A stretch of 64,000 nt of DNA, taken from positions 1 through 64,000 of the forward strand of contig SUST01000004.1 in assembly GCA_015063285.1 (NCBI GenBank), in the 5' to 3' direction. The stretch comes from Thermoplasmata archaeon. Lineage in GTDB: Archaea; Thermoplasmatota; Thermoplasmata; Methanomassiliicoccales; Methanomethylophilaceae. The position numbers and the translations under genes are program-made. Shown here in pieces: positions 1-64,000 of the stretch (the stretch's first letter is position 1; the number at the start of each line of letters is the position of its first letter). A model generated the notes under the pieces. The model did no database searches, was not told where the DNA came from, and saw nothing but the letters and a program-made list of their open reading frames with translations.

Positions 1-1460
1 AGGAAGAAGGAATCGGGCTCGGCAAAGGGTCCGCTGACCGTGATATCCTTATCGTTCCTAGCGAACTGGAGCGTTGAGATTGCGAATGGTATCATTTCCG
101 CGAAATCGGACGGGGTTATGTCGTTCTCGCGCATGAAGTCCTTGTATCTGAGGTACAGATTGCGGATTAGAGCATACTGATGTGACAGGACCAGGATCCT
201 GTTGTCCTGGATGTACCTTACGTAATTACCTATGCTGTCATGGATGCCGTCGAAGACCCTGAGTATCTCTCCGCATTCCGGACAGCACCTTATCTTGTGC
301 TGCCTATCAATGTCCAGAGTCCTGATCTTGTTCCTGGATACGCCGCCCCAGTAGACAATCCTGACCTCCTTCTTGAGACGGGACATGGTCCAATCCTCCC
401 AATCGAAATCGGAGAGGTCCCCCGCCATGCGTCCCTTATCGTTGAGGAGATGCTCGTAATCCTCATCCTCATAATCGGCACCTTCGGATTTGAGGCCCGG
501 TATCATGTAATTGAGGAAGTCAAGATCCCAATCAACATCGTCCGGATCCACTTCCGAATAAGCGAGGCCCTGGTGCGTGTAGAGATAGGCGGCGTTATGC
601 CTTATGGACCTGATCTTCTCGTCAGGATGGACCTTCTTGATGATCCATCCCGGATTCATCCTGAGGAACCTGTCGGTATCGATGTATCCGTAGCAGAGAT
701 TGTGGAAATGCGGTGAGTGGAGCCACCTTTCATTCTGCTCCCTCCAAGGATGGAAGACAGTGATGCCTGCGGTCGCGCCGCACATCTGGAGGCATCCGTA
801 GACCCAACCCAGGACCTGCATGTATTCGTCACGCGTTTGCATCAGAGATTTCATCACCTCCTGCGGAGGCGATACGACCCAATGGCCGATATCCCCTACG
901 TATTCGCCTTCGCCCTCATGGAGCTCCTTGTAAGCCAGCAGCATCTCCTCCGCTTTGACGCCCTGCTTGAGGGCCTTGTCGTTGAAGCACTGAGGGCATC
1001 TGGGGGACCAACAATGCAGACGCTTCGCCTGGCAGAAATGCTCCGGGTGGTCGGGACAGCTGGTGTAGACGAGACCGCCGGACCTGGAATGGATCATCCC
1101 GCATCCTTTCCTGAGAGGCCTGTCGGTATCATGACCGGGCATCGTCCAATGCAAATACTCGTGATACACCGGACGGTAGAAGCAATGGTTGCCTTCGGTG
1201 TCGATGAAGCATGTCTTTCCTGCTTGAACATCGCTATAGATGTCCAAAACGGACCTTCCTGTCTGTTGTGCAAGTATAAGGTACTCTATGGCAGGATACT
1301 CTGTACTCTCTATTGGTTCGTTGAGGATATGGGAAACGACCGGATGGGCACGGAGTGCCGCCTGCTCGGCAAGACCCTGCTTCTCAGCGAGTGCGAGATC
1401 CCTGTTGAGGGCACGGAGCCTCACCTCCTCCAATCTGAAGTCGTAATCCTCTATAGACAT
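1..1460 (-). CDS. HUH-type rolling-circle replication initiator (Rep), 3' end beyond window
   Basis: Reading from an ATG at 1460 gives 486 codons without a stop to the left edge, so the gene is truncated by the window. Features in order: a Cys/His cluster at residues 135-158 (C135, C143, C150, C155, C158) that could bind zinc; motif 1-like HWVVSPP at 193-199; an HUH metal-binding motif HFH at 251-253 after Ser-Pro; a candidate catalytic Tyr in NAAYLYTHQG (Y292 or Y294); and a second Cys pair in CCPECG near 392. This arrangement is that of archaeal plasmid and virus Rep proteins, which nick the origin and attach covalently to the 5' end. It lies at the distal end of the accessory array, next to a cluster of inverted repeats. 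No strong Shine-Dalgarno is seen. The family is fairly sure; the exact subfamily is not. Confidence 0.82.
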   Translation of the reverse strand, partial: MSIEDYDFRLEEVRLRALNRDLALAEKQGLAEQAALRAHPVVSHILNEPIESTEYPAIEYLILAQQTGRSVLDIYSDVQAGKTCFIDTEGNHCFYRPVYHEYLHWTMPGHDTDRPLRKGCGMIHSRSGGLVYTSCPDHPEHFCQAKRLHCWSPRCPQCFNDKALKQGVKAEEMLLAYKELHEGEGEYVGDIGHWVVSPPQEVMKSLMQTRDEYMQVLGWVYGCLQMCGATAGITVFHPWREQNERWLHSPHFHNLCYGYIDTDRFLRMNPGWIIKKVHPDEKIRSIRHNAAYLYTHQGLAYSEVDPDDVDWDLDFLNYMIPGLKSEGADYEDEDYEHLLNDKGRMAGDLSDFDWEDWTMSRLKKEVRIVYWGGVSRNKIRTLDIDRQHKIRCCPECGEILRVFDGIHDSIGNYVRYIQDNRILVLSHQYALIRNLYLRYKDFMRENDITPSDFAEMIPFAISTLQFARNDKDITVSGPFAEPDSFF

Positions 1461-1543
1461 GGTATATCGATGGGAGATCGGGTGAGAAGGCTCTCCCGGG
1501 CCTTCATGTGATTGAATGTGAATGCCCTCTGCGGGGCGGTAAG

Positions 1544-1695
1544 CGGCCACTGTGTGGCCGATTGGAAGGCGGCCGGCGGACGCTCGGGGGCTGTCGCCCT
1601 GACCGGCGTCCGCACGGCCTGTTTGTCGCCCGCACACTCGCTTCGCTAAGGCTTGCTCGTGTGCGCGCCGTCCGCTCACGCGTCCGTCGGGCGAC
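1544..1695. promoter_or_regulatory. Cluster of three inverted repeats upstream of rep, candidate replication origin
   Basis: This GC-rich non-coding stretch lies between rep and the next gene. It holds three consecutive inverted repeats: 1544-1560 (7-bp arms, 3-base loop), 1577-1583 with 1606-1612, and 1625-1632 with 1688-1695. The last pair encloses a further stem, 1632-1637 with 1659-1664. Rolling-circle origins commonly lie beside rep and form such hairpins. That this is the nicking site is inference; a terminator or attenuator role is also possible. Confidence 0.45.
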
Positions 1696-1696
1696 A

Positions 1697-2113
1697 TTAT
1701 GGGGATGGTGGCGGGGTTCCCTGGTGGGATACGTCGGCGTTGCCGCCGTGGGGGAACCATCCCCTGCGGGGCTTATCGGCCCGCCCCCTGCCGTCATCCT
1801 TCACGGGATGGGTCAGGTCTTCGATCGCTACGGTCCCGTTCCCCAGCCAGGCGCCGTAGTGCGCCACCCTGTCGAGATGCTGCGATCTTGCCAGGGCGTT
1901 GGACATCATGGTGTTCACGAGACGATTCTTCAGAAGCATCGCCACCGGATGGGATCCGAGACCGTAGGCCTCGTAGAATGTCGACATCCCGAAGTATTCC
2001 GCCGACAACGACGGATCCGCCAGGGAGATCTCCGGCGGGAGAGGTATCTGGGAGGAGACCCTCAGGGATAGCAGCCTGTCCGTCTCCGCATCGGATGTTA
2101 CACGTACGGTCAT
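1697..2113 (-). CDS. Unknown 138-aa protein of the mobile element
   Basis: The ATG at 2113 overlaps the stop of the ATPase gene (ATGA), which fixes the start and implies translational coupling. The first 105 residues look like a folded soluble domain. The tail is rich in Pro, Gly and charged residues and is encoded by DNA that runs into the GC-rich repeat region, ending in TAA at 1697. There is no signal peptide or membrane segment, and I recognise no family. Its place between ATPase and Rep suggests a replication or packaging accessory role, but that is inference only. Confidence 0.6.
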   Translation of the reverse strand: MTVRVTSDAETDRLLSLRVSSQIPLPPEISLADPSLSAEYFGMSTFYEAYGLGSHPVAMLLKNRLVNTMMSNALARSQHLDRVAHYGAWLGNGTVAIEDLTHPVKDDGRGRADKPRRGWFPHGGNADVSHQGTPPPSP

Positions 2114-2724
2114 AGCACCACGTCCCTGAGCATGTGGCTGTTCCTGTACGTCCACCATTCCACTTTCGGAATGGCGATGCACTCGTTGAACCTGGGGAAG
2201 AAGCACCAGGCCCTCGGATCGACATCGGGATGTTCGGAAACAGAGATGTCGATCCAGCGGTTGGCCATAGCCTGCCCTAACCTGAACTCGGGCCTCTCGA
2301 ACTGGAGGTCCTCCTGATGCATCCTCTTGTTCAGGATGATACTGTCCTGACTCCTCACGAACGCGATATCGGTATCGGCCATGTTCTGCGTCGTGATGCA
2401 CACGACGTTGGATTTGTGGGAGATAACGGACAGCCACCCCTGGATGCCTGTGTTCTTGGCGGATCCCCTGGATTGGAAGATCCTGTTGACATCCTCGATC
2501 ACGGTGACCGCACCAACAGGGATATCCTTGGTCCGGGAGACCTTGCGGTATCCCGGGAACATGCTGATGTCGTAATCCAACGGGTCCAGCAAGTAGACTG
2601 GACGGTCCGGCCAGCAATAGGCTATCAGCGAATGCACGCTGCATGATTTCCCCTGCTTACCCGAACCGACGGCTATGATCAGGCCGTGCTCCATGTCCCT
2701 GATGTAATCGATGGCCCTGCTCAT
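2110..2724 (-). CDS. P-loop ATPase, HerA/FtsK- or Zot-like packaging or morphogenesis ATPase
   Basis: A 204-aa protein with Walker A GSGKQGKS at residues 20-27, Walker B VTVIED at 73-78, and a polar beta-strand ITTQN at 110-114, the order found in HerA/FtsK-type ATPases that include viral packaging enzymes and the Zot-like proteins of filamentous viruses. It is short, with a Walker A near the N terminus as in viral members. The start at 2724 is chosen because GGAGGG precedes it by 5 bases; 2766 or 2694 are alternatives. It overlaps the upstream membrane-protein gene by 68 bases in another frame. It probably drives DNA movement during particle assembly or transfer. Confidence 0.72.
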   Translation of the reverse strand: MSRAIDYIRDMEHGLIIAVGSGKQGKSCSVHSLIAYCWPDRPVYLLDPLDYDISMFPGYRKVSRTKDIPVGAVTVIEDVNRIFQSRGSAKNTGIQGWLSVISHKSNVVCITTQNMADTDIAFVRSQDSIILNKRMHQEDLQFERPEFRLGQAMANRWIDISVSEHPDVDPRAWCFFPRFNECIAIPKVEWWTYRNSHMLRDVVL

Positions 2725-3460
2725 CCGATCCCTCCCCCGGTTCCGGATATGTGACCGAATCGTCATGCGCGAAGTCCCTTCCGTTGAGCCCCAGGGTCCC
2801 TGCTATCAGATCCAGCTGATCCTTCAGGCACTTCCTCGCGTAACCGAGACCGATCACATGGGGATGGTCCATGAGCTCGAGGTTCTCCCTCAGGACCTCC
2901 TCTAGCGTGGACCTCCAGTTGTTGTACGTCTGCTCCCTGGTCATGACCTCTATGGAACCCAGTTCATGGATCCAGCTGTATTCGATGATGCCGGATTCGG
3001 TATCGATGTTCTCCGCGAGATACACAGGCATCCCGAGGATACTGTGATACAGCACGTTGTTCCCTGATTGATCGAAGTATCTGAACATCGCATCAGGGAT
3101 GAACACCGCACGGAACATGTGCGATTCCGTATCCACCGATACCACGATCTTCCCGGATGGATGATAGAGCGACCTCACAGTCCAGGAACCCAGCAGCCAT
3201 CCTGCGAAGGGGGCCATCAGGACAGGCCAGTACTCCTCTAGGAGTGCGAGCATCGCATCGGGTTCGAAGACGTAGTAGCAGGCTGCGACAGCAATCACGG
3301 ACAACAGAACGATTCCAATGATGGATAGGATCATCCTGTTCCTCCGACGGCGGTTGAACCTCTCCATCTCCCTCTGACGGTCCTCGGCCTGCTGTTGCAT
3401 CACAGGATTATCCGAGAGGTCTGTTTCCATAGGTCCGTTGGAGATATCCTCAGAAGACAT
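2657..3460 (-). CDS. Two-TM membrane protein of the mobile element
   Basis: A 267-aa protein with an acidic N terminus, an Arg-rich stretch near residue 38, and two hydrophobic segments at about 43-65 and 78-97, followed by a soluble domain of roughly 150 residues. No family is recognised. Its last 22 codons overlap the ATPase gene in a different frame, so this C-terminal tail may be little constrained. Its ATG overlaps the end of the preceding 36-aa gene. A membrane partner of the ATPase is a reasonable inference from the gene order. Confidence 0.65.
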   Translation of the reverse strand: MSSEDISNGPMETDLSDNPVMQQQAEDRQREMERFNRRRRNRMILSIIGIVLLSVIAVAACYYVFEPDAMLALLEEYWPVLMAPFAGWLLGSWTVRSLYHPSGKIVVSVDTESHMFRAVFIPDAMFRYFDQSGNNVLYHSILGMPVYLAENIDTESGIIEYSWIHELGSIEVMTREQTYNNWRSTLEEVLRENLELMDHPHVIGLGYARKCLKDQLDLIAGTLGLNGRDFAHDDSVTYPEPGEGSDEQGHRLHQGHGARPDHSRRFG

Positions 3461-3560
3461 CCTTCACCTCGGTATCCAGCTTCATCCTCCCATGCAGGAA
3501 GGCCTTCCTGAAGAAGACGAAGCCGACGATCAGCATCAGTACTGGTACGAGTATCTGCAC
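3450..3560 (-). CDS. Single-TM miniprotein, 36 aa
   Basis: A short reading frame starting at GTG 3560, preceded by a GGTGAGG-like ribosome-binding site. One membrane segment spans about residues 2-17 and is followed by a basic, then mixed-charge tail. It overlaps the genes on both sides, as is usual in this array. No homologue is recognised. The size and layout recall minor coat proteins of filamentous or pleomorphic viruses, which is inference. Confidence 0.45.
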   Translation of the reverse strand: MQILVPVLMLIVGFVFFRKAFLHGRMKLDTEVKDVF

Positions 3561-3727
3561 ATCCTCACCCCCGAATAGAACAGCATCCCTCCAAGGAATG
3601 ACAGGATGCCTCCGATGCAGAGAAAGCCTATCTCGCCCGGTATCCCCAGAACGTCCGCCAGGTAGGGGGATATCCATGAGGATGCCAGGAACAGGGCGAT
3701 GCCTGCGATCATGCGGAAAGCGTTCAT
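3536..3727 (-). CDS. Two-TM small membrane protein, 63 aa
   Basis: The ATG at 3727 overlaps the stop of the upstream gene and is preceded by GGGAGGG. Two hydrophobic segments (about residues 5-24 and 34-54) are separated by a Pro/Gly-containing turn, and the C terminus is basic and Tyr-rich. No family is recognised. It is a candidate structural membrane protein of the element. Confidence 0.6.
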   Translation of the reverse strand: MNAFRMIAGIALFLASSWISPYLADVLGIPGEIGFLCIGGILSFLGGMLFYSGVRMCRYSYQY

Positions 3728-4017
3728 CTGCGGCCCTCCCTGCAGCTTCCGCATTCGGAGACCTCCGAGTAGAAAGCCAGGTAGATGACGATACACTCGA
3801 GGGCGCAGACCATGAACAGGATGAACCCGGACATCATCCAGAAGACCGTGGGGTCCGTGGGGATGTTGTCTATCACCGCGTTGGCTACGGAGTTGCCTGT
3901 GGAGTCGCTGAGCAGACTACCGAGGGATTCCCCGGTGGCCAAGGTGATGATGAGATCGAGGATGAACGCCGCATTGAGCACTCCGGCCAGAAGAGGCACC
4001 CAGAATCTGAGATTCAT
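3724..4017 (-). CDS. Two-TM small membrane protein, 97 aa
   Basis: The start at 4017 has GGAGGA seven bases upstream and overlaps the previous stop as ATGA. Membrane segments lie at about residues 5-25 and 55-78, with a polar Ser/Asn/Asp-rich loop between them and a Cys/Arg-rich tail. No homologue is recognised. It belongs to a run of four small membrane proteins (36, 63, 97 and 136 aa) with overlapping ends. Confidence 0.62.
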   Translation of the reverse strand: MNLRFWVPLLAGVLNAAFILDLIITLATGESLGSLLSDSTGNSVANAVIDNIPTDPTVFWMMSGFILFMVCALECIVIYLAFYSEVSECGSCREGRR

Positions 4018-4424
4018 AGCTGCTTCCTCCTCCATCTTCCCTCGTAGCCGTCCCAGTAATGGTTCCTGGTGTTCTGCACGATGGGCGTATCGAAGTACTC
4101 CTGCTTCAGACCCAATCTTCCGCGGACGTAGTTGATTATCACCCTTGTTATGATGATCATGAGCACCACGAATCCGAAGATTATCAGGATCTGAGCTGCG
4201 TTCTGGCTTATTCCCAAGGTGGATGCGACCACGTTGGAAGCACCACCGTTGAGGAACAGCCAGGTGAACCCTCCCGCTATCGCGACCTTGAAGGCGTTGC
4301 CCCATGTGAGTATGGTGGCACCGGCGGCCTGGACGGCCTCCCCCGCAACTTTGGAGGAGGCCGCGGAGCCGCCTTTACCGAAGATCTTGGTAAGACCCTT
4401 CACAAGACTGCTCCAGGCGCTCAT
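4014..4424 (-). CDS. Small membrane protein, 136 aa, with basic C-terminal tail
   Basis: An Ala/Gly-rich N-terminal half is followed by hydrophobic segments at about 42-60 and 74-97 and a basic, aromatic C-terminal tail of about 40 residues. The stop overlaps the start of the 97-aa gene. The upstream secreted protein ends two bases before it, so the genes are almost certainly co-transcribed. No family is recognised; a matrix or internal membrane protein role is possible but inferred. Confidence 0.62.
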   Translation of the reverse strand: MSAWSSLVKGLTKIFGKGGSAASSKVAGEAVQAAGATILTWGNAFKVAIAGGFTWLFLNGGASNVVASTLGISQNAAQILIIFGFVVLMIIITRVIINYVRGRLGLKQEYFDTPIVQNTRNHYWDGYEGRWRRKQL

Positions 4425-4426
4425 GG

Positions 4427-5761
4427 TCAGTACCTCCTCCTGGTCATCGCTAGGACGGTCGCCAGGATGATGATCGCAACGATGACGATCGTCAGGATGA
4501 TGTGCTCCTTGACGAAGTCCTCGATCTGTACGATAATATCCTTGCTGTCATCGCTCTCCGCATCCCAGATGGCCTTGACCGTGACGTTGCCGGTGAGCTG
4601 CACCGACTGTCCGGGCTGGTAGGTCAGGAGGCCCAGGGCCCAGCCTGCGAATCTGCAGCCGTCCTTCGTTCCGTCATAGGATGGGAAGGTGAAGGTGCTG
4701 CTGGACTGGATGGTCTGAGCGGCAACGGTCTTCGAGCCTCCGTTGACATCGAATGTCACGGTGATGCTGGAGACGACCGGTGCTGTGCTCCTCCAGACAG
4801 CCTTCAGGACGATGTCCTGGGTTACCGAGATGGACTGTCCGGGCTGGTATGTGGTGCTGTTGTAGGACCATCCGCTGAACTCGTAGCCTGTCCTGGTCCC
4901 GCTGTAGGCGGGGACGGTGAATTCGGTCCCGGAGGCCACGCTCTGAGAGCTGACTGCGACAGAACCGCCGTTCTCATCGAAGGATACCGTACGGTAGACG
5001 ATGGGTGCCGCATTCTCGGTCCAGTGGGCTACAAGAGTGATGTTGCCTGTGACCGGTGTGCTGAACACGTACTTGGCGCTGCCGAGGTACCATCCGTTGA
5101 AGGTGTATCCAGATCTGGTGGGGTCTGCCGGCTGGGTCGTAACTGTGGATCCGGAGTTCACGGTCTGGGTCGTAACTGTGGATCCTCCGTTGGAGTCGAA
5201 GACCACGGAGTATGTGACCGTCGGAGTCTCGTTCTGGGTCCATTTCGCATAGAGCGTCATGGACTTTGTGATGCCTGCGGTCCAATCGACTGCATTCACG
5301 AATGCTGCGTCGTAGAACCATCCTGCGAAGGTGTATCCCGATCTTGTGGGGTCCGCGGGCTTGGCCAGGGTCTGATTGTAGGCCTCCATCTGGATCGGTG
5401 AGATCGATGATCCGCCGTTGGTATCGAAGGAGACCACGGGGAATCCCATGATCTGAACCTTGTAGACTTCCGTTGTGGTGCCCTGGGTGTTGGTTGTCGT
5501 CTGCGTGACGTAGTATGTTCCTGTGCTTGCGTAGGTGTGTCTGGGATTCCACTCGGTGGAATGCTCGGTACCGTCTCCGAAATCCCAGTCGATGGTCTGG
5601 GCCTCGGATCCGTCGAATACGAACTGGAGGGTGTACGAATAGAATTCTCCGTAATCCCTCGTGTACTCCTGGTCAGCGTCCGCCGATGCGGCGAGACCGG
5701 GTACGGCGATTGCCATGAGAGCTATCGCCATTATCGCTATGATTCTGTTATCAAACTGCAT
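4427..5761 (-). CDS. Surface protein with PKD domain, four InlB-type B-repeats and C-terminal TM anchor
   Basis: 444 aa. A signal peptide at about 1-26 is followed by a PKD-like domain (DWDFGDGT near 60) and four tandem B-repeats of about 65 residues, recognisable by FD.NGG, TRSGYTF.GW and a closing KW/HW/VW. The C terminus has a TM helix and a TRRRY tail, so most of the protein should lie outside the cell or virion. B-repeats of this Listeria-Bacteroides type occur in adhesins and are common in gut archaea. The ATG at 5761 lies inside the last codons of the upstream gene, which also supply a GGAGGGG ribosome-binding site. A spike or receptor-binding role is inferred. Confidence 0.8.
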   Translation of the reverse strand: MQFDNRIIAIMAIALMAIAVPGLAASADADQEYTRDYGEFYSYTLQFVFDGSEAQTIDWDFGDGTEHSTEWNPRHTYASTGTYYVTQTTTNTQGTTTEVYKVQIMGFPVVSFDTNGGSSISPIQMEAYNQTLAKPADPTRSGYTFAGWFYDAAFVNAVDWTAGITKSMTLYAKWTQNETPTVTYSVVFDSNGGSTVTTQTVNSGSTVTTQPADPTRSGYTFNGWYLGSAKYVFSTPVTGNITLVAHWTENAAPIVYRTVSFDENGGSVAVSSQSVASGTEFTVPAYSGTRTGYEFSGWSYNSTTYQPGQSISVTQDIVLKAVWRSTAPVVSSITVTFDVNGGSKTVAAQTIQSSSTFTFPSYDGTKDGCRFAGWALGLLTYQPGQSVQLTGNVTVKAIWDAESDDSKDIIVQIEDFVKEHIILTIVIVAIIILATVLAMTRRRY

Positions 5762-7550
5762 AGATGATCGCCCCTCCTGTGGGGTTGGAATCGAATGTCA
5801 GTGCCGACAGGACGGTGACCGTGAAGGTCTTGGTCGCCGAGGTGTAGCCCGACTTCGAGAATGTGAGGGTGATGGTGTAGTCACCCGCGGTCGAAGGTGT
5901 TCCGGATACGTTGGTCCCGTTGGCAGTCAGCCAGGAGGCTCCGCTGATAGTGACGGAGCATCCGCTGACGCTGACGGTGGGCTTGAAGGCCCATGTTGTT
6001 CCCACGATGCCGTAGGAATCAGGGGTTCCGGTGACGGTGATGGTGTTGGTCTGCCATACGGCGTACAGCGCGGTGGTACCGTAGCTGAAGGTGTACGAGC
6101 TTCCTGCGGAGTAGGATGCGCTGGAAGCGGAGCTGCTGGTGCTCCATCCGAGGAAGGTGTATCCCGATCTGGTCGGTGTCGTGGAGGACAGCGTGATCGA
6201 CTTGGACGTCGATGTGCTCGTGGCCGTGGTGCTGCTCGGGGCACCGGATCCGCCGTTGGCGTTGTACGATATGGTGAAGCTGTAGGTGTAGGTGGTCGTC
6301 GACGTCATCTGGGTCGCAGGATAGTAGCTCTTGGACCCGGTGATCGTGACCGAATCACCCAAACTGGTACCGTACAGTGAGGTCGCCATGTTGTAGTTGC
6401 TTGAGGTGTAGGTGGTGGTGTATGTGTAATCGGTACCGCTCCCGCTCTCGCTTGATTTACCGTACCAGTCGATGTCGAAGGATTCTCCCGAGACCACCGT
6501 GTAGGTGTGGCTGGAAGAGGTGTACTTGGAGGTATCGGAACCTCCGACCCACTTGAACGAATCCCAGTTGCCCTTGTAGACGGTGATGCTGTAGGATGTT
6601 ACCTGCTTCTGCCATACGGCGTAGAGGGTCTTCGACCCGTTGTAGGTGACGCTGATCGAGCTTCCGCCGGAATAGGAAGCGGTGGATGCCGATGACGACG
6701 TTGACCATCCGAGGAAGGTGTAGCCCGACCTGGTCGGTGCCGTTGAGGAGATTGTGAAGCTGTGGCTGCTGGTGCTCGAACCGGTGTAGGATTGGGTGCT
6801 GGGTGCGCCGGATCCGCCGTTGGCGTCGTAGTACAGATAACAGGTGTACAATGTGGTTGCCGCTGTCCTAGTGAACGTACAGGTTATTGTTTTGTTGGCG
6901 GTGATCGTTCCGGATGTGGAGGACCATGAACCGAACTCATACGTATACGAGGACGTAGCCGTCTTTGGAGTGGGGGTTATTGTGTACAGGGTTGTGGACC
7001 CGGATTTGAACACCAGGCTGTTGCCGCTCTTGGAGTATGTGGTACCAGAGGGGACGAATATGCTGGTCTTGTTAAGAGAACCGTAAGAGGATCCCGAGGA
7101 GATCGAGAAGGTCACGGTGTAATTGGTGGTCGATGCCGCCTTGACGGTCACACCGTAGAGGAGGTCCTCGAGCTCGTCCACGCCTCCCTCGTCCATGATG
7201 ACCAGGCGCATATAGTACTTGCCTGGTGATAGTGTTGATTTGGCAGTCAGCTCAAGACCGTGGACAGAGGGCTCGAGATCGTATTGCGAATAGTTTACCC
7301 AGCTACCCCATGTGGTGCTCGTGGCCAAACCACAGGTATAGTTGCCGCCTGCAGCCTGGATCAGATCCCACCAGTCCTCATGGAGATCGTCGACCCAGTA
7401 GAAGGTCTTGGTCTGGCCCACGTTGATGGTGAGGTCATCCTCCACGAGATCATACGCATCGGAATCGTCCGAATCATGGATCATGACGCAGGCCGAGGCC
7501 ATGAGTATGGCCAAGGCCGCGAACATGAGCATTCTCATTTCGCAGTTCAT
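5751..7550 (-). CDS. Secreted Ser/Thr-rich protein with two InlB-type B-repeats and octapeptide GGAIIYAV C terminus
   Basis: About 599 aa. A signal peptide lies at the N terminus; the ATG at 7550 is preferred over an in-frame GTG at 7559. There are two clear B-repeats, each with NANGG or DANGG and TRSGYTFLGWSTSSS, in a very Ser/Thr/Tyr-rich context, then a putative-Ig-like domain near the C terminus. There is no C-terminal TM helix; the protein ends in PTGGAIIYAV, shared with the neighbouring 491-aa protein. It probably sits on the surface through partner proteins. Adhesin or spike function is inference. Confidence 0.78.
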   Translation of the reverse strand: MNCEMRMLMFAALAILMASACVMIHDSDDSDAYDLVEDDLTINVGQTKTFYWVDDLHEDWWDLIQAAGGNYTCGLATSTTWGSWVNYSQYDLEPSVHGLELTAKSTLSPGKYYMRLVIMDEGGVDELEDLLYGVTVKAASTTNYTVTFSISSGSSYGSLNKTSIFVPSGTTYSKSGNSLVFKSGSTTLYTITPTPKTATSSYTYEFGSWSSTSGTITANKTITCTFTRTAATTLYTCYLYYDANGGSGAPSTQSYTGSSTSSHSFTISSTAPTRSGYTFLGWSTSSSASTASYSGGSSISVTYNGSKTLYAVWQKQVTSYSITVYKGNWDSFKWVGGSDTSKYTSSSHTYTVVSGESFDIDWYGKSSESGSGTDYTYTTTYTSSNYNMATSLYGTSLGDSVTITGSKSYYPATQMTSTTTYTYSFTISYNANGGSGAPSSTTATSTSTSKSITLSSTTPTRSGYTFLGWSTSSSASSASYSAGSSYTFSYGTTALYAVWQTNTITVTGTPDSYGIVGTTWAFKPTVSVSGCSVTISGASWLTANGTNVSGTPSTAGDYTITLTFSKSGYTSATKTFTVTVLSALTFDSNPTGGAIIYAV

Positions 7551-7555
7551 ATCTA

Positions 7556-9031
7556 TCACACGGCGTAGATGATCGCTCCGCCTGTGGGTGCGGATGTGAA
7601 TACCAGCTGGCTGTAGACGTTGACGGTGACTTCGGTGGAAGCGGTCTGGCCCGCTGCAGAGGTTACTGTAACGGTTGCGGTGTTCCCGGTTCCGATCGAG
7701 GACTTCTGGGCATGGAGCTGTCCGTTCTCGATGGAGACGTTAAGTCCTGTGACCGATGTGGTGGCTGCAAGGGTGTTGCCGGATCCACCTGTTACGGTGA
7801 ACGCAGAGGTGTTACCACCGGTGTTCCCGGCCAGGATGTTCAGGACATCGTCTCCGGAGATCGCGAGGATGTCCTCGACGCTGACTGTTATGTCGATCGT
7901 CTTGGACTGGCCGTAAGCAGTCTCACAGGTGACCGTGATGGTCTGGTTCATTCCGACCGCTGTGGAATTCTTCACCTTGAGGATACCGTCGGAGATGGTT
8001 GCTCCGCTGAACTCGCTGATCGTCCAGGTCTTGGTCGATGAATCGGATGCCGTGATGGAAGCTGTCTTCTCCGTCGCGTTGTTCTTGTAGGTCAGGATCG
8101 AGGAGCTGCAGCTCAGGGTGAGGGCAGGCTCGGACTGGATGGTGATCTGCTTGGTGGCCGACTGGGAAGGTCCGTTCGTCGCGGTACCGGTGATGGTGAC
8201 GGTCGTGGACTGGACGGTGCCGGATTTACCGGAAACGACTCCGGTGCTGGTGTTCAGAGTGAACCCAGAGGGAAGTGTTCCGCTGGTGACGGACCAGGTG
8301 ACGCCGATATCGGATCCGTTGGTGATGGCTGTGGACGAGACCGTGGTGTTGTAGGACTTGATGGTCTCAGCGGATCCTCCGACGATCTTGGAGTAGACTG
8401 TGAATCCGACCTCCAGGTTCTTGGTCTCCCCTCCGGGTGCTGTGGCTGTCAGGTAGACGGTCTGGGCGCCGAGTGCGGTGGGGGTTCCGGAAACGACCCC
8501 GTTGCTGAGGGTAAGGCCGTCGGGCAGGGATTTGCCGGATGTGACTGTCCAGGTGACATCACCCATTCCGGAGGTACCGGTAGGGGTGAAGTTGATGTTG
8601 CTGCCCTTGATGATGTCGTTGATTGTTCCGCTGACGCTGAGACCGCTTACGACGGTGAATGTGACATACTGATAGGCTGTCTGGGAGACAGGCGATGTCA
8701 TCATCGCCTTGATGACGACGTTGTACTTCGTACCCGCAGAAGCGTTGGTGGGGATGTTCACGGTCACGGTCTTTCCGCTGACTGATCCAACGTTGCCGTC
8801 GTTGACCTGGAGGGAGACCGTGAGGTATTCGGTCAGATCGCTCGGGAAGTCAGGTGTGTAGGTCCACCTGTAGCCGGGAGCGATGTTGATGTTCGTAGGT
8901 GAGCCGTAGGTTGCGCTGAGGTCCTCCCCGATGGCATCGGACTGCTGGGAATCCGTCACGAGGACGGAGGACCCTGCCAGTGCCATGACGAGGACTGCGA
9001 ACACGGCTGCAAGTTTGATGTTTGCTAACAT
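7556..9031 (-). CDS. Secreted protein of putative-Ig/cadherin-like repeats ending in GGAIIYAV
   Basis: 491 aa with a signal peptide at about 1-24 and several repeated Ig-like modules with the pattern PDGLTL..GVVSGTP or PSGFTL..TGVVSGK, typical of He_PIG-type domains in extracellular proteins. There is no membrane anchor; the last ten residues, PTGGAIIYAV, match those of the next protein. Its stop lies just upstream of that gene's start. It is the first gene after a 60-base gap, where a separate ribosome-binding region or promoter may lie. Confidence 0.76.
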   Translation of the reverse strand: MLANIKLAAVFAVLVMALAGSSVLVTDSQQSDAIGEDLSATYGSPTNINIAPGYRWTYTPDFPSDLTEYLTVSLQVNDGNVGSVSGKTVTVNIPTNASAGTKYNVVIKAMMTSPVSQTAYQYVTFTVVSGLSVSGTINDIIKGSNINFTPTGTSGMGDVTWTVTSGKSLPDGLTLSNGVVSGTPTALGAQTVYLTATAPGGETKNLEVGFTVYSKIVGGSAETIKSYNTTVSSTAITNGSDIGVTWSVTSGTLPSGFTLNTSTGVVSGKSGTVQSTTVTITGTATNGPSQSATKQITIQSEPALTLSCSSSILTYKNNATEKTASITASDSSTKTWTISEFSGATISDGILKVKNSTAVGMNQTITVTCETAYGQSKTIDITVSVEDILAISGDDVLNILAGNTGGNTSAFTVTGGSGNTLAATTSVTGLNVSIENGQLHAQKSSIGTGNTATVTVTSAAGQTASTEVTVNVYSQLVFTSAPTGGAIIYAV

Positions 9032-9091
9032 GTTTTCAACTCGTTTTGGGCCCGGTTTTCAATAACGGATACCGGGAACGTCGTTCGAATG

Positions 9092-9301
9092 CTATTTCGG
9101 GATGGCCAGAGCTATCGCTGAGACCATCATGAGTGCGTAGATCAGGAGAGGGAGCCAGTAGGCCTCGAAGAACTGGCTGAAGTCGAGACCGGAGACGTAG
9201 GTGACGCTGTCAGAGTCCTTGGTCAAGTAGGAGATACCCAGGTCGATGCCGATCCAGGCCAAAGCCGAAGCTATCGCCGGGATTATCGCAGGGAGCACCA
9301 T
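9092..9301 (-). CDS. Two-TM small membrane protein, 69 aa, ending at an amber codon
   Basis: The start at 9301 has AAGGAGGTG upstream and overlaps the preceding stop (TGATG). Hydrophobic segments lie at about 3-21 and 48-66, with a short polar loop between. It stops at TAG (9092-9094), the only amber stop found for a gene in this window; reading through would add ten further sense codons before a TGA. Size and topology fit a major coat or envelope protein of a pleomorphic, spindle-shaped or filamentous virus, but no family is recognised. Confidence 0.62.
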   Translation of the reverse strand: MVLPAIIPAIASALAWIGIDLGISYLTKDSDSVTYVSGLDFSQFFEAYWLPLLIYALMMVSAIALAIPK

Positions 9302-9444
9302 CAGAGGCACCTCCTTATCCTGTACCTGATTATCAGCGCGGTACCGAAGGCACCCGCTGCGGAGAGCCCCCAGAACCACGGATCGTCGAGGGCGTTCGCC
9401 AGAATATCCCAGATTGTGATGACGGGGATGGCCACTTCGGTCAT
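9301..9444 (-). CDS. Single-TM miniprotein, 47 aa
   Basis: An ATG at 9444 overlaps the stop of the 756-aa gene (ATGA) and has GAAGGAGG upstream; the stop overlaps the next start (TGATG). The N-terminal half holds a hydrophobic, then Trp-rich stretch, a hydrophobic segment follows at about 27-40, and the C terminus is strongly basic (RYRIRR). It is too short for most gene finders, but the double coupling makes it convincing as a gene. Function unknown. Confidence 0.6.
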   Translation of the reverse strand: MTEVAIPVITIWDILANALDDPWFWGLSAAGAFGTALIIRYRIRRCL

Positions 9445-11711
9445 CTGTACTGCCTCCTTCTCTGGAATCTCTTGATAATCGAGGATCCCTGGCCGTATCC
9501 GGACTGCTGCGGTCTTATGTCTCTAAGGATGAAGACCGCGATGGCCGATACCGAGATGACGAAGAACACGGCCATGACGACCATGTAATCATGTCTCTCC
9601 TCTTCCAGATCCTGGATCTCGGTTCCTCTGACGGTAATCTTTATGGTCTTGGACACAGTTGCCTGGTTGCCGTTGTGTACCGAGACGGTTAGGTCGAAGA
9701 CCCCCTTCTCGGTAGGTTCAGCTCTCAATACACCATCCAATACCGTAACGAATCCGGCTGCTGAACCGGAGACTGTGATGGGTACCCCCTCATCCACAGA
9801 AAGAATGACATCCAGTCTCTCACCGACGAGCATCTCGAAGTCCGTCAGTTCAGAGATGTCCACATCCTCATGGGGGATGAGGTTGATCGATACCATCTCT
9901 GATCTCGATACCTCGGATACGTTGTTAACCGCTTTGCAGACTACAGTGTACCTTCCCTCCTTGCTGTAAGTGAAGGCGTTGCCCTGCTCGGCTATGCCGT
10001 CTCCGTCGAAGTCATAGGAGTAGAACGATGCGTTCTGTCCTTTGAACACTGCAACAACAGTGTATCCGTCATCGCTGAGGACGAGATCAAAGTCCGCCAC
10101 AGGTGCGGATGTCTCCGTTCTGTAGATCGTTACGGACCAGGAATCACTACCGACGTGGACATCATAGGATTCCCCGATGTAGGCATCGGAAGGTGTTCCG
10201 ACGATCATCCTGTAGGTCTTGCCGTTGAGCTCCTGGGTGACCACGCTGAAGGGTGCCCCGTTCTGGATGGACACTTCGGCATCGGATTCCACGATGCAGC
10301 TGTATCTGACACCTGCCCATGCCGCTTCGCGGTGGTAGTTGTCCAGGCATATAACTGTGAAATCCTCAGAAACAAAGGATCCGTCGTAGCCTGCCAGGGT
10401 GCATGTGACGGTGTAGCTGCCGGATGCAGGGAACTCGAATAATGCCGTGGAGGAGGATGTCGCGAAGACCCTTCCCTCGTAGGACCAGATGATGTTCGAT
10501 GCGTTGGCATAGCCGCTGAGTACAAAGTCATACACTCTGGGCTCGTTCGCTCTGGGTGTTGCGGTGATGGCGCCCATTATCGGTGCCGGAGCCGTGATCG
10601 GCCTCTCGTTCACCTTCACGAAGACCGTGTTGGTCACGTTGACGTACCCGTCGAGTGATGCGGTGTAGGTGATGGAGTAGGTACCTGTCCTGGTTAAAGT
10701 GCCGTTGATGGTCCTTCCCTCCACGGAGAGGTCGTGATCGGTGACGACGTTACCGTCGATGGTCACGTAGCTCAGGGTGATCTCCGCGTTGGTGGGGTTG
10801 GTCACCGGGGTGTAGGAGAAAGCGTCGCCTGCCGAAAGGACGTATTCGATCGGTTTGACTATGGTGATCGGAACCTTGACGGTGATCACCGATTCTCCGG
10901 TGATGTATCCGGTGTAGGATGCGGAAACGGTCACGTAGTAGGTTCCCGGCTCCACACCTTCCATATCCAGAACGATTCCCTCATCGCTCACGCGCACGCT
11001 GGCGCTCCCGAGTCCTCCGAGGGAGGATACCGAGAGCACGGCATCGGAAGGGACAGTCCTCATCGGGAGCACCGATGTTTGGCCGCTTGTGATGGTGGCA
11101 ATGGCATCGGAGATCTGCACGGTGTTCCTCTTCCATACCGCATGGAGGGTGACGTCCTTTGTCGGGGCGTAGGACTCCAAGGCAGCAGATGAGGTGGCGG
11201 ATACAGCCCACCCGACGAAGTCATAGGCTCCGCTGGAATGGGTCGCCTGGGGCAGGGATGCGTAGGATCCTTTGGTTATGGTCTCTGTCCAGGTCTGATT
11301 GCCTTTGACCAGGCCGATCCCAGCGTCGTATGTGACGGTGCATTCTCCGGTGTAGATCGAGACATGGAACTCATAGAAGTCGCTGTCATCGGTCATCTTG
11401 AACACATAGGATCCCGTCGAGGCGGTGACCGTACCACTGAGATACGCTGTGTAGACGCTGCCGTACCAGGCCGATCCGGTCTTCTCCAGGGTGACCTCCA
11501 GTCCCGGAGGCACATCGCCTGAATAGAATACCGTGGTCTTTCCGATGAGAGCTGTCAGATCCTCGTCGACCTCCTGGCCTACCTCGTACTGGAGATTGTA
11601 TGTGGTGGTAGAAGCATCGGAACCATCCGTGAGGATGATGGCCGACGCTGTCGCTATGAAGAGAACGGCCATAGCTATCGCTGAAACACGTATGATTCCG
11701 TTCATCCTCAA
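9441..11711 (-). CDS. Large surface protein with B-repeat, PKD/Ig-like domains and C-terminal TM anchor
   Basis: 756 aa, the largest protein of the array. A signal peptide lies at about 1-30, one B-repeat-like module at about 125-193 (YDFVGWAV..TLHAVWKR), several Ig-like modules follow, and a PKD-like domain with DFDGDG lies near 580. A TM helix at about 705-727 precedes a basic tail ending RRRQYR, resembling the RRR-Tyr tail of the 444-aa protein. It is a type I surface protein, probably a spike or adhesin. It starts a few bases after the repeat-protein gene ends. Confidence 0.76.
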   Translation of the reverse strand: MRMNGIIRVSAIAMAVLFIATASAIILTDGSDASTTTYNLQYEVGQEVDEDLTALIGKTTVFYSGDVPPGLEVTLEKTGSAWYGSVYTAYLSGTVTASTGSYVFKMTDDSDFYEFHVSIYTGECTVTYDAGIGLVKGNQTWTETITKGSYASLPQATHSSGAYDFVGWAVSATSSAALESYAPTKDVTLHAVWKRNTVQISDAIATITSGQTSVLPMRTVPSDAVLSVSSLGGLGSASVRVSDEGIVLDMEGVEPGTYYVTVSASYTGYITGESVITVKVPITIVKPIEYVLSAGDAFSYTPVTNPTNAEITLSYVTIDGNVVTDHDLSVEGRTINGTLTRTGTYSITYTASLDGYVNVTNTVFVKVNERPITAPAPIMGAITATPRANEPRVYDFVLSGYANASNIIWSYEGRVFATSSSTALFEFPASGSYTVTCTLAGYDGSFVSEDFTVICLDNYHREAAWAGVRYSCIVESDAEVSIQNGAPFSVVTQELNGKTYRMIVGTPSDAYIGESYDVHVGSDSWSVTIYRTETSAPVADFDLVLSDDGYTVVAVFKGQNASFYSYDFDGDGIAEQGNAFTYSKEGRYTVVCKAVNNVSEVSRSEMVSINLIPHEDVDISELTDFEMLVGERLDVILSVDEGVPITVSGSAAGFVTVLDGVLRAEPTEKGVFDLTVSVHNGNQATVSKTIKITVRGTEIQDLEEERHDYMVVMAVFFVISVSAIAVFILRDIRPQQSGYGQGSSIIKRFQRRRQYR

Positions 11712-11714
11712 GCC

Positions 11715-12692
11715 TCAATAATTCCTGCCGTACTGCCTTCCGCCCTTCCTTTTGAAGTAGAGGTCAGGGTTCTTCTGCACGACACTGCAGACGGCCTGCT
11801 TATCTTCGGGGGATGCCGAGGGATTGGTCAGGACCTTGAGGGCGTAGCTGGAGTTGCCGTTCCTGTTGCGACCCTGGAAGGCCTTGACGAAGAACTTCTT
11901 CTCCTTCGGAGTCATCGAATCGAACTCCTCCTGGGATTTCCAATGGGCTGCCCAGAATCCTCTGCGCTGCACCTGTGGGCCTGCCGCGATCGCTTCGTCG
12001 TCCGGTGCGAACATGTGCGGGGCGTTGTTCCTGAGCCTGACCAGGTTGACCTTGGTCTCCTCGGGAGTCTGAGGATTGTTCAGGACCTTCTGGAAGTACC
12101 TGGTCCTCGCCACATCGCTCTTCAGACCTGAAACTGTGCTGTAGAGGTCGTCGTAGCTGCGCACCTCCGAGATCGGACGCTGCTGTCTGCGGTTGTTCCT
12201 TCCGAAGAAACCTCCGCGGGGTGCCTGGTTGGCAGCTCCGTAGTAATCGGAGAAACCGTTGGGGTTGCCGTAGCCCTGGAAGGATTCGGATCCGCCGTCA
12301 TGGTATCCGCCAGTGTTGTTACCGCGGCTATCATAGCGGTTCCCTTGGTTATCGTATGCGAATCCATCGCTGTCGTAGACGCGTCCTCCGGACCTGTCAC
12401 GGTACTGTCCGCCGTATCCGCGGCCGTATCCCTTGCCGTACATCCATGACCCTTTCTTTCCGCGGTTCCCGTTGCCGAACTGGGCGTTCATCTGCTCGTC
12501 TGTGAGGAACTTCTGAGGGTTCTGCTCACGATACTGTCTGATGACGTCTATGTTCTGGTTGGGGCTGTTCGGATTGGTCATGATCTTGTTGTAGTATCTC
12601 GTCGCCTTCAGGGGTGACATTCCTGAGAAGATGCGCGTCACCTCGCTGGGCGTGAGCTTCTGAATTCCGTTCTCTAAGTTGTTTGAAGCCAT
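11715..12692 (-). CDS. Basic protein with three ~40-aa repeats flanking a Gly/Tyr/Arg-rich core
   Basis: 325 aa. Three related modules lie at about 20-65, 180-230 and 265-315. They share an aromatic plus K(I/V)(M/L).NP followed by P....(D/E)....(V/R)....P..(F/Y). The stretch between the first two is low complexity, rich in Gly, Tyr, Arg, Asn and Asp. There is no signal peptide or TM segment. The net positive charge and modular build would suit a nucleic-acid-binding or internal particle protein, which is inference. No family is recognised. Confidence 0.65.
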   Translation of the reverse strand: MASNNLENGIQKLTPSEVTRIFSGMSPLKATRYYNKIMTNPNSPNQNIDVIRQYREQNPQKFLTDEQMNAQFGNGNRGKKGSWMYGKGYGRGYGGQYRDRSGGRVYDSDGFAYDNQGNRYDSRGNNTGGYHDGGSESFQGYGNPNGFSDYYGAANQAPRGGFFGRNNRRQQRPISEVRSYDDLYSTVSGLKSDVARTRYFQKVLNNPQTPEETKVNLVRLRNNAPHMFAPDDEAIAAGPQVQRRGFWAAHWKSQEEFDSMTPKEKKFFVKAFQGRNRNGNSSYALKVLTNPSASPEDKQAVCSVVQKNPDLYFKRKGGRQYGRNY

Positions 12693-12714
12693 TTGTTCAC
12701 CTATAAGATAGGTT

Positions 12715-12734
12715 CCCGGCTGATTCCCGCCGGG
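12715..12734. other. Hairpin in the 188-base gap before the repeat-protein gene
   Basis: CCCGGC and GCCGGG arms enclose an eight-base loop just upstream of the gene that starts at 12692. It could end transcription of the two short upstream genes or structure the leader of the long operon. The rest of the 12,693-12,880 gap shows no reading frame of interest. Confidence 0.35.
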
Positions 12735-12880
12735 CGGATGTTCTCGGTGCCGATTTTGGGTGCGGGAGCCCCGAATCTGAGGGGATCACGGGCATAAGGA
12801 GTCAAATATTGGAAAGAGAGCGAACAGATCAGGAAAGCGTTTCGGTACAGGTTCCCATGATCCTTTCCTCTCCGAGGCCC

Positions 12881-13096
12881 TCACTTCTCCCAGATCTTCA
12901 GCACTTCTGCCTTGCCTCCGTACGGATTCTCCCTGCTCAGCCTGATCCTGGTCGTGTCCGATAGCTCGAATTGGCTCCGGGCGGCCCTTTCCGCATCCTC
13001 ACGGGAGGAATAGCGGAAGCGCTGCTTCCGGAGGTCTCCGTTGCTCCAGACATGCCATACATCAACGATGAACGGGCGATCCGAGATGGTCTTCAC
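12881..13096 (-). CDS. Unknown 71-aa protein, translationally coupled
   Basis: A GTG at 13096 overlaps the TGA of the upstream gene (GTGA), giving a 71-residue basic soluble protein with several Arg, Trp and Phe residues. The long frame upstream of this start is the shadow of the 129-aa gene. No family is recognised; the composition would allow nucleic-acid binding. Confidence 0.5.
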   Translation of the reverse strand: MKTISDRPFIVDVWHVWSNGDLRKQRFRYSSREDAERAARSQFELSDTTRIRLSRENPYGGKAEVLKIWEK

Positions 13097-13482
13097 GCTG
13101 CCGTCCTGAACTTGGCCATCGCTTTCTGGGCGAAGTCGACATCGTCGATGATGGTCTCGTTGTCGATCTTGACGCCGTCGAGGGCCTTTGCGAACTTCGC
13201 CACGAATGCGGCGTAGGCGCTCCACCACTCGCCGTCGAGGGGCATTTCGACGAACTGTCCGTTGAAGGATGCGGTGATCCTGGGGACGGCCTCGCGCTGA
13301 ACATCGGTCTTCTCGTCGTAGTAGGAGACGAGCTTGAGACCGAGGTACACATGATCCTTGTTGAAGGTCATGATGGGGGTCTTCTGCGTTCCCTTCGTGA
13401 CTGCCTGTCCGGGTGCGTTCTGTATTCCAAGTGCCTGTCTGACTTCCTGGGCCATTTCGGCCTTTGCAGTATTCTCTGCCAT
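13093..13482 (-). CDS. Unknown 129-aa soluble protein, first gene of the array
   Basis: It starts with ATG at 13482 after a GGAGTG ribosome-binding site. The protein is soluble and mixed alpha/beta in appearance: a Gln/Ala-rich N terminus, a central strand-rich part and a helical C terminus rich in Ala, Asp and Lys. I recognise no family. As the promoter-proximal gene it may be made in large amounts. Its frame overlaps the next gene by four bases. Confidence 0.6.
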   Translation of the reverse strand: MAENTAKAEMAQEVRQALGIQNAPGQAVTKGTQKTPIMTFNKDHVYLGLKLVSYYDEKTDVQREAVPRITASFNGQFVEMPLDGEWWSAYAAFVAKFAKALDGVKIDNETIIDDVDFAQKAMAKFRTAA

Positions 13483-13896
13483 GTGTTTTCACTCCTGTTT
13501 GTATATCGTTTCTTAAGAGGTTTGAAAAAGGTTTATCGCGCAATTATCGCATACTCCGCCTGACTAATGTATGATCAGACTGAACAGTTTGCAGATAGTG
13601 AAATCAATAGTAGGGCGTAGAGGAAAACGATGGTTAGAATGGTCAATTCCCAGGGGAAATCGAACCGGTCCAAAGAACCAGTTTTTGACCCCTCTTTCGG
13701 ATATGCTGGCAAGGTAGGGTGGTGCCTTCCGTCGGGAGCACTATTTTTTCATCATCCAGACTACTATTCTTGTGCTTCTTGCTGAATTCACTAGAATGTT
13801 CTCGTTGAATGAAAGAAGAGTCTTTTGGTAATTGCTGACGAAGTAGTTACGACCCGGAATGGACCGGGCCGAAAGAGTTTGTGAAGCCTGAGGTAT
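13483..13896. other. Gene-poor gap at the right border of the mobile element
   Basis: About 410 bases hold no supported gene. There is an AT-rich stretch upstream of 13482 that could carry the array promoter, a 51-codon plus-strand frame at 13630-13785 of doubtful status, and a small GC-rich hairpin at 13853-13868 (CCCGG/CCGGG) just past the amidohydrolase stop that may serve as its terminator. No tRNA or obvious attachment-site repeat is visible. Confidence 0.5.
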
Positions 13897-15531
13897 TCAC
13901 CTGCTGTATGCGACTTCACCGTCTATGATCGTGGCCTTGACCTTTGCATTCGCGACCTTCTGTGCATCGTCATGGAGCAGATCGCAGTCGAACACCGTCA
14001 TGTTGGCGAGCTTTCCGCATTCTATCGAACCCATACGGCTCTCCTGGTGCCACTGATATGCTACGTTGATAGTCATCGCACGCAATGCCTGCTCGCGAGT
14101 GATGCACTCCGAGGGATTGCCCTGAGTCGCCATACCGCCATACTCCTCTTGCGGGAGTGCGCGGAACTCAGCCATGTATATGCTGAGGCCGATGTCGACC
14201 ATGGGGGAGACCGGATAATCGGAATGGAATACTGGAACAGATCCCGTGTCGAAGAACGATTTAATTGGATAGGATTGGTTCGCCAGTTCCTCTCCCACAT
14301 ATTTCGCTTCCTGCTCGAAGAAGGCGGGGATCTTCGCAGTCCACAGCGGGGCCACTGCGGGAACGGAGTGTGTCGATGCCATGCGTCTGATGTCCTCGTC
14401 AGTGACGAAATGCAGATGCGCGAGTATGTTGCGCTGATCCATGTCCCCGGTGATCTTCTCCGCATCTTCTATGCATCCGAGCATGAAGTGTGTAGCACCG
14501 CCTCCTTCGGAGTGCACGTGCACCGACAGTCCTTCCTTGTCCGCTTCCACGATGAGCTCCACCATCTTATCATGGTCGTTGAAGCGCTCCACACCGTGGT
14601 AGCCGGGCTGATCCGCATAATCCTGATTCTGCCATCCGGTATGTGCTTCGGTCACACCGTCAAGGAACGCCTTGACCCCGATGACATGGTAGTATTCCTC
14701 GCTGTATTTCGCACGGTCTGCCGCTATGCGGGCGATCTCTGCTTTCGGACTCTCGACGTTGTCGGGGGCCAGCAGATAGGAGTATGTACGCAGCTTCAGC
14801 TTTCCCTCCTGCTCCAGTTCATGGTATACTCTGGATGCTTCGGGGAAGAGCAGCTCGGCCCCTGCATCGGCTACGGCAGTGAATCCTTTGGCGATGATGA
14901 AGTCCTGCCAATCTAGGATATAATTCTTCAGATCCTCGAATGAGTTCGGTATCATGTTGAGAATGCGCAGCACGGGCATCTCGCAGACGTACCCGTCCGG
15001 TTCGCCGTTCTCATCCACATGGACCAGGTCGTATCCCACCTCCTTGGCATACTTCGCATCGATCCCGGCCCATTCCAGAGCCTTCGTGTTGAGGAGGAGG
15101 GAGTGCCCTCCGGCTGAGTGCATGATCAGCGGCTTGTCGGCGCATATCTCGTCGAGATATGTCCTGGAGATGTATTCCCCTGTCTCGCCCCAACCTGCAG
15201 CCAGGTACACTTCGCGCTGAGGGTTGTTTTTTATGAACTCTTTTATGACTGCGGGGTATTTCTTGTAATCCGGAGGCATCACCACAGTCAGGTTGGCCTG
15301 TCCGATCGAGCGGTATCCGGCGAATGCGCCGTGGGTGTGCGATTCCAGAAATCCGGGGTAGATGAAACTCTCTCCGTAATCCAGGATCTCCGCATCGGAA
15401 CCTCCGAGCTGTTTCGCTGTATCGGCGTCGCCGATATACGTGAACACCCCGTTCTTGACCAATGCCGCCTTTGCTGTAGGTCTTTTCTCATCCATGGTGA
15501 CGATGTTGCCTAGAATTACTGTCTGTTTCAT
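13897..15531 (-). CDS. Amidohydrolase family 3 (YtcJ-like) metal-dependent hydrolase
   Basis: 544 aa, the usual length for this family. The N-terminal composite beta-sandwich leads to the metal motif HTH at residues 65-67 (ESHTHG). Further conserved points are EAHTGW, HVHSEGGGATH and FHSDYPVSP near the C terminus. Family members hydrolyse C-N bonds of amides or cyclic ureides in the cytoplasm; the substrate cannot be told. It is a single-gene unit between the element and nikR. Confidence 0.85.
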   Translation of the reverse strand: MKQTVILGNIVTMDEKRPTAKAALVKNGVFTYIGDADTAKQLGGSDAEILDYGESFIYPGFLESHTHGAFAGYRSIGQANLTVVMPPDYKKYPAVIKEFIKNNPQREVYLAAGWGETGEYISRTYLDEICADKPLIMHSAGGHSLLLNTKALEWAGIDAKYAKEVGYDLVHVDENGEPDGYVCEMPVLRILNMIPNSFEDLKNYILDWQDFIIAKGFTAVADAGAELLFPEASRVYHELEQEGKLKLRTYSYLLAPDNVESPKAEIARIAADRAKYSEEYYHVIGVKAFLDGVTEAHTGWQNQDYADQPGYHGVERFNDHDKMVELIVEADKEGLSVHVHSEGGGATHFMLGCIEDAEKITGDMDQRNILAHLHFVTDEDIRRMASTHSVPAVAPLWTAKIPAFFEQEAKYVGEELANQSYPIKSFFDTGSVPVFHSDYPVSPMVDIGLSIYMAEFRALPQEEYGGMATQGNPSECITREQALRAMTINVAYQWHQESRMGSIECGKLANMTVFDCDLLHDDAQKVANAKVKATIIDGEVAYSR

Positions 15532-15704
15532 TGCTAAATCTCCTATTCAATCGAAGATGGAAGTTTCTCCTTCTTCGCGTATTACGACTTATGAACTGTA
15601 GACGACAGATATAATTCGTACAGATGTACAGTCGGAAAAAGTGTCGGTGTTTGGATAAGAGAACGGTATGTTGATGCTAGATGCATCTTCACGAGTCGAT
15701 CAAT

Positions 15705-16088
15705 TCATCCTCTGACGAACTTGACGTAATCGGCCTTGTCCTGAGCGCGGATGTCCTTCATCATGTCGGACAGTTCCTTCGATGCGCAGGAGACCACCAT
15801 GACCTCGAGGCATTTGTGGTCCTTCAGATGTGAATGCATCTGCGTTTTGATGATATCCTGATATTTGGCCTGGATTTGGATCATCCAAGGGTCCGCATGG
15901 TTGCCTCTGACGATGATCAGGACACCTTCTATGACCCCTTCAAGGGAGCTCATCTCCTTGATCTCATTCATGGCGACGGATATCGATGCCCTCATCGCCT
16001 CAGATCTTCCCTTGAGTCCGTAAGCGCTTTGGATGCTGTCAAGCATATCCGTGTATTCGTCGTTCAGTGATACGCTGATGATCGTCAT
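15705..16088 (-). CDS. nikR: NikR-like nickel-responsive ribbon-helix-helix regulator
   Basis: 127 aa. The N-terminal ribbon-helix-helix (ISVSLNDEYTDML..) is followed by an ACT-like metal-sensing domain with His in GNHADPW and the cluster MHSHLKDHKCLEV, matching the His/His/Cys nickel ligands of NikR. It normally represses nickel-uptake genes when nickel binds. It is divergent from a ZIP transporter with 91 bases between them holding AT-rich inverted repeats, so that transporter is the likely target. Confidence 0.85.
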   Translation of the reverse strand: MTIISVSLNDEYTDMLDSIQSAYGLKGRSEAMRASISVAMNEIKEMSSLEGVIEGVLIIVRGNHADPWMIQIQAKYQDIIKTQMHSHLKDHKCLEVMVVSCASKELSDMMKDIRAQDKADYVKFVRG

Positions 16089-16096
16089 GGTACCCG

Positions 16097-16137
16097 GTTA
16101 ATAATATCCTCCATTCAGATGATTGAAAGTTATTAAC
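16097..16137. promoter_or_regulatory. Inverted repeat between nikR and the ZIP gene, candidate NikR operator
   Basis: GTTAATAA (16097-16104) and TTATTAAC (16130-16137) form an 8-bp inverted repeat spaced by 25 bases. A further TTAATAA occurs near 16154 and pairs with the second arm. Widely spaced AT-rich half sites suit NikR, but the TATA elements of the two divergent promoters must overlap this region, so part of the symmetry may be promoter sequence. Confidence 0.4.
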
Positions 16138-16179
16138 ATAATACGAATATTTTAATAATCGCCATCTGAAAAGAGGTGT

Positions 16180-16959
16180 ATGGATGCTTTGTTGCTGTTC
16201 GCGCTCTATTCGCTGCTGCTGATCGCAGTTTCCCTCATAGCGGCCTATCTTCCTCAGATGGGCAAGCTGAAGGATCAGAGCGCACATATGATGATAGCCC
16301 TGAGTACGGGAATATTCATGGGGCTGATGGTCTTCATGCTCCTTCCAGAGGGTCTGGAGGAATGTGAGGAAGGCGGAATAGATACACATTTCGCGATGTA
16401 TGCGCTTCTCGCAGGATTCCTTGTGATCATGGTGATTGATACCATCATGAAGCATAAACACCTGGCCACCTGCGGATGCCACATGCACGATGACGGTCAT
16501 GAGCACAGGGTCACATCGATGTCCTCTTTCGTAGGTCTCGCGATTCACGCAGCATGCGACGGTCTCGCCCTTGCGGCCATGTTCATGGCCGGAGAGGAGG
16601 TAGGGCTCATGGCCACAATCGGTCTGTGCATACACAAGTTCGCAGAGCTATTTTCGTTGTCATCTACTATGCTGCTGTCTGATCTCGATAAGAAATCGTC
16701 GATGTTCCGTCTCGGGCTGTTCTCCCTGATCACGCCTGTTGCTGGGCTGCTTTTCTTCCTTCTGTTCAGCGATATGGAGGTGGAAGGAACACTCGGAATC
16801 CCATTGACATTCGCGGCAGGAACCTTGCTGTATGTGATCACCTGCAACATGATCCCGGAATCTTTCCACAGGGACAGGAGCTACAGGACCCTGATGCTGA
16901 TCTTGATCGGAATCGCAATAATGATGGCCGTTGCACTGGCCTTCCCGCATTCGCACTGA
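16180..16959 (+). CDS. ZIP-family divalent metal transporter
   Basis: 259 aa with about eight membrane segments. The His/Cys-rich loop KHKHLATCGCHMHDDGHEHR lies at about 93-112, where ZIP proteins carry a metal-binding loop, and the conserved metal-site helices are seen in GLAIHAACDGLALAA and IGLCIHKFAE. It imports divalent metal. Divergent pairing with nikR suggests nickel, needed for coenzyme F430 and hydrogenases in methanogens, although zinc or iron remain possible. Confidence 0.85.
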   Translation: MDALLLFALYSLLLIAVSLIAAYLPQMGKLKDQSAHMMIALSTGIFMGLMVFMLLPEGLEECEEGGIDTHFAMYALLAGFLVIMVIDTIMKHKHLATCGCHMHDDGHEHRVTSMSSFVGLAIHAACDGLALAAMFMAGEEVGLMATIGLCIHKFAELFSLSSTMLLSDLDKKSSMFRLGLFSLITPVAGLLFFLLFSDMEVEGTLGIPLTFAAGTLLYVITCNMIPESFHRDRSYRTLMLILIGIAIMMAVALAFPHSH

Positions 16960-17013
16960 GTGATTGAGAGGTCTAAGTCAGTTATAATTAGTTAGAAGGG
17001 GTACGGGGACCAC

Positions 17014-17367
17014 ATGAAGATTGCAGTCACATACGAAAACGGAATGGTCTTCCAGCATTTTGGAAGGACTCAGCAGTTCAAGGTCTACGATGTAGAGGAT
17101 GGAAAGGTACTCAGCTCCAGAGTGATCGGAAATGACGGGCTATCACACGGAGCCCTCGGCGAGATCCTGATGAGGGAGAAGGTAGAGGTCTTCATCTGCG
17201 GAGGTATCGGCGGAGGAGCGAGGGACATGATCGCTTCACGCGGTATCAAACTCATCCCGGGGGTCAGCGGGAATGCCGATCAGGCGGTGGAGCAGTACCT
17301 CAAAGGAACACTCGACTTCGATCCTAATGCGGCATGCCATGCCCACGGCGATCATCAATGTCATTGA
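17014..17367 (+). CDS. NifX/NifB-C-terminal-like (MTH1175 type) protein with His-rich tail
   Basis: 117 aa of the dinitrogenase iron-molybdenum cofactor biosynthesis fold: MKIAVTYENG at the start, HFGR near 16, and CGGIGGGARD near 68. In nif systems this fold carries Fe-S or FeMo-cofactor precursors; many archaea lacking nitrogenase have such proteins with unknown cargo. The C terminus HAHGDHQCH could bind metal. It follows the ZIP gene by 54 bases, so a link to metal handling is plausible. Confidence 0.8.
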   Translation: MKIAVTYENGMVFQHFGRTQQFKVYDVEDGKVLSSRVIGNDGLSHGALGEILMREKVEVFICGGIGGGARDMIASRGIKLIPGVSGNADQAVEQYLKGTLDFDPNAACHAHGDHQCH

Positions 17368-17428
17368 GGGGTGGTGTCGGCGTAATTGCCGACCCATTCC
17401 AAACCTTTTATGCTGTTTTTCTGACGTC

Positions 17429-18766
17429 TCATTCCGATGTGTCCGTCAAACTGATCCCCTTCGTCTCTCTGCCGAATACCAGGATCACCAGCGCCACAAG
17501 TGCGAATGCCGCTGCAAGGACCGCGAACACCAGTATGAACCCTTCATCCTTTCCGAAGCTGGAATACAGAACGGGGACGATGAACGGGGCGATGAAGGCT
17601 CCGATACGTCCGAAGGCTGATGCCCAACCAGTTCCGGAACCGCGGACATCCGTGGGATAGACCTCAGGGGTGTAGGAATAGACGCATCCCCATGCACCGA
17701 GGGCGAAGAAGTACAGGAGACAACCCGCAGCGAGGATGGTCTCGTCCGAATCGGCGTGTCCGAAGAACCATGAGGCCAATGCCGTTCCGAAGAAGTAGAC
17801 TATCAAGGTCGGTTTGCGCCCCCACCTCTCCACCAGATAGGCCGCGCTGAAGTAACCCGGGAGCTGCGCTAGACACATGATAACGGTAAAACCGAAGCTC
17901 TTGACGATATCGAATCCCTGTTCCGTTAGCAGGCTGGGAGTCCAGAGCACGAACCCATAGTAGCCGAAGTTAATACCGAACCAGATGACCCATAGGACTG
18001 ACGTAGAGCGGAGATTCTCTTTCTTCCAGAGCATCCTGAATTCCTCGTACCACGGTCTCTTTTCAGCCTTTTCAGGGACAGAGTTGTCGGGACAGGATAC
18101 TACGCCGGCAGCAGATTCCATTTCAGAAACTATCTTCTCAGCCTCATCGCGCCTTCCGTTGAGCTCCAGGTATCTGGGGGATTCGGGGACCTTGAAACGC
18201 AATGCGGCGGCGAACAGTGCAGGAACAGCACCTACAAAGAATGCCATGCGCCATCCGTATGCCGGTATCACGAGGAATGCCACGAGGGATGCGGCGATCC
18301 ATCCCCAAGCCCAGAAGCTCTCGAGGATGACTACATTCCTCCCTCTCGATTTCAGAGGAGAGAGTTCGCTCACCAACGTGGAGGCGGCCGGAAGTTCTCC
18401 ACCCAGTCCGAAACCGGTTATGAAACGGAAGATGATCAGCATCCAGTATTCGGTGGCGATCCCGCAAAGGAAGCTGCCTATACTGTATATCAACAATGTA
18501 TAGAGGATAACCGCGCGCCTTCCCAAGCGGTCTGATATCGCTCCAGAGAGAGCGGCTCCCAGGATCATTCCGAAGATACCTGAACTGGTCAGCCAGCTGA
18601 GTTCGTATTTCGAGAGGTCCCAATCAGTACCGATGGCAGCGATGACTCCGCTGACCATCCCTTGGTCCATCGCATCGAACATCCATCCCAGGCCTACCAG
18701 GAACAGAATTCCCCATGTCATCTTGGTCATCGGGAGTGATTCGATGCGCTGAGAGATGCTCGCCAT
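17429..18766 (-). CDS. MFS transporter, sugar/metabolite:proton symporter type
   Basis: 445 aa with 12 predicted membrane segments. The signature motif after TM2 appears as GAISDRLGRRAVIL, and the second half repeats it as ERWGRKPTLIV. PESPRYL between the two halves is typical of the sugar-porter and NiaP/organic-cation branch. The substrate cannot be assigned. It is convergent with the NifX-like gene. Confidence 0.82.
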   Translation of the reverse strand: MASISQRIESLPMTKMTWGILFLVGLGWMFDAMDQGMVSGVIAAIGTDWDLSKYELSWLTSSGIFGMILGAALSGAISDRLGRRAVILYTLLIYSIGSFLCGIATEYWMLIIFRFITGFGLGGELPAASTLVSELSPLKSRGRNVVILESFWAWGWIAASLVAFLVIPAYGWRMAFFVGAVPALFAAALRFKVPESPRYLELNGRRDEAEKIVSEMESAAGVVSCPDNSVPEKAEKRPWYEEFRMLWKKENLRSTSVLWVIWFGINFGYYGFVLWTPSLLTEQGFDIVKSFGFTVIMCLAQLPGYFSAAYLVERWGRKPTLIVYFFGTALASWFFGHADSDETILAAGCLLYFFALGAWGCVYSYTPEVYPTDVRGSGTGWASAFGRIGAFIAPFIVPVLYSSFGKDEGFILVFAVLAAAFALVALVILVFGRETKGISLTDTSE

Positions 18767-18864
18767 TGTCCTTACCGACCAGGCTCATCGGAAGATGCGG
18801 TATAAAAAACGTGACAATTCTGGTTGATGGAAAGGCGGGTGTCCGTTTCCGGACACCCTTACTG

Positions 18865-20241
18865 TCAGTACAGACTGAATATGCCGAACAGGTCCAGCAA
18901 TCCGAAGACCAGCATGAAGGTCAACAGAATCGGACAGACATATTTGATCATGACTGTGAACGGTTTCTCGAATCTGAACGCCATGCCTTCAGCCTTAACC
19001 TCGTCGGTTATCACCGTGACCTTGATCACATATCCGATGAAGATACAGGTCACTATGGCGATGATAGGCATCAGTACGGAGTTGGTGATACTGTCGAATA
19101 TTCCGAGCCATCCTGCACCCTGGGAGAACGGACCGATATCTATCATGAGCGGACCGAATCCCAGTACGGTTATGACACCCAGCACGATCAGTATGATGCT
19201 GGAGACTATTATGGACTGTTTCCTTCTGGCCTTCTTCATATCCACGAATACAGAGACAACGGTCTCCAAGAGCGAGACGGCCGAGGTCATTGCGGCGAAC
19301 AGAACGAGCAGGTAGAAGATAGGTGCAACAATCTCTCCCGCAGGCATGCTTTCGAAGACCTGAGGCAGTGCGACGAACATGAGTCCCATTCCGCTGGAGT
19401 CTCCAAGACCCTGGGTGAACGCTGCGGGGATGATCATCAGACCTGCAAGGATTGCGACACTGGTATCGATAGCACTGATGTTCCTGGCAGATCTCTCGAT
19501 GCTGACATCCTTCTTCATGTAGGAACCGTAAGTGATCATGATTCCCATGGCCAATGACATGGAGTAGAAGATCTGACTGATCGCGCCCAGGAAGGTTCCT
19601 GCGCTCAGCTTGGATACATCGGGGTTGAGGTAGAAGTTTACTCCGTCCCAGATGTTGGGCAGTGTGAATTCGTAGATGATTATTCCAATCATCATGATGA
19701 GGAGCAGAGGCATCAGAATCTTGCTGAGCCTCTCGATTCCCTTGTCGACACCCAATACGATACAGCCTATGCACAAGGCGGCGAATACAAGGAACCAAAT
19801 TGTGGGGTCGGCCATTCCGGAGATCTCTCCGGTGATGTAATTCCACCAGTATCCGGATTCAGTCAATGTGTCCAGCTGGCCTATAGCCGATGTGGCGAGC
19901 CACTTTGTGACCCATCCTCCGATCACACAATAATATGGGACGATCAACAACGGAATCAATGCAGCGACGATTCCGATCCACTTGTACTTGGAGCACAGGT
20001 CTCCGAAAGCACTGATACAGGATTTACCTGTCTTCCTACCCAGAGCAACCTCAGCAATCATCAACGAGAATCCGAACGTTAAGGCGAGGACAATGTAGAT
20101 GATGACGAAGATTCCGCCGCCGTAGTGCGATGTCAGATACGGGAATCTCCAAAGATTCCCGAGACCGACCGCTGAGGCGGAAGCGGCAAGGACGAATCCG
20201 ACCTTTCCGCTGAAGGAAGCTCTGCTCTCATTCTCAGACAT
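18865..20241 (-). CDS. Sodium:neurotransmitter symporter (NSS/SNF) family transporter
   Basis: 458 aa with 11-12 membrane segments. The N terminus has the family hallmark VGLGNLWRFPYLTSHYGGG (unwound TM1 with sodium and substrate sites), and GISDSSGMGL-like sequence occurs later. Prokaryotic members import amino acids with sodium. It is divergent from the large repeat protein. A few residues differ from LeuT, so the substrate is open. Confidence 0.88.
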   Translation of the reverse strand: MSENESRASFSGKVGFVLAASASAVGLGNLWRFPYLTSHYGGGIFVIIYIVLALTFGFSLMIAEVALGRKTGKSCISAFGDLCSKYKWIGIVAALIPLLIVPYYCVIGGWVTKWLATSAIGQLDTLTESGYWWNYITGEISGMADPTIWFLVFAALCIGCIVLGVDKGIERLSKILMPLLLIMMIGIIIYEFTLPNIWDGVNFYLNPDVSKLSAGTFLGAISQIFYSMSLAMGIMITYGSYMKKDVSIERSARNISAIDTSVAILAGLMIIPAAFTQGLGDSSGMGLMFVALPQVFESMPAGEIVAPIFYLLVLFAAMTSAVSLLETVVSVFVDMKKARRKQSIIVSSIILIVLGVITVLGFGPLMIDIGPFSQGAGWLGIFDSITNSVLMPIIAIVTCIFIGYVIKVTVITDEVKAEGMAFRFEKPFTVMIKYVCPILLTFMLVFGLLDLFGIFSLY

Positions 20242-20475
20242 AAAGGGTGTAAATAGTATCCATCAATTTAAAGTCCTACATTGAGGATGGTTCAGCATTG
20301 TATATCATTAGGCATCTGGCTATCGATTATCTGATGATTGAGAAAAGAGTCAAGACCTGAACATCAATGGGATGTATTATCCATCACATTCATAAGGTCG
20401 CTATCATTCCTTATTAAGAATAAAGGCGAGACCTTTATATCGTATTACGAAGATATGTTCCCTGGATGGGATAGC

Positions 20476-23160
20476 ATGGGTTTAGGCTCACGCAAATTTA
20501 GCGAAGGCTCTCGTAGCCTGTTCGGTAGTATATCAATACCGAATCTGAAGAAGTCGGAATTCGCCGACGCGTTTCGTAATGGGGTGGGGCAGATATCTGC
20601 GCTCACCAAGAAGATTGAAAGGACGCGCGAATCTACTGTATCGAAGAAGGCGAACACAGGTGCTCGTGATCTGAGTGCATATGGGTTCGAGAACTTCCAG
20701 GTATCGGACGATATCGAGGTCTTTGTACACGGGACCACCGCAGAGGAGGCGTTTAGCAACTCTGAGATGGAATTCAAGCCTGCCGCCGTTGACACAAAGG
20801 TGACCAGGGTACAGATTCCCGTTTCCAAGACAGCGAACATCGAGGATTATTCTGCAAAGTCCTTCAAGGCCCCCAAGGCCGAACCAGTCAGACCGGTTGC
20901 CAAAGTGCAGCCTATCGTCAAGGTTCCGGTGCAGCAGCCTATAGCAAAGGCACCGATTGTGGAGGTCCCCGCAGAACCTGTTGTTGAGGCACCAGTTGCG
21001 GAAGCCCCGGCGGAGCAGATCGTTCCTGAGATCATCGCAGAACCTGTTGTTGAGGCTCCTGTAGAACAGCCTGCTGCTGAGGCTCCTGTTACCGAGCAGC
21101 CCAAGATCGAGGAGTTCTACGATCAGCCGCTGATAATCAGACCCGAGATCATCGATGATGAACCGGCCGAAGTAGAAGCCGAAGAGATAGAGGTCGTTGT
21201 CAGCAAAGAACCTGCAGCAGAAGTTGAGTTTAAGCCAGAATCTCTTTTCGGCAACATCAAGCGCGGAATGAACGAGGAAGTAGACACACACGTTGGACAG
21301 CTTCAGGACGGATTCATCAAGGAATCTGTATCGAAGGTCACCCTCGAGGATTATGACTTCATCCAGACCGCGGACGAGATCCGTGCAGAGGATGTAGCAA
21401 TCGATGAGATGGAGATCATGGATGCCATGATCGCACCTGTTCCTGCCGCAGTCACTCAGGATGAATCAACTGTCGAAGCACAGGCAGAGGTTCCTGCAGC
21501 GGTCCCGGAAGAGGAGAAGGTCATGCTCAAGCCCTATGTCCAGCAGTCGATGCAGATCAGGGCCGAAGAGGAGGATGTCCTCTATGTTGAGAGGGCAGTT
21601 CCCAAGCTCGAGGACTTTATCAAGGAGGAACCCGAGGTTGACATCACCGAGTCCTTCGTAGGATTCATGGGAATGATCCCTGCTGAGGAGCCCGCACCCG
21701 TTAAGGCAGTCGCCGTCATCCCTGAGTGGGATGTGACGGAAGCATCCGCCGCTAACTTTACAGATTATATTTCAATGATGCCCGAGGAGTCCACCTGGGC
21801 AGTCGCCCCTGTTTGGGAGATTGCCGACGAGGCCGCAGAGTCCTTCGTGGCATACCAGAACATTTGGCCCCAGTACCCCAAGGCAGCAGTGATCGTTCCT
21901 GAATGGGACACCACCACTGATGCCTTCGCAGACTACCTCGCGTTTATCCCCGAGGAGTCCACCTGGGCAGTCGAACCCGCATGGGACCTCACCGACGAGG
22001 CTGTCGAGGCCCTTGCGGCATTCGGAACTATCAGACCCGAGTACCCCAAGGCCGTAGCCATCATCCCCGAGTGGGATACCGCGGCTGAGAACTACTGCGA
22101 ATACCTCGCATCAATTCCCGAGGAATCCACCTGGGCAGTCGCACCTGTATGGGATGTCAGCGATGAGGCAGCGGATGCCTATGCAGCCTATCTGACCATC
22201 TGGCCCCAGTACCCCAAGGCAGCAGTCATCATCCCCGAGTGGGATGTCACCGAGGCCTCAGCAGAGACCTATGCAGACTACCTAGCATCAATCCCCGAGG
22301 AGTCCACCTGGGCAGTCGAGCCCGTCTGGGAGATCGCAGATGAGACCGCAGAGTCCTTCATGGCATTCCAGACCATCTGGCCCCAGTACCCCAAGGCAGC
22401 AGCCATCATTCCCGAGTGGGATACCGCGGCTGAGAACTACTGCGAATACCTCGCATCAATTCCCGAGGAGTCCACTTGGACTGTCGCTCCTGTTTGGGAT
22501 GTCAGCGATGAGGCAGCGGATGCCTATGCAGTCTATCTGACCATCTGGCCCCAGTACCCCAAGGCAGCAGTCATCATCCCCGAGTGGGATGTCACCGAAG
22601 CAGCGGTGGCCGGATTCGAGGGATACATGACCGCAGAGAAGGACTACTTCAACGAGTCTATGATGGTGGTCGCAACCACAGTGTCCGTCAACAGGATCCA
22701 GTTGGATGCCATCGAGAGGCACGTGACCGATGCCGTAGCGGCAGTCTCCGGAGTGACCGGAACCGTCGCAGAGACCTCCAGCAAGGATGAGCTCCTGATC
22801 AAGGTGAAGGACAACACTGACTTCAACCAGGAGAACCTCCAGGTCGTTCCCGAGCTCGATCCCGAGAAGAAGGTCCGCACCAGCCGTTTCGTCTTCAAGG
22901 ACGGAAGGCTTCAGAAGATCACCGAGGAGATCACCCTTGATGAAGTTGACACCACCGTCGCGGAAACATCAGCAACCGTTTCCGAGGACGTGATGGTCGA
23001 GGAGATGCCGGCGGCAGAGGAGAAGGTGGATGTGATCCCCCTCCCCGCAGCCCAGGCATTCGCGGCTCTTCCCGCACCCGTTGCGAAGAGCGCTGAGGGA
23101 GTGAAATTCTCCTTCGGAAAATCCAAGAACAGCTACGGATCAGTAAGGTTCCTCTTCTGA
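20476..23160 (+). CDS. Large acidic protein with Pro/Ala/Glu linker and tandem Trp-motif repeats
   Basis: 894 aa from ATG 20476, chosen because a TATA-like TTTATAT lies at 20434-20440; a TTG at 20338 would place the promoter inside the gene. A basic N terminus is followed by a Pro/Ala/Val/Glu linker (about 135-250) and, from about residue 410 to 715, five units of about 56-59 residues. Each has two half motifs, P.W(D/E) plus an Ala/Tyr helix, then (I/M)(P/W). A conserved-looking C-terminal domain ends in SYGSVRFLF. No signal peptide or TM is seen, so it is probably cytoplasmic. I recognise no family; a scaffold or structural role is a guess. Confidence 0.75.
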   Translation: MGLGSRKFSEGSRSLFGSISIPNLKKSEFADAFRNGVGQISALTKKIERTRESTVSKKANTGARDLSAYGFENFQVSDDIEVFVHGTTAEEAFSNSEMEFKPAAVDTKVTRVQIPVSKTANIEDYSAKSFKAPKAEPVRPVAKVQPIVKVPVQQPIAKAPIVEVPAEPVVEAPVAEAPAEQIVPEIIAEPVVEAPVEQPAAEAPVTEQPKIEEFYDQPLIIRPEIIDDEPAEVEAEEIEVVVSKEPAAEVEFKPESLFGNIKRGMNEEVDTHVGQLQDGFIKESVSKVTLEDYDFIQTADEIRAEDVAIDEMEIMDAMIAPVPAAVTQDESTVEAQAEVPAAVPEEEKVMLKPYVQQSMQIRAEEEDVLYVERAVPKLEDFIKEEPEVDITESFVGFMGMIPAEEPAPVKAVAVIPEWDVTEASAANFTDYISMMPEESTWAVAPVWEIADEAAESFVAYQNIWPQYPKAAVIVPEWDTTTDAFADYLAFIPEESTWAVEPAWDLTDEAVEALAAFGTIRPEYPKAVAIIPEWDTAAENYCEYLASIPEESTWAVAPVWDVSDEAADAYAAYLTIWPQYPKAAVIIPEWDVTEASAETYADYLASIPEESTWAVEPVWEIADETAESFMAFQTIWPQYPKAAAIIPEWDTAAENYCEYLASIPEESTWTVAPVWDVSDEAADAYAVYLTIWPQYPKAAVIIPEWDVTEAAVAGFEGYMTAEKDYFNESMMVVATTVSVNRIQLDAIERHVTDAVAAVSGVTGTVAETSSKDELLIKVKDNTDFNQENLQVVPELDPEKKVRTSRFVFKDGRLQKITEEITLDEVDTTVAETSATVSEDVMVEEMPAAEEKVDVIPLPAAQAFAALPAPVAKSAEGVKFSFGKSKNSYGSVRFLF
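21700..22640 (+). repeat. Tandem coding repeats, 345-bp higher-order unit
   Basis: The repeat region of the large acidic protein. Bases 22057-22254 and 22402-22599 are nearly identical and lie exactly 345 bases apart, so two protein units (115 codons) were duplicated recently or are kept alike by recombination. Other units are more diverged. Confidence 0.85.
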
Positions 23161-23232
23161 TTTCGAGATAAACCCCTTCCCATCCAAACTCTTTATCTCA
23201 GTTTTTTATAAGATTATAGAATACCAGTGAGT

Positions 23233-24519
23233 ATGGAATTCCTCTTGCAGGTTCTGTTCGCAATGGCAGTCATCTTCGTGATGGCCCGTATAGGTTCATT
23301 CGTTTTCTCCAAGCTCGGGCTTCCCGGTCTGATTGGAGAAATTCTTATCGGAATCCTCATCGCGAACATAGCGGGAGGTTCTTTCATGACAGATGTTCTG
23401 GACATCTGGTTCGATTCGGCAGGCAACCGCAGCGAGACGTATACGGTCATCTATACGCTTGCCGAATTGGGAGTGATATTCCTGCTGTTCTCCGTCGGAT
23501 TGGAGACCAAGGTAAAGGATCTGTTGGGATCTGGAAGGGCAGCGATGCTCTGTGCTTTGCTGGGAGTCATTCTGCCCTTTGTCGCAGGTCTCGCACTTGT
23601 CCTCGCAGTCGGCGGATATGACATGAACTGCGCCATGTTCATGGGTGCGGCGATGGTCGCCACGTCCGTCGGTATCACAGCACGTATCATCAAAGACATG
23701 AGGCTGATGGAGGTCAAGGAATCCCGTATCATCATCGCGGCAGCGGTCATAGACGATGTCCTCGGAATGATAGTACTCGCTATCGTTCAGGGAATGGCGA
23801 CCAGTGGCGGTGACATAGAAATCTTGGATCTCGCCATCATCATAATCAAAGCGGTCGTATTCGTCCTCGTAGCAATCGCAGTGGCCAAATATGTGGTCCC
23901 CAGGATCTACGACTTCTTCGACAAAAGGAATCAGGCAACCATTGCTAAGGGTAAGGTCCCGTATTCCTTCAACAAGCTCATTCTGGCGCTCATCGTATGT
24001 CTGTCGATGGCAGCCCTCGCTGAGTTCATCGGATTGGCTGCAATCATCGGAGCGTTCCTGGCGGGAATGATGTTCGCAGATCATGCTTGGGAGTGGGAAT
24101 TGGAGCACAAGGTGGAGGCCATCACATCTCTGATGATCTCCTTCTTCTTCGTCAATGTGGGATTGATGGTAGACATCTCGTCACTAACTGATTTCGCAAT
24201 AGTAGGGCTCGTTGTCGTCGTCATCCTTCTCGCAATGGCCACCAAGTTCATCGGATGCGGTCTCGGAGCAAGGTTGGGAGACAAGACGATCGATAAATCC
24301 TCATTCTCCATCATCGGAGTCGGAATGATGCCCAGAGGAGAGGTCGGTATCATCATCGCATCCATAGGTCTCAACGCCGGTGTGATGACCGGAGATCTGT
24401 ATACCGTAGTCGTCATGATGTCTGTGATGACAACCATCATCGCGCCTCCGATCCTTTCTGTTCTGTTCAGGAAGAAGTACAAGACAGAGTACGAGATTGT
24501 GCCCGAGGATAGGATCTGA
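23233..24519 (+). CDS. Cation:proton antiporter, CPA2/KefB-type membrane domain
   Basis: 428 aa with 12-13 membrane segments and no C-terminal regulatory domain. Conserved points are GLPGLIGEILIGIL near the N terminus, AAVIDDVLGM (paired Asp for ion transport) near 175, and PRGEVGIIIASIGLNAGV near 375. It exchanges sodium or potassium for protons. A GTG six bases upstream is an alternative start. TTTTTTATAAG just upstream and the short distance suggest a nearly leaderless mRNA. Confidence 0.87.
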   Translation: MEFLLQVLFAMAVIFVMARIGSFVFSKLGLPGLIGEILIGILIANIAGGSFMTDVLDIWFDSAGNRSETYTVIYTLAELGVIFLLFSVGLETKVKDLLGSGRAAMLCALLGVILPFVAGLALVLAVGGYDMNCAMFMGAAMVATSVGITARIIKDMRLMEVKESRIIIAAAVIDDVLGMIVLAIVQGMATSGGDIEILDLAIIIIKAVVFVLVAIAVAKYVVPRIYDFFDKRNQATIAKGKVPYSFNKLILALIVCLSMAALAEFIGLAAIIGAFLAGMMFADHAWEWELEHKVEAITSLMISFFFVNVGLMVDISSLTDFAIVGLVVVVILLAMATKFIGCGLGARLGDKTIDKSSFSIIGVGMMPRGEVGIIIASIGLNAGVMTGDLYTVVVMMSVMTTIIAPPILSVLFRKKYKTEYEIVPEDRI

Positions 24520-24541
24520 TCAATCCACTTTATTGATCTGT

Positions 24542-24566
24542 AAGACGGGTCTGTCAGGCCCGTCTT
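24542..24566 (+). terminator. Hairpin after the antiporter gene
   Basis: Perfect 8-bp arms AAGACGGG and CCCGTCTT with a nine-base loop, 23 bases past the stop codon and followed by an A/T-rich stretch. Confidence 0.6.
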
Positions 24567-24692
24567 CAATCTTCATATCCATTCAAAGCAGTCAGGGTAC
24601 TGGCCTTTCTGATTGTAACCAGTTATATCGGTAAAGGAATCTGAACGTTTTCACAAACCGTTGTATATACCACTAATCCAGTTTAACGTATA

Positions 24693-26129
24693 ATGTCATT
24701 CGATTTCGATTCATTCATAGATATGGTCTGGGAGTTCGACGATTATTTTTGGTTCATACCATTGGTATTGATAGTCGCTCTCGGTCTTTATTCCACAGTG
24801 AAGTTCAGGGCGGTCCAGTTCACCGAGCTCAAGGAGATGTTCAAGGTAACGTTCTCTTTGGAGAAGAGTGTCCGGGACAAGATCACCCCCTTCCATGTGT
24901 TTTGTGTGAGCATGGGCAACCGTATCGGTGTAGGAAACATCGTGGGACCTATCACCGCTTTGATCTTCGGAGGGCCCGGAGCGATCTTCTGGATGTGGAT
25001 CTTCGCCACGTTGGGTGGAGCTACGAGTTTCGTGGAGACCACGGTCGGACAGATCTTCAAGAGCAAGGATGAGAACGGGGATTTCATAGGAGGTCCCGCC
25101 CATAATGTGGCCAAAGGATTGAACTCGAGGAAACTCGGTGTGATCATCGCTGTTCTCATGATCGCTGTGTACATCGGCGGTTATGTCCTTTCGGAGATCA
25201 CAACGATCTCCTCATCGTTCAAAGGAGCTTACGATTTCTAGTACAATACGCTCGTTATCGCAATCATCCTCGCAGTCATCGCTGTTCTTGTTGCGATAGG
25301 CGGTTTCAAGGGCGTTGCCAAAGCATCGGTCCTTCTCGTTCCCTTCATGGCGTTGGCATGGATCATATTGACCTTGGTGGTCATCCTGATGAATGCGGGC
25401 GGCATTCCCGACGCCGTGGCCTCCATATTTACATGTGCGTTCAATGTGCCCTCGGCAGTCAGCGGAGGCATCGGTGCCATGATCGTATGGGCATTGAGGA
25501 GAGGTGTATGGTCCAATGAGGCCGGAGAGGGTACCATCACCAACATCTCATCATCGGCCAGCGTTCCACATCCGGTCAAACAGGGTCTATCGCAATCCAT
25601 CGGTGTCCTCTTCGATACCCTTGTCAGCACGATGACTGCTCTGGTCATCCTATGCTACTTTAGTGGAGACTACGACGCGCTCGCCGCATCCGCCGCATCA
25701 TTTGATAACAGTTCGATGCCGATGCTGCAGTATGTGATCGGTGAGTCTATTGGAGGTATAGCTCCGACGTTGGTGTTCATCTTCCTCTTCCTGTTCGCGA
25801 TCACATGTTTCATGGGAGATTACGTCATAGGTATGAACAATCTGAAGTTCATCACCCAGGATAGGAAGGTCAAGATCGCATTGGTCATAATCACGATAGG
25901 CATCGTGTTCTTCTCCGCTTACTCCGGTTCGGAGGGATTGTACGCCATCATGGATGTCCTGTTGGGGGTCTGTGGTATCGTGAACTGTTTCGTGATGTTC
26001 AAGCTCTCGAAGTTCGCATTCGAGGCGTTCAAGGACTATCGCAGGCAGAAGGCAGAGGGAATTGAAGATCCCGTGTTCCACAAGAGTGTCCTCTCGGATC
26101 CATCCGGTGTGACCGAGTGGGACGACTGA
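24693..26129 (+). CDS. Sodium:alanine symporter (AGCS) with in-frame amber codon, probable pyrrolysine protein
   Basis: 478 codons if TAG at 25239-25241 (codon 183) is read. The first part holds GNRIGVGNIVGPITALIFGG and the second GVWSNEAGEGT, both family hallmarks, so each half alone would be an incomplete transporter. The reading frame is kept exactly across the amber codon. Total length fits AGCS proteins, which import alanine or glycine with sodium. The amber codon follows YDF at the end of a loop before a membrane helix. UAG decoding as pyrrolysine is known in Methanomassiliicoccales. A nonsense mutation or sequencing error is the alternative. Confidence 0.82.
25239..25241 (+). other. 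In-frame TAG, candidate pyrrolysine codon
   Basis: Amber codon at position 183 of the AGCS gene, followed by 295 sense codons in the same frame with family-specific motifs. All but one of roughly 65 other genes checked in this window end in TGA or TAA, the bias expected where UAG has a coding meaning. Confidence 0.65.
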
Positions 26130-26138
26130 AACTCATTA

Positions 26139-26162
26139 ATCGTCCTCCGAAAGGAGGGCGAT
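26139..26162 (+). terminator. Hairpin after the AGCS symporter
   Basis: ATCG.CCTCC gaaa GGAGG.CGAT, a near-perfect stem with a GNRA-type tetraloop, begins ten bases past the stop. It also lies beyond the end of the convergent Sec61 beta gene. Confidence 0.6.
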
Positions 26163-26252
26163 ATCACTTATTATTGAAAACGAACAGACTGCAATTTCGA
26201 AAATTACAGTATCGACTGGACGGTGTACGCCTATCAGTCAAGAAAGTTAAGT

Positions 26253-26417
26253 TCAGAGGGAGAAGAACGCGCTAGCGATCTCCACGATAACGATGACTGC
26301 GATAGCGATACCGATGACTGCGTAGGGGCTGATCTTGAGACCCTTCTCGTTCTCAACGTCGAAGTATCTCATCAGACCTGCAGAGGATTGGAATCCGCTG
26401 TCGTTTTTCTTTGCCAT
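26253..26417 (-). CDS. secG: Preprotein translocase subunit Sec61 beta (SecG-like)
   Basis: A 54-aa protein with a basic N terminus, the conserved archaeal Sec61 beta stretch GLMRYFDVENEKGLKISP, and a single C-terminal TM helix ending close to the stop. This is the complete usual archaeal form, a tail-anchored accessory subunit of the SecYE channel. TATAGT-like sequence lies upstream on this strand near 26440. It is too short for ordinary ORF thresholds but is unmistakable. Confidence 0.92.
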   Translation of the reverse strand: MAKKNDSGFQSSAGLMRYFDVENEKGLKISPYAVIGIAIAVIVIVEIASAFFSL

Positions 26418-26486
26418 GGGTTAGCGAAACATAGATTACTATAAAAACAATGCTATGAAACCTGATGCGAACCTCAGATAATAAAG

Positions 26487-26512
26487 GCCCTCGGATCCCG
26501 TTACCCGAGGGC
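26487..26512. other. Orphan hairpin between secG and lysS
   Basis: GCCCTCGG and CCGAGGGC arms with a ten-base loop stand in a 269-base gap between divergent genes, so it does not follow any visible gene. A GTTTATATACC promoter-like sequence occurs about 60 bases further right. It may belong to a small RNA or an untranslated leader; otherwise nothing is seen in this gap. Confidence 0.35.
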
Positions 26513-26652
26513 TTGTAATCCGTTTGTACACGATGCTGAGGCTTCAGCGATGAGAGTCTGCCATTGTGAGTTTATATACCTATCCGGAAACTGGTTTGGG
26601 ATTCATCCAACCGGGAGGCCGTATTGTGAAGTTCTCGCAGGACCGAAACCCA

Positions 26653-26677
26653 TTTTTATTATACATATATGGGGTGA
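26653..26677 (+). promoter_or_regulatory. TATA box and ribosome-binding site of lysS
   Basis: TTTTTATTATACATATAT at 26653-26670 is followed by GGGGTGA at 26671-26677, nine bases before the ATG. Confidence 0.5.
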
Positions 26678-26686
26678 ATCGATAGA

Positions 26687-28237
26687 ATGCATTGGGCAGA
26701 TGTAATCGCACAGGAAGTAGCAGATACATGCGAGCACCCGTTGATCGCAACAGGTATCAGTCCTACCGGAATCATACATGTCGGAAGTCTCAGAGAAGCG
26801 ATCACAGGAGAATCGATCCGCAGCGCAGTCGCATCCAAGGGAAAGGATGTCAGGCTCATCTACTTGATCGATTCGTTCGATCCCCTCAGGAAGAGGTATG
26901 AGTTCCTCCCCGAGGAGTACGAGAAGTATGTCGGTATGCCTATCTGCATGATCCCCTGTCCTTGCGGCAAGCATAACAACTATGCCCATCACTTCATCCA
27001 ACCTTTCTTGGATGCGGTCGATTCCCTGGAGGTCCACTGCGAGATCGTATGGACCCATGAGCTCTATGCCAAAGGGGAGTTCGCCAAGTGGATCGACATG
27101 ACAATCACCAAAAGGCCCGAGGTCATCCAGATCATCCATGAGGTTACAGGAAAGGACGCAGATCCCAATTTCTCGCCTTACGATCCGCTCTGCCCAGATT
27201 GCGGACGCTTCTGCAAAGCAAACTTCGACACCTATGAGTTCCCGTACCTCGAGTACAGCTGTAAGTGCGGTTCCCACGGAAAGGTCGACATTAGGAAGAT
27301 GGAGGGAAAGCTCAAATGGAGGCTCGAGTGGCCTGCCAAGTGGATGATCTTCGGAACATCCGCGGAACCATTCGGAAAGGACCATGCGGCGGCCGGAGGA
27401 TCCTACGATTCCGGAAAGAGGCTCGTATCCGAGATCTTCGGAGGAAAGGCACCCTATCCGATCCCCTACGAGTTCGTCCAGCTCAAGTCCGGCGGACAGA
27501 TCGTGCAGATGCACAAGTCCCTCGGAAGTGCGGTCACAGGTCTTGACGCCATCAACATGACTCCTCCAGAGGTTCTCAACTACCTGTTCCTCAGGTCGCA
27601 GCCCAACAGAGCTATCGATTACGATTACGGAATGGGGCTCCTCGACATGGTCGATGAGTACGACAGGATGGAGAGGGCATACTTCGCGAACGAGTTCACA
27701 GAGGCGGAGGAGAACAACGTCGCCGCCTATGTCATCGCACAGCACAACCATGTTCCCGAGAAGCTCCCGATGCAGATATCCTACAGGCATCTGGTCAATG
27801 TCGTCCAGATGACCAAGGACTTCGATGGAGTGATCGAGGTCCTCGGAAGGACCGAGGACATGTCCAAAGCGACTGATTTCGATCTCAAGAGACTCCACGT
27901 CAGGGTAGACTGCATAAGGTTCTGGCTGGCCAATTTCGCACCCGAGAATGTGAAGTTCTCCATTCAGGAATCCGTTCCTGCCGACATAGCGCTCAGCGCG
28001 GACGAGAAGGGATACTTCAAGACCCTTGCGGAGAAACTGAAGACGATCGGATGGAACGCTGACGAGATCAATTCAGCCGTAACGGAAGTTGCCAAGGACG
28101 GAATTGGGAACAAGGGCGCATTCAAGGCCATGTACAAGATCCTCATCGGAAAGAACATGGGCCCCAGACTCGGACCGTTCCTGGCTAGCATGGACAGGCA
28201 GTTCGTCCTCGACAGGCTCAAGCAAGCGTCTCAGTGA
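26687..28237 (+). CDS. lysS: Lysyl-tRNA synthetase, class I
   Basis: 516 aa of the archaeal class I LysRS, which charges tRNA-Lys. The HIGH-equivalent is HVGS at about 28-31 after TGISPTG; zinc-type Cys pairs occur in CPDCGRFC and CKCG. The C-terminal alpha-helical domain is complete. The KMSKS-equivalent reads QMHKSLG, departing from the usual K-M-S in its first and third positions. It leads an apparent operon with a small membrane protein and an HD-domain protein, with overlapping or touching ends. Confidence 0.92.
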   Translation: MHWADVIAQEVADTCEHPLIATGISPTGIIHVGSLREAITGESIRSAVASKGKDVRLIYLIDSFDPLRKRYEFLPEEYEKYVGMPICMIPCPCGKHNNYAHHFIQPFLDAVDSLEVHCEIVWTHELYAKGEFAKWIDMTITKRPEVIQIIHEVTGKDADPNFSPYDPLCPDCGRFCKANFDTYEFPYLEYSCKCGSHGKVDIRKMEGKLKWRLEWPAKWMIFGTSAEPFGKDHAAAGGSYDSGKRLVSEIFGGKAPYPIPYEFVQLKSGGQIVQMHKSLGSAVTGLDAINMTPPEVLNYLFLRSQPNRAIDYDYGMGLLDMVDEYDRMERAYFANEFTEAEENNVAAYVIAQHNHVPEKLPMQISYRHLVNVVQMTKDFDGVIEVLGRTEDMSKATDFDLKRLHVRVDCIRFWLANFAPENVKFSIQESVPADIALSADEKGYFKTLAEKLKTIGWNADEINSAVTEVAKDGIGNKGAFKAMYKILIGKNMGPRLGPFLASMDRQFVLDRLKQASQ

Positions 28238-28281
28238 GCGGTATCAGTCACCGTTTTATCATCGGAGAGGGATGCAGGGAC

Positions 28282-28569
28282 ATGGATTGGAACGAGTTCG
28301 TGTCATACGTCACGATTGCAGGGATACCTCTAGCGGTAATATCATTCCTGGTGTACGTGTTCAACCCTATCTCGATCGCCCTCTACTTGTTCATCATCGG
28401 AGTGGCGATGATGGTCATCGGATACTCCATAGCTTCATTCCAGACGCATAGATTGTCCAGGCTTCTGAAGAACAAGATGGAAGAGACGGACGAGACTGGT
28501 TTCATAATGAGTCTGGACGGGGCATACACTCCTAATCCCGATGAGGCGACCATAGAGTATCTGGAGTGA
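28282..28569 (+). CDS. Two-TM membrane protein, 95 aa
   Basis: Start chosen at ATG 28282; a GTG at 28234 overlapping the lysS stop would add 16 residues. Two adjacent hydrophobic helices at about 9-27 and 30-50 are followed by a charged cytoplasmic tail of about 45 residues. No family is recognised. It sits between lysS and the HD-domain gene in one transcription unit. Confidence 0.65.
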   Translation: MDWNEFVSYVTIAGIPLAVISFLVYVFNPISIALYLFIIGVAMMVIGYSIASFQTHRLSRLLKNKMEETDETGFIMSLDGAYTPNPDEATIEYLE

Positions 28570-28574
28570 GCCGG

Positions 28575-29720
28575 ATGTCAGCTCTGAACGCCCATATCCT
28601 TTACCTCCTCTTCGATTCTGCCAACATGCACAGGTGGAACGATCACCTTAGGCCGGTAGACCTGACGGAGATGGACAAGCAGGCCCATAAGGCGGCCATC
28701 TCATGGGTTCTTGGAAAGTTCGAGGAGAAGGCCGGAAACGATGTTGATTGGCGCAGGCTCATCGAGCACCAGATGTTCTCGTTCATCCAGCGTTCGGTGC
28801 TTACCGACCTGAAACCGCAGGTCTTCCACAAGATCTCCCAGGAGAGAAGGGATGAGGTCAACGCATTCGTGACTTCGGAGTTCGACAGGCTCATCCCGGA
28901 CTCGGACGAGGATTTCAGGACCAGATTCATCGAGTATCTCGGAAAGGACTACAAGTCCCGTGAGGACGACATCATACGTGCCGCCCATTATCTGGCCACC
29001 CGTTGGGAGTTCAACCTCATCTATGATTCCAACAGGTCCCTGTACGGTATCGACATAACCCGCGAGGAGATCGATGAACAGATCGACCAGCACAAGGACC
29101 TCGCAGGTATCAAGGAGATCACCACGGAAAGGAGCACCACATTCAATTTCATCGATCTTATAGGCCAGCTAAGATTCCAGCAGCGCTGGGCAAGGACCCC
29201 GCGCATACCAAAGACCACTGTGCTCGGGCATTCCCTGATGGTGGCAGATTCCATATACCTTCACGATCTGGATTCCAAAGCATCGGATAGGCAGATCTAC
29301 AACGATTACTATACCGCGCTCTTCCACGATCTCCCGGAGGTGCTGACAAAGGACGTGATCACACCCATCAAGGTGAACGTATCAGGTCTGGCAGCCGTGC
29401 TGGAGGATTATGAGCGCGACCTGGTCGAGGAGAAGATCATCCCTCTCATCGACAGCGATTGGCATGACGAGTTCAGATTCATGGTCCTCGATCCGTTCAC
29501 TGATGTGGAGGACGGAAGGTTCGGTACCCGCAACGGTTACGACATCAAGACCTGCGACAACCTGGCAGCATACATGGAAGCGCACATCTCCATCTGCTAC
29601 GGGGTAAGTTCGGCCACACTCAGGGACGGAGAGCACGATATACGCGTGAAGCTCCTGGGAAGGAAGAAAGGCATCGATACGGCGAAGATCATCAGCGATC
29701 TCGATACGATGCATATTTGA
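28575..29720 (+). CDS. HD-superfamily phosphohydrolase (COG1896-like)
   Basis: 381 aa. The metal-binding HD pattern shows in GHSLMVADS and ALFHDLPEVLTKDV (His-Asp pair near 248), followed by further acidic residues. Such proteins hydrolyse phosphates of nucleotides, in the YfbR 5'-nucleotidase branch for example, though the N-terminal 200 residues extend well beyond that enzyme. GTG 28566 is an alternative start overlapping the upstream stop. Confidence 0.8.
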   Translation: MSALNAHILYLLFDSANMHRWNDHLRPVDLTEMDKQAHKAAISWVLGKFEEKAGNDVDWRRLIEHQMFSFIQRSVLTDLKPQVFHKISQERRDEVNAFVTSEFDRLIPDSDEDFRTRFIEYLGKDYKSREDDIIRAAHYLATRWEFNLIYDSNRSLYGIDITREEIDEQIDQHKDLAGIKEITTERSTTFNFIDLIGQLRFQQRWARTPRIPKTTVLGHSLMVADSIYLHDLDSKASDRQIYNDYYTALFHDLPEVLTKDVITPIKVNVSGLAAVLEDYERDLVEEKIIPLIDSDWHDEFRFMVLDPFTDVEDGRFGTRNGYDIKTCDNLAAYMEAHISICYGVSSATLRDGEHDIRVKLLGRKKGIDTAKIISDLDTMHI

Positions 29721-29743
29721 TTTAGAATCGCTTTCTTCGGTTC

Positions 29744-30301
29744 ATGAGGAAAGATTACGGAGCAAAACCCTGCATCTACCCTGAGCCTGTCCTTATCATC
29801 GCCACCTACAACGAGGATGGGACACCCAATGCCATGAATGCTGCCTGGGGAGGCATACACGAAGATACCGAGATCGGCCTTTGTCTGTCCCCTGAGCATA
29901 AGACCGTGAAGAACATCCTGGCCCGCAAAGCCTTCACTGTGAGCTTCGCCACCGTTGAGGCCCTGGTTGGATCCGATTATGTCGGAATCGTCTCAGGCAA
30001 CGATGTGAAGGACAAGTTCTCCAAGGCGGGATTCACTGCCGTGAAGAGCGAGAAGGTGGATGCCCCTATGATCAAGGAGATGCCCATCTGTCTCGAGTGC
30101 ACTCTGAAGAGCTATACAGAATCCAATTGCGAATGTATCGGAGATATCGTGAACCTCAGCATCGACGATTCAATCCTTACTGACGGAAAAGTCGATTTGA
30201 AGAAGTATCATCCGATCATATACGACGGACTTAACCATGACTATCTTGCGTTCGGCGATAAGGTAGGCAACGCGTTCAACGACGGAAAGAAACTCAAATG
30301 A
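29744..30301 (+). CDS. Flavin reductase-like FMN-binding protein
   Basis: 185 aa of the flavoredoxin/flavin-reductase fold: PEPVLIIATYNEDGTPNAMNAAW at the N terminus, CLSPEHKTVKNILARKAFTVS for the FMN-binding part, and a C-terminal YLAFGDKVGNAF. Members bind FMN and pass electrons, often with ferredoxin or F420 partners in methanogens. It starts 23 bases after the HD gene and is probably co-transcribed. Confidence 0.83.
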   Translation: MRKDYGAKPCIYPEPVLIIATYNEDGTPNAMNAAWGGIHEDTEIGLCLSPEHKTVKNILARKAFTVSFATVEALVGSDYVGIVSGNDVKDKFSKAGFTAVKSEKVDAPMIKEMPICLECTLKSYTESNCECIGDIVNLSIDDSILTDGKVDLKKYHPIIYDGLNHDYLAFGDKVGNAFNDGKKLK

Positions 30302-30305
30302 AAAC

Positions 30306-30325
30306 GATGGGGGGATTCCCCCATC
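30306..30325. terminator. Bidirectional terminator hairpin
   Basis: GATGGGGG and CCCCCATC arms between the convergent flavin-reductase and serS genes, able to serve both strands. Confidence 0.65.
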
Positions 30326-30337
30326 TGTTAAACCTGT

Positions 30338-31612
30338 TTAGTGTCTTTTATCGATGACTTCCTGTCCCCTCATGTAGGGTCTCAGGACTTCAGGGATGGT
30401 GATTGTACCGTCCTTGTTCTGGTAGTTCTCCATAATAGCGACGATGGTCCTTGGGAGTGCAAGTCCGGAACCGTTGAGGGTGTGGACGAATTCACTCTTA
30501 AGGTGAGGCTCTGGCCTGTACTTGATCCTTGCCCTCCTTGCCTGGAAGTCGGTGAAGTTGGAGCATGAGGATGCCTCGAGCCATGCATCCTTTCCGGGTG
30601 CATAGAGTTCAAGGTCGTAGCACTTGGAGCATGAGAAGCTCATGTCCCCTGTGCACAGGAGTAGCACTCTGTAAGGGAGCTGAAGGCCGTTGATGAGGTC
30701 CTCTGCGTTCTTCCTGAGCTCCTCGAGCCTCTCGTATGACTTGCTGGGTTCGACGAAGTTGACCATCTCGGTCTTCCTGAACTCGTGGACACGGATGATT
30801 CCCTTCGTGTCGGCGTGCTTTCCCACTTCGCGCCTGTAGGATGTGAGGTTCGCGGTGTAATATATGGGAAGCTGCGACTTGTCGAGTATCTCGTCCTGGA
30901 GAAGGTTGGTGATAGGTACTTCCGCTGTGGGGTTGAGGTACATGTCATCCTTTGCGAGGTAGTACATGTCGTCCTTCAGGTTGGGGTACTGTCCGGTTCC
31001 GATGACCGCGGCCTTGTTGATGACCGCGGGGACAACGAGCTCCGTGTATCCCTGATCTTTGTGAACGTCGAGGAAGTAGTTGATGAGCGCACGCTCGAGC
31101 CTTGCTCCGTCGCCCTTCATGACGTAGAATCCGCTTCCAGCGACCTTGGTGCCTCTGTCGAAATCGATGATGTCGAGTTCCTCTGCGAGCTCCCAGTGCT
31201 CTTTGGGCTTGAAGTCGAACTTCCTCTTCTCTCCTGCCTCGTAGACGACAACGTTCTCGGTGTCATCCTTTCCGATAGGAACGGACTCGTGAGGGATGTT
31301 GGGGATGTTGAGGACGCAGTCCTGCCTGATCTCCTCGAGCTCGGCCATCCTGTCGTCGTTCGCTTTGATCTTGTCACCTACGCCGCGCATCTCTGCGATC
31401 TTGGCGTCCTTCTCCTCACCCTTGGGCATCTTGGAGATCTCCAGGGAGACGTCGTTCCTGGTCTTCCTGAGACGGTTGTTCTCGTCCGTGAGCGCTCTCC
31501 ACTCGGAATCGGCCTCCAGGAATCTGTCCAGTATGGATTCGTCCCTGTTCCTGTTCCTAATCATCGTCCTGATCATGTCGGGGTTCGATCTGATCACGTT
31601 GACATCTAGCAT
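30338..31612 (-). CDS. serS: Seryl-tRNA synthetase (common type)
   Basis: 424 aa with the N-terminal coiled-coil arm (about 30-110) that grips tRNA-Ser, class II motif 2 around TSYRREVGKH, and motif 3 in NGSGLALPRTIVAIMENYQ. This is the common SerRS, not the rare zinc-dependent form of some methanogens. It is the last gene of a unit with rpp21 and yhbY. Confidence 0.93.
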   Translation of the reverse strand: MLDVNVIRSNPDMIRTMIRNRNRDESILDRFLEADSEWRALTDENNRLRKTRNDVSLEISKMPKGEEKDAKIAEMRGVGDKIKANDDRMAELEEIRQDCVLNIPNIPHESVPIGKDDTENVVVYEAGEKRKFDFKPKEHWELAEELDIIDFDRGTKVAGSGFYVMKGDGARLERALINYFLDVHKDQGYTELVVPAVINKAAVIGTGQYPNLKDDMYYLAKDDMYLNPTAEVPITNLLQDEILDKSQLPIYYTANLTSYRREVGKHADTKGIIRVHEFRKTEMVNFVEPSKSYERLEELRKNAEDLINGLQLPYRVLLLCTGDMSFSCSKCYDLELYAPGKDAWLEASSCSNFTDFQARRARIKYRPEPHLKSEFVHTLNGSGLALPRTIVAIMENYQNKDGTITIPEVLRPYMRGQEVIDKRH

Positions 31613-31621
31613 TTCATTACC

Positions 31622-31915
31622 TCAGAATTTCTTTTGGGAGAGTGAGGTCCATGTTCTCTTGTCGGTGACGACAATGACTCCTCCGCGGACATCCACGATG
31701 ACAGCACCAGTGTTCTCTTCTATTGCGGCTGCTGCGTCCTTCGCTCCGTCCTCGGAATTGGACAGTACCTTGACTTTTATCAGACGGTTCTTCTTGAGCT
31801 GGACCGTTATCTCGTCGAAGAGCCCCTGGTCGAGACCGTCCTTCCCCACATGCACTGTGGGGTTGATCTCGTTGGCACGCCTCATGAGTTCCTTCCTGGC
31901 ATCTTTCTCCGTCAT
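31622..31915 (-). CDS. YhbY/CRM-domain RNA-binding protein
   Basis: 97 aa. The CRM fold is recognisable from the N-terminal helices, PTVHVGKDGL and the closing VIVVTDKRTW. Family members bind ribosomal RNA and aid large-subunit assembly. The start at 31915 overlaps the rpp21 stop as ATGA, and serS starts ten bases after its end. Confidence 0.82.
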   Translation of the reverse strand: MTEKDARKELMRRANEINPTVHVGKDGLDQGLFDEITVQLKKNRLIKVKVLSNSEDGAKDAAAAIEENTGAVIVDVRGGVIVVTDKRTWTSLSQKKF

Positions 31916-32229
31916 GTTCTCTGCTCCCTGATGTACGGATAGCGCCGTACTTCGCCGCACACATTGCATCTCATGCATACCCTGTGGTTCGACAGCCTGA
32001 CAGTGCAGTTGACTCCAGGCATCATCGGGAGGTGGCAGTTCTTGCAGAACCTCTTTTCCTTGGGCATCCTGACGCGTGTCTTCCCGCTTATTGCCAAGGC
32101 GATATCGACGTATCTTCTGGCCCTGTCCTCCCTGCCGTTCCTGACGGCTTCCTCGGACATGGTCAGCAGTTTGTCGATACGGTCCGCTCCGATCTCGTGG
32201 ATTGTAGCGTTCGGCAGATGGCGTGACAT
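31912..32229 (-). CDS. rnp4: RNase P protein component 4 (Rpp21/Rnp4)
   Basis: 105 aa with two N-terminal helices and a C-terminal zinc ribbon, CKNC at about 64-67 and CMRCNVC near 85-91. It works with Rpp29 in archaeal RNase P to mature tRNA 5' ends. ATG 32229 is preferred to ATG 32253 because a TATA-like TTATTATAAG lies only about ten bases upstream of the latter. Confidence 0.85.
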   Translation of the reverse strand: MSRHLPNATIHEIGADRIDKLLTMSEEAVRNGREDRARRYVDIALAISGKTRVRMPKEKRFCKNCHLPMMPGVNCTVRLSNHRVCMRCNVCGEVRRYPYIREQRT

Positions 32230-32284
32230 GTGCGCACCTAACGGTTCTGACATTCGCCGTCTTATAATAATTATTCCCTGAACT

Positions 32285-33289
32285 TCAGAGGTCCGCGGCG
32301 GGTAGCAACGACATCAGATACTCCCTGATCTCCTGTTCCTCGCCCTCGAACTGCTTGTCGGTATCGACGTAGGTCTCGAAAAGGAATAGGGCATATTCGT
32401 GGAATGCGATGATGCTTTCGTCCCAAGAGGGTTTATTGATGTAGATGCCGACGTCGTCGTTGTAAAGCGACCAGATATCCTTCTCTGCATCATAGCCTGT
32501 CAGCGCGACCAGAGGGTTCAGGAGGTTCCTGTCCCCGTTCTTGGTTATGATCCTGTGGAACTTCAGATTGGGTATCGTGTAGCAACCGGTGATCTTCTCG
32601 ATGCTCGTGATGTGTCCGTCCTTGTTCCTCACGACGTTCCCAACGACGATCACAGGTCCTGCGTTGGCGAATCCAGGTATGTCGGATGAGACTATGTTCC
32701 TGTCGAATGTGAGCGGTACAAGGAATTGGTCGTTGGTAAGGTTCCAGTGATTCTTCCTGACATCGTCCCTCTGAATCTTTCCTACCGCCGCGGACAGCCA
32801 TTCGGTGCGGACGGTGTATTGGAGTATCTTTTCCCTCTCAAGACCCTTGAACTGTCTGACGTTGTCATCGGATCCGTACTCTAGAATGTACCCTTTGAGG
32901 TGGTCGGTGAGGTCTACAAGGTCCTTTGCGATGATTGTGCGTGCCTCTTCGTCCTCGAAGTTATCCTTCATCCAATCGCCTACGGCACCTGTGCCCAGGA
33001 AATCCAATGTGGCACAGAGAATGTTCATTGCGCCTTCGAGCGCCTCGTCATTGCCTTCGGAAGGACCTGTCGTGAGCCCTCCGTTGTCTCCGCCGATCGT
33101 GAGGTCGAATTTCTTGACAAGGCTTTCGGGAATCTCGTTCTGCAGTCTCATAGAAGTCCTCAGAAGCATGCAGCCTATGTCCGTGAGCAGTTTCTGGACG
33201 TCAACCATGGTCTGTCCTGCAACAGCGATGGGTACACCTTCTCTACTGCCGGAATCCGCCGGTATCACTCTGAAACTGAACGAGCGCAT
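32285..33289 (-). CDS. Unknown 334-aa soluble protein
   Basis: No signal peptide or TM segments. The N-terminal part has FSFRVIPADSG, then a helical region (about 60-150) with many acidic residues, and a strand-rich C-terminal half ending in a long acidic helix. I recognise no family or catalytic motif. It is alone between the rpp21 operon and the L10e gene on the other strand. Confidence 0.65.
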   Translation of the reverse strand: MRSFSFRVIPADSGSREGVPIAVAGQTMVDVQKLLTDIGCMLLRTSMRLQNEIPESLVKKFDLTIGGDNGGLTTGPSEGNDEALEGAMNILCATLDFLGTGAVGDWMKDNFEDEEARTIIAKDLVDLTDHLKGYILEYGSDDNVRQFKGLEREKILQYTVRTEWLSAAVGKIQRDDVRKNHWNLTNDQFLVPLTFDRNIVSSDIPGFANAGPVIVVGNVVRNKDGHITSIEKITGCYTIPNLKFHRIITKNGDRNLLNPLVALTGYDAEKDIWSLYNDDVGIYINKPSWDESIIAFHEYALFLFETYVDTDKQFEGEEQEIREYLMSLLPAADL

Positions 33290-33470
33290 CAGAAGTATAT
33301 CGTCCAGATAGTTAATAAACTATCGAGTTTGTGGCAGGTTTCGAGGAGTTTTACGGTACACCGTGAAGATGGTTTGCCCCTCTTTTCCTATAATACGCGC
33401 AAAAAACGCCATAACATTTATATGGACGTTGTTAATCGTCCGAGACAGAACGCAGGACGGTAACCTAGAC

Positions 33471-33478
33471 GTTATATA
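33471..33478 (+). promoter_or_regulatory. TATA-like element upstream of rpl10e
   Basis: TTATATAC lies about 50 bases before the ATG; a second, TTTATAT at 33417-33423, lies further upstream. Confidence 0.4.
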
Positions 33479-33525
33479 CAGCGTCTGGATTGTCGAGCCT
33501 ATCACAATCACAATTGGTGGTTAAA

Positions 33526-34044
33526 ATGGTAAGAAAGCCAGCATCGATGTACAGACAGATCAAAGGGCAGGCATACACTCGCCGCGAATACATGGGAGGA
33601 GTGCCCGCCAGCCGTGTCAGCCAGTATGAGATGGGAAACACCAGGCAGGAGTTCCCCGTCACACTCACATTGAAAGTCAAGAACCGTGTCCAGGTAAGGC
33701 ACACCTCAATCGAGGCAGGCCGTATCGCAGCCAACAAGGTTCTCACCTCCCAGGCAGGAGTCGCCAACTACCACATGACGGTCAGGGCGTACCCCCACAT
33801 CGTCCTCAGGGAGAACAAGCTCGCAACCGGCGCAGGAGCAGACCGTGTTTCGAGTGGAATGCGTCAGGGATTCGGAAAGGCGGTCGGAACAGCTGCAAGG
33901 CTCGAGCGCAACCAGGCAATCCTGACGGTCAGGGTCAACCCTGATAAGGTCGATGTTGCGAAGGACGCTCTCTGGAGAGCATCCATGAAATTCCCCTCCC
34001 CTTGCTACGTAGACGTAGAGCAGGGAAAGGAATTCGTAAACTGA
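33526..34044 (+). CDS. rpl10e: Large ribosomal subunit protein L10e (uL16)
   Basis: 172 aa, standard archaeal size. MVRKPASMYRQIKGQAYTR is the classic N terminus, and AGADRVSSGMRQGFGK the conserved loop near the tRNA-binding centre. It contributes to the peptidyl-transferase region of the 50S subunit. The ATG at 33526 is set by family alignment; an upstream TTG extension is rejected. Confidence 0.95.
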   Translation: MVRKPASMYRQIKGQAYTRREYMGGVPASRVSQYEMGNTRQEFPVTLTLKVKNRVQVRHTSIEAGRIAANKVLTSQAGVANYHMTVRAYPHIVLRENKLATGAGADRVSSGMRQGFGKAVGTAARLERNQAILTVRVNPDKVDVAKDALWRASMKFPSPCYVDVEQGKEFVN

Positions 34045-34051
34045 TTCAAAG

Positions 34052-35041
34052 ATGTTCGATTTCCAACTGGACAACATCGTTGCATGGATTCGCGACGGGG
34101 GTTACACCTCCGTCGCCCTCCAATTGCCCGAGGGTCTTAAGATCCGGGCAACAGAAATTTCTGATTATCTAACTGAAAAGACCGGTGTCGAGACGCTTAT
34201 CGTCGGTCTCCCCTGTTACGGTGCATGCGATCTGTACGACTACAGGGGAAAAACTGACGCTTTGGTGCATTTCGGCCACTCGCCCATCCCCTCGCAAGGG
34301 GATGACCCGAATGTTTTGTACATCGAAACCCGCTCCGATGCGGATGTCGATGGTAGTATACTAGGCCTTCTGAGCGGTCTGCCTGAAAGGATAGGTATGC
34401 TGGCGACCATCCAATATCTCGATCTCATCCCCAAGGTAAAGTCCATCCTGGAGAAATCCGGCAGGAAGGTCTTCGTGGGTACCGGGGACAGGCGCATCGC
34501 ATATCCCGGACAGGTCCTTGGATGCAACGGCAGTTCGGCCGAGGCTGTGTTGGACGATGTTGATGCATTCCTCTTCATAGGCGAAGGGGATTTCCATCCT
34601 CTTGCGGCAGCATTCGGCATCAAGAAGGACGTTATCGTTCTGAATCCCGTTACATCGGAGGTCAGGAGTATGGCCGAGGTCCGTGACAGGATACTCAGGA
34701 AGAGGTTCGCTGCAATTCAAACTGCCAAGAATGCACAGAGTTTTCTTGTCATAGTCTGCAGTAAGGTCGGCCAGAACAGGTCTGAAGAAGCAGATAGAGC
34801 TATAGAGAAGATAAGGTCCCACGGTCTGAAGGCATACAAGGCGATTCTGGAAGAGATAACCCCCCTTTCGCTCTTGTCATATCGCGTGGATGCTTATGTG
34901 AACACTGCATGTCCGCGTGTGGCCATGGATGATTCCGCAAAATACGATCATCCGATGATCACCCTTACGGAACTCGATATAGTTCTGGGCGACAGGGAAT
35001 GGGCCGATTACGAGTTCGATCAGATAAGGCCCGGGTGCTGA
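34052..35041 (+). CDS. dph2: Diphthamide biosynthesis enzyme Dph2
   Basis: 329 aa. Three conserved Cys bind the noncanonical radical-SAM [4Fe-4S] cluster: C59 in CYGACD, one in GQVLGCN near 161, and one in NTACPRVAMDD near 289. Archaeal Dph2 transfers the aminocarboxypropyl group of SAM to the diphthamide His of elongation factor 2. It follows rpl10e by seven bases, so both translation genes are probably one transcript. Confidence 0.92.
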   Translation: MFDFQLDNIVAWIRDGGYTSVALQLPEGLKIRATEISDYLTEKTGVETLIVGLPCYGACDLYDYRGKTDALVHFGHSPIPSQGDDPNVLYIETRSDADVDGSILGLLSGLPERIGMLATIQYLDLIPKVKSILEKSGRKVFVGTGDRRIAYPGQVLGCNGSSAEAVLDDVDAFLFIGEGDFHPLAAAFGIKKDVIVLNPVTSEVRSMAEVRDRILRKRFAAIQTAKNAQSFLVIVCSKVGQNRSEEADRAIEKIRSHGLKAYKAILEEITPLSLLSYRVDAYVNTACPRVAMDDSAKYDHPMITLTELDIVLGDREWADYEFDQIRPGC

Positions 35042-35042
35042 T

Positions 35043-35672
35043 ATGCGGATCGATCGGCAGAAGCTGATAGAACTCAACAGATTTCATTTCCGCATCAATG
35101 AACGGACCAACCGTATTCTCTGCATAACAATGACGATTCTGCTGATCTTGTACAGCGGTGTCGGCCTCGTAATGTTCTCGCTGTTCGATGCGTACAATGC
35201 CCTAATGTTCATAGTGGCCAATGCCGTTTGGCTTGTAGTCGCGATGGTAGTTCTGCTGAAGTATACGAGAAGTCCGTATGTGGTCATCGCCCTTTACATG
35301 ACCGTCATCGCCACTGACCGCATCCTGTCATGGATCAACAATGCCTATCTCGATGGGGTGGCATGGGAAGATGTGTTGGAGATAGTCATGGCAGTATGGA
35401 TGTTCATAATGGGTCTCAGAGCCGTCATGGGCAGATTGTTCAGTCGTTTCCCGATGATACTATCCACTGCAGTGTTCATCATCTTGGATTTTGTGTTCGA
35501 AGTACCATATTACTTCAACGTCCTAGAGTACCTGAGCGATCTTGTCCTGGGGTCATTCATCTCTTCAGTCCTGCGTCTTCTGCTGTATTTCCTACTGATA
35601 GCTCTGCTATTGTGCAACGGTAATCCCGAAAGGAAAGGTAGGACGATCGCAGAACGGGCATCGGAATCCTGA
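35043..35672 (+). CDS. Multi-pass membrane protein, 209 aa
   Basis: About six hydrophobic segments from residue 23 onward, with a basic N terminus and a basic tail. No family is recognised. The ATG begins one base after the dph2 stop, so it is co-translated with it, although nothing suggests a diphthamide role. Confidence 0.7.
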   Translation: MRIDRQKLIELNRFHFRINERTNRILCITMTILLILYSGVGLVMFSLFDAYNALMFIVANAVWLVVAMVVLLKYTRSPYVVIALYMTVIATDRILSWINNAYLDGVAWEDVLEIVMAVWMFIMGLRAVMGRLFSRFPMILSTAVFIILDFVFEVPYYFNVLEYLSDLVLGSFISSVLRLLLYFLLIALLLCNGNPERKGRTIAERASES

Positions 35673-35682
35673 GTCGGCCCTA

Positions 35683-35692
35683 TTTTATAAAT
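35683..35692 (+). promoter_or_regulatory. TATA box of the mtxX-queDCE unit
   Basis: TTTTATAAAT contains the upstream in-frame ATG (35691), which argues for the second ATG at 35712 as the true start. Confidence 0.55.
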
Positions 35693-35711
35693 GAATAATA
35701 TTGGTGGTAAT

Positions 35712-36455
35712 ATGTTCAACACAGAGGCTCTCCTCTCGAGTGAATTCCCGAAGGTACGCGTAGGTATCGGACGCGGTACAGACGCAGGGAATGTGGAGAA
35801 GAGCGTTGAGGCCATGAAACAGTATGATGTGACCGTCTACGATGAGCCCGAGGTTCTCATTGATGATCTGGTCGCCGGAAAAATCGATGCCGCGATCCGT
35901 GGCGATATGTCATCTTCAGTACTTCTTCCGATAGTGAAACAGAAGTTCGGTCTGAAAGCCTTGGAAAGGATAGTCTTCATGGAGCTGCTCAACGGAAAGA
36001 TGATCATCATGGCGCCCGTGGGTATCGACGAGGGTTGGTCCGACGAACAGAGGACAGAACTCGCCAGACAGTGCGTCAAGATGGCCAAGAGGATCGGTCT
36101 CGGAACCAAGATCGCCGTCATGTCCGGAGGAAGATGCGAGGACAGAGGAAGGTGCAAGGCTGTGGATACATCAATCGACAGTGCGCTGAACATCGTCAAG
36201 ACACTCAAATCAGAGGGGTACGACGCATACCACTGCCAGATCCTGATCGAGGATGCCGTCAACAATGCGGACATACTCATCGCACCTCAGGGAATAGTCG
36301 GCAACATCATATTCAGAACGCTCCACTTCATCGGCGGGGCAAAGGCGCTCGGTGCGCCCATAGTCAACATGGACAAGGTCTTCATAGACACTTCCAGAGT
36401 GAAGACAGATTATACGGATTCGATCGCTTTGGCGATGAGACTTACGGAGGAATGA
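35712..36455 (+). CDS. mtxX: Methanogenesis marker protein 4, MtxX
   Basis: 247 aa. The protein resembles phosphate acyltransferase-type folds and matches the methanogen-specific MtxX family (KVRVGIGRG at the start, IRGDMSSS near 55, VMSGGRCEDRGRC near 140, APQGIVGN near 195). It was named in methanogens near methyltransferase genes, but its reaction is not established. Its presence supports a methanogen host. The stop overlaps the queD start region, placing it in the same operon as deazaguanine synthesis. Confidence 0.85.
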   Translation: MFNTEALLSSEFPKVRVGIGRGTDAGNVEKSVEAMKQYDVTVYDEPEVLIDDLVAGKIDAAIRGDMSSSVLLPIVKQKFGLKALERIVFMELLNGKMIIMAPVGIDEGWSDEQRTELARQCVKMAKRIGLGTKIAVMSGGRCEDRGRCKAVDTSIDSALNIVKTLKSEGYDAYHCQILIEDAVNNADILIAPQGIVGNIIFRTLHFIGGAKALGAPIVNMDKVFIDTSRVKTDYTDSIALAMRLTEE

Positions 36456-36457
36456 AG

Positions 36458-36931
36458 ATGTATCTAGAGATCGACGGAGGTTATGGAGGGATCAGATTCT
36501 CCGCATGCCACTTCATACCTAGGCACGAGAAGTGCTCAAGACTCCACGGACACTCCTATATCGTCCGCCTCAGACTCGAGGGAGATATCGGCAAGGAAGG
36601 GATGATAATGGATTTCGTCGTCCTGAAGAAGAAGCTCAAGGAGATCATCGAAGAGGTAGACCACAAGACACTCCTGCCCACCAAATCAGAGGATGTCAAA
36701 CTGACGGTCACCGAGGAATCCGTAGAGGCCATCTGCGATGGGAAGAGATATGTATTCCCCAGAATGGACGTCACTTTGCTCGACATCCCCACCACTACGG
36801 CCGAGGAAATGTCCAAGATGATGGCGGAGCGCATGGTCAAGGAACTGGAATTGCCTCCTAACGTTAAATCGCTCTCCATCGGTCTGGATGAAGAACGCGG
36901 ACAGACCGCCTGGTATCAAGTGGTGCTCTGA
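36458..36931 (+). CDS. queD: 6-carboxy-5,6,7,8-tetrahydropterin synthase QueD
   Basis: 157 aa. Zinc ligands appear as the His in FSACHF and the pair in LHGHSY (about residues 17 to 34), with the catalytic Cys in the EKC stretch. It converts dihydroneopterin triphosphate to carboxytetrahydropterin on the way to preQ0, the archaeosine precursor. ATG 36458 has GGAGG seven bases upstream; ATG 36452 is the alternative. An insertion around 80-105 makes it longer than bacterial QueD. Confidence 0.88.
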   Translation: MYLEIDGGYGGIRFSACHFIPRHEKCSRLHGHSYIVRLRLEGDIGKEGMIMDFVVLKKKLKEIIEEVDHKTLLPTKSEDVKLTVTEESVEAICDGKRYVFPRMDVTLLDIPTTTAEEMSKMMAERMVKELELPPNVKSLSIGLDEERGQTAWYQVVL

Positions 36932-37605
36932 TGTCCAAAGCGGTAGTGCTTCTCTCAGGAGGATTGGATTCCACAACATGTCTGGCGCAGGCCATCGCAG
37001 ACGGATGTGAGCCTACTGCCATCAGTTTCAGGTACGGTCAGAGGCATACTAAGGAATTGGAATCCGCAGCAGCCGTTTGCGATTTCTACAAGATCCCCCA
37101 CGTCATCATAGATCTGAATCTCAGTTCTTTCCGCTCTGCTCTCACAAGGAAGGATATCGATGTTCCCATGGACAGAGAAGGCGAGCTTTCTGAAGAGATC
37201 CCGATCACTTATGTCCCCGCCAGGAACATAGTGTTCCTGAGCATAGCCGCCGGTTTATGCGAATCGATCGATGCGGACAGGATCTACATCGGTGTGAATG
37301 CCGTGGACTATTCAGGTTATCCTGACTGCACTCCCGAGTTCATCCAATCATTCCAGCATACCTTGGAAGTCGGTACCAAAGCGGGGAAGGAAGGCCATCC
37401 CATCAAGATTGTCACACCCATAGGAATGGACTCTAAGGCGGACATAGTGAGGAGAGGCAAGAGATTGGGTGCGCCACTGCATCTGACGTGGTCCTGCTAC
37501 AACGGCGGAGCGAAGGCATGCGGTCACTGCGACTCATGCAGACTGAGGTTGGCCGGATTCGAAGAGGCCGGATACAAGGACGAGATCCCCTATGAGGATA
37601 TGTGA
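36931..37605 (+). CDS. queC: 7-cyano-7-deazaguanine synthase QueC
   Basis: 224 aa. PP-loop SGGLDSTT at about 8-15 binds ATP, and four Cys in CYNGGAKACGHCDSC near the C terminus bind zinc. It makes preQ0 from carboxydeazaguanine with ammonia and ATP. The ATG touches the queD stop, and queE starts within its last codons. Confidence 0.94.
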   Translation: MSKAVVLLSGGLDSTTCLAQAIADGCEPTAISFRYGQRHTKELESAAAVCDFYKIPHVIIDLNLSSFRSALTRKDIDVPMDREGELSEEIPITYVPARNIVFLSIAAGLCESIDADRIYIGVNAVDYSGYPDCTPEFIQSFQHTLEVGTKAGKEGHPIKIVTPIGMDSKADIVRRGKRLGAPLHLTWSCYNGGAKACGHCDSCRLRLAGFEEAGYKDEIPYEDM

Positions 37606-38218
37606 GATTTTCAGATCCATCCAGGGAGAGGGACTCACCATGGGTGTCCCTACAGTTTTCGTGAGGGCAGTAGGATGCAATCTGGATTGCGCTTGGTGCG
37701 ATACGAAGTATTCCTTCACCGGCGGTACGGAGATGACGATCCCGGAGATCATCGAGAAGGTCGGAAGCTGCAGGACGGTATGCGTGACCGGCGGCGAGCC
37801 GATGATTCAGAAGGATATCTATCAGCTGCTGGATGCTCTCGTCGAAGCAGATAAGTTCATAGTTCTGGAGACCAACGGGGCGGTTGATCTGAAGGATGTT
37901 CCTGACGACCCGCACATCATGATCAGCATGGACATCAAATGTCCTTCATCAGGTATGAGCGAAAGGATGATCGATTCCAACATCGAGCTTTTGAAGAAGA
38001 AGGATCAGCTGAAGTTCGTGATTCAGGACCAGAATGATTTCGATTATGCCGTGAAGTATCTCAAAGACCATCCGGCAGATGCCAATGTGATCTTCGGTCC
38101 TGTCGGAGGGACCGATAAGCTGGAATGGCTTGTCGAAGAGGTTCTCAAAAACGATTTGGATGCCAGGGTACTGCCCCAGCTCCACAAGATCATTTGGGGC
38201 GACAAGAGGGGCGTTTGA
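37592..38218 (+). CDS. queE: 7-carboxy-7-deazaguanine synthase QueE (radical SAM)
   Basis: 208 aa. The cluster motif is C-X3-C-X2-C in CNLDCAWCDTKY near residues 30-37; GGEP near 64 helps bind SAM. It contracts the pterin ring to carboxydeazaguanine. It overlaps queC by 14 bases, completing a queD-queC-queE order that feeds archaeosine synthesis with ArcS at 52,661. Confidence 0.94.
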   Translation: MRICEIFRSIQGEGLTMGVPTVFVRAVGCNLDCAWCDTKYSFTGGTEMTIPEIIEKVGSCRTVCVTGGEPMIQKDIYQLLDALVEADKFIVLETNGAVDLKDVPDDPHIMISMDIKCPSSGMSERMIDSNIELLKKKDQLKFVIQDQNDFDYAVKYLKDHPADANVIFGPVGGTDKLEWLVEEVLKNDLDARVLPQLHKIIWGDKRGV

Positions 38219-38551
38219 TCACGCCGCGTTCCTCTTGTGCCTTCTGACGAAATCAACTATGCACTGTTCGACGGGGCCTTCCTCGTCGTAAGATACGAAA
38301 ATGTTCGATTTTCTGAGGATGTCCAGGCCGTGCATTCCGATGCCGCCTGTGATGACTGCATCGGGCTGGAGCGTGGTGATCGCCTTTGCTACCGCCACTC
38401 CCGCGCCTTCAGGAGAATCCGCGAACTCGTTCTCAATCACATGATAGTCCAGTGAATCCGTGTCGACCACGAGGAAGAAGGGAGCATGGCCGAAATCCTC
38501 GGCCACCTCCGAATCTAGTGTCTCTCCTTCAGAGATAACTACGACCCTCAT
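38219..38551 (-). CDS. NifX-like (dinitrogenase FeMo-cofactor fold) protein
   Basis: 110 aa, second member of this fold in the window. MRVVVISEG and AEDFGHAPFFLV open the domain, and AVITGGIGMHGLDIL forms the conserved turn. It directly follows an Mrp/NBP35 ATPase with overlap, suggesting a shared role in Fe-S or metal-cofactor delivery. It is convergent with queE with no gap. Cargo unknown. Confidence 0.8.
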   Translation of the reverse strand: MRVVVISEGETLDSEVAEDFGHAPFFLVVDTDSLDYHVIENEFADSPEGAGVAVAKAITTLQPDAVITGGIGMHGLDILRKSNIFVSYDEEGPVEQCIVDFVRRHKRNAA

Positions 38552-38552
38552 C

Positions 38553-39380
38553 TCACTCAACTGTCTTGATGATCTTGTCGACGATTTCCTCGAATGCCTT
38601 GGCCGAAGCGGACTTGGGGTCCTTCAGTACGATGGGCATTCCGGAATCTCCGCTCTCGACCACTGCAGGTTCGATCGGGACCTTTCCGAGGAACTGGATG
38701 TTCATCTCCTTGGCAGTGGCCTCTCCGCCGCCGGTCTTGAAGATGTCGGTGACCTTACCGCAGTGGGGGCAGACGAATCCGCTCATATTCTCGACGATTC
38801 CGATGATTGGGATCTTGGTCTCGGCAGCGAATCCCACAGATTTCCTGCTGTCCAGGAGAGCGACCTGCTGAGGTGTGGTGACGACGACCATTCCGTCCGC
38901 TTTGGGGATCAGCTGGACGATGGAAAGTGCTTCGTCCCCGGTTCCCGGAGGCATATCTATGACGAGGTAGTCGAGCTTTCCCCACCTGACATCCTCTATG
39001 AACTGCTGGACGGCAGACATCTTGATGGGTCCGCGCCACATGACGGGAACATCTTTGCTGGGGAGAAGGAACGCCATAGACATGACCTTCAGTCTGGGGG
39101 GCACGATGATCGGGATGAGCATCCTGTCGGCGTCCGCCATGAGCTGCTCATCTTCGATGTTGAACATCTTAGGGATGTTGGGGCCCGTGATATCGATATC
39201 CATAAGTCCTGTCTCGTAGCCTTTCATGGCCAGTGACATGGCGAGGTTGGAGGAGACCGTGCTCTTTCCAACTCCTCCCTTTCCGCTGATAACGATGATG
39301 ACATGCTTGATCTGTGCAAGAGCGTCATGGAGTCTTGTCTCCTGCTCTATTGATTCTCCGGTCAAAACTGGACCTGCCAT
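38553..39380 (-). CDS. Mrp/NBP35-type iron-sulfur carrier ATPase
   Basis: 275 aa. Deviant Walker A SGKGGVGKST lies near 32-41, with Walker B-type LVIDMPPGTGDE near 135, and the bridging cluster motif CPHCG near 206. Such dimeric proteins bind a [4Fe-4S] cluster between subunits and hand it to apoproteins. It overlaps the region before the NifX-like gene and is its operon partner. Confidence 0.9.
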   Translation of the reverse strand: MAGPVLTGESIEQETRLHDALAQIKHVIIVISGKGGVGKSTVSSNLAMSLAMKGYETGLMDIDITGPNIPKMFNIEDEQLMADADRMLIPIIVPPRLKVMSMAFLLPSKDVPVMWRGPIKMSAVQQFIEDVRWGKLDYLVIDMPPGTGDEALSIVQLIPKADGMVVVTTPQQVALLDSRKSVGFAAETKIPIIGIVENMSGFVCPHCGKVTDIFKTGGGEATAKEMNIQFLGKVPIEPAVVESGDSGMPIVLKDPKSASAKAFEEIVDKIIKTVE

Positions 39381-39491
39381 TTTAATCCTCTGCGGTAGGG
39401 ATTGTACGACCTATGTTTATAGGTTGAGGTCCGCATCGTGAGAAAACTGAAGGAAGTGATTTAGAAATACATAGGGCATATTCAACAACCA

Positions 39492-40013
39492 ATGGACCTG
39501 ACCTTTAGGGATGTCGTCGCTAGATCGGAGGATTACGATTACGTTGCTGATCTCTATGATTTCTCGTTCCCGCAGAAAGAGCAAGAGAAATTGGAGAATA
39601 TGCTGATGGTTTCGGAGACACCCTTGGGAAAGTTCGCAGTTATACTGGATGGGGAAACGAGAGTAGGGCTTCTCTATCTGATGGTCCGCGGAGATCTCGT
39701 CTTCATCTACTATCTGGCGGTGGATCCCGGGTTGAGGGGGAAAGGATACGGTTCCGAGGTCCTCAATATGGTCAGGGCCATGTATCCTGGGTACAGATTC
39801 TCTCTGAATGCGGAAGCGCCTCAGGAAACGGCCAACAATAACGAGCAGCGTCTTCAGAGGATATCATTCTATGAGATGAACGGGTTCAGAGATACCGGTA
39901 TGAGAACGACCTGGGACGGTGTGACGTATGCCATGATGACATCGGGAGGGGAAGTCAGCACCTATGAGATCGGAGAGATGTTCAAGGCGGCGGAGAAGAT
40001 CTCAAAACGTTGA
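39492..40013 (+). CDS. GNAT-family N-acetyltransferase
   Basis: 173 aa. The acetyl-CoA-binding motif A is visible as VDPGLRGKGYGSEVL at about 77-91, preceded by the strand LVFIYYLAV. The substrate is unknown. It stands alone with its own upstream A/T-rich region. Confidence 0.82.
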   Translation: MDLTFRDVVARSEDYDYVADLYDFSFPQKEQEKLENMLMVSETPLGKFAVILDGETRVGLLYLMVRGDLVFIYYLAVDPGLRGKGYGSEVLNMVRAMYPGYRFSLNAEAPQETANNNEQRLQRISFYEMNGFRDTGMRTTWDGVTYAMMTSGGEVSTYEIGEMFKAAEKISKR

Positions 40014-40058
40014 CAGGCGTCCAATATTGTTATTATATCAAATGTAATCAAGGAAATC

Positions 40059-40904
40059 ATGCCAGAGGATAAGCCATTGGTCGGAGAGTACATGGTCCGT
40101 AACGTTCAGACCCTGGACCCTAATATGACAGTCAGGCAGGCAATGGATAGGATAATCAATTCGGAATTCCACGGATTCCCTGTTGCCGAGAACGGTTATC
40201 TTCTGGGTTTTGTGACAGCCAAGGAGCTGTTACGCTTCATAGACCAGCCCAACGCAAGGATCCGCAGCATCATGAAGAGGGGTACATTCTGCGCCATCCC
40301 TTCCATGACCATCGCGGATGCGACGCGTATCCTTTTCAGGTACGGTTTGCGGAATCTGCCTGTGATCGATGAAGAGAGAAGGCTCATCGGTATCATCTCC
40401 AATCTCGATATCGTCAGGTCGCAGATCGAGAAATCCAGGCCCAACAAGGTCATGACGGTCAAGAAGTTCCTCGAGGAACAGAACGGAATCAAACTGAAGG
40501 TCGTCAACAAGGATGTGGAGGTCGACCGTGTCATCCCCACTCAGAAGGAGGTCTACATGGATGAGCTCGTGGGTCGCCAGTACGAACTGAAGAGAGGAAT
40601 GATCGAGCCTTTGATCGTCGTCGAGAGGAGGAACGGTTACATCGTCGTCGACGGACACCACAGGATATTAGCGGCCAAGAAGATGGGAATGAAGACCTAC
40701 AAGGCGATTGTCCTCGTCCCTAACGATTATGATACCAAGCTCGGTCTAGAGAAGACTGCCGAGAGATGGGGGCTCAAGTCACTGAACGATGTGAGTATCA
40801 TCGAGGGTACCAAACATCCGTTCATGGAGGTCACCACGATGCTCCTCCCCAGCGAGGAGACCGACGCCCTTACAAAGAAGCTTATCGACCGTGATGCTCA
40901 CTGA
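40059..40904 (+). CDS. CBS-domain pair fused to a ParB/sulfiredoxin-like domain
   Basis: 281 aa. Two CBS motifs (about 8-60 and 70-130) form a nucleotide-sensing Bateman module. They are followed by a ParB-like domain with the typical VDGHHRILAAKKMG near 198-211. ParB-like domains bind CTP, act as nucleases or as kinases; the exact activity here is not clear. The fusion implies regulation by adenine nucleotides. Its stop overlaps the convergent neighbour by seven bases. Confidence 0.8.
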   Translation: MPEDKPLVGEYMVRNVQTLDPNMTVRQAMDRIINSEFHGFPVAENGYLLGFVTAKELLRFIDQPNARIRSIMKRGTFCAIPSMTIADATRILFRYGLRNLPVIDEERRLIGIISNLDIVRSQIEKSRPNKVMTVKKFLEEQNGIKLKVVNKDVEVDRVIPTQKEVYMDELVGRQYELKRGMIEPLIVVERRNGYIVVDGHHRILAAKKMGMKTYKAIVLVPNDYDTKLGLEKTAERWGLKSLNDVSIIEGTKHPFMEVTTMLLPSEETDALTKKLIDRDAH

Positions 40905-41203
40905 TCTATCACTTCGATATAGAAGCTGACTGGCCTGAACCCGTCGTTGCAGGATATCATTGCGGACCTGGGGTCCTTCATCCATCCGTCGTAGAAGTTG
41001 CCTCTTCCTGCCGCCAGTTCCCTCACGAAGTATTCCATCGAGCCCCATGCGCTGTCGCACAGGTCTGCAGGCTTCTGACCGTCTATTGATATGAATTCCT
41101 GGCCCTCTTCGACATCGCATGTGTGCTGGATCGGATTCTCGTAGAGTTCCATAAGATCCTTGTGGCAGACCTTCCTGACCGCCGTGATCCTGATAGTAGT
41201 CAT
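40898..41203 (-). CDS. TIGR04076-like small conserved protein
   Basis: 101 aa. KVCHKDL, CDVEEGQEF and the late Cys/Asp-rich part resemble the TIGR04076 family found in anaerobic bacteria and archaea, of unknown function; three Cys could bind a metal. ATG 41203 is chosen because the longer frame runs through the terminator hairpin. Confidence 0.65.
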   Translation of the reverse strand: MTTIRITAVRKVCHKDLMELYENPIQHTCDVEEGQEFISIDGQKPADLCDSAWGSMEYFVRELAAGRGNFYDGWMKDPRSAMISCNDGFRPVSFYIEVIDQ

Positions 41204-41216
41204 AAAAAATGAAGAA

Positions 41217-41234
41217 GATGGGGTTTCCCCCATC
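41217..41234 (-). terminator. Hairpin between ppsA and the small downstream gene
   Basis: GATGGGG and CCCCATC arms with a four-base loop, five bases past the ppsA stop and followed on this strand by a run of T, which suits termination. Confidence 0.65.
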
Positions 41235-41238
41235 GTTT

Positions 41239-43560
41239 TCAGAGTTTCTCTCTGAGCATCCTCAGGTCCCTGAGCATAATCTTCTGCTCAGCGGACGCGA
41301 TGATCCTCTTGGTCTTGTAGAAGGTGTCGGGGTTCAACGAGATTCCGTCGATTCCCTCTTCGACAAGGAATTCTGTGAACTCAGGGTACACGGAAGGTCC
41401 CTGTCCGCAGATGCTGACGTACTTTCCGTTGGCGTGTGCGACCTTGATGAGGTGTCTGATCGCCCTCTTAACCCCCTCATTCCTCTCGTCGAAGTATCCC
41501 ATGTGGCCGAGGATATCGGAATCTCTGTCGCATCCCATGGTGAGCTGCGTGAGGTCGTTCGATCCGATGGAGAATGCGTCACAGTACTTGCAGAACTCGT
41601 CCGCCATGAAGATGATGACAGGCACTTCTGCCATGAAGTACAGCTTGAAGTCCTTGGATCTCTTGAGTCCGATGGATTCCATCATCGCTGTGATCTCTTT
41701 GACCTCTTCGATGGTCCTGACGAACGGGAGCATCATGTTGAGGTTCTTGAATCCCATCTCGTCCCTGACCTTCTTGATGGCCTTCAGTTCGCACATGAAC
41801 GCGTCGCGGTAGCTCTCAGAGACGTATCTGGAGCAGCCTCTCCATCCGATCATGGGGTTGTCCTCGTTGGGCTCGTAGTCCGCTCCGCCCTTCATGTCGT
41901 GGTACTCGTTGGTTTTGAAGTCCGATGTCCTGAGGACGATGGGCCTGGGGTAGAATGCCCTTGTGACCTTGGAGATTCCGTCTGCGAGCTTGTCGATGAG
42001 TTCCTGCTCTCTGCCCTCTGCGAGGAATGCGCAGGGGTGCTCTCCGACGTAGTTGGTGAAGAGGAACTCGATCCTCATGAGTCCGACTCCGTCGCAGGGG
42101 AGCTTGGAGATCTCGTCGGCCTTGGCAGGCATGGACATGTTGACCATGACCTTCGTTCCTGTGATCGGGACGAATTCCGCACAGACCGATCCGCCTACGG
42201 ATTCCGCAGAGGCGGAGGAGTCTCCCTTCTTGGCGATGATTCCCTTGTATACGTTTCCGGTGGTTCCGTCGACGGTGACCTCCATTCCGTTGGAGAGGCA
42301 CTCCGTCGCGTTTCCGGTACCGACGACACAAGGTGTTCCCAATTCCCTTGAGATGATCGCTGCGTGGCAGGTCATTCCTCCCTCGTCGGTGATGATTCCC
42401 GCGGCCCTGCTCATGGCGGGGACCATATCGGGCATTGTCATCTTGGTGACCAGGACGTCTCCCTCTTTGATGACGTCGAGACTCATCGATGTGTCGTAGA
42501 TGACGACCTTTCCGGTTGCGAGACCGGGACTTGCTCCCAATCCCGATGCGACGATGGCGTCGCTTGATACTGAATCGCCGACGGTCTCGTTCGTGACCGA
42601 GTTTCCGGTGGCGGTGATAGGTCTGGCCTGGACGATGTATGCCTTGTTGTCCTCGATGCACCATTCCATGTCCATGGGCTTGTTGTAGTGGATCTCGATC
42701 TGGCGTCCGATCTCCGCGATCTCGAGTATGCGTTCGTCCGCGATCTTCTGGACCTTGACCTTGTCCTTGGGCATGTCCTTCTTCTCGACACCGCCGTTCT
42801 TTCCGCGGATGTACTTCCATGTCTGTGTGGATATCCTCTTCTTGATGATGTCCATCTTCTGCTTGTCGACGATGTAGGTATCGGGTGTGACCTCTCCTCC
42901 GACTATTGCCTCTCCGAGACCGTAGCCTCCCTCGATGACGATCTGCTTCGCACCGCTGTTGGGGTCCACCGTGAACATGATTCCCGAGAATTCGGAGTTG
43001 ACCATCCTCTGGACAACGACTGCGAGTTTTACGTCCTCGTGTTTGTAGCCCTGCTTCTCACGGTACGCGATCGCCCTTGCTGTGAAGAGGGATGACCAGC
43101 ACTTCCTGATCTTGTCGTACAGGTCCTCCTCATCCTTGACGTTGAGGTAGGTCTCCTGCTGTCCTGCGAAACTGGCGTCGGGAAGGTCCTCAGCTGTAGC
43201 GCTGGACCTTACGGCCACGAATCCGATCTTTCCCTTGGGGAAGAGCATCTTGTATTTGGTGAGGATCTCTTTCTTCAGGTCTGCAGGTATCTCGCACCCG
43301 TCGAAAAGTGCCCTGATCCTGTCAGAGGCCGCGACAAGGCTGTCGTCAGAGTTTCTATCGATACCCTCGAGCTCCTTGTTGATCTTCGAGAAGATGTTGC
43401 TCTTAGAAAGGAAGTAATCATAGGCGACCGTGGTGAGGACGAATGCCTCAGGCACAGGGAAGCCGGCGTTCGTGAGCTCTCCGAGGTTTGCTCCCTTTCC
43501 TCCTACGAAGGGAACATCTTCGACATGCAGTTCGTTTACATCGACAATTTTCTTATCCAT
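41239..43560 (-). CDS. ppsA: Phosphoenolpyruvate synthase
   Basis: 773 aa, full length. An N-terminal ATP-grasp domain (about 1-330) is followed by the swivelling domain with phospho-histidine in GGMTCHAAIISRELGTP near 405 and a PEP-binding barrel with NDLTQLTMGCDRDS near 690. It makes PEP from pyruvate, ATP and water, starting gluconeogenesis from acetyl-CoA carbon. The Por operon nearby supplies pyruvate. Confidence 0.95.
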   Translation of the reverse strand: MDKKIVDVNELHVEDVPFVGGKGANLGELTNAGFPVPEAFVLTTVAYDYFLSKSNIFSKINKELEGIDRNSDDSLVAASDRIRALFDGCEIPADLKKEILTKYKMLFPKGKIGFVAVRSSATAEDLPDASFAGQQETYLNVKDEEDLYDKIRKCWSSLFTARAIAYREKQGYKHEDVKLAVVVQRMVNSEFSGIMFTVDPNSGAKQIVIEGGYGLGEAIVGGEVTPDTYIVDKQKMDIIKKRISTQTWKYIRGKNGGVEKKDMPKDKVKVQKIADERILEIAEIGRQIEIHYNKPMDMEWCIEDNKAYIVQARPITATGNSVTNETVGDSVSSDAIVASGLGASPGLATGKVVIYDTSMSLDVIKEGDVLVTKMTMPDMVPAMSRAAGIITDEGGMTCHAAIISRELGTPCVVGTGNATECLSNGMEVTVDGTTGNVYKGIIAKKGDSSASAESVGGSVCAEFVPITGTKVMVNMSMPAKADEISKLPCDGVGLMRIEFLFTNYVGEHPCAFLAEGREQELIDKLADGISKVTRAFYPRPIVLRTSDFKTNEYHDMKGGADYEPNEDNPMIGWRGCSRYVSESYRDAFMCELKAIKKVRDEMGFKNLNMMLPFVRTIEEVKEITAMMESIGLKRSKDFKLYFMAEVPVIIFMADEFCKYCDAFSIGSNDLTQLTMGCDRDSDILGHMGYFDERNEGVKRAIRHLIKVAHANGKYVSICGQGPSVYPEFTEFLVEEGIDGISLNPDTFYKTKRIIASAEQKIMLRDLRMLREKL

Positions 43561-43693
43561 TGGGAATCCCCGCTGTGATTAACGCAGTTTGGAGTTTGAC
43601 GGTCGGTGCCGTCCACAATTGAACTATAACCCTACACTCAATTATAAGACATCCGTTCTTACTTCGGCTATTGCGGGATGATAGTCTTGCGCA

Positions 43694-44392
43694 GTGTTCA
43701 TAAATGAACGTTTTCATTCACATATCGTGTTGAAGGAGTTCTTCCGTAAGTTGACCTCTTTGACGGGGCCGGGTACTGCCATACAGGAGATACTGTACGG
43801 ATTCATCATGGCCCTGACATTCGCCTATGCCGTGAGGTTCGGACTCCTTCACTTCGACAGCAAATTCTCGTTCATGATAACTGTCACGGGAATGGACCTC
43901 ACATGGGGTGTGATCGACGGTATCATATTCTTCTACATCTGGGCGTTGGATATCAGACGTCACACCAGGGTGATCTCCAACGCAGACGGCATGGACCGTG
44001 AGTCAAGGGTGCAGGAGCTAATGGATTCATTCTCAGGCACGCCTCTGGATGCGGTCAACGACGAGGAGAAGAGGAAGGTATGCGAATCGCTCCTCGACAA
44101 ACCGGTCCAGTCCAGGGAGGAGTTCAAGGCCGATAGGAAGGCCATGTTCCTCAATTCGGTGGGCTGCGTGTTCTTCTCCAATGTGGCCTTGATACCGGTC
44201 CTGGGCCCGTTGTTCTTCATAGACGATTTCGTCTATGCATTGGAGATCGCATGTTGGATCTCTGCCATCGGTCTGTTCATCGTAGGGTACTATATGGCGC
44301 CTTACGTAGGTCTGCGCCGTATCCCGACGGGAGCTGTATTGGCTGGGATATCGCTGATAATCTCTGTTGCGGCGGTTTTCACCGGTGGATGA
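43694..44392 (+). CDS. VIT1/CCC1-like membrane protein
   Basis: 232 aa. Four to five membrane segments; an ILYGFIMALTFAYA segment and TWGVIDGIIFFYIWAL resemble the paired helices of the VIT iron/manganese transporters, and a charged loop (about 95-150) separates the halves. The assignment is by pattern only. GTG 43694 is used; GTG 43727 is another possible start. Upstream TATA-like sequence occurs near 43641. Confidence 0.55.
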   Translation: MFINERFHSHIVLKEFFRKLTSLTGPGTAIQEILYGFIMALTFAYAVRFGLLHFDSKFSFMITVTGMDLTWGVIDGIIFFYIWALDIRRHTRVISNADGMDRESRVQELMDSFSGTPLDAVNDEEKRKVCESLLDKPVQSREEFKADRKAMFLNSVGCVFFSNVALIPVLGPLFFIDDFVYALEIACWISAIGLFIVGYYMAPYVGLRRIPTGAVLAGISLIISVAAVFTGG

Positions 44393-44486
44393 ATCAATAT
44401 ACAGTTGACGCACTATAGGTGTCACGAAACACCGATGTTCGATTACGGATTTCGATATATTTTCTTATGAAATATGATAGTAATTA

Positions 44487-44499
44487 TACGAAGTTCGTA
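44487..44499. promoter_or_regulatory. Perfect palindrome upstream of the por operon
   Basis: TACGAAGTTCGTA, a 13-base palindrome, stands in the 220-base A/T-rich gap before porG, with a looser GAATT/AATTC pair next to it. It lies about 70 bases upstream of the TATA box and may be a regulator site. Confidence 0.4.
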
Positions 44500-44568
44500 G
44501 AATTTCGGAAATTATAATTCGTTTTTAGCATTAAATCATTCCATTATTCGTTATTGCCCAATCCAAAT

Positions 44569-44577
44569 CTTTTAAAT
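44569..44577 (+). promoter_or_regulatory. TATA box of the por operon
   Basis: CTTTTAAAT, a strong archaeal TATA-type element, about 36 bases before the porG ATG. Confidence 0.55.
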
Positions 44578-44612
44578 CTATTACAGTTCATGGGGAACGA
44601 CAGTGGTACCAA

Positions 44613-45170
44613 ATGGATATCGAAATTTGTTGGCACGGCAGAGGAGGACAGGGAGTCGTCACTGCTAACGAGATCCTAGCCGAGACCGCTATATTGGCAG
44701 GGAAGTACGTCAAAGCCTTCCCCGAGTTCGGTCCGGAGAGAATGGGAGCGCCCATCAGGGCATTCACGAGAATATCGGAGAACCCCATCAGAATACACAG
44801 TCAGGTTTACGAGCCCGATATCGTCGTCATCATGGACGGCACATTGGTCGGAAAGGTGGACGTCACCAGAGGCGCCAAGAAGGACACCATCGTCGTGGCG
44901 AACTACGCAGGTTCACCCAAAGAGCTCCAGGAAGCACTGGCTACGGATATCGAATGCCACACACTGGATGCACAGAAGATCGCAATCGAGGAGATTGGAA
45001 AGCCTATGGTGAACACCGTCATGCTGGGGGCACTCGTTAAGTGCTCATCGCTGGTCGGATACGACCACCTCGAGGATCAGATAACATCCAAGTTCACCGG
45101 CAAGCTGCCGGACAAAGTGATTCTCAAGAACCTCTCTGCATTGAAGAGAGGATATCAGGAGGTGCAGTGA
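44613..45170 (+). CDS. porG: Pyruvate:ferredoxin oxidoreductase gamma subunit
   Basis: 185 aa. WHGRGGQGVVTANEILAE at the start and AFPEFGPERMGAPIRAFTR are the gamma-domain hallmarks. The subunit helps bind CoA in the four-subunit archaeal enzyme that interconverts pyruvate and acetyl-CoA plus CO2 with ferredoxin. It leads the G-D-A-B operon. Confidence 0.94.
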   Translation: MDIEICWHGRGGQGVVTANEILAETAILAGKYVKAFPEFGPERMGAPIRAFTRISENPIRIHSQVYEPDIVVIMDGTLVGKVDVTRGAKKDTIVVANYAGSPKELQEALATDIECHTLDAQKIAIEEIGKPMVNTVMLGALVKCSSLVGYDHLEDQITSKFTGKLPDKVILKNLSALKRGYQEVQ

Positions 45171-45171
45171 G

Positions 45172-45447
45172 ATGGTAATGGCAAGCATCAGTGACCTCGT
45201 AGTAGGAGGACGCATCATCAAACCCGGGAACTCCGAGCAGTTCAACACCGGAGACTGGAGAACGTACGTGCCTGTCGTGGACCAGGACAAATGCATCGAC
45301 TGCGGTCAGTGCTGGATCTACTGCCCCGACAACAGCGTCGTGTTCAGAGAGGGACACATGAGCGGATTCAAGCTCACCCACTGTAAGGGATGCGGAATCT
45401 GTTCCAAGGTCTGCCCCAAGGAAGCTATCATCATGAAGGAGGAGTGA
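45172..45447 (+). CDS. porD: Pyruvate:ferredoxin oxidoreductase delta subunit
   Basis: 91 aa with two [4Fe-4S] motifs, CIDCGQCWIYC and CKGCGICSKVC, each followed by a Pro near the last Cys. It passes electrons from the catalytic subunits to ferredoxin. It starts one base after the porG stop. Confidence 0.94.
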   Translation: MVMASISDLVVGGRIIKPGNSEQFNTGDWRTYVPVVDQDKCIDCGQCWIYCPDNSVVFREGHMSGFKLTHCKGCGICSKVCPKEAIIMKEE

Positions 45448-45449
45448 GA

Positions 45450-46613
45450 ATGGTCCAGGATATCGCAATCAATGGAGACAACGCCATCGCACTCGCATGG
45501 AAGCAGATCGACCCCGATGTGTGTGCTGCATACCCCATCACCCCTCAGACCATCATCGTGGAGAAGTTCGCAGAGTATGTCGCGAACGCCGAGGTCAGCA
45601 CCGAGTTCGTATGCGTGGAGTCCGAGCACTCCGCTCTCACCCTCTGTACGTCGTCAGCATCCGCAGGAGCGAGGACATTCACCGCCACCGCATCCCAGGG
45701 ACTGGCCTACATGTGGGAGATGCTGCCCATTACAGCAGCCATGAGGGTACCGCTCATTATGGCCGTAGCCAACAGGGCCGTCAGCGGACCCATCAACATC
45801 AACAACGATCACGGAGACGCAATGGCCGCACGCGACTGCGGATGGCTCATGCTGTTCTCAGAGAATGTCCAGGAGGCATACGACATGTCCATCGTGGCAC
45901 CCAAGATCGCAGAGAACGTCGACGTCCAGCTGCCCTGCATGGTCAACCTGGACGGATTCGTCCTGACCCACGCGATCGAGAGGATGACCACCCTCGACAC
46001 CCAGGTCATCAGGGATTTCGTCGGAGAGCACAGGCCCCTGTACCCTCTGCTTGACGTGAAGCACCCCGTTTCCCACGGAAACATGGATGGTCCAGACTTT
46101 TACTACCCTCACAAATACCAGTCAGTCATCGCAATGCAGAAGGCACTGGGAGTCTGTGAGGATGTGTTCAAGCAGTTCAAGGAGATCTCCGGAAGGGAGT
46201 ACCATCTCGTAGAGGAGTACAAGTGCGATGATGCAGAATACATCGCGATTATCCTCGGTTCCTCATTCGGAACCATGAAGGCGACCGTCGACCTCCTTCG
46301 CGAGAAGGGACTCAAGGTCGGCTGCGCCATGCCCCGTGTGTTCAGGCCCTGGCCCGCAGAGGCGTTGGCCAAAGTGATGGCAGGAAAGAAGGGTGTAGTC
46401 GTCTTCGACAAGCACCTGAGCATCGGAGCCTACGGGCCCATGTTCCCTGAGGTCACCGCAGCAGCTTCCGATCTGGACAAGATGCCCAAGATGTACAATG
46501 TCATCTACGGACTCGGAGGAGCGGATGCGACCGTCGCGGGATTCGAGAAGTCCTTCGAGGCGGTGGTCAACGGTTCTGCCGAGAAGATCCACTATCTGGG
46601 GGTGAGGCTTTGA
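45450..46613 (+). CDS. porA: Pyruvate:ferredoxin oxidoreductase alpha subunit
   Basis: 387 aa. AAYPITPQT near 28 and the domain II stretch with FRPWPAEAL are typical. Start at ATG 45450, two bases past the porD stop and with GGAGTGA upstream. It builds the active site with the beta subunit. Confidence 0.94.
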   Translation: MVQDIAINGDNAIALAWKQIDPDVCAAYPITPQTIIVEKFAEYVANAEVSTEFVCVESEHSALTLCTSSASAGARTFTATASQGLAYMWEMLPITAAMRVPLIMAVANRAVSGPININNDHGDAMAARDCGWLMLFSENVQEAYDMSIVAPKIAENVDVQLPCMVNLDGFVLTHAIERMTTLDTQVIRDFVGEHRPLYPLLDVKHPVSHGNMDGPDFYYPHKYQSVIAMQKALGVCEDVFKQFKEISGREYHLVEEYKCDDAEYIAIILGSSFGTMKATVDLLREKGLKVGCAMPRVFRPWPAEALAKVMAGKKGVVVFDKHLSIGAYGPMFPEVTAAASDLDKMPKMYNVIYGLGGADATVAGFEKSFEAVVNGSAEKIHYLGVRL

Positions 46614-47560
46614 CCTCTCTTGCAATCAAGGACCTGCAGAAGCTGCCCGTGAGGCTGACCAGCGGTCACAGGCTGTGCGCAGGATGTGCCGAATCAATCA
46701 TCGCCAAGCAGATCCTGATGGGATCGGAGGATGAGATTGTCGTCTCCCTGTCCACCGGATGCTTCGAGGTTTCGACCACGGTGTTCCCGTACACCTCATG
46801 GAACGTCCCCTATGTGCACACTGCCTTCGGAAACGGAGCAGCCACCTGTGCCGGAGTGGAGACCGCCTACAACGCACTGAAGAAGAAGGGAAAGATCAAC
46901 GAGAACGTCAACTTCGTCAACTTCGCAGGAGACGGAGCAACCTACGACATCGGACTCCAGGCATTGTCCGGAGCGATGGAGAGGGGACACAGGATGGTCT
47001 ATGTCTGTCTCAACAACGAGGCATACATGAACACCGGTATCCAGAGATCCTCTGCGACCACCATCGGAGCCCAGACCACCACATCATGGCCAGGAAGCGT
47101 GTCCGCAGGAAAGAAGGAGTTCTCCAAGGACCTGACCGCCATCATGGTGGCGCACAACATCCCGTATGTCGCCCAGGTATCGCCTCACAACTGGAGGGAC
47201 ACCGTCCAGAAGGCACAGAAGGCATTCTCTTGCGGAGGACCTGCGTTCGTCAACGCATTGTCGCCCTGCCCCAGGGGATGGAGGTTCGCATCCGATCAGA
47301 CCATCGCCATGGCCAAGCTCGGTGTCGAGACCTGTGTATGGCCTCTGTTCGAGGTCGTCAACGGCAAGTACGAGCTCACTGGAGAGAGCGCTAGGATCGC
47401 AGCAGGAAAGGCTGAGAAGAAGCCTATCATGGACTGGATCACCTCTCAGGGAAGGTACAAGCACCTTCTGCAGGACAAGAACGCTCCTGTCATCGAGCAG
47501 ATGCAGGCAGAGGTCGACAGAAGGTGGAACAGACTCATCAAGCTCACCGAGCTCGATTGA
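46610..47560 (+). CDS. porB: Pyruvate:ferredoxin oxidoreductase beta subunit
   Basis: 316 aa. Starts with TTG overlapping the porA stop, after GGTGAGG. Cys ligands of the proximal [4Fe-4S] cluster begin with CAGC near 24-27; the thiamine-diphosphate motif is GDGATYDIG through NNEAYMNTG (about 105-145). It is the last gene of the operon and is followed by a strong terminator. Confidence 0.94.
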   Translation: MTSLAIKDLQKLPVRLTSGHRLCAGCAESIIAKQILMGSEDEIVVSLSTGCFEVSTTVFPYTSWNVPYVHTAFGNGAATCAGVETAYNALKKKGKINENVNFVNFAGDGATYDIGLQALSGAMERGHRMVYVCLNNEAYMNTGIQRSSATTIGAQTTTSWPGSVSAGKKEFSKDLTAIMVAHNIPYVAQVSPHNWRDTVQKAQKAFSCGGPAFVNALSPCPRGWRFASDQTIAMAKLGVETCVWPLFEVVNGKYELTGESARIAAGKAEKKPIMDWITSQGRYKHLLQDKNAPVIEQMQAEVDRRWNRLIKLTELD

Positions 47561-47579
47561 TCCCTAAAAACCGATTCCA

Positions 47580-47612
47580 GGTCCCGTCCCTCATGGGGCG
47601 GGACCATTTTTA
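47580..47612 (+). terminator. Strong terminator after porB
   Basis: 11-base arms GGTCCCGTCCC and GGGGCGGGACC with a four-base loop, then ATTTTTAAT. Confidence 0.8.
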
Positions 47613-47613
47613 A

Positions 47614-48105
47614 TCATTGATCAAGAATAACGTTACCGACTACGAGGTAATCCTGAGCGTCGATTATAACGCGGTACAGGATGCACGGGCCAGCAGTGTA
47701 AAGTTTGTAATTGATTCCTTTGTTCGAATCCTCATAGGTGTATATGTCGGTCGTAACGTCGCCTATGACTTCAGTACCTACATATTCGAAGAATTTCGGA
47801 ATCAGTCTCTCTTCCATGTCGAAGAATAGGTAGAATTTGTCCGAGACTGATCTCACACCATTGCTGATGGTGTATTCGACGATGTAATCATACTCCCTCA
47901 ACGTTTCAGGTGCGAATGTGCTCTTTCCGGTCCCGTTGCAGGCTATGCCGTCCAGAGTCCCTTCGAATGAATAATCATGTGATTCTTCGTGAGGATCGGG
48001 GTTTGCCGAAGATAAAGCCTGCATCATAAAGAACATCCCGACGGAAGCGGCCATTAAAAGTACTACGAGCATTACGGCCGCTGCAGTGTTTCCTTGCATT
48101 CCCAT
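47614..48105 (-). CDS. Unknown membrane-anchored small protein, 163 aa
   Basis: An N-terminal membrane helix (about 9-30, Ala/Val/Met-rich) may anchor the protein or serve as a signal peptide. The rest is a beta-rich extracytoplasmic domain with two Cys (in ACNGTG and GPCILY). No family is recognised. The gene converges on porB across the terminator. Confidence 0.65.
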   Translation of the reverse strand: MGMQGNTAAAVMLVVLLMAASVGMFFMMQALSSANPDPHEESHDYSFEGTLDGIACNGTGKSTFAPETLREYDYIVEYTISNGVRSVSDKFYLFFDMEERLIPKFFEYVGTEVIGDVTTDIYTYEDSNKGINYKLYTAGPCILYRVIIDAQDYLVVGNVILDQ

Positions 48106-48179
48106 GAACCCTGTTAATGATTCTTGATGTTAAAATAACAATGGTGCAGAGCTTACGCTGTTCGAGTAGAATAGGAAGA

Positions 48180-48307
48180 GTGGCTGACAGCGTGCCTGAG
48201 TTCCCGTACGCTTGCGCAATACAGTACAGACAGGTACGCGGGAGGGCTTTACTGCCGGGTTCGGAATGGGACCGGGTGTGACTCCTCCGCTATGGCCGTC
48301 ATGCCAA
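48180..48307 (-). rRNA. rrf: 5S ribosomal RNA, isolated gene
   Basis: On the minus strand the sequence has the universally conserved 5S part CCCATTCCGAACCCGG after GGAGGAGTCACACCCGGT. Its ends pair (TGGC.TGAC with GTCAGCCA) to make helix I. Length is about 127 bases; the edges are good to a few bases. No 16S, 23S or tRNA genes lie near, in keeping with scattered rRNA genes in Thermoplasmatota. Confidence 0.94.
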
Positions 48308-48419
48308 TACATGGGATATCAGAGATGTATATAACCGTTACGTTATCCGTCCAATCTTCATAATCAGCACAGCCGATTAGGCCGATGGGATTAAGGATAA
48401 GGAAATCTTGACCAGAATC

Positions 48420-49592
48420 ATGACCAACAGTTCCGAGCGGTTATCGTCCGTGGACACTCTGAAAGGTATGCTCATCATAAGCATAGTCTTTGTCCATATA
48501 GTGATAGTTCGCTTGGATGCACTTCTGAGCGGAGCGGATGCGGCCGGAACCGATATTCTGAGTGACGAACCGGCCGGTGCGGGATCGTTGGTTATACAGG
48601 CGCTTTACCTCGGATTGATGGCGTTCTTCATCATATCAGGATATTTCTACAGGCCTGGTCGCGGGTTTATAGGGAATATGAAGAAGCGCCTGCCTCAGCT
48701 GGTTTTAATTCCTGCGATTTGTGCCGTTACACTGCCGATCATCACGTACATGATAATGGCGGTCTCCGGCAAGGCACCGGGTTTTGAAGACCTACTCACG
48801 GCATTCCAATGGGGATTCGGACTGAACGGCGTTTTCTCACCTTATGATAGTTTTTCTGTACATCCGATGTGCGGAGGATGCATCGGATACTACTACATCT
48901 GGGCGATGATCTGGGGATTCCTCATATTCTATGCTTTGGCCGATCATGTATACAATGACTGGAGGAAGACCGTCGCGGCCATAGTTATGCTCATCATCGT
49001 CACGTTGCTCTTGAAAGAGCTCCTTCCCGTGAAGCTCCCGATGTACGCGCAGTTGGGTCCGATTGCAGCCGCTTTCATGCTGGCCGGCATGGCCGCCAGC
49101 AAGTACGGTCTCATTGAGAAGATAGAGGGCTTCAGTCCATTATCCGGCAAGAACTGGGCGGTGTTCCTGGGGTCTTTGATCATTGTCATCGTCCTTGTGG
49201 CCGTATTCCCGCCGGAAACCGATTTTTCCGGCATGAGTTTCGGGGATTATGGAGGGTATTCTGTTTTCACCTACTTCGTGGAAGCCACGGCGATGTTCAT
49301 CGTCCTGCTTCATGTTGCGCTGCTATTCTCACACAGGATCGGAATCAGCTGGGCATTTAGTACAGCAGGTAGGCACAGCCTCGGAATATTGTTGTTGCAC
49401 GGTTCTCTGGCCACTATGATGATAGTTCCGTTCTACGACCTCCCTAACAGCGATTGGTTCCCTGACGAGATGGGTCTGGCCCCCAGCCTGATCGTTGCGG
49501 TGCTGTCAATCGTCCTAAGCATCATAATCTGTGTGGTCGCTTGGAAGGTATTGGAGCGCATTATTCAGAACATCAACTCGCGGCCGGCATAA
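48420..49592 (+). CDS. Acyltransferase 3 family membrane protein
   Basis: 390 aa with about ten membrane segments. SSVDTLKGMLIISIVFVHI at the start carries the catalytic-type His, and the later YYIWAMIWGFLIFY is typical of the family. These enzymes O-acylate sugars or lipids of the cell surface. The start is ATG 48420; TTG 48408 would also be possible. It overlaps the convergent gene by 20 bases. Confidence 0.8.
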   Translation: MTNSSERLSSVDTLKGMLIISIVFVHIVIVRLDALLSGADAAGTDILSDEPAGAGSLVIQALYLGLMAFFIISGYFYRPGRGFIGNMKKRLPQLVLIPAICAVTLPIITYMIMAVSGKAPGFEDLLTAFQWGFGLNGVFSPYDSFSVHPMCGGCIGYYYIWAMIWGFLIFYALADHVYNDWRKTVAAIVMLIIVTLLLKELLPVKLPMYAQLGPIAAAFMLAGMAASKYGLIEKIEGFSPLSGKNWAVFLGSLIIVIVLVAVFPPETDFSGMSFGDYGGYSVFTYFVEATAMFIVLLHVALLFSHRIGISWAFSTAGRHSLGILLLHGSLATMMIVPFYDLPNSDWFPDEMGLAPSLIVAVLSIVLSIIICVVAWKVLERIIQNINSRPA

Positions 49593-50313
49593 GGAAGAAG
49601 TAGTACACTGCACCGGCAAGTATTGCGGAAATCAATTCGGTGGACCAGTTGTTCGTGTACTTCGATATGAGTCCTCTGTTCTCGAACCAAGCTCCGAAGA
49701 GGCTGTCCAGGAAATTACCGAATATACCGAATATGAACGGGATGAACAACAACAGGTCCAAGGTACCTGTCATGACCACCCATCCTAAAGCAGCGACGAT
49801 GAATGCTACGATAGTCGATGTCAGCGTACCGAGTTTAGAAATGCCTCCGTTGATTCCGGGGGTCGTTCTCTTCAGCGTCGTTATCATGTACACGTTCGGA
49901 TCCTTCACACCGATCTCGCTGGCGATCGTATCCGCTGCGGCAACGGTTATGCTGGTGAGGAATGCGATCACATACAGCGTCTCATCCATGGGCTGGAAGA
50001 AGTGTACGATCGTGATCAGGACCGGAGGGAATGATACTGCGGCAACATTCCTCCATTTACGTTCTCCGAACTGTCCTTCCTGCAGCCCCATGGCGATCTT
50101 TTTGTCTATATCCCTCATGGTCGCAAAGAAACTCACGATGACGAAGAATGTCATTATGAAGAATGAATGGACGGATCCGAAGACCGCCATCAGGACACCG
50201 ACTATAAGCGCAGCTATCGCCCCGTCCTTGGACAGGCAGTGGAGCTTGTAAACCTCCACAGAAAGGATAGCTGTTATGATGACCTCGATTGTCATCATCA
50301 ATATGGTGTCCAT
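49573..50313 (-). CDS. DUF92/COG1836 integral membrane protein (VTE6-like)
   Basis: 246 aa with about six membrane segments. GQEGQFGERKWRN-like, AAADTIASEIG and TPGINGGISKLGT are the family hallmarks. A plant member (VTE6) phosphorylates phytyl phosphate; archaeal members may act on isoprenoid phosphates, but that is untested. ATG 50313 fits the upstream TTTATCTATATT promoter-like sequence. Confidence 0.8.
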   Translation of the reverse strand: MDTILMMTIEVIITAILSVEVYKLHCLSKDGAIAALIVGVLMAVFGSVHSFFIMTFFVIVSFFATMRDIDKKIAMGLQEGQFGERKWRNVAAVSFPPVLITIVHFFQPMDETLYVIAFLTSITVAAADTIASEIGVKDPNVYMITTLKRTTPGINGGISKLGTLTSTIVAFIVAALGWVVMTGTLDLLLFIPFIFGIFGNFLDSLFGAWFENRGLISKYTNNWSTELISAILAGAVYYFFLMPAAS

Positions 50314-50380
50314 CAAAGGGCCGATACCGTCAATATAGATAAAGGGGTATGTTAGAACGCAATTCTTGACTATGTGGCAC

Positions 50381-50647
50381 TTATTGGTACTGCTCGAGAA
50401 TCTCTGTGGCATACTTTATGCATGTGGCCTTGTCTGAAAGAGGGAAGAACATGACCTTTCCAGGTCTGTAGAGAGTCGTCTCCATTCCGTTCCAAGTGTA
50501 CACGATCATCTGGTCGTCCTTGGTCTGTATGGGCAATCCTTGGGATGCGATCTTCTCTGCGGCAGCCTCCATATCGATGTCCATAGGGTCCACGGACACG
50601 GCCATCAGGGCCTGACCTCCGCAGAGGCGGGCAATGCTGAACTTCAC
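50381..50647 (-). CDS. Small conserved protein of unknown function, 88 aa
   Basis: A small alpha/beta soluble protein with two Cys. No family is recognised. Its ATG overlaps the stop of the nucleotide kinase-like gene (ATGA), so the two form a pair. Confidence 0.6.
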   Translation of the reverse strand: MKFSIARLCGGQALMAVSVDPMDIDMEAAAEKIASQGLPIQTKDDQMIVYTWNGMETTLYRPGKVMFFPLSDKATCIKYATEILEQYQ

Positions 50648-51174
50648 CTGAGGGCCTCCAGCTCTTCCTTTACTTTCTTCTTGAAGGAATCAAGGTCGGA
50701 ATCGTTAACGATGAGGATATCGGAAAGTGCTATGACGCTTCCAAGGCCCCATCCCAGCTCCCTGTTGTCGCGTTCATCGAATTCTTCAATGTTCTTGGGC
50801 GCATCATCGCGTCCTCTCGCCACGAGTCTGTCGTAGCGTATAATGCGGGGCGCATGTACGCCTATTATGTAGACCTCTTTGCTGAGGCCCTTGTAGGAAT
50901 AGACCTCGTCCAGGCTCCTGCATCCGTCCACGAGGAATATGTCTCCGGACATCCTCTCTATAGCCCTCTTGGCCCAGATGTCCTTACCGTGCTTCTCCCT
51001 CTCGCCGTTGGCGACCTGTCCTACTGAAAGGCCCTGTTCCGCAGCTCCAGATGTCTGATGGAATTCTCTGACGATGTCGCCCATCCTAAGGAACGGTATA
51101 TCCATGGAACGGGCCACGTTGAGCAATTCCTCCTTGCCTGCGCCAGGCATTCCGGTAACGAGAAGGATCTTCAT
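50644..51174 (-). CDS. UPF0200-type P-loop nucleotide kinase-like protein
   Basis: 176 aa. Walker A GMPGAGKEE at about 8-16, then LRMGDIVREF and a lid-like region with Arg residues place it near dephospho-CoA/adenylate kinases in the archaeal UPF0200 group. Its substrate is not known. It is four bases downstream of pyrI and may share its transcript. Confidence 0.75.
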   Translation of the reverse strand: MKILLVTGMPGAGKEELLNVARSMDIPFLRMGDIVREFHQTSGAAEQGLSVGQVANGEREKHGKDIWAKRAIERMSGDIFLVDGCRSLDEVYSYKGLSKEVYIIGVHAPRIIRYDRLVARGRDDAPKNIEEFDERDNRELGWGLGSVIALSDILIVNDSDLDSFKKKVKEELEALR

Positions 51175-51178
51175 GGTA

Positions 51179-51655
51179 TCACAGAAGGTTGTCCGAGATA
51201 TGGTTCACGACCTTCTCGCAGTAGCAGCATTTCAGCTGGACGGGGTACTTGGAGGTGACCTCGAACTCCGGGAGAATGGGTTCTCCCTTGTTGGTGATGC
51301 AGTTGGGGTTGGTGCATTTTGCAAGACCGGTCACATGGTCTCCCAGGACCACCTTGTACTTCTCAGCGACATAGAAGTCCCTGACGATTGAGATCGTCGC
51401 ATCTGGTGCGACCAGGGCGATCTGTTCGGATTTCTTCTGGTCGATCTCCACGTCCTCAATCTTGATGATGTCCTTCCAGCCGAGTGCCTTCGAGCTTACA
51501 TGCACCCCTATGCTGATGGATGAGTAGATGTTGTTCTCGTTGATTCCCAGGATCTTAACGACATTCAGTGCCTGCCCGCATGCAATATGGTCTATCACGG
51601 TACCGTTGCGGATCGGTGTTAGCCTAACCTCCTTGATAGGGTTCTGATCTTCCAT
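51179..51655 (-). CDS. pyrI: Aspartate carbamoyltransferase regulatory chain
   Basis: 158 aa. The N-terminal allosteric domain (DHIACGQALNVVKIL) is followed by the zinc domain with four Cys in CTNPNC and CCYC. It binds CTP/ATP and tunes PyrB in pyrimidine synthesis. It starts at the base where pyrB ends. Confidence 0.94.
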   Translation of the reverse strand: MEDQNPIKEVRLTPIRNGTVIDHIACGQALNVVKILGINENNIYSSISIGVHVSSKALGWKDIIKIEDVEIDQKKSEQIALVAPDATISIVRDFYVAEKYKVVLGDHVTGLAKCTNPNCITNKGEPILPEFEVTSKYPVQLKCCYCEKVVNHISDNLL

Positions 51656-52584
51656 CAGAGCTCGCCTCCCAGCAATGCGTTGAGGAGGGCCATTCTTACA
51701 GGCACTCCGTTGGCTGCCTGCTCGAAGTACTTCGCATGCGGGGTGTCATCCACCTCGGGTGCGATCTCGTTGACCCTGGGGAGGGGATGCATCACGATCA
51801 TGTCGCTCTTTGCTTTCTCCAGGAGCGTCTTGTCGACCCTGTAGGTCCCTGCTACCTTCTGATATTCTGACGGGTCCGGGAACCTTTCCCTCTGAATCCT
51901 TGTGACGTAGAGCACATCCGCTTGGGAGACAGCATCCTCCAGACATTCTGTGGTGACGGGGCTGCATCCTCCCGCTTCCAGATGGTCTATTATGTCGTCG
52001 GGCATCCTGAGGCTTTCAGGCGCCACCAGTGTGATCTTCATCCCGAACTTGGTCAGGGCGTGTGCGAGAGAATGGACCGTTCTTCCGTACTTCAGGTCGC
52101 CGACCAGTGTGATGTTGAGTCCGTCCAGGGTGCCTTTGGCACGCCTCATAGTGAACAGATCTAAAAGTGTCTGTGTGGGATGGGATCCCGCTCCGTCTCC
52201 CGCATTGATCACAGGATGATCGGAGAATTTCGCCGCCAGTTTGGCAGCTCCCTCGAAAGGATGTCTGAGTACCGTGGCGTCGCAGTATGCGTCCACTATC
52301 TTGATGGTATCAGCAAGGGTCTCCCCCTTGGCCATGGAGGTCATCGACATTTCGGAGACATCGATGACATCGCATCCCAGTCTGTAAGCTGCGCTTTCGA
52401 ATGATAGCTTCGTACGCGTCGAAGGTTCGAAGAACAGATTTCCGAGAATCTTCCCGTCTAGGGTGCGTTTTATCTTCTCACCCTTCGCGTACGGGACCAT
52501 CTTCTCGGCCATGTCGAGGATACCTTCGATGTCATCCTTTGAGAAATCCATGATGGAGACGACATCCTTCTGATATAGGTCCAT
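51655..52584 (-). CDS. pyrB: Aspartate carbamoyltransferase catalytic chain
   Basis: 309 aa. STRTKLSFE near 56 binds carbamoyl phosphate; HPTQTLLDLFT near 136 and MHPLPRVNEI near 269 complete the site. It makes carbamoyl aspartate for pyrimidine synthesis. It leads the pyrB-pyrI operon, divergent from arcS. Confidence 0.95.
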   Translation of the reverse strand: MDLYQKDVVSIMDFSKDDIEGILDMAEKMVPYAKGEKIKRTLDGKILGNLFFEPSTRTKLSFESAAYRLGCDVIDVSEMSMTSMAKGETLADTIKIVDAYCDATVLRHPFEGAAKLAAKFSDHPVINAGDGAGSHPTQTLLDLFTMRRAKGTLDGLNITLVGDLKYGRTVHSLAHALTKFGMKITLVAPESLRMPDDIIDHLEAGGCSPVTTECLEDAVSQADVLYVTRIQRERFPDPSEYQKVAGTYRVDKTLLEKAKSDMIVMHPLPRVNEIAPEVDDTPHAKYFEQAANGVPVRMALLNALLGGEL

Positions 52585-52630
52585 GATTCGTGCTTATCCC
52601 TTACGCGTAAATAATTATGTTGATGCCCAG

Positions 52631-52639
52631 TTTTTATAG
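52631..52639 (+). promoter_or_regulatory. TATA box of arcS
   Basis: TTTTTATAG lies 22 bases before the ATG, implying a very short or absent leader. Confidence 0.5.
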
Positions 52640-52660
52640 ATTGAACGGATAGGCAGAGGC

Positions 52661-54343
52661 ATGTTGGATGTTCTCTCAAGATCCCAGAGGTCGAGGGTCT
52701 GCGAATACACCAGGAACGAGAAGAAGCTGACCACTCCTGCCATGATCGGTTCTGCTGAATCCGATGTTTGGATAGAGGTCAAGGGGATGGACAGGGTACT
52801 TCACATCATGGGTACCGACGTTATCATGGAATCCGGGCTCAGGACGACATCCAATTCGAATGTGAGTACGGATGTCGAGGTGACCGAAGGCATAGCGGTC
52901 GCCAGATTGCCGCTTCCCGAGGATCTGTCCTTCGACGATTCCGTCGAGATGGTGGTCGTTCCCAACGCGTACGAACTGAGGAAGGATCCGAGGCGTATCG
53001 TGGACAACATCATCAGATTGAGGAGAGCGGCGGGATTCAACCGTCTTCTGTACCTGTCAGGTCTTGGCGAGCCATCCACCGTCGCACTTCTGACGTACAT
53101 GGGCGTGGATATCTTCGACGATTCGCTGCCCAGAGCTGCCGGAATCAGCGGTATAAGGCTGATCCCTGAGGCCGAGATAGTCACAGGACAGGACGAATCG
53201 CAGAACAACATCAGGGCGATGGAGGAGGAGCTTGACAAGATCAGGATGTTCATAGCTACAGATCGTCTCAGAGAGCTGGCCGATCAGAGGGCGCCGTCCA
53301 CTCCCACATCCGTCGCATTGCTAAGGCTGTATGATAAAGAAGGATACGAGTACGCCGAAGAGACATGTTCGTTCACAGGCTGCAGGTTCAGCTGCAACAC
53401 CACTCAGGCCTTGAGAAGGCCCGACATCCAGAGTTACAAGGCACGCATCAAGGATTATAGGAAACCGGCACATAAGAGGGTACTTCTCCTGTTGCCATGC
53501 TCTGCAAAGAAGCCATATCATATCTCAAAATCGCACAAGGCATTCTCTTCTGCCATCCATACGGCCCCGCACGACACGCTCGTGCAGGAACTGATAGTGA
53601 CATCTCCTCTTGGAATCGTCCCAAGGGAGCTAGATGCCTTCTATCCTGCGAACTCCTACGACATACCTGTCACCGGAGAGTGGAAGCCTGAGGAGAAGGC
53701 GATGATCCGCGAGATGGTCGGTTCAGTCATATCGCAGGGTTGGGACTCAGTCGTCTGCCATCTCGGAGAGGACTATGAGCTCGTCGAGGGATTGGCCGAT
53801 ATGGTTTGCACGGTTGTTGGGGACAGCACATCTCCGGCATCGATACAGAATCTTGACAAGGCCCTCAGGGACGCCACCAAGGGCATGGAGCCGGTAGACT
53901 ACATGATCGACCGCAACGAGCAGATGAGGAACATGCTGAGATTCCAGTTCGGTGCAGAGGCGGCAGACCTGCTGATGGATCAGAACACGTACGCCATCGG
54001 CAAGTTCCCATACTTCAAGCTGTTCCGCGAGGATGCTGAACACAACAAGATCCAATTGGGCATGTTCACCCCCGAAAGAGGAGGAATATCCCTTACACTG
54101 GAAGGTGCCCAGATACTTGCTGACGGAGGGTACCCTGTCATAGAGATAATGGACTTCGAGATGAAGGGGAACCTGTTTGCCGTCGGTGTGATAAAGGCCG
54201 ATCCGAGGATCCACGTAGGCGATGAGGCCATCGCGGTGTGCGACGGCAAGGTCCGTCTCGTCGGAGTGGCGATGATGTGCGGTCAGGAGATGACGGATCT
54301 CAAGAGGGGCATCGCTGTCAAGACCAGACACAAGGTCAAATGA
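52661..54343 (+). CDS. arcS: Archaeosine synthase ArcS
   Basis: 560 aa. A degenerate TGT-like N-terminal domain is followed by the ArcS-specific motif PCSAKKPYHISKSH near 285-298 and a C-terminal PUA domain (from about 480) that binds tRNA. ArcS changes preQ0 at position 15 of tRNA into archaeosine, acting after the TGT that inserts the base. It completes the pathway begun by queDCE in this window. Confidence 0.92.
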   Translation: MLDVLSRSQRSRVCEYTRNEKKLTTPAMIGSAESDVWIEVKGMDRVLHIMGTDVIMESGLRTTSNSNVSTDVEVTEGIAVARLPLPEDLSFDDSVEMVVVPNAYELRKDPRRIVDNIIRLRRAAGFNRLLYLSGLGEPSTVALLTYMGVDIFDDSLPRAAGISGIRLIPEAEIVTGQDESQNNIRAMEEELDKIRMFIATDRLRELADQRAPSTPTSVALLRLYDKEGYEYAEETCSFTGCRFSCNTTQALRRPDIQSYKARIKDYRKPAHKRVLLLLPCSAKKPYHISKSHKAFSSAIHTAPHDTLVQELIVTSPLGIVPRELDAFYPANSYDIPVTGEWKPEEKAMIREMVGSVISQGWDSVVCHLGEDYELVEGLADMVCTVVGDSTSPASIQNLDKALRDATKGMEPVDYMIDRNEQMRNMLRFQFGAEAADLLMDQNTYAIGKFPYFKLFREDAEHNKIQLGMFTPERGGISLTLEGAQILADGGYPVIEIMDFEMKGNLFAVGVIKADPRIHVGDEAIAVCDGKVRLVGVAMMCGQEMTDLKRGIAVKTRHKVK

Positions 54344-54378
54344 TCTGGAAATCCATCGGCCGAAAGGCCCCTCCCACC

Positions 54379-54387
54379 TTTTAAATA
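54379..54387 (+). promoter_or_regulatory. TATA box of psmB
   Basis: TTTTAAATA, about 70 bases before the chosen ATG, implying a leader of about 45 bases. Confidence 0.45.
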
Positions 54388-54456
54388 GAATGTCTCTTTA
54401 TGTATTGATAAGCACAGCATGTGTTGTGTCTTTTCTCATCAACTGGGAGATTAGCT

Positions 54457-55089
54457 ATGACTGAGGATACTCTTAAGACCGGTACAACAACAATCGGACT
54501 GAAACTCAAGGACGGAGTCGTTCTGGCAACAGACCAGAGGGCCACAATGGGAAACCTTATCGCTGACAACCACTGCCAGAAACTGTTCCCCATCGCCGAT
54601 AACCTTGGAATGACCATCGCAGGAGGCGTCGGAGACGCTCAGCTGCTGGTCCGCTACCTTCAGAGCGAGATCTCCATCTACAGGATGAAGAAAGGAGCAC
54701 CCATGTCTGTCCAGACAGCTGCGGTCATGATCGGAAACATACTCCGTCAGGGCTTCTACGTCGCGCCTCTCGTAGGAGGTTACGATGCAGCAGGAGGACA
54801 CATCTTCAGCGTCGACATGGCCGGAGGTGTCCTGGAGGACAATTACACATCGTCGGGATCCGGATCGGTCTTCGCACTCGGTGCGCTCGAGGCCGCGTAC
54901 AAGCCCGACATGACCAAAGATGAGGGAATCAACTGTGCTATCACGGCACTCAACTCATCGAGGAGGAGAGACAACTATTCGGGAGACGGGTTCCTGGTCG
55001 CTTACATCGGCCCGGACGGTTACGAGGAGATCTCCAAAGAGGAGATCATCAACAGGTGCTCCAAGTTGGGATTCAAATATCCTAACTGA
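54457..55089 (+). CDS. psmB: Proteasome beta subunit
   Basis: 210 aa. A short propeptide ends at LKTG and exposes the catalytic Thr10 of TTTIG after self-cleavage; Asp in ATDQRATMGN, and Lys and Ser further on complete the site. It forms the two inner rings of the 20S proteasome. ATG 54457 is favoured by GGGAGA upstream and by the usual short propeptide. Confidence 0.95.
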   Translation: MTEDTLKTGTTTIGLKLKDGVVLATDQRATMGNLIADNHCQKLFPIADNLGMTIAGGVGDAQLLVRYLQSEISIYRMKKGAPMSVQTAAVMIGNILRQGFYVAPLVGGYDAAGGHIFSVDMAGGVLEDNYTSSGSGSVFALGALEAAYKPDMTKDEGINCAITALNSSRRRDNYSGDGFLVAYIGPDGYEEISKEEIINRCSKLGFKYPN

Positions 55090-55152
55090 GCGCATGAGTA
55101 ACCCAAACCCCTTCCCCTTCTAAACATCAACTTTTCAAAAGCTGGATTTGAA

Positions 55153-57057
55153 ATGAATGTAGACAAGCTATTCGAAACACTGACCAGTGACGTCAAGAGA
55201 TTGGTGCCTTCGGACATGAAGATCACATCGATCAACTTCGAGGGTCCGTTGGTCGTGGTCTATACAGATGATTATGAGAAGTTCTCGGCCGACGACAGTC
55301 TGGCCAGGACTATAGCTCAGAACATCCACCGCAGGGTCGACATCAGGCCCGACCCCTCAACTCTCGAGGATACGAACAAGGTCGAGGAGCAGATCAGGAA
55401 TATGATACCTGAGAAAGCGGAGATCTTCGACATCAACTTCGTAGAGGAGACCGGAGAGGCGATCGTGGAGGCCATCAACCCGAGCGAGGTTGTCGGAAAG
55501 GAAGGCCAGCGTCTGACTGAACTCAGGAAGGAGACGGGTTGGAACATCAAGGTCATGAGGGCACCCCCAATCCCGTCCAAGACCGTGTCGGACGTCAGGG
55601 GATACCTGCGTGCAAATCACGACGAGAGGCAGGACATGCTCAAGTATGTGGCGAGAAGGATCGCAAGGCCCAAGCTCGAAGGGGAGCAGTGGGTGAGGAT
55701 GACCGCCATGGGAGGATTCAGACAGGTCGGAAGGTCCGCATCGTTGCTGACCACCAGAGAGTCCAAGATCCTCATCGACTGTGGTCTTGACCCGTCTTCC
55801 GATGCCACCCCCTATTTTGCGATTCCGGAGGCACAGCCCCTCTCGGACATTGATGCCGTCGTTATAACACATGCCCACCTGGACCACTGCGGAACACTTC
55901 CAGCGCTGTTCAAGTATGGTTACAAGGGGCCTGTCTACTGTACGCCGCCCACCAGGGATCTAATGGCCCTGCTGCAGCTCGACAACATCAAATTGGGATT
56001 CGGCGAGGACAAGAAGACGCCTTACGATGCATCCCATGTGAGGCAGGAGATCTTGCACACAATCACACTCAAGTACAACGAGACCACGGATATCGCCCCC
56101 GATGTCAGGCTCACGTTCCATAACGCTGGCCACATCCTCGGTTCCGCGATCGCCCATTTCCATATCGGCGACGGTCTCCACAACGTTGCATTCTCGGGAG
56201 ATACCAAGTATGAGAAGACTTGGCTTTTCAACCCCGCAAACAACAGATTCCCCAGACTCGAGACTCTGGTCATCGAGTCCACCTACGGAGGTCACAACGA
56301 TGTTACCCCCACAAGGGCTGAGGCATCGGAGGAGATGGGTAACCTGTTGCAGCAGGCCACCGCCAAGGGCGGAAAGGTCCTGATCCCCGTCTTCGCGGTA
56401 GGAAGGTCGCAGGAGGTCATGCTAGTCATAGAGGAGCAGATGCGCCTCGGAAAGATCCCCAAGTGCACAGTCTATCTCGACGGAATGATCTGGGAGGCAA
56501 CGGCCATTCACACAGCGTATCCCGAGTACCTCAACAGCTCTCTCAGGACGCAGATTTTCCAGCAGAACGAGAACCCGTTCCTATCTCCCATCTTCAAGAG
56601 GGTGGAGACCGCAGACATGAGGGAAGAGATCTGCCACTCGCCGGACCCATGTATCGTCCTTGCGACATCGGGTATGATGTCCGGAGGACCTGTCATGGAG
56701 TACTTCCGCGAGTGGGCTGACGATCCCAACAATTGGCTGCTGTTTGTTGGTTATCAGTCTGAAGGATCCATCGGAAGGACTATCCAGAGGGGACGTACCG
56801 ATATCACCCTCAGCATGAAGGGCAAACCCATCGATCTCCAGATCAAGATGCAGAGGGTCACCGTGGACGGATTCTCCGGACACTCTGACAGGAAGCAGCT
56901 GATGAGATACATCTCATCCTTGGAACCCAAACCGAACAAGATCATCATCGGTCACGGTGAGGACAAGAAATGTACTGACTTCGCATCATCGATCTACAAG
57001 AAGTTCGGTATCGAGACCAAGGCTCCTCAGAATCTTGAGACCATAAGGCTCAGATAA
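55153..57057 (+). CDS. aCPSF1/FttA beta-CASP ribonuclease
   Basis: 634 aa. N-terminal KH domains (about 1-150) bind RNA; the metallo-beta-lactamase site follows with THAHLDHCG near 240 and later GHILGSAIAHF, and the beta-CASP domain ends with GFSGHSDRKQL near 583. Archaeal aCPSF1 cleaves nascent U-rich 3' ends and drives transcription termination. It lies next to the proteasome gene. Confidence 0.94.
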   Translation: MNVDKLFETLTSDVKRLVPSDMKITSINFEGPLVVVYTDDYEKFSADDSLARTIAQNIHRRVDIRPDPSTLEDTNKVEEQIRNMIPEKAEIFDINFVEETGEAIVEAINPSEVVGKEGQRLTELRKETGWNIKVMRAPPIPSKTVSDVRGYLRANHDERQDMLKYVARRIARPKLEGEQWVRMTAMGGFRQVGRSASLLTTRESKILIDCGLDPSSDATPYFAIPEAQPLSDIDAVVITHAHLDHCGTLPALFKYGYKGPVYCTPPTRDLMALLQLDNIKLGFGEDKKTPYDASHVRQEILHTITLKYNETTDIAPDVRLTFHNAGHILGSAIAHFHIGDGLHNVAFSGDTKYEKTWLFNPANNRFPRLETLVIESTYGGHNDVTPTRAEASEEMGNLLQQATAKGGKVLIPVFAVGRSQEVMLVIEEQMRLGKIPKCTVYLDGMIWEATAIHTAYPEYLNSSLRTQIFQQNENPFLSPIFKRVETADMREEICHSPDPCIVLATSGMMSGGPVMEYFREWADDPNNWLLFVGYQSEGSIGRTIQRGRTDITLSMKGKPIDLQIKMQRVTVDGFSGHSDRKQLMRYISSLEPKPNKIIIGHGEDKKCTDFASSIYKKFGIETKAPQNLETIRLR

Positions 57058-57066
57058 ACCATTGAA

Positions 57067-57086
57067 GGCCCCGGGTCTCCGGGGTC
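57067..57086. terminator. Hairpin between convergent genes
   Basis: GGCCCCGG and CCGGGGTC arms around a four-base loop just past aCPSF1, followed on the plus strand by CCTTTCTTATT. It overlaps the stop of the gene on the other strand. Confidence 0.55.
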
Positions 57087-57774
57087 ATCCTTTCTTATTG
57101 AAGGGGCATTCGTTCCCCAGGCACTGTTGATTCTTGCTACTGAATTTGCATTCGATCTCAGCGAGTTCCATCTCTATGCCGAGTTTCTCTTTCACGAATG
57201 CGACCGCCTCGGTGATGGCGAGATACGAATCGCGTTTACAGCATCTGGGTCCTCCGCGGCCCCCTATGGACATTAACGATCTAGACGTCATCATGTTGGA
57301 CAATCCGAAAGGCTCCTTTGCCATCGGATTGGAGCCTGTGATCACAGAGATGAAAATTCCTGAACTCACCGCTGCTCCGCAAGTACCCCAGTATCCGCAG
57401 ATCCCTCCGGGTACGGCCTTTCCGCGATTGGTTATCTCTTTCAAAGCCCAATCAAAATCTATTTTTCCCCCGGAATTGCGATAGGCCGTCAGAAGCGAGG
57501 CTGCCACCAGCACATGGTGCTCAGGACCGTGCATATGGCAGAACGGCAGATTCATGAGCCTGTTTAGAACAACGCCGGGGTCTTTGGACGTCTCCAATCT
57601 GCAGATGGGCACAATGGTGTCCAGTCCGGACAGGTGGCAGTCGTTGCAGACGAAATGCCCCTTAATACATCTGACCCTATCGGAATATCTCTTCCCGCAC
57701 ACTGAGCAGGTCATCTCGATATCATTGTCCAGGTATTCTAAAGGGGATCCGCAGATTATGCATCCCGTATCCAT
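57085..57774 (-). CDS. DUF5714-like Cys-rich redox or metal protein
   Basis: 229 aa. The N-terminal zinc-ribbon-like part has CIICG, CSVCGKRY and CNDCH; the main domain has MHGPEHHVLV near 80, GICGYWGTCGAA near 125 and paired CC in PRCCKRDS near 180. About 14 Cys suggest Fe-S clusters. The DUF5714 family occurs in methanogens and clostridia and its reaction is unknown. Confidence 0.75.
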   Translation of the reverse strand: MDTGCIICGSPLEYLDNDIEMTCSVCGKRYSDRVRCIKGHFVCNDCHLSGLDTIVPICRLETSKDPGVVLNRLMNLPFCHMHGPEHHVLVAASLLTAYRNSGGKIDFDWALKEITNRGKAVPGGICGYWGTCGAAVSSGIFISVITGSNPMAKEPFGLSNMMTSRSLMSIGGRGGPRCCKRDSYLAITEAVAFVKEKLGIEMELAEIECKFSSKNQQCLGNECPFNKKG

Positions 57775-57844
57775 GATGATGCTTCCATGAAAGATTGAGA
57801 AAAATATGGCCCCGGTCGAACGACCAAGGCATTGGGTTTGATAA

Positions 57845-58384
57845 TCACCAGTTGGTTGCTCTTACTTCGAAGAACGACTGGGCGTGCTTACAGACAGGAC
57901 ATACGGCGGGGGCCTCCTCTCCAACGTGGATGTAACCGCAGTTCCTGCATTTCCACATGACGACTTTGTCCTTCTTGAAGACGACTCCTTCCTCGATGTT
58001 CTTCAGGAGTGCAAGGTATCTCTCCTCGTGCTCCTTCTCGATGTTTCCGACCATCTCGAAGAGCTTTGCAATCTCGGTGAATCCCTCGGCCTTTGCAGTC
58101 TCGGCGAACTCCTTGTACATCGTGGTGTGCTCGTAGTTCTCTCCTGCTGCGGCGTCCTTCAGGTTCTCGACGGTCTTGGGGACCTTTCCGTCGTGGAGCT
58201 GCTTGAACCAAATCTTGGCGTGCTCCTTCTCGTTCTCGGCGGTCTCAAGGAAGATGTCCGCGATTTGCTCGTAGCCTTCTTTCTTGGCCTGGGATGCGTA
58301 GTATGTGTATTTGTTCCTGGCCTGGCTCTCACCTGCGAATGCGGCCATCAGATTCTGCTCCGTCTTGGATCCTTTTAGTTCCAT
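57845..58384 (-). CDS. Rubrerythrin
   Basis: 179 aa. A ferritin-like diiron four-helix domain with Glu residues in [30 protein letters not shown] and EKEHEERY is followed by a rubredoxin-type domain, [10 protein letters not shown] and CPVCKH. It reduces hydrogen peroxide in anaerobes with electrons from rubredoxin or NAD(P)H. It has its own short upstream region. Confidence 0.95.
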
Positions 58385-58487
58385 GATGTAACCTCTGTAA
58401 TCAATATAGAACGTTGTTGTTAAAAAAGGTAGTCTATGGTCGCTGGCAGTTAGGAATGATTAAACCTTTTGAGACGAATGACGCATT

Positions 58488-58961
58488 ATGCGCGGGTCCT
58501 GCATAGCATCATTCTTCACGCTGTTAGGTACTGTCAGTATCACCGAGGACGGCAACGGAATGATCACCGGAGTATACCTTCCCTGTTCAAATCTCCCTCC
58601 AATGGACCAATGTGAAACGCCCGTTTTGAAAGAGGCGGCGAAACAGATCAACGAGTATCTTGCGGGGAGTCGCACAGAATTCGATCTCGATCTTTACTAT
58701 GACGGTTCGGATTTCAGGTCAAGGGTCATGGAGGAACTGAACAGGATACCTTACGGCGAGGTCCGTACATACAAACAGGTCGCGGAGGCCATAGGCTATC
58801 CGAATTCGATGCGTGCTGTCGGTACCGCTTGCAGGGAGAATCCCCTGCCCATATTGGTCCCATGTCATCGTGTCATACCTGCGACCGGCGGATACGGCAA
58901 TTACAACGGGGGCACCTCCATGAAGAAGAAGCTTCTGAACCTGGAAGGGGTGTTCCTCTGA
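58488..58961 (+). CDS. ogt: Methylated-DNA-protein cysteine methyltransferase
   Basis: 157 aa. The active site is PCHRVIP near 122-128, with PYGEVRTYKQVAEAIG and the Asn-Arg region RAVGTACRENP giving the DNA-binding helix. It removes alkyl groups from O6-guanine by a suicide reaction. It overlaps the alkD-like gene, so two alkylation-repair functions are coupled. Confidence 0.92.
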   Translation: MRGSCIASFFTLLGTVSITEDGNGMITGVYLPCSNLPPMDQCETPVLKEAAKQINEYLAGSRTEFDLDLYYDGSDFRSRVMEELNRIPYGEVRTYKQVAEAIGYPNSMRAVGTACRENPLPILVPCHRVIPATGGYGNYNGGTSMKKKLLNLEGVFL

Positions 58962-59629
58962 TAGATTACCGCGGCATTCTGAAGGAGGAAGCCGAGCCTG
59001 ATTACAGGGATTTCACTTCAAAGCTAATTCCTGGAAAAGAGGGGATACTGGGTGTCAGAATCCCGAAGGTCCGGGCATTGACCAAGACCATCATCAAAGA
59101 CGATTGGGAATCATTCCTGGAAGAGAAGCCAACATGTTTCGAGGAAGAGGTCCTCAAAGGTCTGGTGATCGCAACAGCTCCCATGGATGTGGAGAGGAGG
59201 CTGGAATACACCGAAGGTTTCCTTGACATCATAGATAACTGGTCCACCTGTGATTCATTCTGTTCCTCATGGAAGTTCTCGAAGAAGGATTCGGAACGCG
59301 TTCATTCTTACTTTAGGTCCCTGATCGATTCCGGAAAGGAATTCCGCATGAGGGTTTCGGTCGTTTTCCGCATGGCCCATTTCATCGACGATGAACATGT
59401 GGACAAGCTTCTGGCCGATATCGAATCCTATCGCAACGAAGGCTACTACTATAAGATGGGGGCCGCTTGGACCGCTTCCTTCTGCTACATCAAGTATCCT
59501 GAGAGGACCATGGCCGTTCTCAAACATGGGAGGATGGATGACTGGGTGTACAGGAAGACCATACAGAAGATATGCGAATCATACAGGGTATCGGACGAGA
59601 ACAAAGCAGTGCTAAAATCCATGAGATGA
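58958..59629 (+). CDS. AlkD-like DNA alkylation repair protein, non-canonical start
   Basis: 223 aa of HEAT-like helices typical of AlkD, with GVRIPKVRALTK near the N terminus, NWSTCDSFCSSW near 85-96 and a late KMGAAWTASFCY. AlkD removes cationic alkylated bases. No ATG, GTG or TTG lies in frame near the expected N terminus; CTG 58958, overlapping the ogt TGA and five bases after GGGGTG, is the best start. ATG 58829 would need a 43-residue extension inside ogt. Confidence 0.8.
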   Translation: MIDYRGILKEEAEPDYRDFTSKLIPGKEGILGVRIPKVRALTKTIIKDDWESFLEEKPTCFEEEVLKGLVIATAPMDVERRLEYTEGFLDIIDNWSTCDSFCSSWKFSKKDSERVHSYFRSLIDSGKEFRMRVSVVFRMAHFIDDEHVDKLLADIESYRNEGYYYKMGAAWTASFCYIKYPERTMAVLKHGRMDDWVYRKTIQKICESYRVSDENKAVLKSMR

Positions 59630-59689
59630 TACAACTCGACCGATTATCCAACCCATAATAATAAAAATAAGAGACATATGGGTGACGTT

Positions 59690-60754
59690 ATGGTATCGAA
59701 GACTGCGGTTTTTGTCGCATTAGCCGTCATAGCATCAGCGATGCTTTTGCCAGGCATGGACGCTGACGTCTCCGATTCCGAAGTTTTCACATACTACGCC
59801 CAGCTGGATGTCAACGGAAAGCTCGTATACAAGGAGGTAAACGCCGCAACATCCGTGGAAAGCGAAACGAAGGAGTTCATCATCGATTTCAATGATAGCT
59901 CTCTCTTCGACGATACAGACGGGGCCAAGGCCTATGCTGACAAGACCGTCCGCGAAGCACTCACAGCTCTGTACCTTTCCAACCCAATGGTGCCTTACGT
60001 ATGGGATTACCCCGTGGCCGAGACAACGGTCGATGCGGAGATTATCCTCGTAACGGTGAAGCACGGCGAAGTGGAGACCACATACTATGCGGTCGACAAT
60101 GTGAAATTCTCGCTGAAGGTTCCCGAAGGGATAACATCGGATTCCATGAAGGAGCTGAACGACGCACTCAAGAACTTCCCTGTCTCCGGAAGCACCGATG
60201 CCGATAAGGTCAAGAGCATCATGTCCGAATTGGACAAGGTTTACTTCGAGAAGGATGAAGAGGGGAAGATAAGCAATATCTACAGCGCACTGGTCCTGAA
60301 GAAGACCACCTCTGCGGGGGTCGCTCAGGCATTCACTGTGCTATGCAAAATGAACAACATCCCGGCCGTCACGGTATCGGGATCCGACCTGCTCGCCACC
60401 AATGAAACATTCAGTTATTGGAACTATGTCTACCTTGAGGGTGACATCGATGGCGAGACGGCCAAAGCATGGTACATCGTCGATCCGACATATGCAGTAA
60501 GCACAGGCATCGCAGGATACCTCACGGAAGTGTCCTACGATGGAAAGACTTACTCCATGTCATCGGCACACAACGAGGATCTGGACATCACAGGGGAAGT
60601 TTCCCTGAAGACGCCTCAGCTCGCTAAAAACAAGTACGTCCCCGTAGGAGGCATTCCCTTCTTCGAGGTGTACGGAGAAGCAATACTGATCGTAGCGATC
60701 GGGGTCGTAATGATCGGCTCGATGTTTTACGCTATGAGGAAAGGAATCATCTGA
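59690..60754 (+). CDS. Surface-anchored transglutaminase-like protein lacking the catalytic Cys and His
   Basis: 354 aa. A signal peptide at about 1-25, a C-terminal TM helix at about 330-348 and a short basic tail place the domain outside the cell. The transglutaminase-like core is visible as SAGVAQAF near 208-215, SYWNYVYL near 242-249 and YIVDPTYA near 262-269, but the usual Cys (GVC) is Ala and the usual His (HAW) is Ser, with only Asp kept. It is probably a binding domain. ATG 59678 is an alternative start; GGTGA precedes 59690. Confidence 0.7.
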   Translation: MVSKTAVFVALAVIASAMLLPGMDADVSDSEVFTYYAQLDVNGKLVYKEVNAATSVESETKEFIIDFNDSSLFDDTDGAKAYADKTVREALTALYLSNPMVPYVWDYPVAETTVDAEIILVTVKHGEVETTYYAVDNVKFSLKVPEGITSDSMKELNDALKNFPVSGSTDADKVKSIMSELDKVYFEKDEEGKISNIYSALVLKKTTSAGVAQAFTVLCKMNNIPAVTVSGSDLLATNETFSYWNYVYLEGDIDGETAKAWYIVDPTYAVSTGIAGYLTEVSYDGKTYSMSSAHNEDLDITGEVSLKTPQLAKNKYVPVGGIPFFEVYGEAILIVAIGVVMIGSMFYAMRKGII

Positions 60755-60775
60755 ATAACAAGGAGAACGGGGTAA

Positions 60776-62881
60776 ATGACAGAAGCAGAAGAGAAGAAGT
60801 CCAAATTGTCCGTAGAGGCATGGGTGGACCAACAGACCTTCGAGACCACTGATGACATCGAGGTCCCGAAGATGATCGCAGACCGTGTCATAGGACAGGA
60901 CAGGGCCGTGGAGATCATGAGGAAGGCAGCAGCCCAGAAGAGGCACGTGATGCTGATCGGAGAACCCGGTACAGGTAAGTCCATGCTCGCCAACTCTATG
61001 GTCGAGTACCTCCCCAAGGAAGATCTTGTGGACATCGTTGCATATCACAACCCCGAGGATTTCAACGAGCCTAGGATAAGGACCTTCCCTGCAGGCAAGG
61101 GAAAGGCTGTCGTTGCCGAGCAGAAGGCAGCTGCCGCTGCCCAGAAGACTCAGAAGAACTCAGCGTACATATACATCTGCATACTGCTCATGGCCTTGGG
61201 TCTGGGCGGAGCGATATTCTTCGGTTACACGGTCGCGCTCATAGCATTCATGGGAGTCTTCCTGATCCTGATTCTGTTCAGGAACCCGATGCAGCCCAGG
61301 AACGAAACGGCTATTGTGCCCAAGGTCCTGGTCGGTCACGATCCAGGCGATCTACCGCCGTTCGTGGATGCCACAGGTACCCACGCCGGAGCACTCTTGG
61401 GAGATGTCAGGCACGATCCCTTCCAGTCCGGAGGATTGGAGACTCCGTCTCACGACAGGATCGAAGCAGGATGTATCCACAAGGCGAACAAGGGAGTCCT
61501 CTATCTGGATGAGATTAACCTCCTCAGGATGGAATCCCAGCAGGCCATTCTCACTGCTATGCAGGAGAAGAAGATGTCCATCACCGGTCAGTCCGAGAGG
61601 TCCTCCGGTGCATTGGTCAAATCCGAGCCTGTGCCCTGCGACTTCATCCTCGTCTGCGCAGGTAACCTTGATGCTATCCAGGGAATGCACCCTGCACTCA
61701 GGTCGAGGATCAGGGGATACGGTTACGAGGTCTTCATGGAGACTAACATGCCGGATACCGATGAGAACCGTCTCAACATCGCAAGGTTCGTTGCCCAGGA
61801 GGTAAAGAAGGACGAGAAGATCCCTGCCTTCGACAAATACGCTGTCGGAGAGATCCTCAGAGAGGGTCAGCGCCGTTCAGGAAAGAAGGGTGAGATCACC
61901 CTCAGGATGAGGGAGCTCGGAGGACTCGTACGTATCTCCGGAGATATGGCAGTCAACAAGGGTGACAAACTGGTCACCGCTGAGCACGTTATGGCTGCAA
62001 GGGAAACAGCACGCAGTCTCGAGCAGCAGATTGCGGACAAGCAGATCGAGGGAATGATGAGATACCAGCTCTTCCACAACGAGGGAGAGGCCGTCGGACT
62101 CATCAACGGACTTGCAGTCCTGTCCAACGGCAACTCATCGGAGATGTCCGGTATGGTCATGCCGCTGGCGGCCGAAGTCACACCCGCACAGAGCAAGAAG
62201 GGCGGAAAGATCATCGCCACCGGACAGCTCGGAAAGATTGCACAGGAAGCAGTCGACAACATCTCTGCTGTCATCAAGAAGTACACGCTCACAGACCTGT
62301 CCGCACTGGACATACACCTGGAGTACGTTGCGGCATACAACGGAGTCGACGGAGACAGTGCATCCATCACCATGGCGACCGTCATCATATCTGCTCTGGA
62401 GAACATTCCCATCCGTCAGGATCTGGCGATGACCGGTTCCCTGAACGTCAGGGGTGTCGTTATGCCCATAGGCGGTGTAACCGCCAAGTTGGAGGCAGCT
62501 GCGAACTCAGGCATCAAGATGGCACTCATCCCCATGGAGAACGAGAAGGATGTTATGATCGACAGGAAGTACTACGACATGATGGAGATCTACACCGTGG
62601 AGACCCTCCGCGATGTGTTCGAGTATGCATTCGTGGATTGCCCTGCCAAGCAGAAGTATCTCGATGCTCTGCTCCCGCTGAACCCTAACGGTGTATCCAC
62701 CGCCAAGAGGGTACCGATCCCCGAGAAGTACAAGAAGGATCAGGTCCAAGAGGAAGCTCCAGCCGTTGAGGCGCCCGAGGTCGAGACTCCTGCAGTCGAT
62801 GCACCCAAGGAAGACCTTATCGAGTCTCCGAAGGACCCTGAAGAGGTAGTCGTCGAGGTAGCGGTCGAGTCCGAGGACTGA
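60776..62881 (+). CDS. lonB: ATP-dependent protease LonB, membrane-anchored
   Basis: 701 aa. Walker A GEPGTGKS at 62-69, an inserted double membrane segment at about 125-165, Walker B around LYLDEINLL near 245, and a C-terminal protease domain with catalytic Ser in GDSASITMA and Lys in GVTAKLEAA. The tail is rich in Glu, Pro and Val. It degrades misfolded and membrane proteins at the inner face of the membrane. Confidence 0.95.
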   Translation: MTEAEEKKSKLSVEAWVDQQTFETTDDIEVPKMIADRVIGQDRAVEIMRKAAAQKRHVMLIGEPGTGKSMLANSMVEYLPKEDLVDIVAYHNPEDFNEPRIRTFPAGKGKAVVAEQKAAAAAQKTQKNSAYIYICILLMALGLGGAIFFGYTVALIAFMGVFLILILFRNPMQPRNETAIVPKVLVGHDPGDLPPFVDATGTHAGALLGDVRHDPFQSGGLETPSHDRIEAGCIHKANKGVLYLDEINLLRMESQQAILTAMQEKKMSITGQSERSSGALVKSEPVPCDFILVCAGNLDAIQGMHPALRSRIRGYGYEVFMETNMPDTDENRLNIARFVAQEVKKDEKIPAFDKYAVGEILREGQRRSGKKGEITLRMRELGGLVRISGDMAVNKGDKLVTAEHVMAARETARSLEQQIADKQIEGMMRYQLFHNEGEAVGLINGLAVLSNGNSSEMSGMVMPLAAEVTPAQSKKGGKIIATGQLGKIAQEAVDNISAVIKKYTLTDLSALDIHLEYVAAYNGVDGDSASITMATVIISALENIPIRQDLAMTGSLNVRGVVMPIGGVTAKLEAAANSGIKMALIPMENEKDVMIDRKYYDMMEIYTVETLRDVFEYAFVDCPAKQKYLDALLPLNPNGVSTAKRVPIPEKYKKDQVQEEAPAVEAPEVETPAVDAPKEDLIESPKDPEEVVVEVAVESED

Positions 62882-62883
62882 TC

Positions 62884-62914
62884 AGGCAGACGGGTCCGAA
62901 CGGACCTGCTGCCT
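62884..62914 (+). terminator. Hairpin terminator after lonB
   Basis: AGGCAG..GGGTCC and GGACC..CTGCCT form a two-part stem with a GAAC loop, three bases past the stop; TTCCTTTTCTC follows. Confidence 0.7.
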
Positions 62915-62980
62915 ACCCAAACATCTTCCTTTTCTCTCCATATTTATTATTATCACGTGTGCGATACTAAGCGTGATAAC

Positions 62981-63529
62981 ATGGCCGGTAGGGTAGCTAA
63001 GATAAAGCGTGAGACCAGGGAGACCTGCGTCTCCGTTGAACTCAATCTGGACGGTAATGGCAAATTCGAGGTCGACTGCGATCTCCAGTTCCTCAAGCAC
63101 ATGGTCGAGACTCTGGCAAGGTATGCTGAGTTCGATATAAAGATGACCGCAACGGGGGACAACGACCACCACCTGATCGAGGATGTAGCTATCACGCTCG
63201 GGAAAGCAGTCAGGGACGCTCTTGGGGACAAGCCTATAGAGAGGATGGCGACAGCAACTGTGGTCATGGATGATGCCATGGTTATGACATCGCTGGACCT
63301 CGTCGACAGGCCTTACTGCGAAGCAGACTGTCCTGATCCGCTGTACGTCCACTTTTTCAGGAGTTTTGCGATGACAGCCGGCATAACCCTGCACATACTG
63401 GTCATCCGTGGATTCGACGAGCACCACATAATCGAGGCCGGATTCAAGTCCATGGGAAAGGCCCTGAAGGACGCCGTAGTAGTCAGGAAGCAGACCCTCA
63501 GCAACAAAGGGTCGGTAAAGATGGAGTGA
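62981..63529 (+). CDS. hisB: Imidazoleglycerol-phosphate dehydratase
   Basis: 182 aa. The manganese-binding repeats are seen in [25 protein letters not shown] and [16 protein letters not shown]. It dehydrates imidazoleglycerol phosphate in histidine synthesis. ATG 62981 lies the expected distance from TATTTATTATTA; GTG 62957 is less likely. It is four bases from hisF. Confidence 0.92.
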
Positions 63530-63533
63530 TCCG

Positions 63534-64000
63534 ATGCTGACGAAGAGGATCATACCCTGCCTCGACATGAGAGGCGGAAAGGTAGTGAAGGGAATCAACT
63601 TCAAGAACATCAAAGAGGTCGGCGACCCTCCCACCATGGCCATGGATTACGAGGCCCAGGGTGCCGATGAGATCACGTTCCTGGACATCTCCGCATCGCA
63701 GGAGGAGAGGGCCACGATGCTCGATGTGGTCACGAAGACTGCCGAGGGACTCAATGTGCCCCTCTGCGTGGGAGGAGGAATCAGGTCCGTACAGGATGTC
63801 AGGAACACCCTCAATGCAGGTGCGGACAAGGTGTCCATCAACTCTGCTGCGGTTCAGAATCCGGAGATTATCACGGAATGCTCCAACGCATTCGGATGCC
63901 AGTGCATTGTCGTCGCCATCGACGGAAAGTGGAAGGACGACCATTACGAAGTGGTCACTCATGGAGGGACCAGATTCACAGGGATCGATGCCATCGAGTG
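63534..64000 (+). CDS. hisF: Imidazole glycerol phosphate synthase cyclase subunit HisF, 3' end beyond window
   Basis: 155 codons are visible. [20 protein letters not shown] opens the TIM barrel with the catalytic Asp11-type residue, and LCVGGGIRS and [12 protein letters not shown] are phosphate-binding loops. With HisH it turns PRFAR into imidazoleglycerol phosphate, the substrate of HisB just upstream. The gene runs off the right edge without a stop. Confidence 0.95.

Follow-up and report, generated by a model that had tools for sequence, protein, structure and literature searches.

Does a TAG triplet in the middle of a transporter gene end the protein, or does it stand for an amino acid? 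The question is raised by a gene of the AGCS family of sodium:amino acid (alanine or glycine) symporters (24693–26129, + strand) within a stretch of 64,000 nucleotides, here called the window, which lies on contig 4 of a draft MAG of the Methanomethylophilaceae (1.79 Mb, 33 contigs); the source samples of relatives of this organism were rumen, omasum and gut. Translated, this region runs for 478 codons from an ATG to a terminal TGA. The one TAG inside it, codon 183 (25239–25241, +), is most likely decoded as pyrrolysine. The part before the TAG, residues 1–182 (24693–25238, +), has predicted helices up to residue 179, and the part after it, residues 184–478 (25242–26126, +), holds the conserved SNEAG motif. 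The explanation that we consider very probable as a whole is that the full-length symporter is made by placing pyrrolysine at a TAG which is recent and near neutral.

The read-through protein gives one continuous match to PF01235 (residues 57–462, E-value 1.7e-106) and a match to TIGR00835 (agcS) of 323 bits, above the cut-off of 272.65; both span the TAG. The claim of the earlier note that hallmarks of the family stand on either side of the codon in the same frame is borne out by these one-frame matches and by the length of 478 codons. Since homology crosses the TAG in one frame, chance is ruled out, and the in-frame TAG is confirmed as real in the assembly. The nearest homologue, which has no stop, is 80% identical across residues 1–478, full-length homologues range from 47 to 80% identity, and the columns S274, N275 and E276 are invariant in the alignment. 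The solved structures of AgcS (PDB 6cse and 6csf) belong to the same family; 6cse, the Methanococcus maripaludis protein, could be aligned over residues 8–454 (E-value 1.1e-51), and differs from the present gene in having an ordinary amino acid at the position aligned with 183.

Read by the standard code, the TAG would end the protein after residue 182, and the gene would be dead or would specify a fragment. That the genome holds a second AGCS copy without TAG (contig 12, 2110–3513; 42% identity) fits such a truncation; against it, the gene contains no further stop or frameshift, and a TAG lies inside both mtmB copies of the organism as well. Lineage-private changes, polarised by the majority outgroup base, were also counted, a crude method by which the part after the TAG has 44 synonymous and 24 non-synonymous changes as against 26 and 33 after the site in a TAG-free sister; before the TAG the figures are 27 and 8, and in the sister 14 and 18. 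By this crude count the downstream part appears to be under purifying selection, with no signs of decay, and a pseudogene is very unlikely.

The residue facing position 183 in 31 homologous sequences is E in 21, D in six, Q in two, and A and H in one each. GAG is the codon in the two homologues of highest identity, and the two Q residues are each encoded by CAG; both triplets are one base from TAG. Independent occurrences of TAG at this position, which the earlier note had thought worth counting in an alignment, did not appear once the alignment was run: TAG is absent at the site from every aligned homologue other than this gene. Among the matches listed from 147 genomes of the order, no AGCS gene has an internal TAG besides our own and a homologue in one other genome (G024, contig 54, locus L054), where the TAG replaces a mostly conserved Trp at 273, adjoining the SNEAG motif. 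It is codon 13 of a fragment that begins at a contig end, and may be genuine or may have arisen in assembly. A stop flagged in a further homologue (L026) was set aside, as it falls at residue 2 of the match.

In the methylamine methyltransferases MtmB, MtbB and MttB, pyrrolysine is conserved and catalytic. The symporter resembles them in having an in-frame TAG that would be read as pyrrolysine, and a TAG-bearing mtmB is found in its own genome; it differs from them in that site 183 is variable and lies in a loop. Unlike in the methyltransferases, pyrrolysine is not conserved here across the homologues, and such conservation is not required of every protein that contains this residue. Given this variability and the lack of the TAG in all homologues, a special role for pyrrolysine at 183 is unlikely. 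An AlphaFold2 model, computed from 29 aligned proteins with Lys modelled at 183 instead of pyrrolysine (mean pLDDT 84.1, pTM 0.86), places the residue in a five-residue turn between helices 146–179 and 185–233. Site 183 would accordingly be a variable polar residue in a turn between two predicted membrane helices.

As the TAG is unique to this AGCS gene, the claim rests on one base of the MAG consensus. The true codon could be GAG or CAG, and the TAG a one-base artefact of assembly or consensus; the assembly is a draft of 33 contigs, and the closest homologues have exactly these codons, one base off. How TAG behaves in the rest of the genome bears on this directly. An error of this kind would not favour TAG over TAA or TGA. 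The stops of the 70 genes called in the window are TGA in 63 cases, TAA in five and TAG in two, of which one is the AGCS gene itself, in agreement with the earlier remark that TAG is almost unused as a stop here. The second of the two is a small ORF of 69 residues (9059–9301, − strand), in which ten more codons lead to a TGA; its TAG may be a real stop or may open a short pyrrolysine extension.

Stop use was sampled over 419,443 bases (23% of the genome) with standard-code gene calls of coding score >10, giving 375 TGA, 42 TAA and 10 TAG. The same frame codes on directly after the stop in seven of the 10 TAG cases, in 16 of the 375 TGA cases and in only one of the 42 TAA cases, the last of which speaks against consensus error. 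The excess for TAG is significant against both TGA (Fisher p 1.1e-7) and TAA (6.8e-6); window-based coding counts on either side of each stop were too noisy. In the 16 TGA-ended ORFs the extension is most probably a separate gene that comes next in the same frame. In this sample, TAG behaves as a sense codon. A 2025 paper reportedly describes archaea in which every TAG codon is read as pyrrolysine.

The seven TAGs that are read on fall in six genes: those for CobN, a Na/Pi cotransporter, the AGCS symporter, MtmB, a DUF5817 protein and a 149-residue protein of no clear family. MtmB has its TAG at codon 202; both mtmB copies of the organism carry one TAG, as do 57 of the 59 matches in the genus among those listed, the other two being fragments. 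The cobN gene (contig 4, 104850–108593, − strand; locus L118) has in-frame TAGs at 734, where 8 of 11 homologues have Q, and at 906, where all 11 have TGG (Trp). Pyrrolysine at 906, where Trp stands elsewhere, may not be neutral. CobN-like genes are numerous in the genus, where one genome can yield as many as 11 matches, and internal TAGs also occur in several cobN copies of five other genomes (G054, G055, G061, G062 and G065); one CobN homologue (L127) has a TAG of its own where all others have Lys. TGA flags in the two cobN homologues with a readable locus (L120 and L123) were discarded, the TGA being in each the end of the gene and not internal.

The Na/Pi cotransporter, with a PhoU domain (contig 4, 112748–114421, + strand; locus L040, 8748–10421), has its TAG at codon 397 and joins the AGCS symporter as a transporter of this genome with a TAG inside the gene. 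The DUF5817 protein, a zinc-ribbon protein, has a TAG at 51, and a NADAR protein has one at 64, within the family match. That several of these internal TAGs lie inside family matches in one genome likewise argues against a consensus error at codon 183, which we regard as unlikely. A possible ORF of 92 residues that matches no family contains two TAGs at a distance of three codons (contig 2, 60144–60422, − strand). Most TAGs face codons one base away, and the sites are not common to the genomes compared, so that chance mutation to a tolerated codon fits better than selection for pyrrolysine at given sites.

The genes that make pyrrolysine are present in this genome. PylB (439.7 bits, cut-off 348.2), PylC (312.8, cut-off 248.3) and PylD (192, cut-off 150.05) were all identified on contig 13 (locus L036) above the NCBIfam equivalog cut-offs. 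This contig starts with the last 86 residues of PylS (E-value 5.9e-24), followed by pylB, pylC and pylD in that order; the pylS fragment scores below the curated cut-off, the gene being cut by the contig end, and its first two thirds were not found elsewhere in the genome. In the family, pylS was found in 75 of 102 genomes. A covariance model was made from 11 pylT genes taken from relatives. In 22 of 24 loci of relatives it places pylT approximately 100–200 nt before the pylS match, one locus being cut by a contig end; in the present assembly it finds no pylT, the best match reaching 28 bits against 81–96 for the full-length genes of relatives. The position at which pylT would be expected falls outside contig 13, past its end, and the failure to find the gene in the assembly is therefore no sign that the cell is without it. 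The best three of the weak matches in the genome (28 bits or less) are 75–77 bases long, which suggests ordinary tRNAs. A match to a tRNA-Pyl DNA pattern on contig 18 (268–296) was rejected, since ARAGORN calls no tRNA there and the place shows no pyl gene.

In principle a TAG can be read by another suppressor or a near-cognate tRNA, with Gln or some other standard amino acid put in, and the failure to recover pylT would suit such a tRNA. The presence of pylBCD with part of pylS and the position of the contig end are against it, and we consider this reading highly improbable; an ARAGORN search of the 64-kb window found no tRNA of any kind there. The earlier note had raised pyrrolysine in the symporter and had tied it to the pyl genes, of which pylB, pylC, pylD and the last third of pylS were found and pylT was not recovered. 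Pyrrolysine nevertheless is the best reading at 183, because of pylBCD and the partial pylS, the TAG in both mtmB genes and the general read-through of TAG.

In the sequence of events that we propose, the ancestor would have had a Glu or Gln codon at 183 (GAG or CAG), which a recent change turned into TAG. With TAG stops nearly gone, UAG would work close to a sense codon; tRNA-Pyl would be charged with the pyrrolysine that PylBCD make, and the ribosome would place it at 183, giving the whole transporter. The change was probably near neutral, since it falls in the short turn that joins two membrane helices, at a position open to various polar residues. We infer that tRNA-Pyl is present and charged, that pyrrolysine is inserted at 183 and that the product functions in transport. 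That the TAG is a switch, by which the complete symporter would appear only under ample pyrrolysine and amino-acid uptake would be tied to methylamine metabolism, is scarcely to be expected. The suggestion that amino-acid uptake depends on pyl function would apply only if the cell needs this symporter, and a TAG-free paralogue is present in the genome.

The earlier view that pyrrolysine in a transporter would be unusual did not hold: TAGs are found in the cobN, Na/Pi cotransporter, NADAR and zinc-ribbon genes of this genome, and 16 candidates outside the methyltransferases have been put forward in Ca. Methanomethylophilus alvus, one of them a transporter family protein, AGI86346.1 (Borrel 2014, PMC4153887). 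In that paper, TAG makes up 1.6% of stops in Ca. M. alvus, half of its in-frame TAG genes have TAG-free homologues, and an in-frame TAG is argued to become a stable mutation in such a cell (PMC4153887). The present organism, another species, resembles a related lineage of the same order in its rare use of TAG as a stop and in a transporter with an in-frame TAG; it differs in that an AGCS symporter is not named in the available portion of the Ca. M. alvus list. The rumen methanogen ISO4-H5, of the same order, has 46 TAG-containing genes (PMC5011839), and is similar in having TAG inside ordinary genes besides those of the methylamine methyltransferases, with the difference that the available text of its description makes no mention of an AGCS symporter among them.

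The AGCS TAG is therefore a further instance of a habit known in these archaea and no new principle; it is not exceptional for the lineage, and a special role at the site is improbable. The list of candidate pyrrolysine proteins in methyl-reducing methanogens gains a membrane transporter, in a lineage where TAG lands in ordinary genes such as those for AGCS, CobN, the Na/Pi transporter and NADAR. Standard-code annotation truncates or splits such genes, and protein lists for these archaea consequently need TAG as sense. If pyrrolysine does stand at 183, it would support a drift of UAG towards a sense codon that does not depend on each site having a use for it. The neighbour just 3′ of the symporter, a class I lysyl-tRNA synthetase gene (26687–28237, + strand), with a Sec61-beta gene on the other strand lying between the two, is noted here without any suggestion that it is linked to the TAG.
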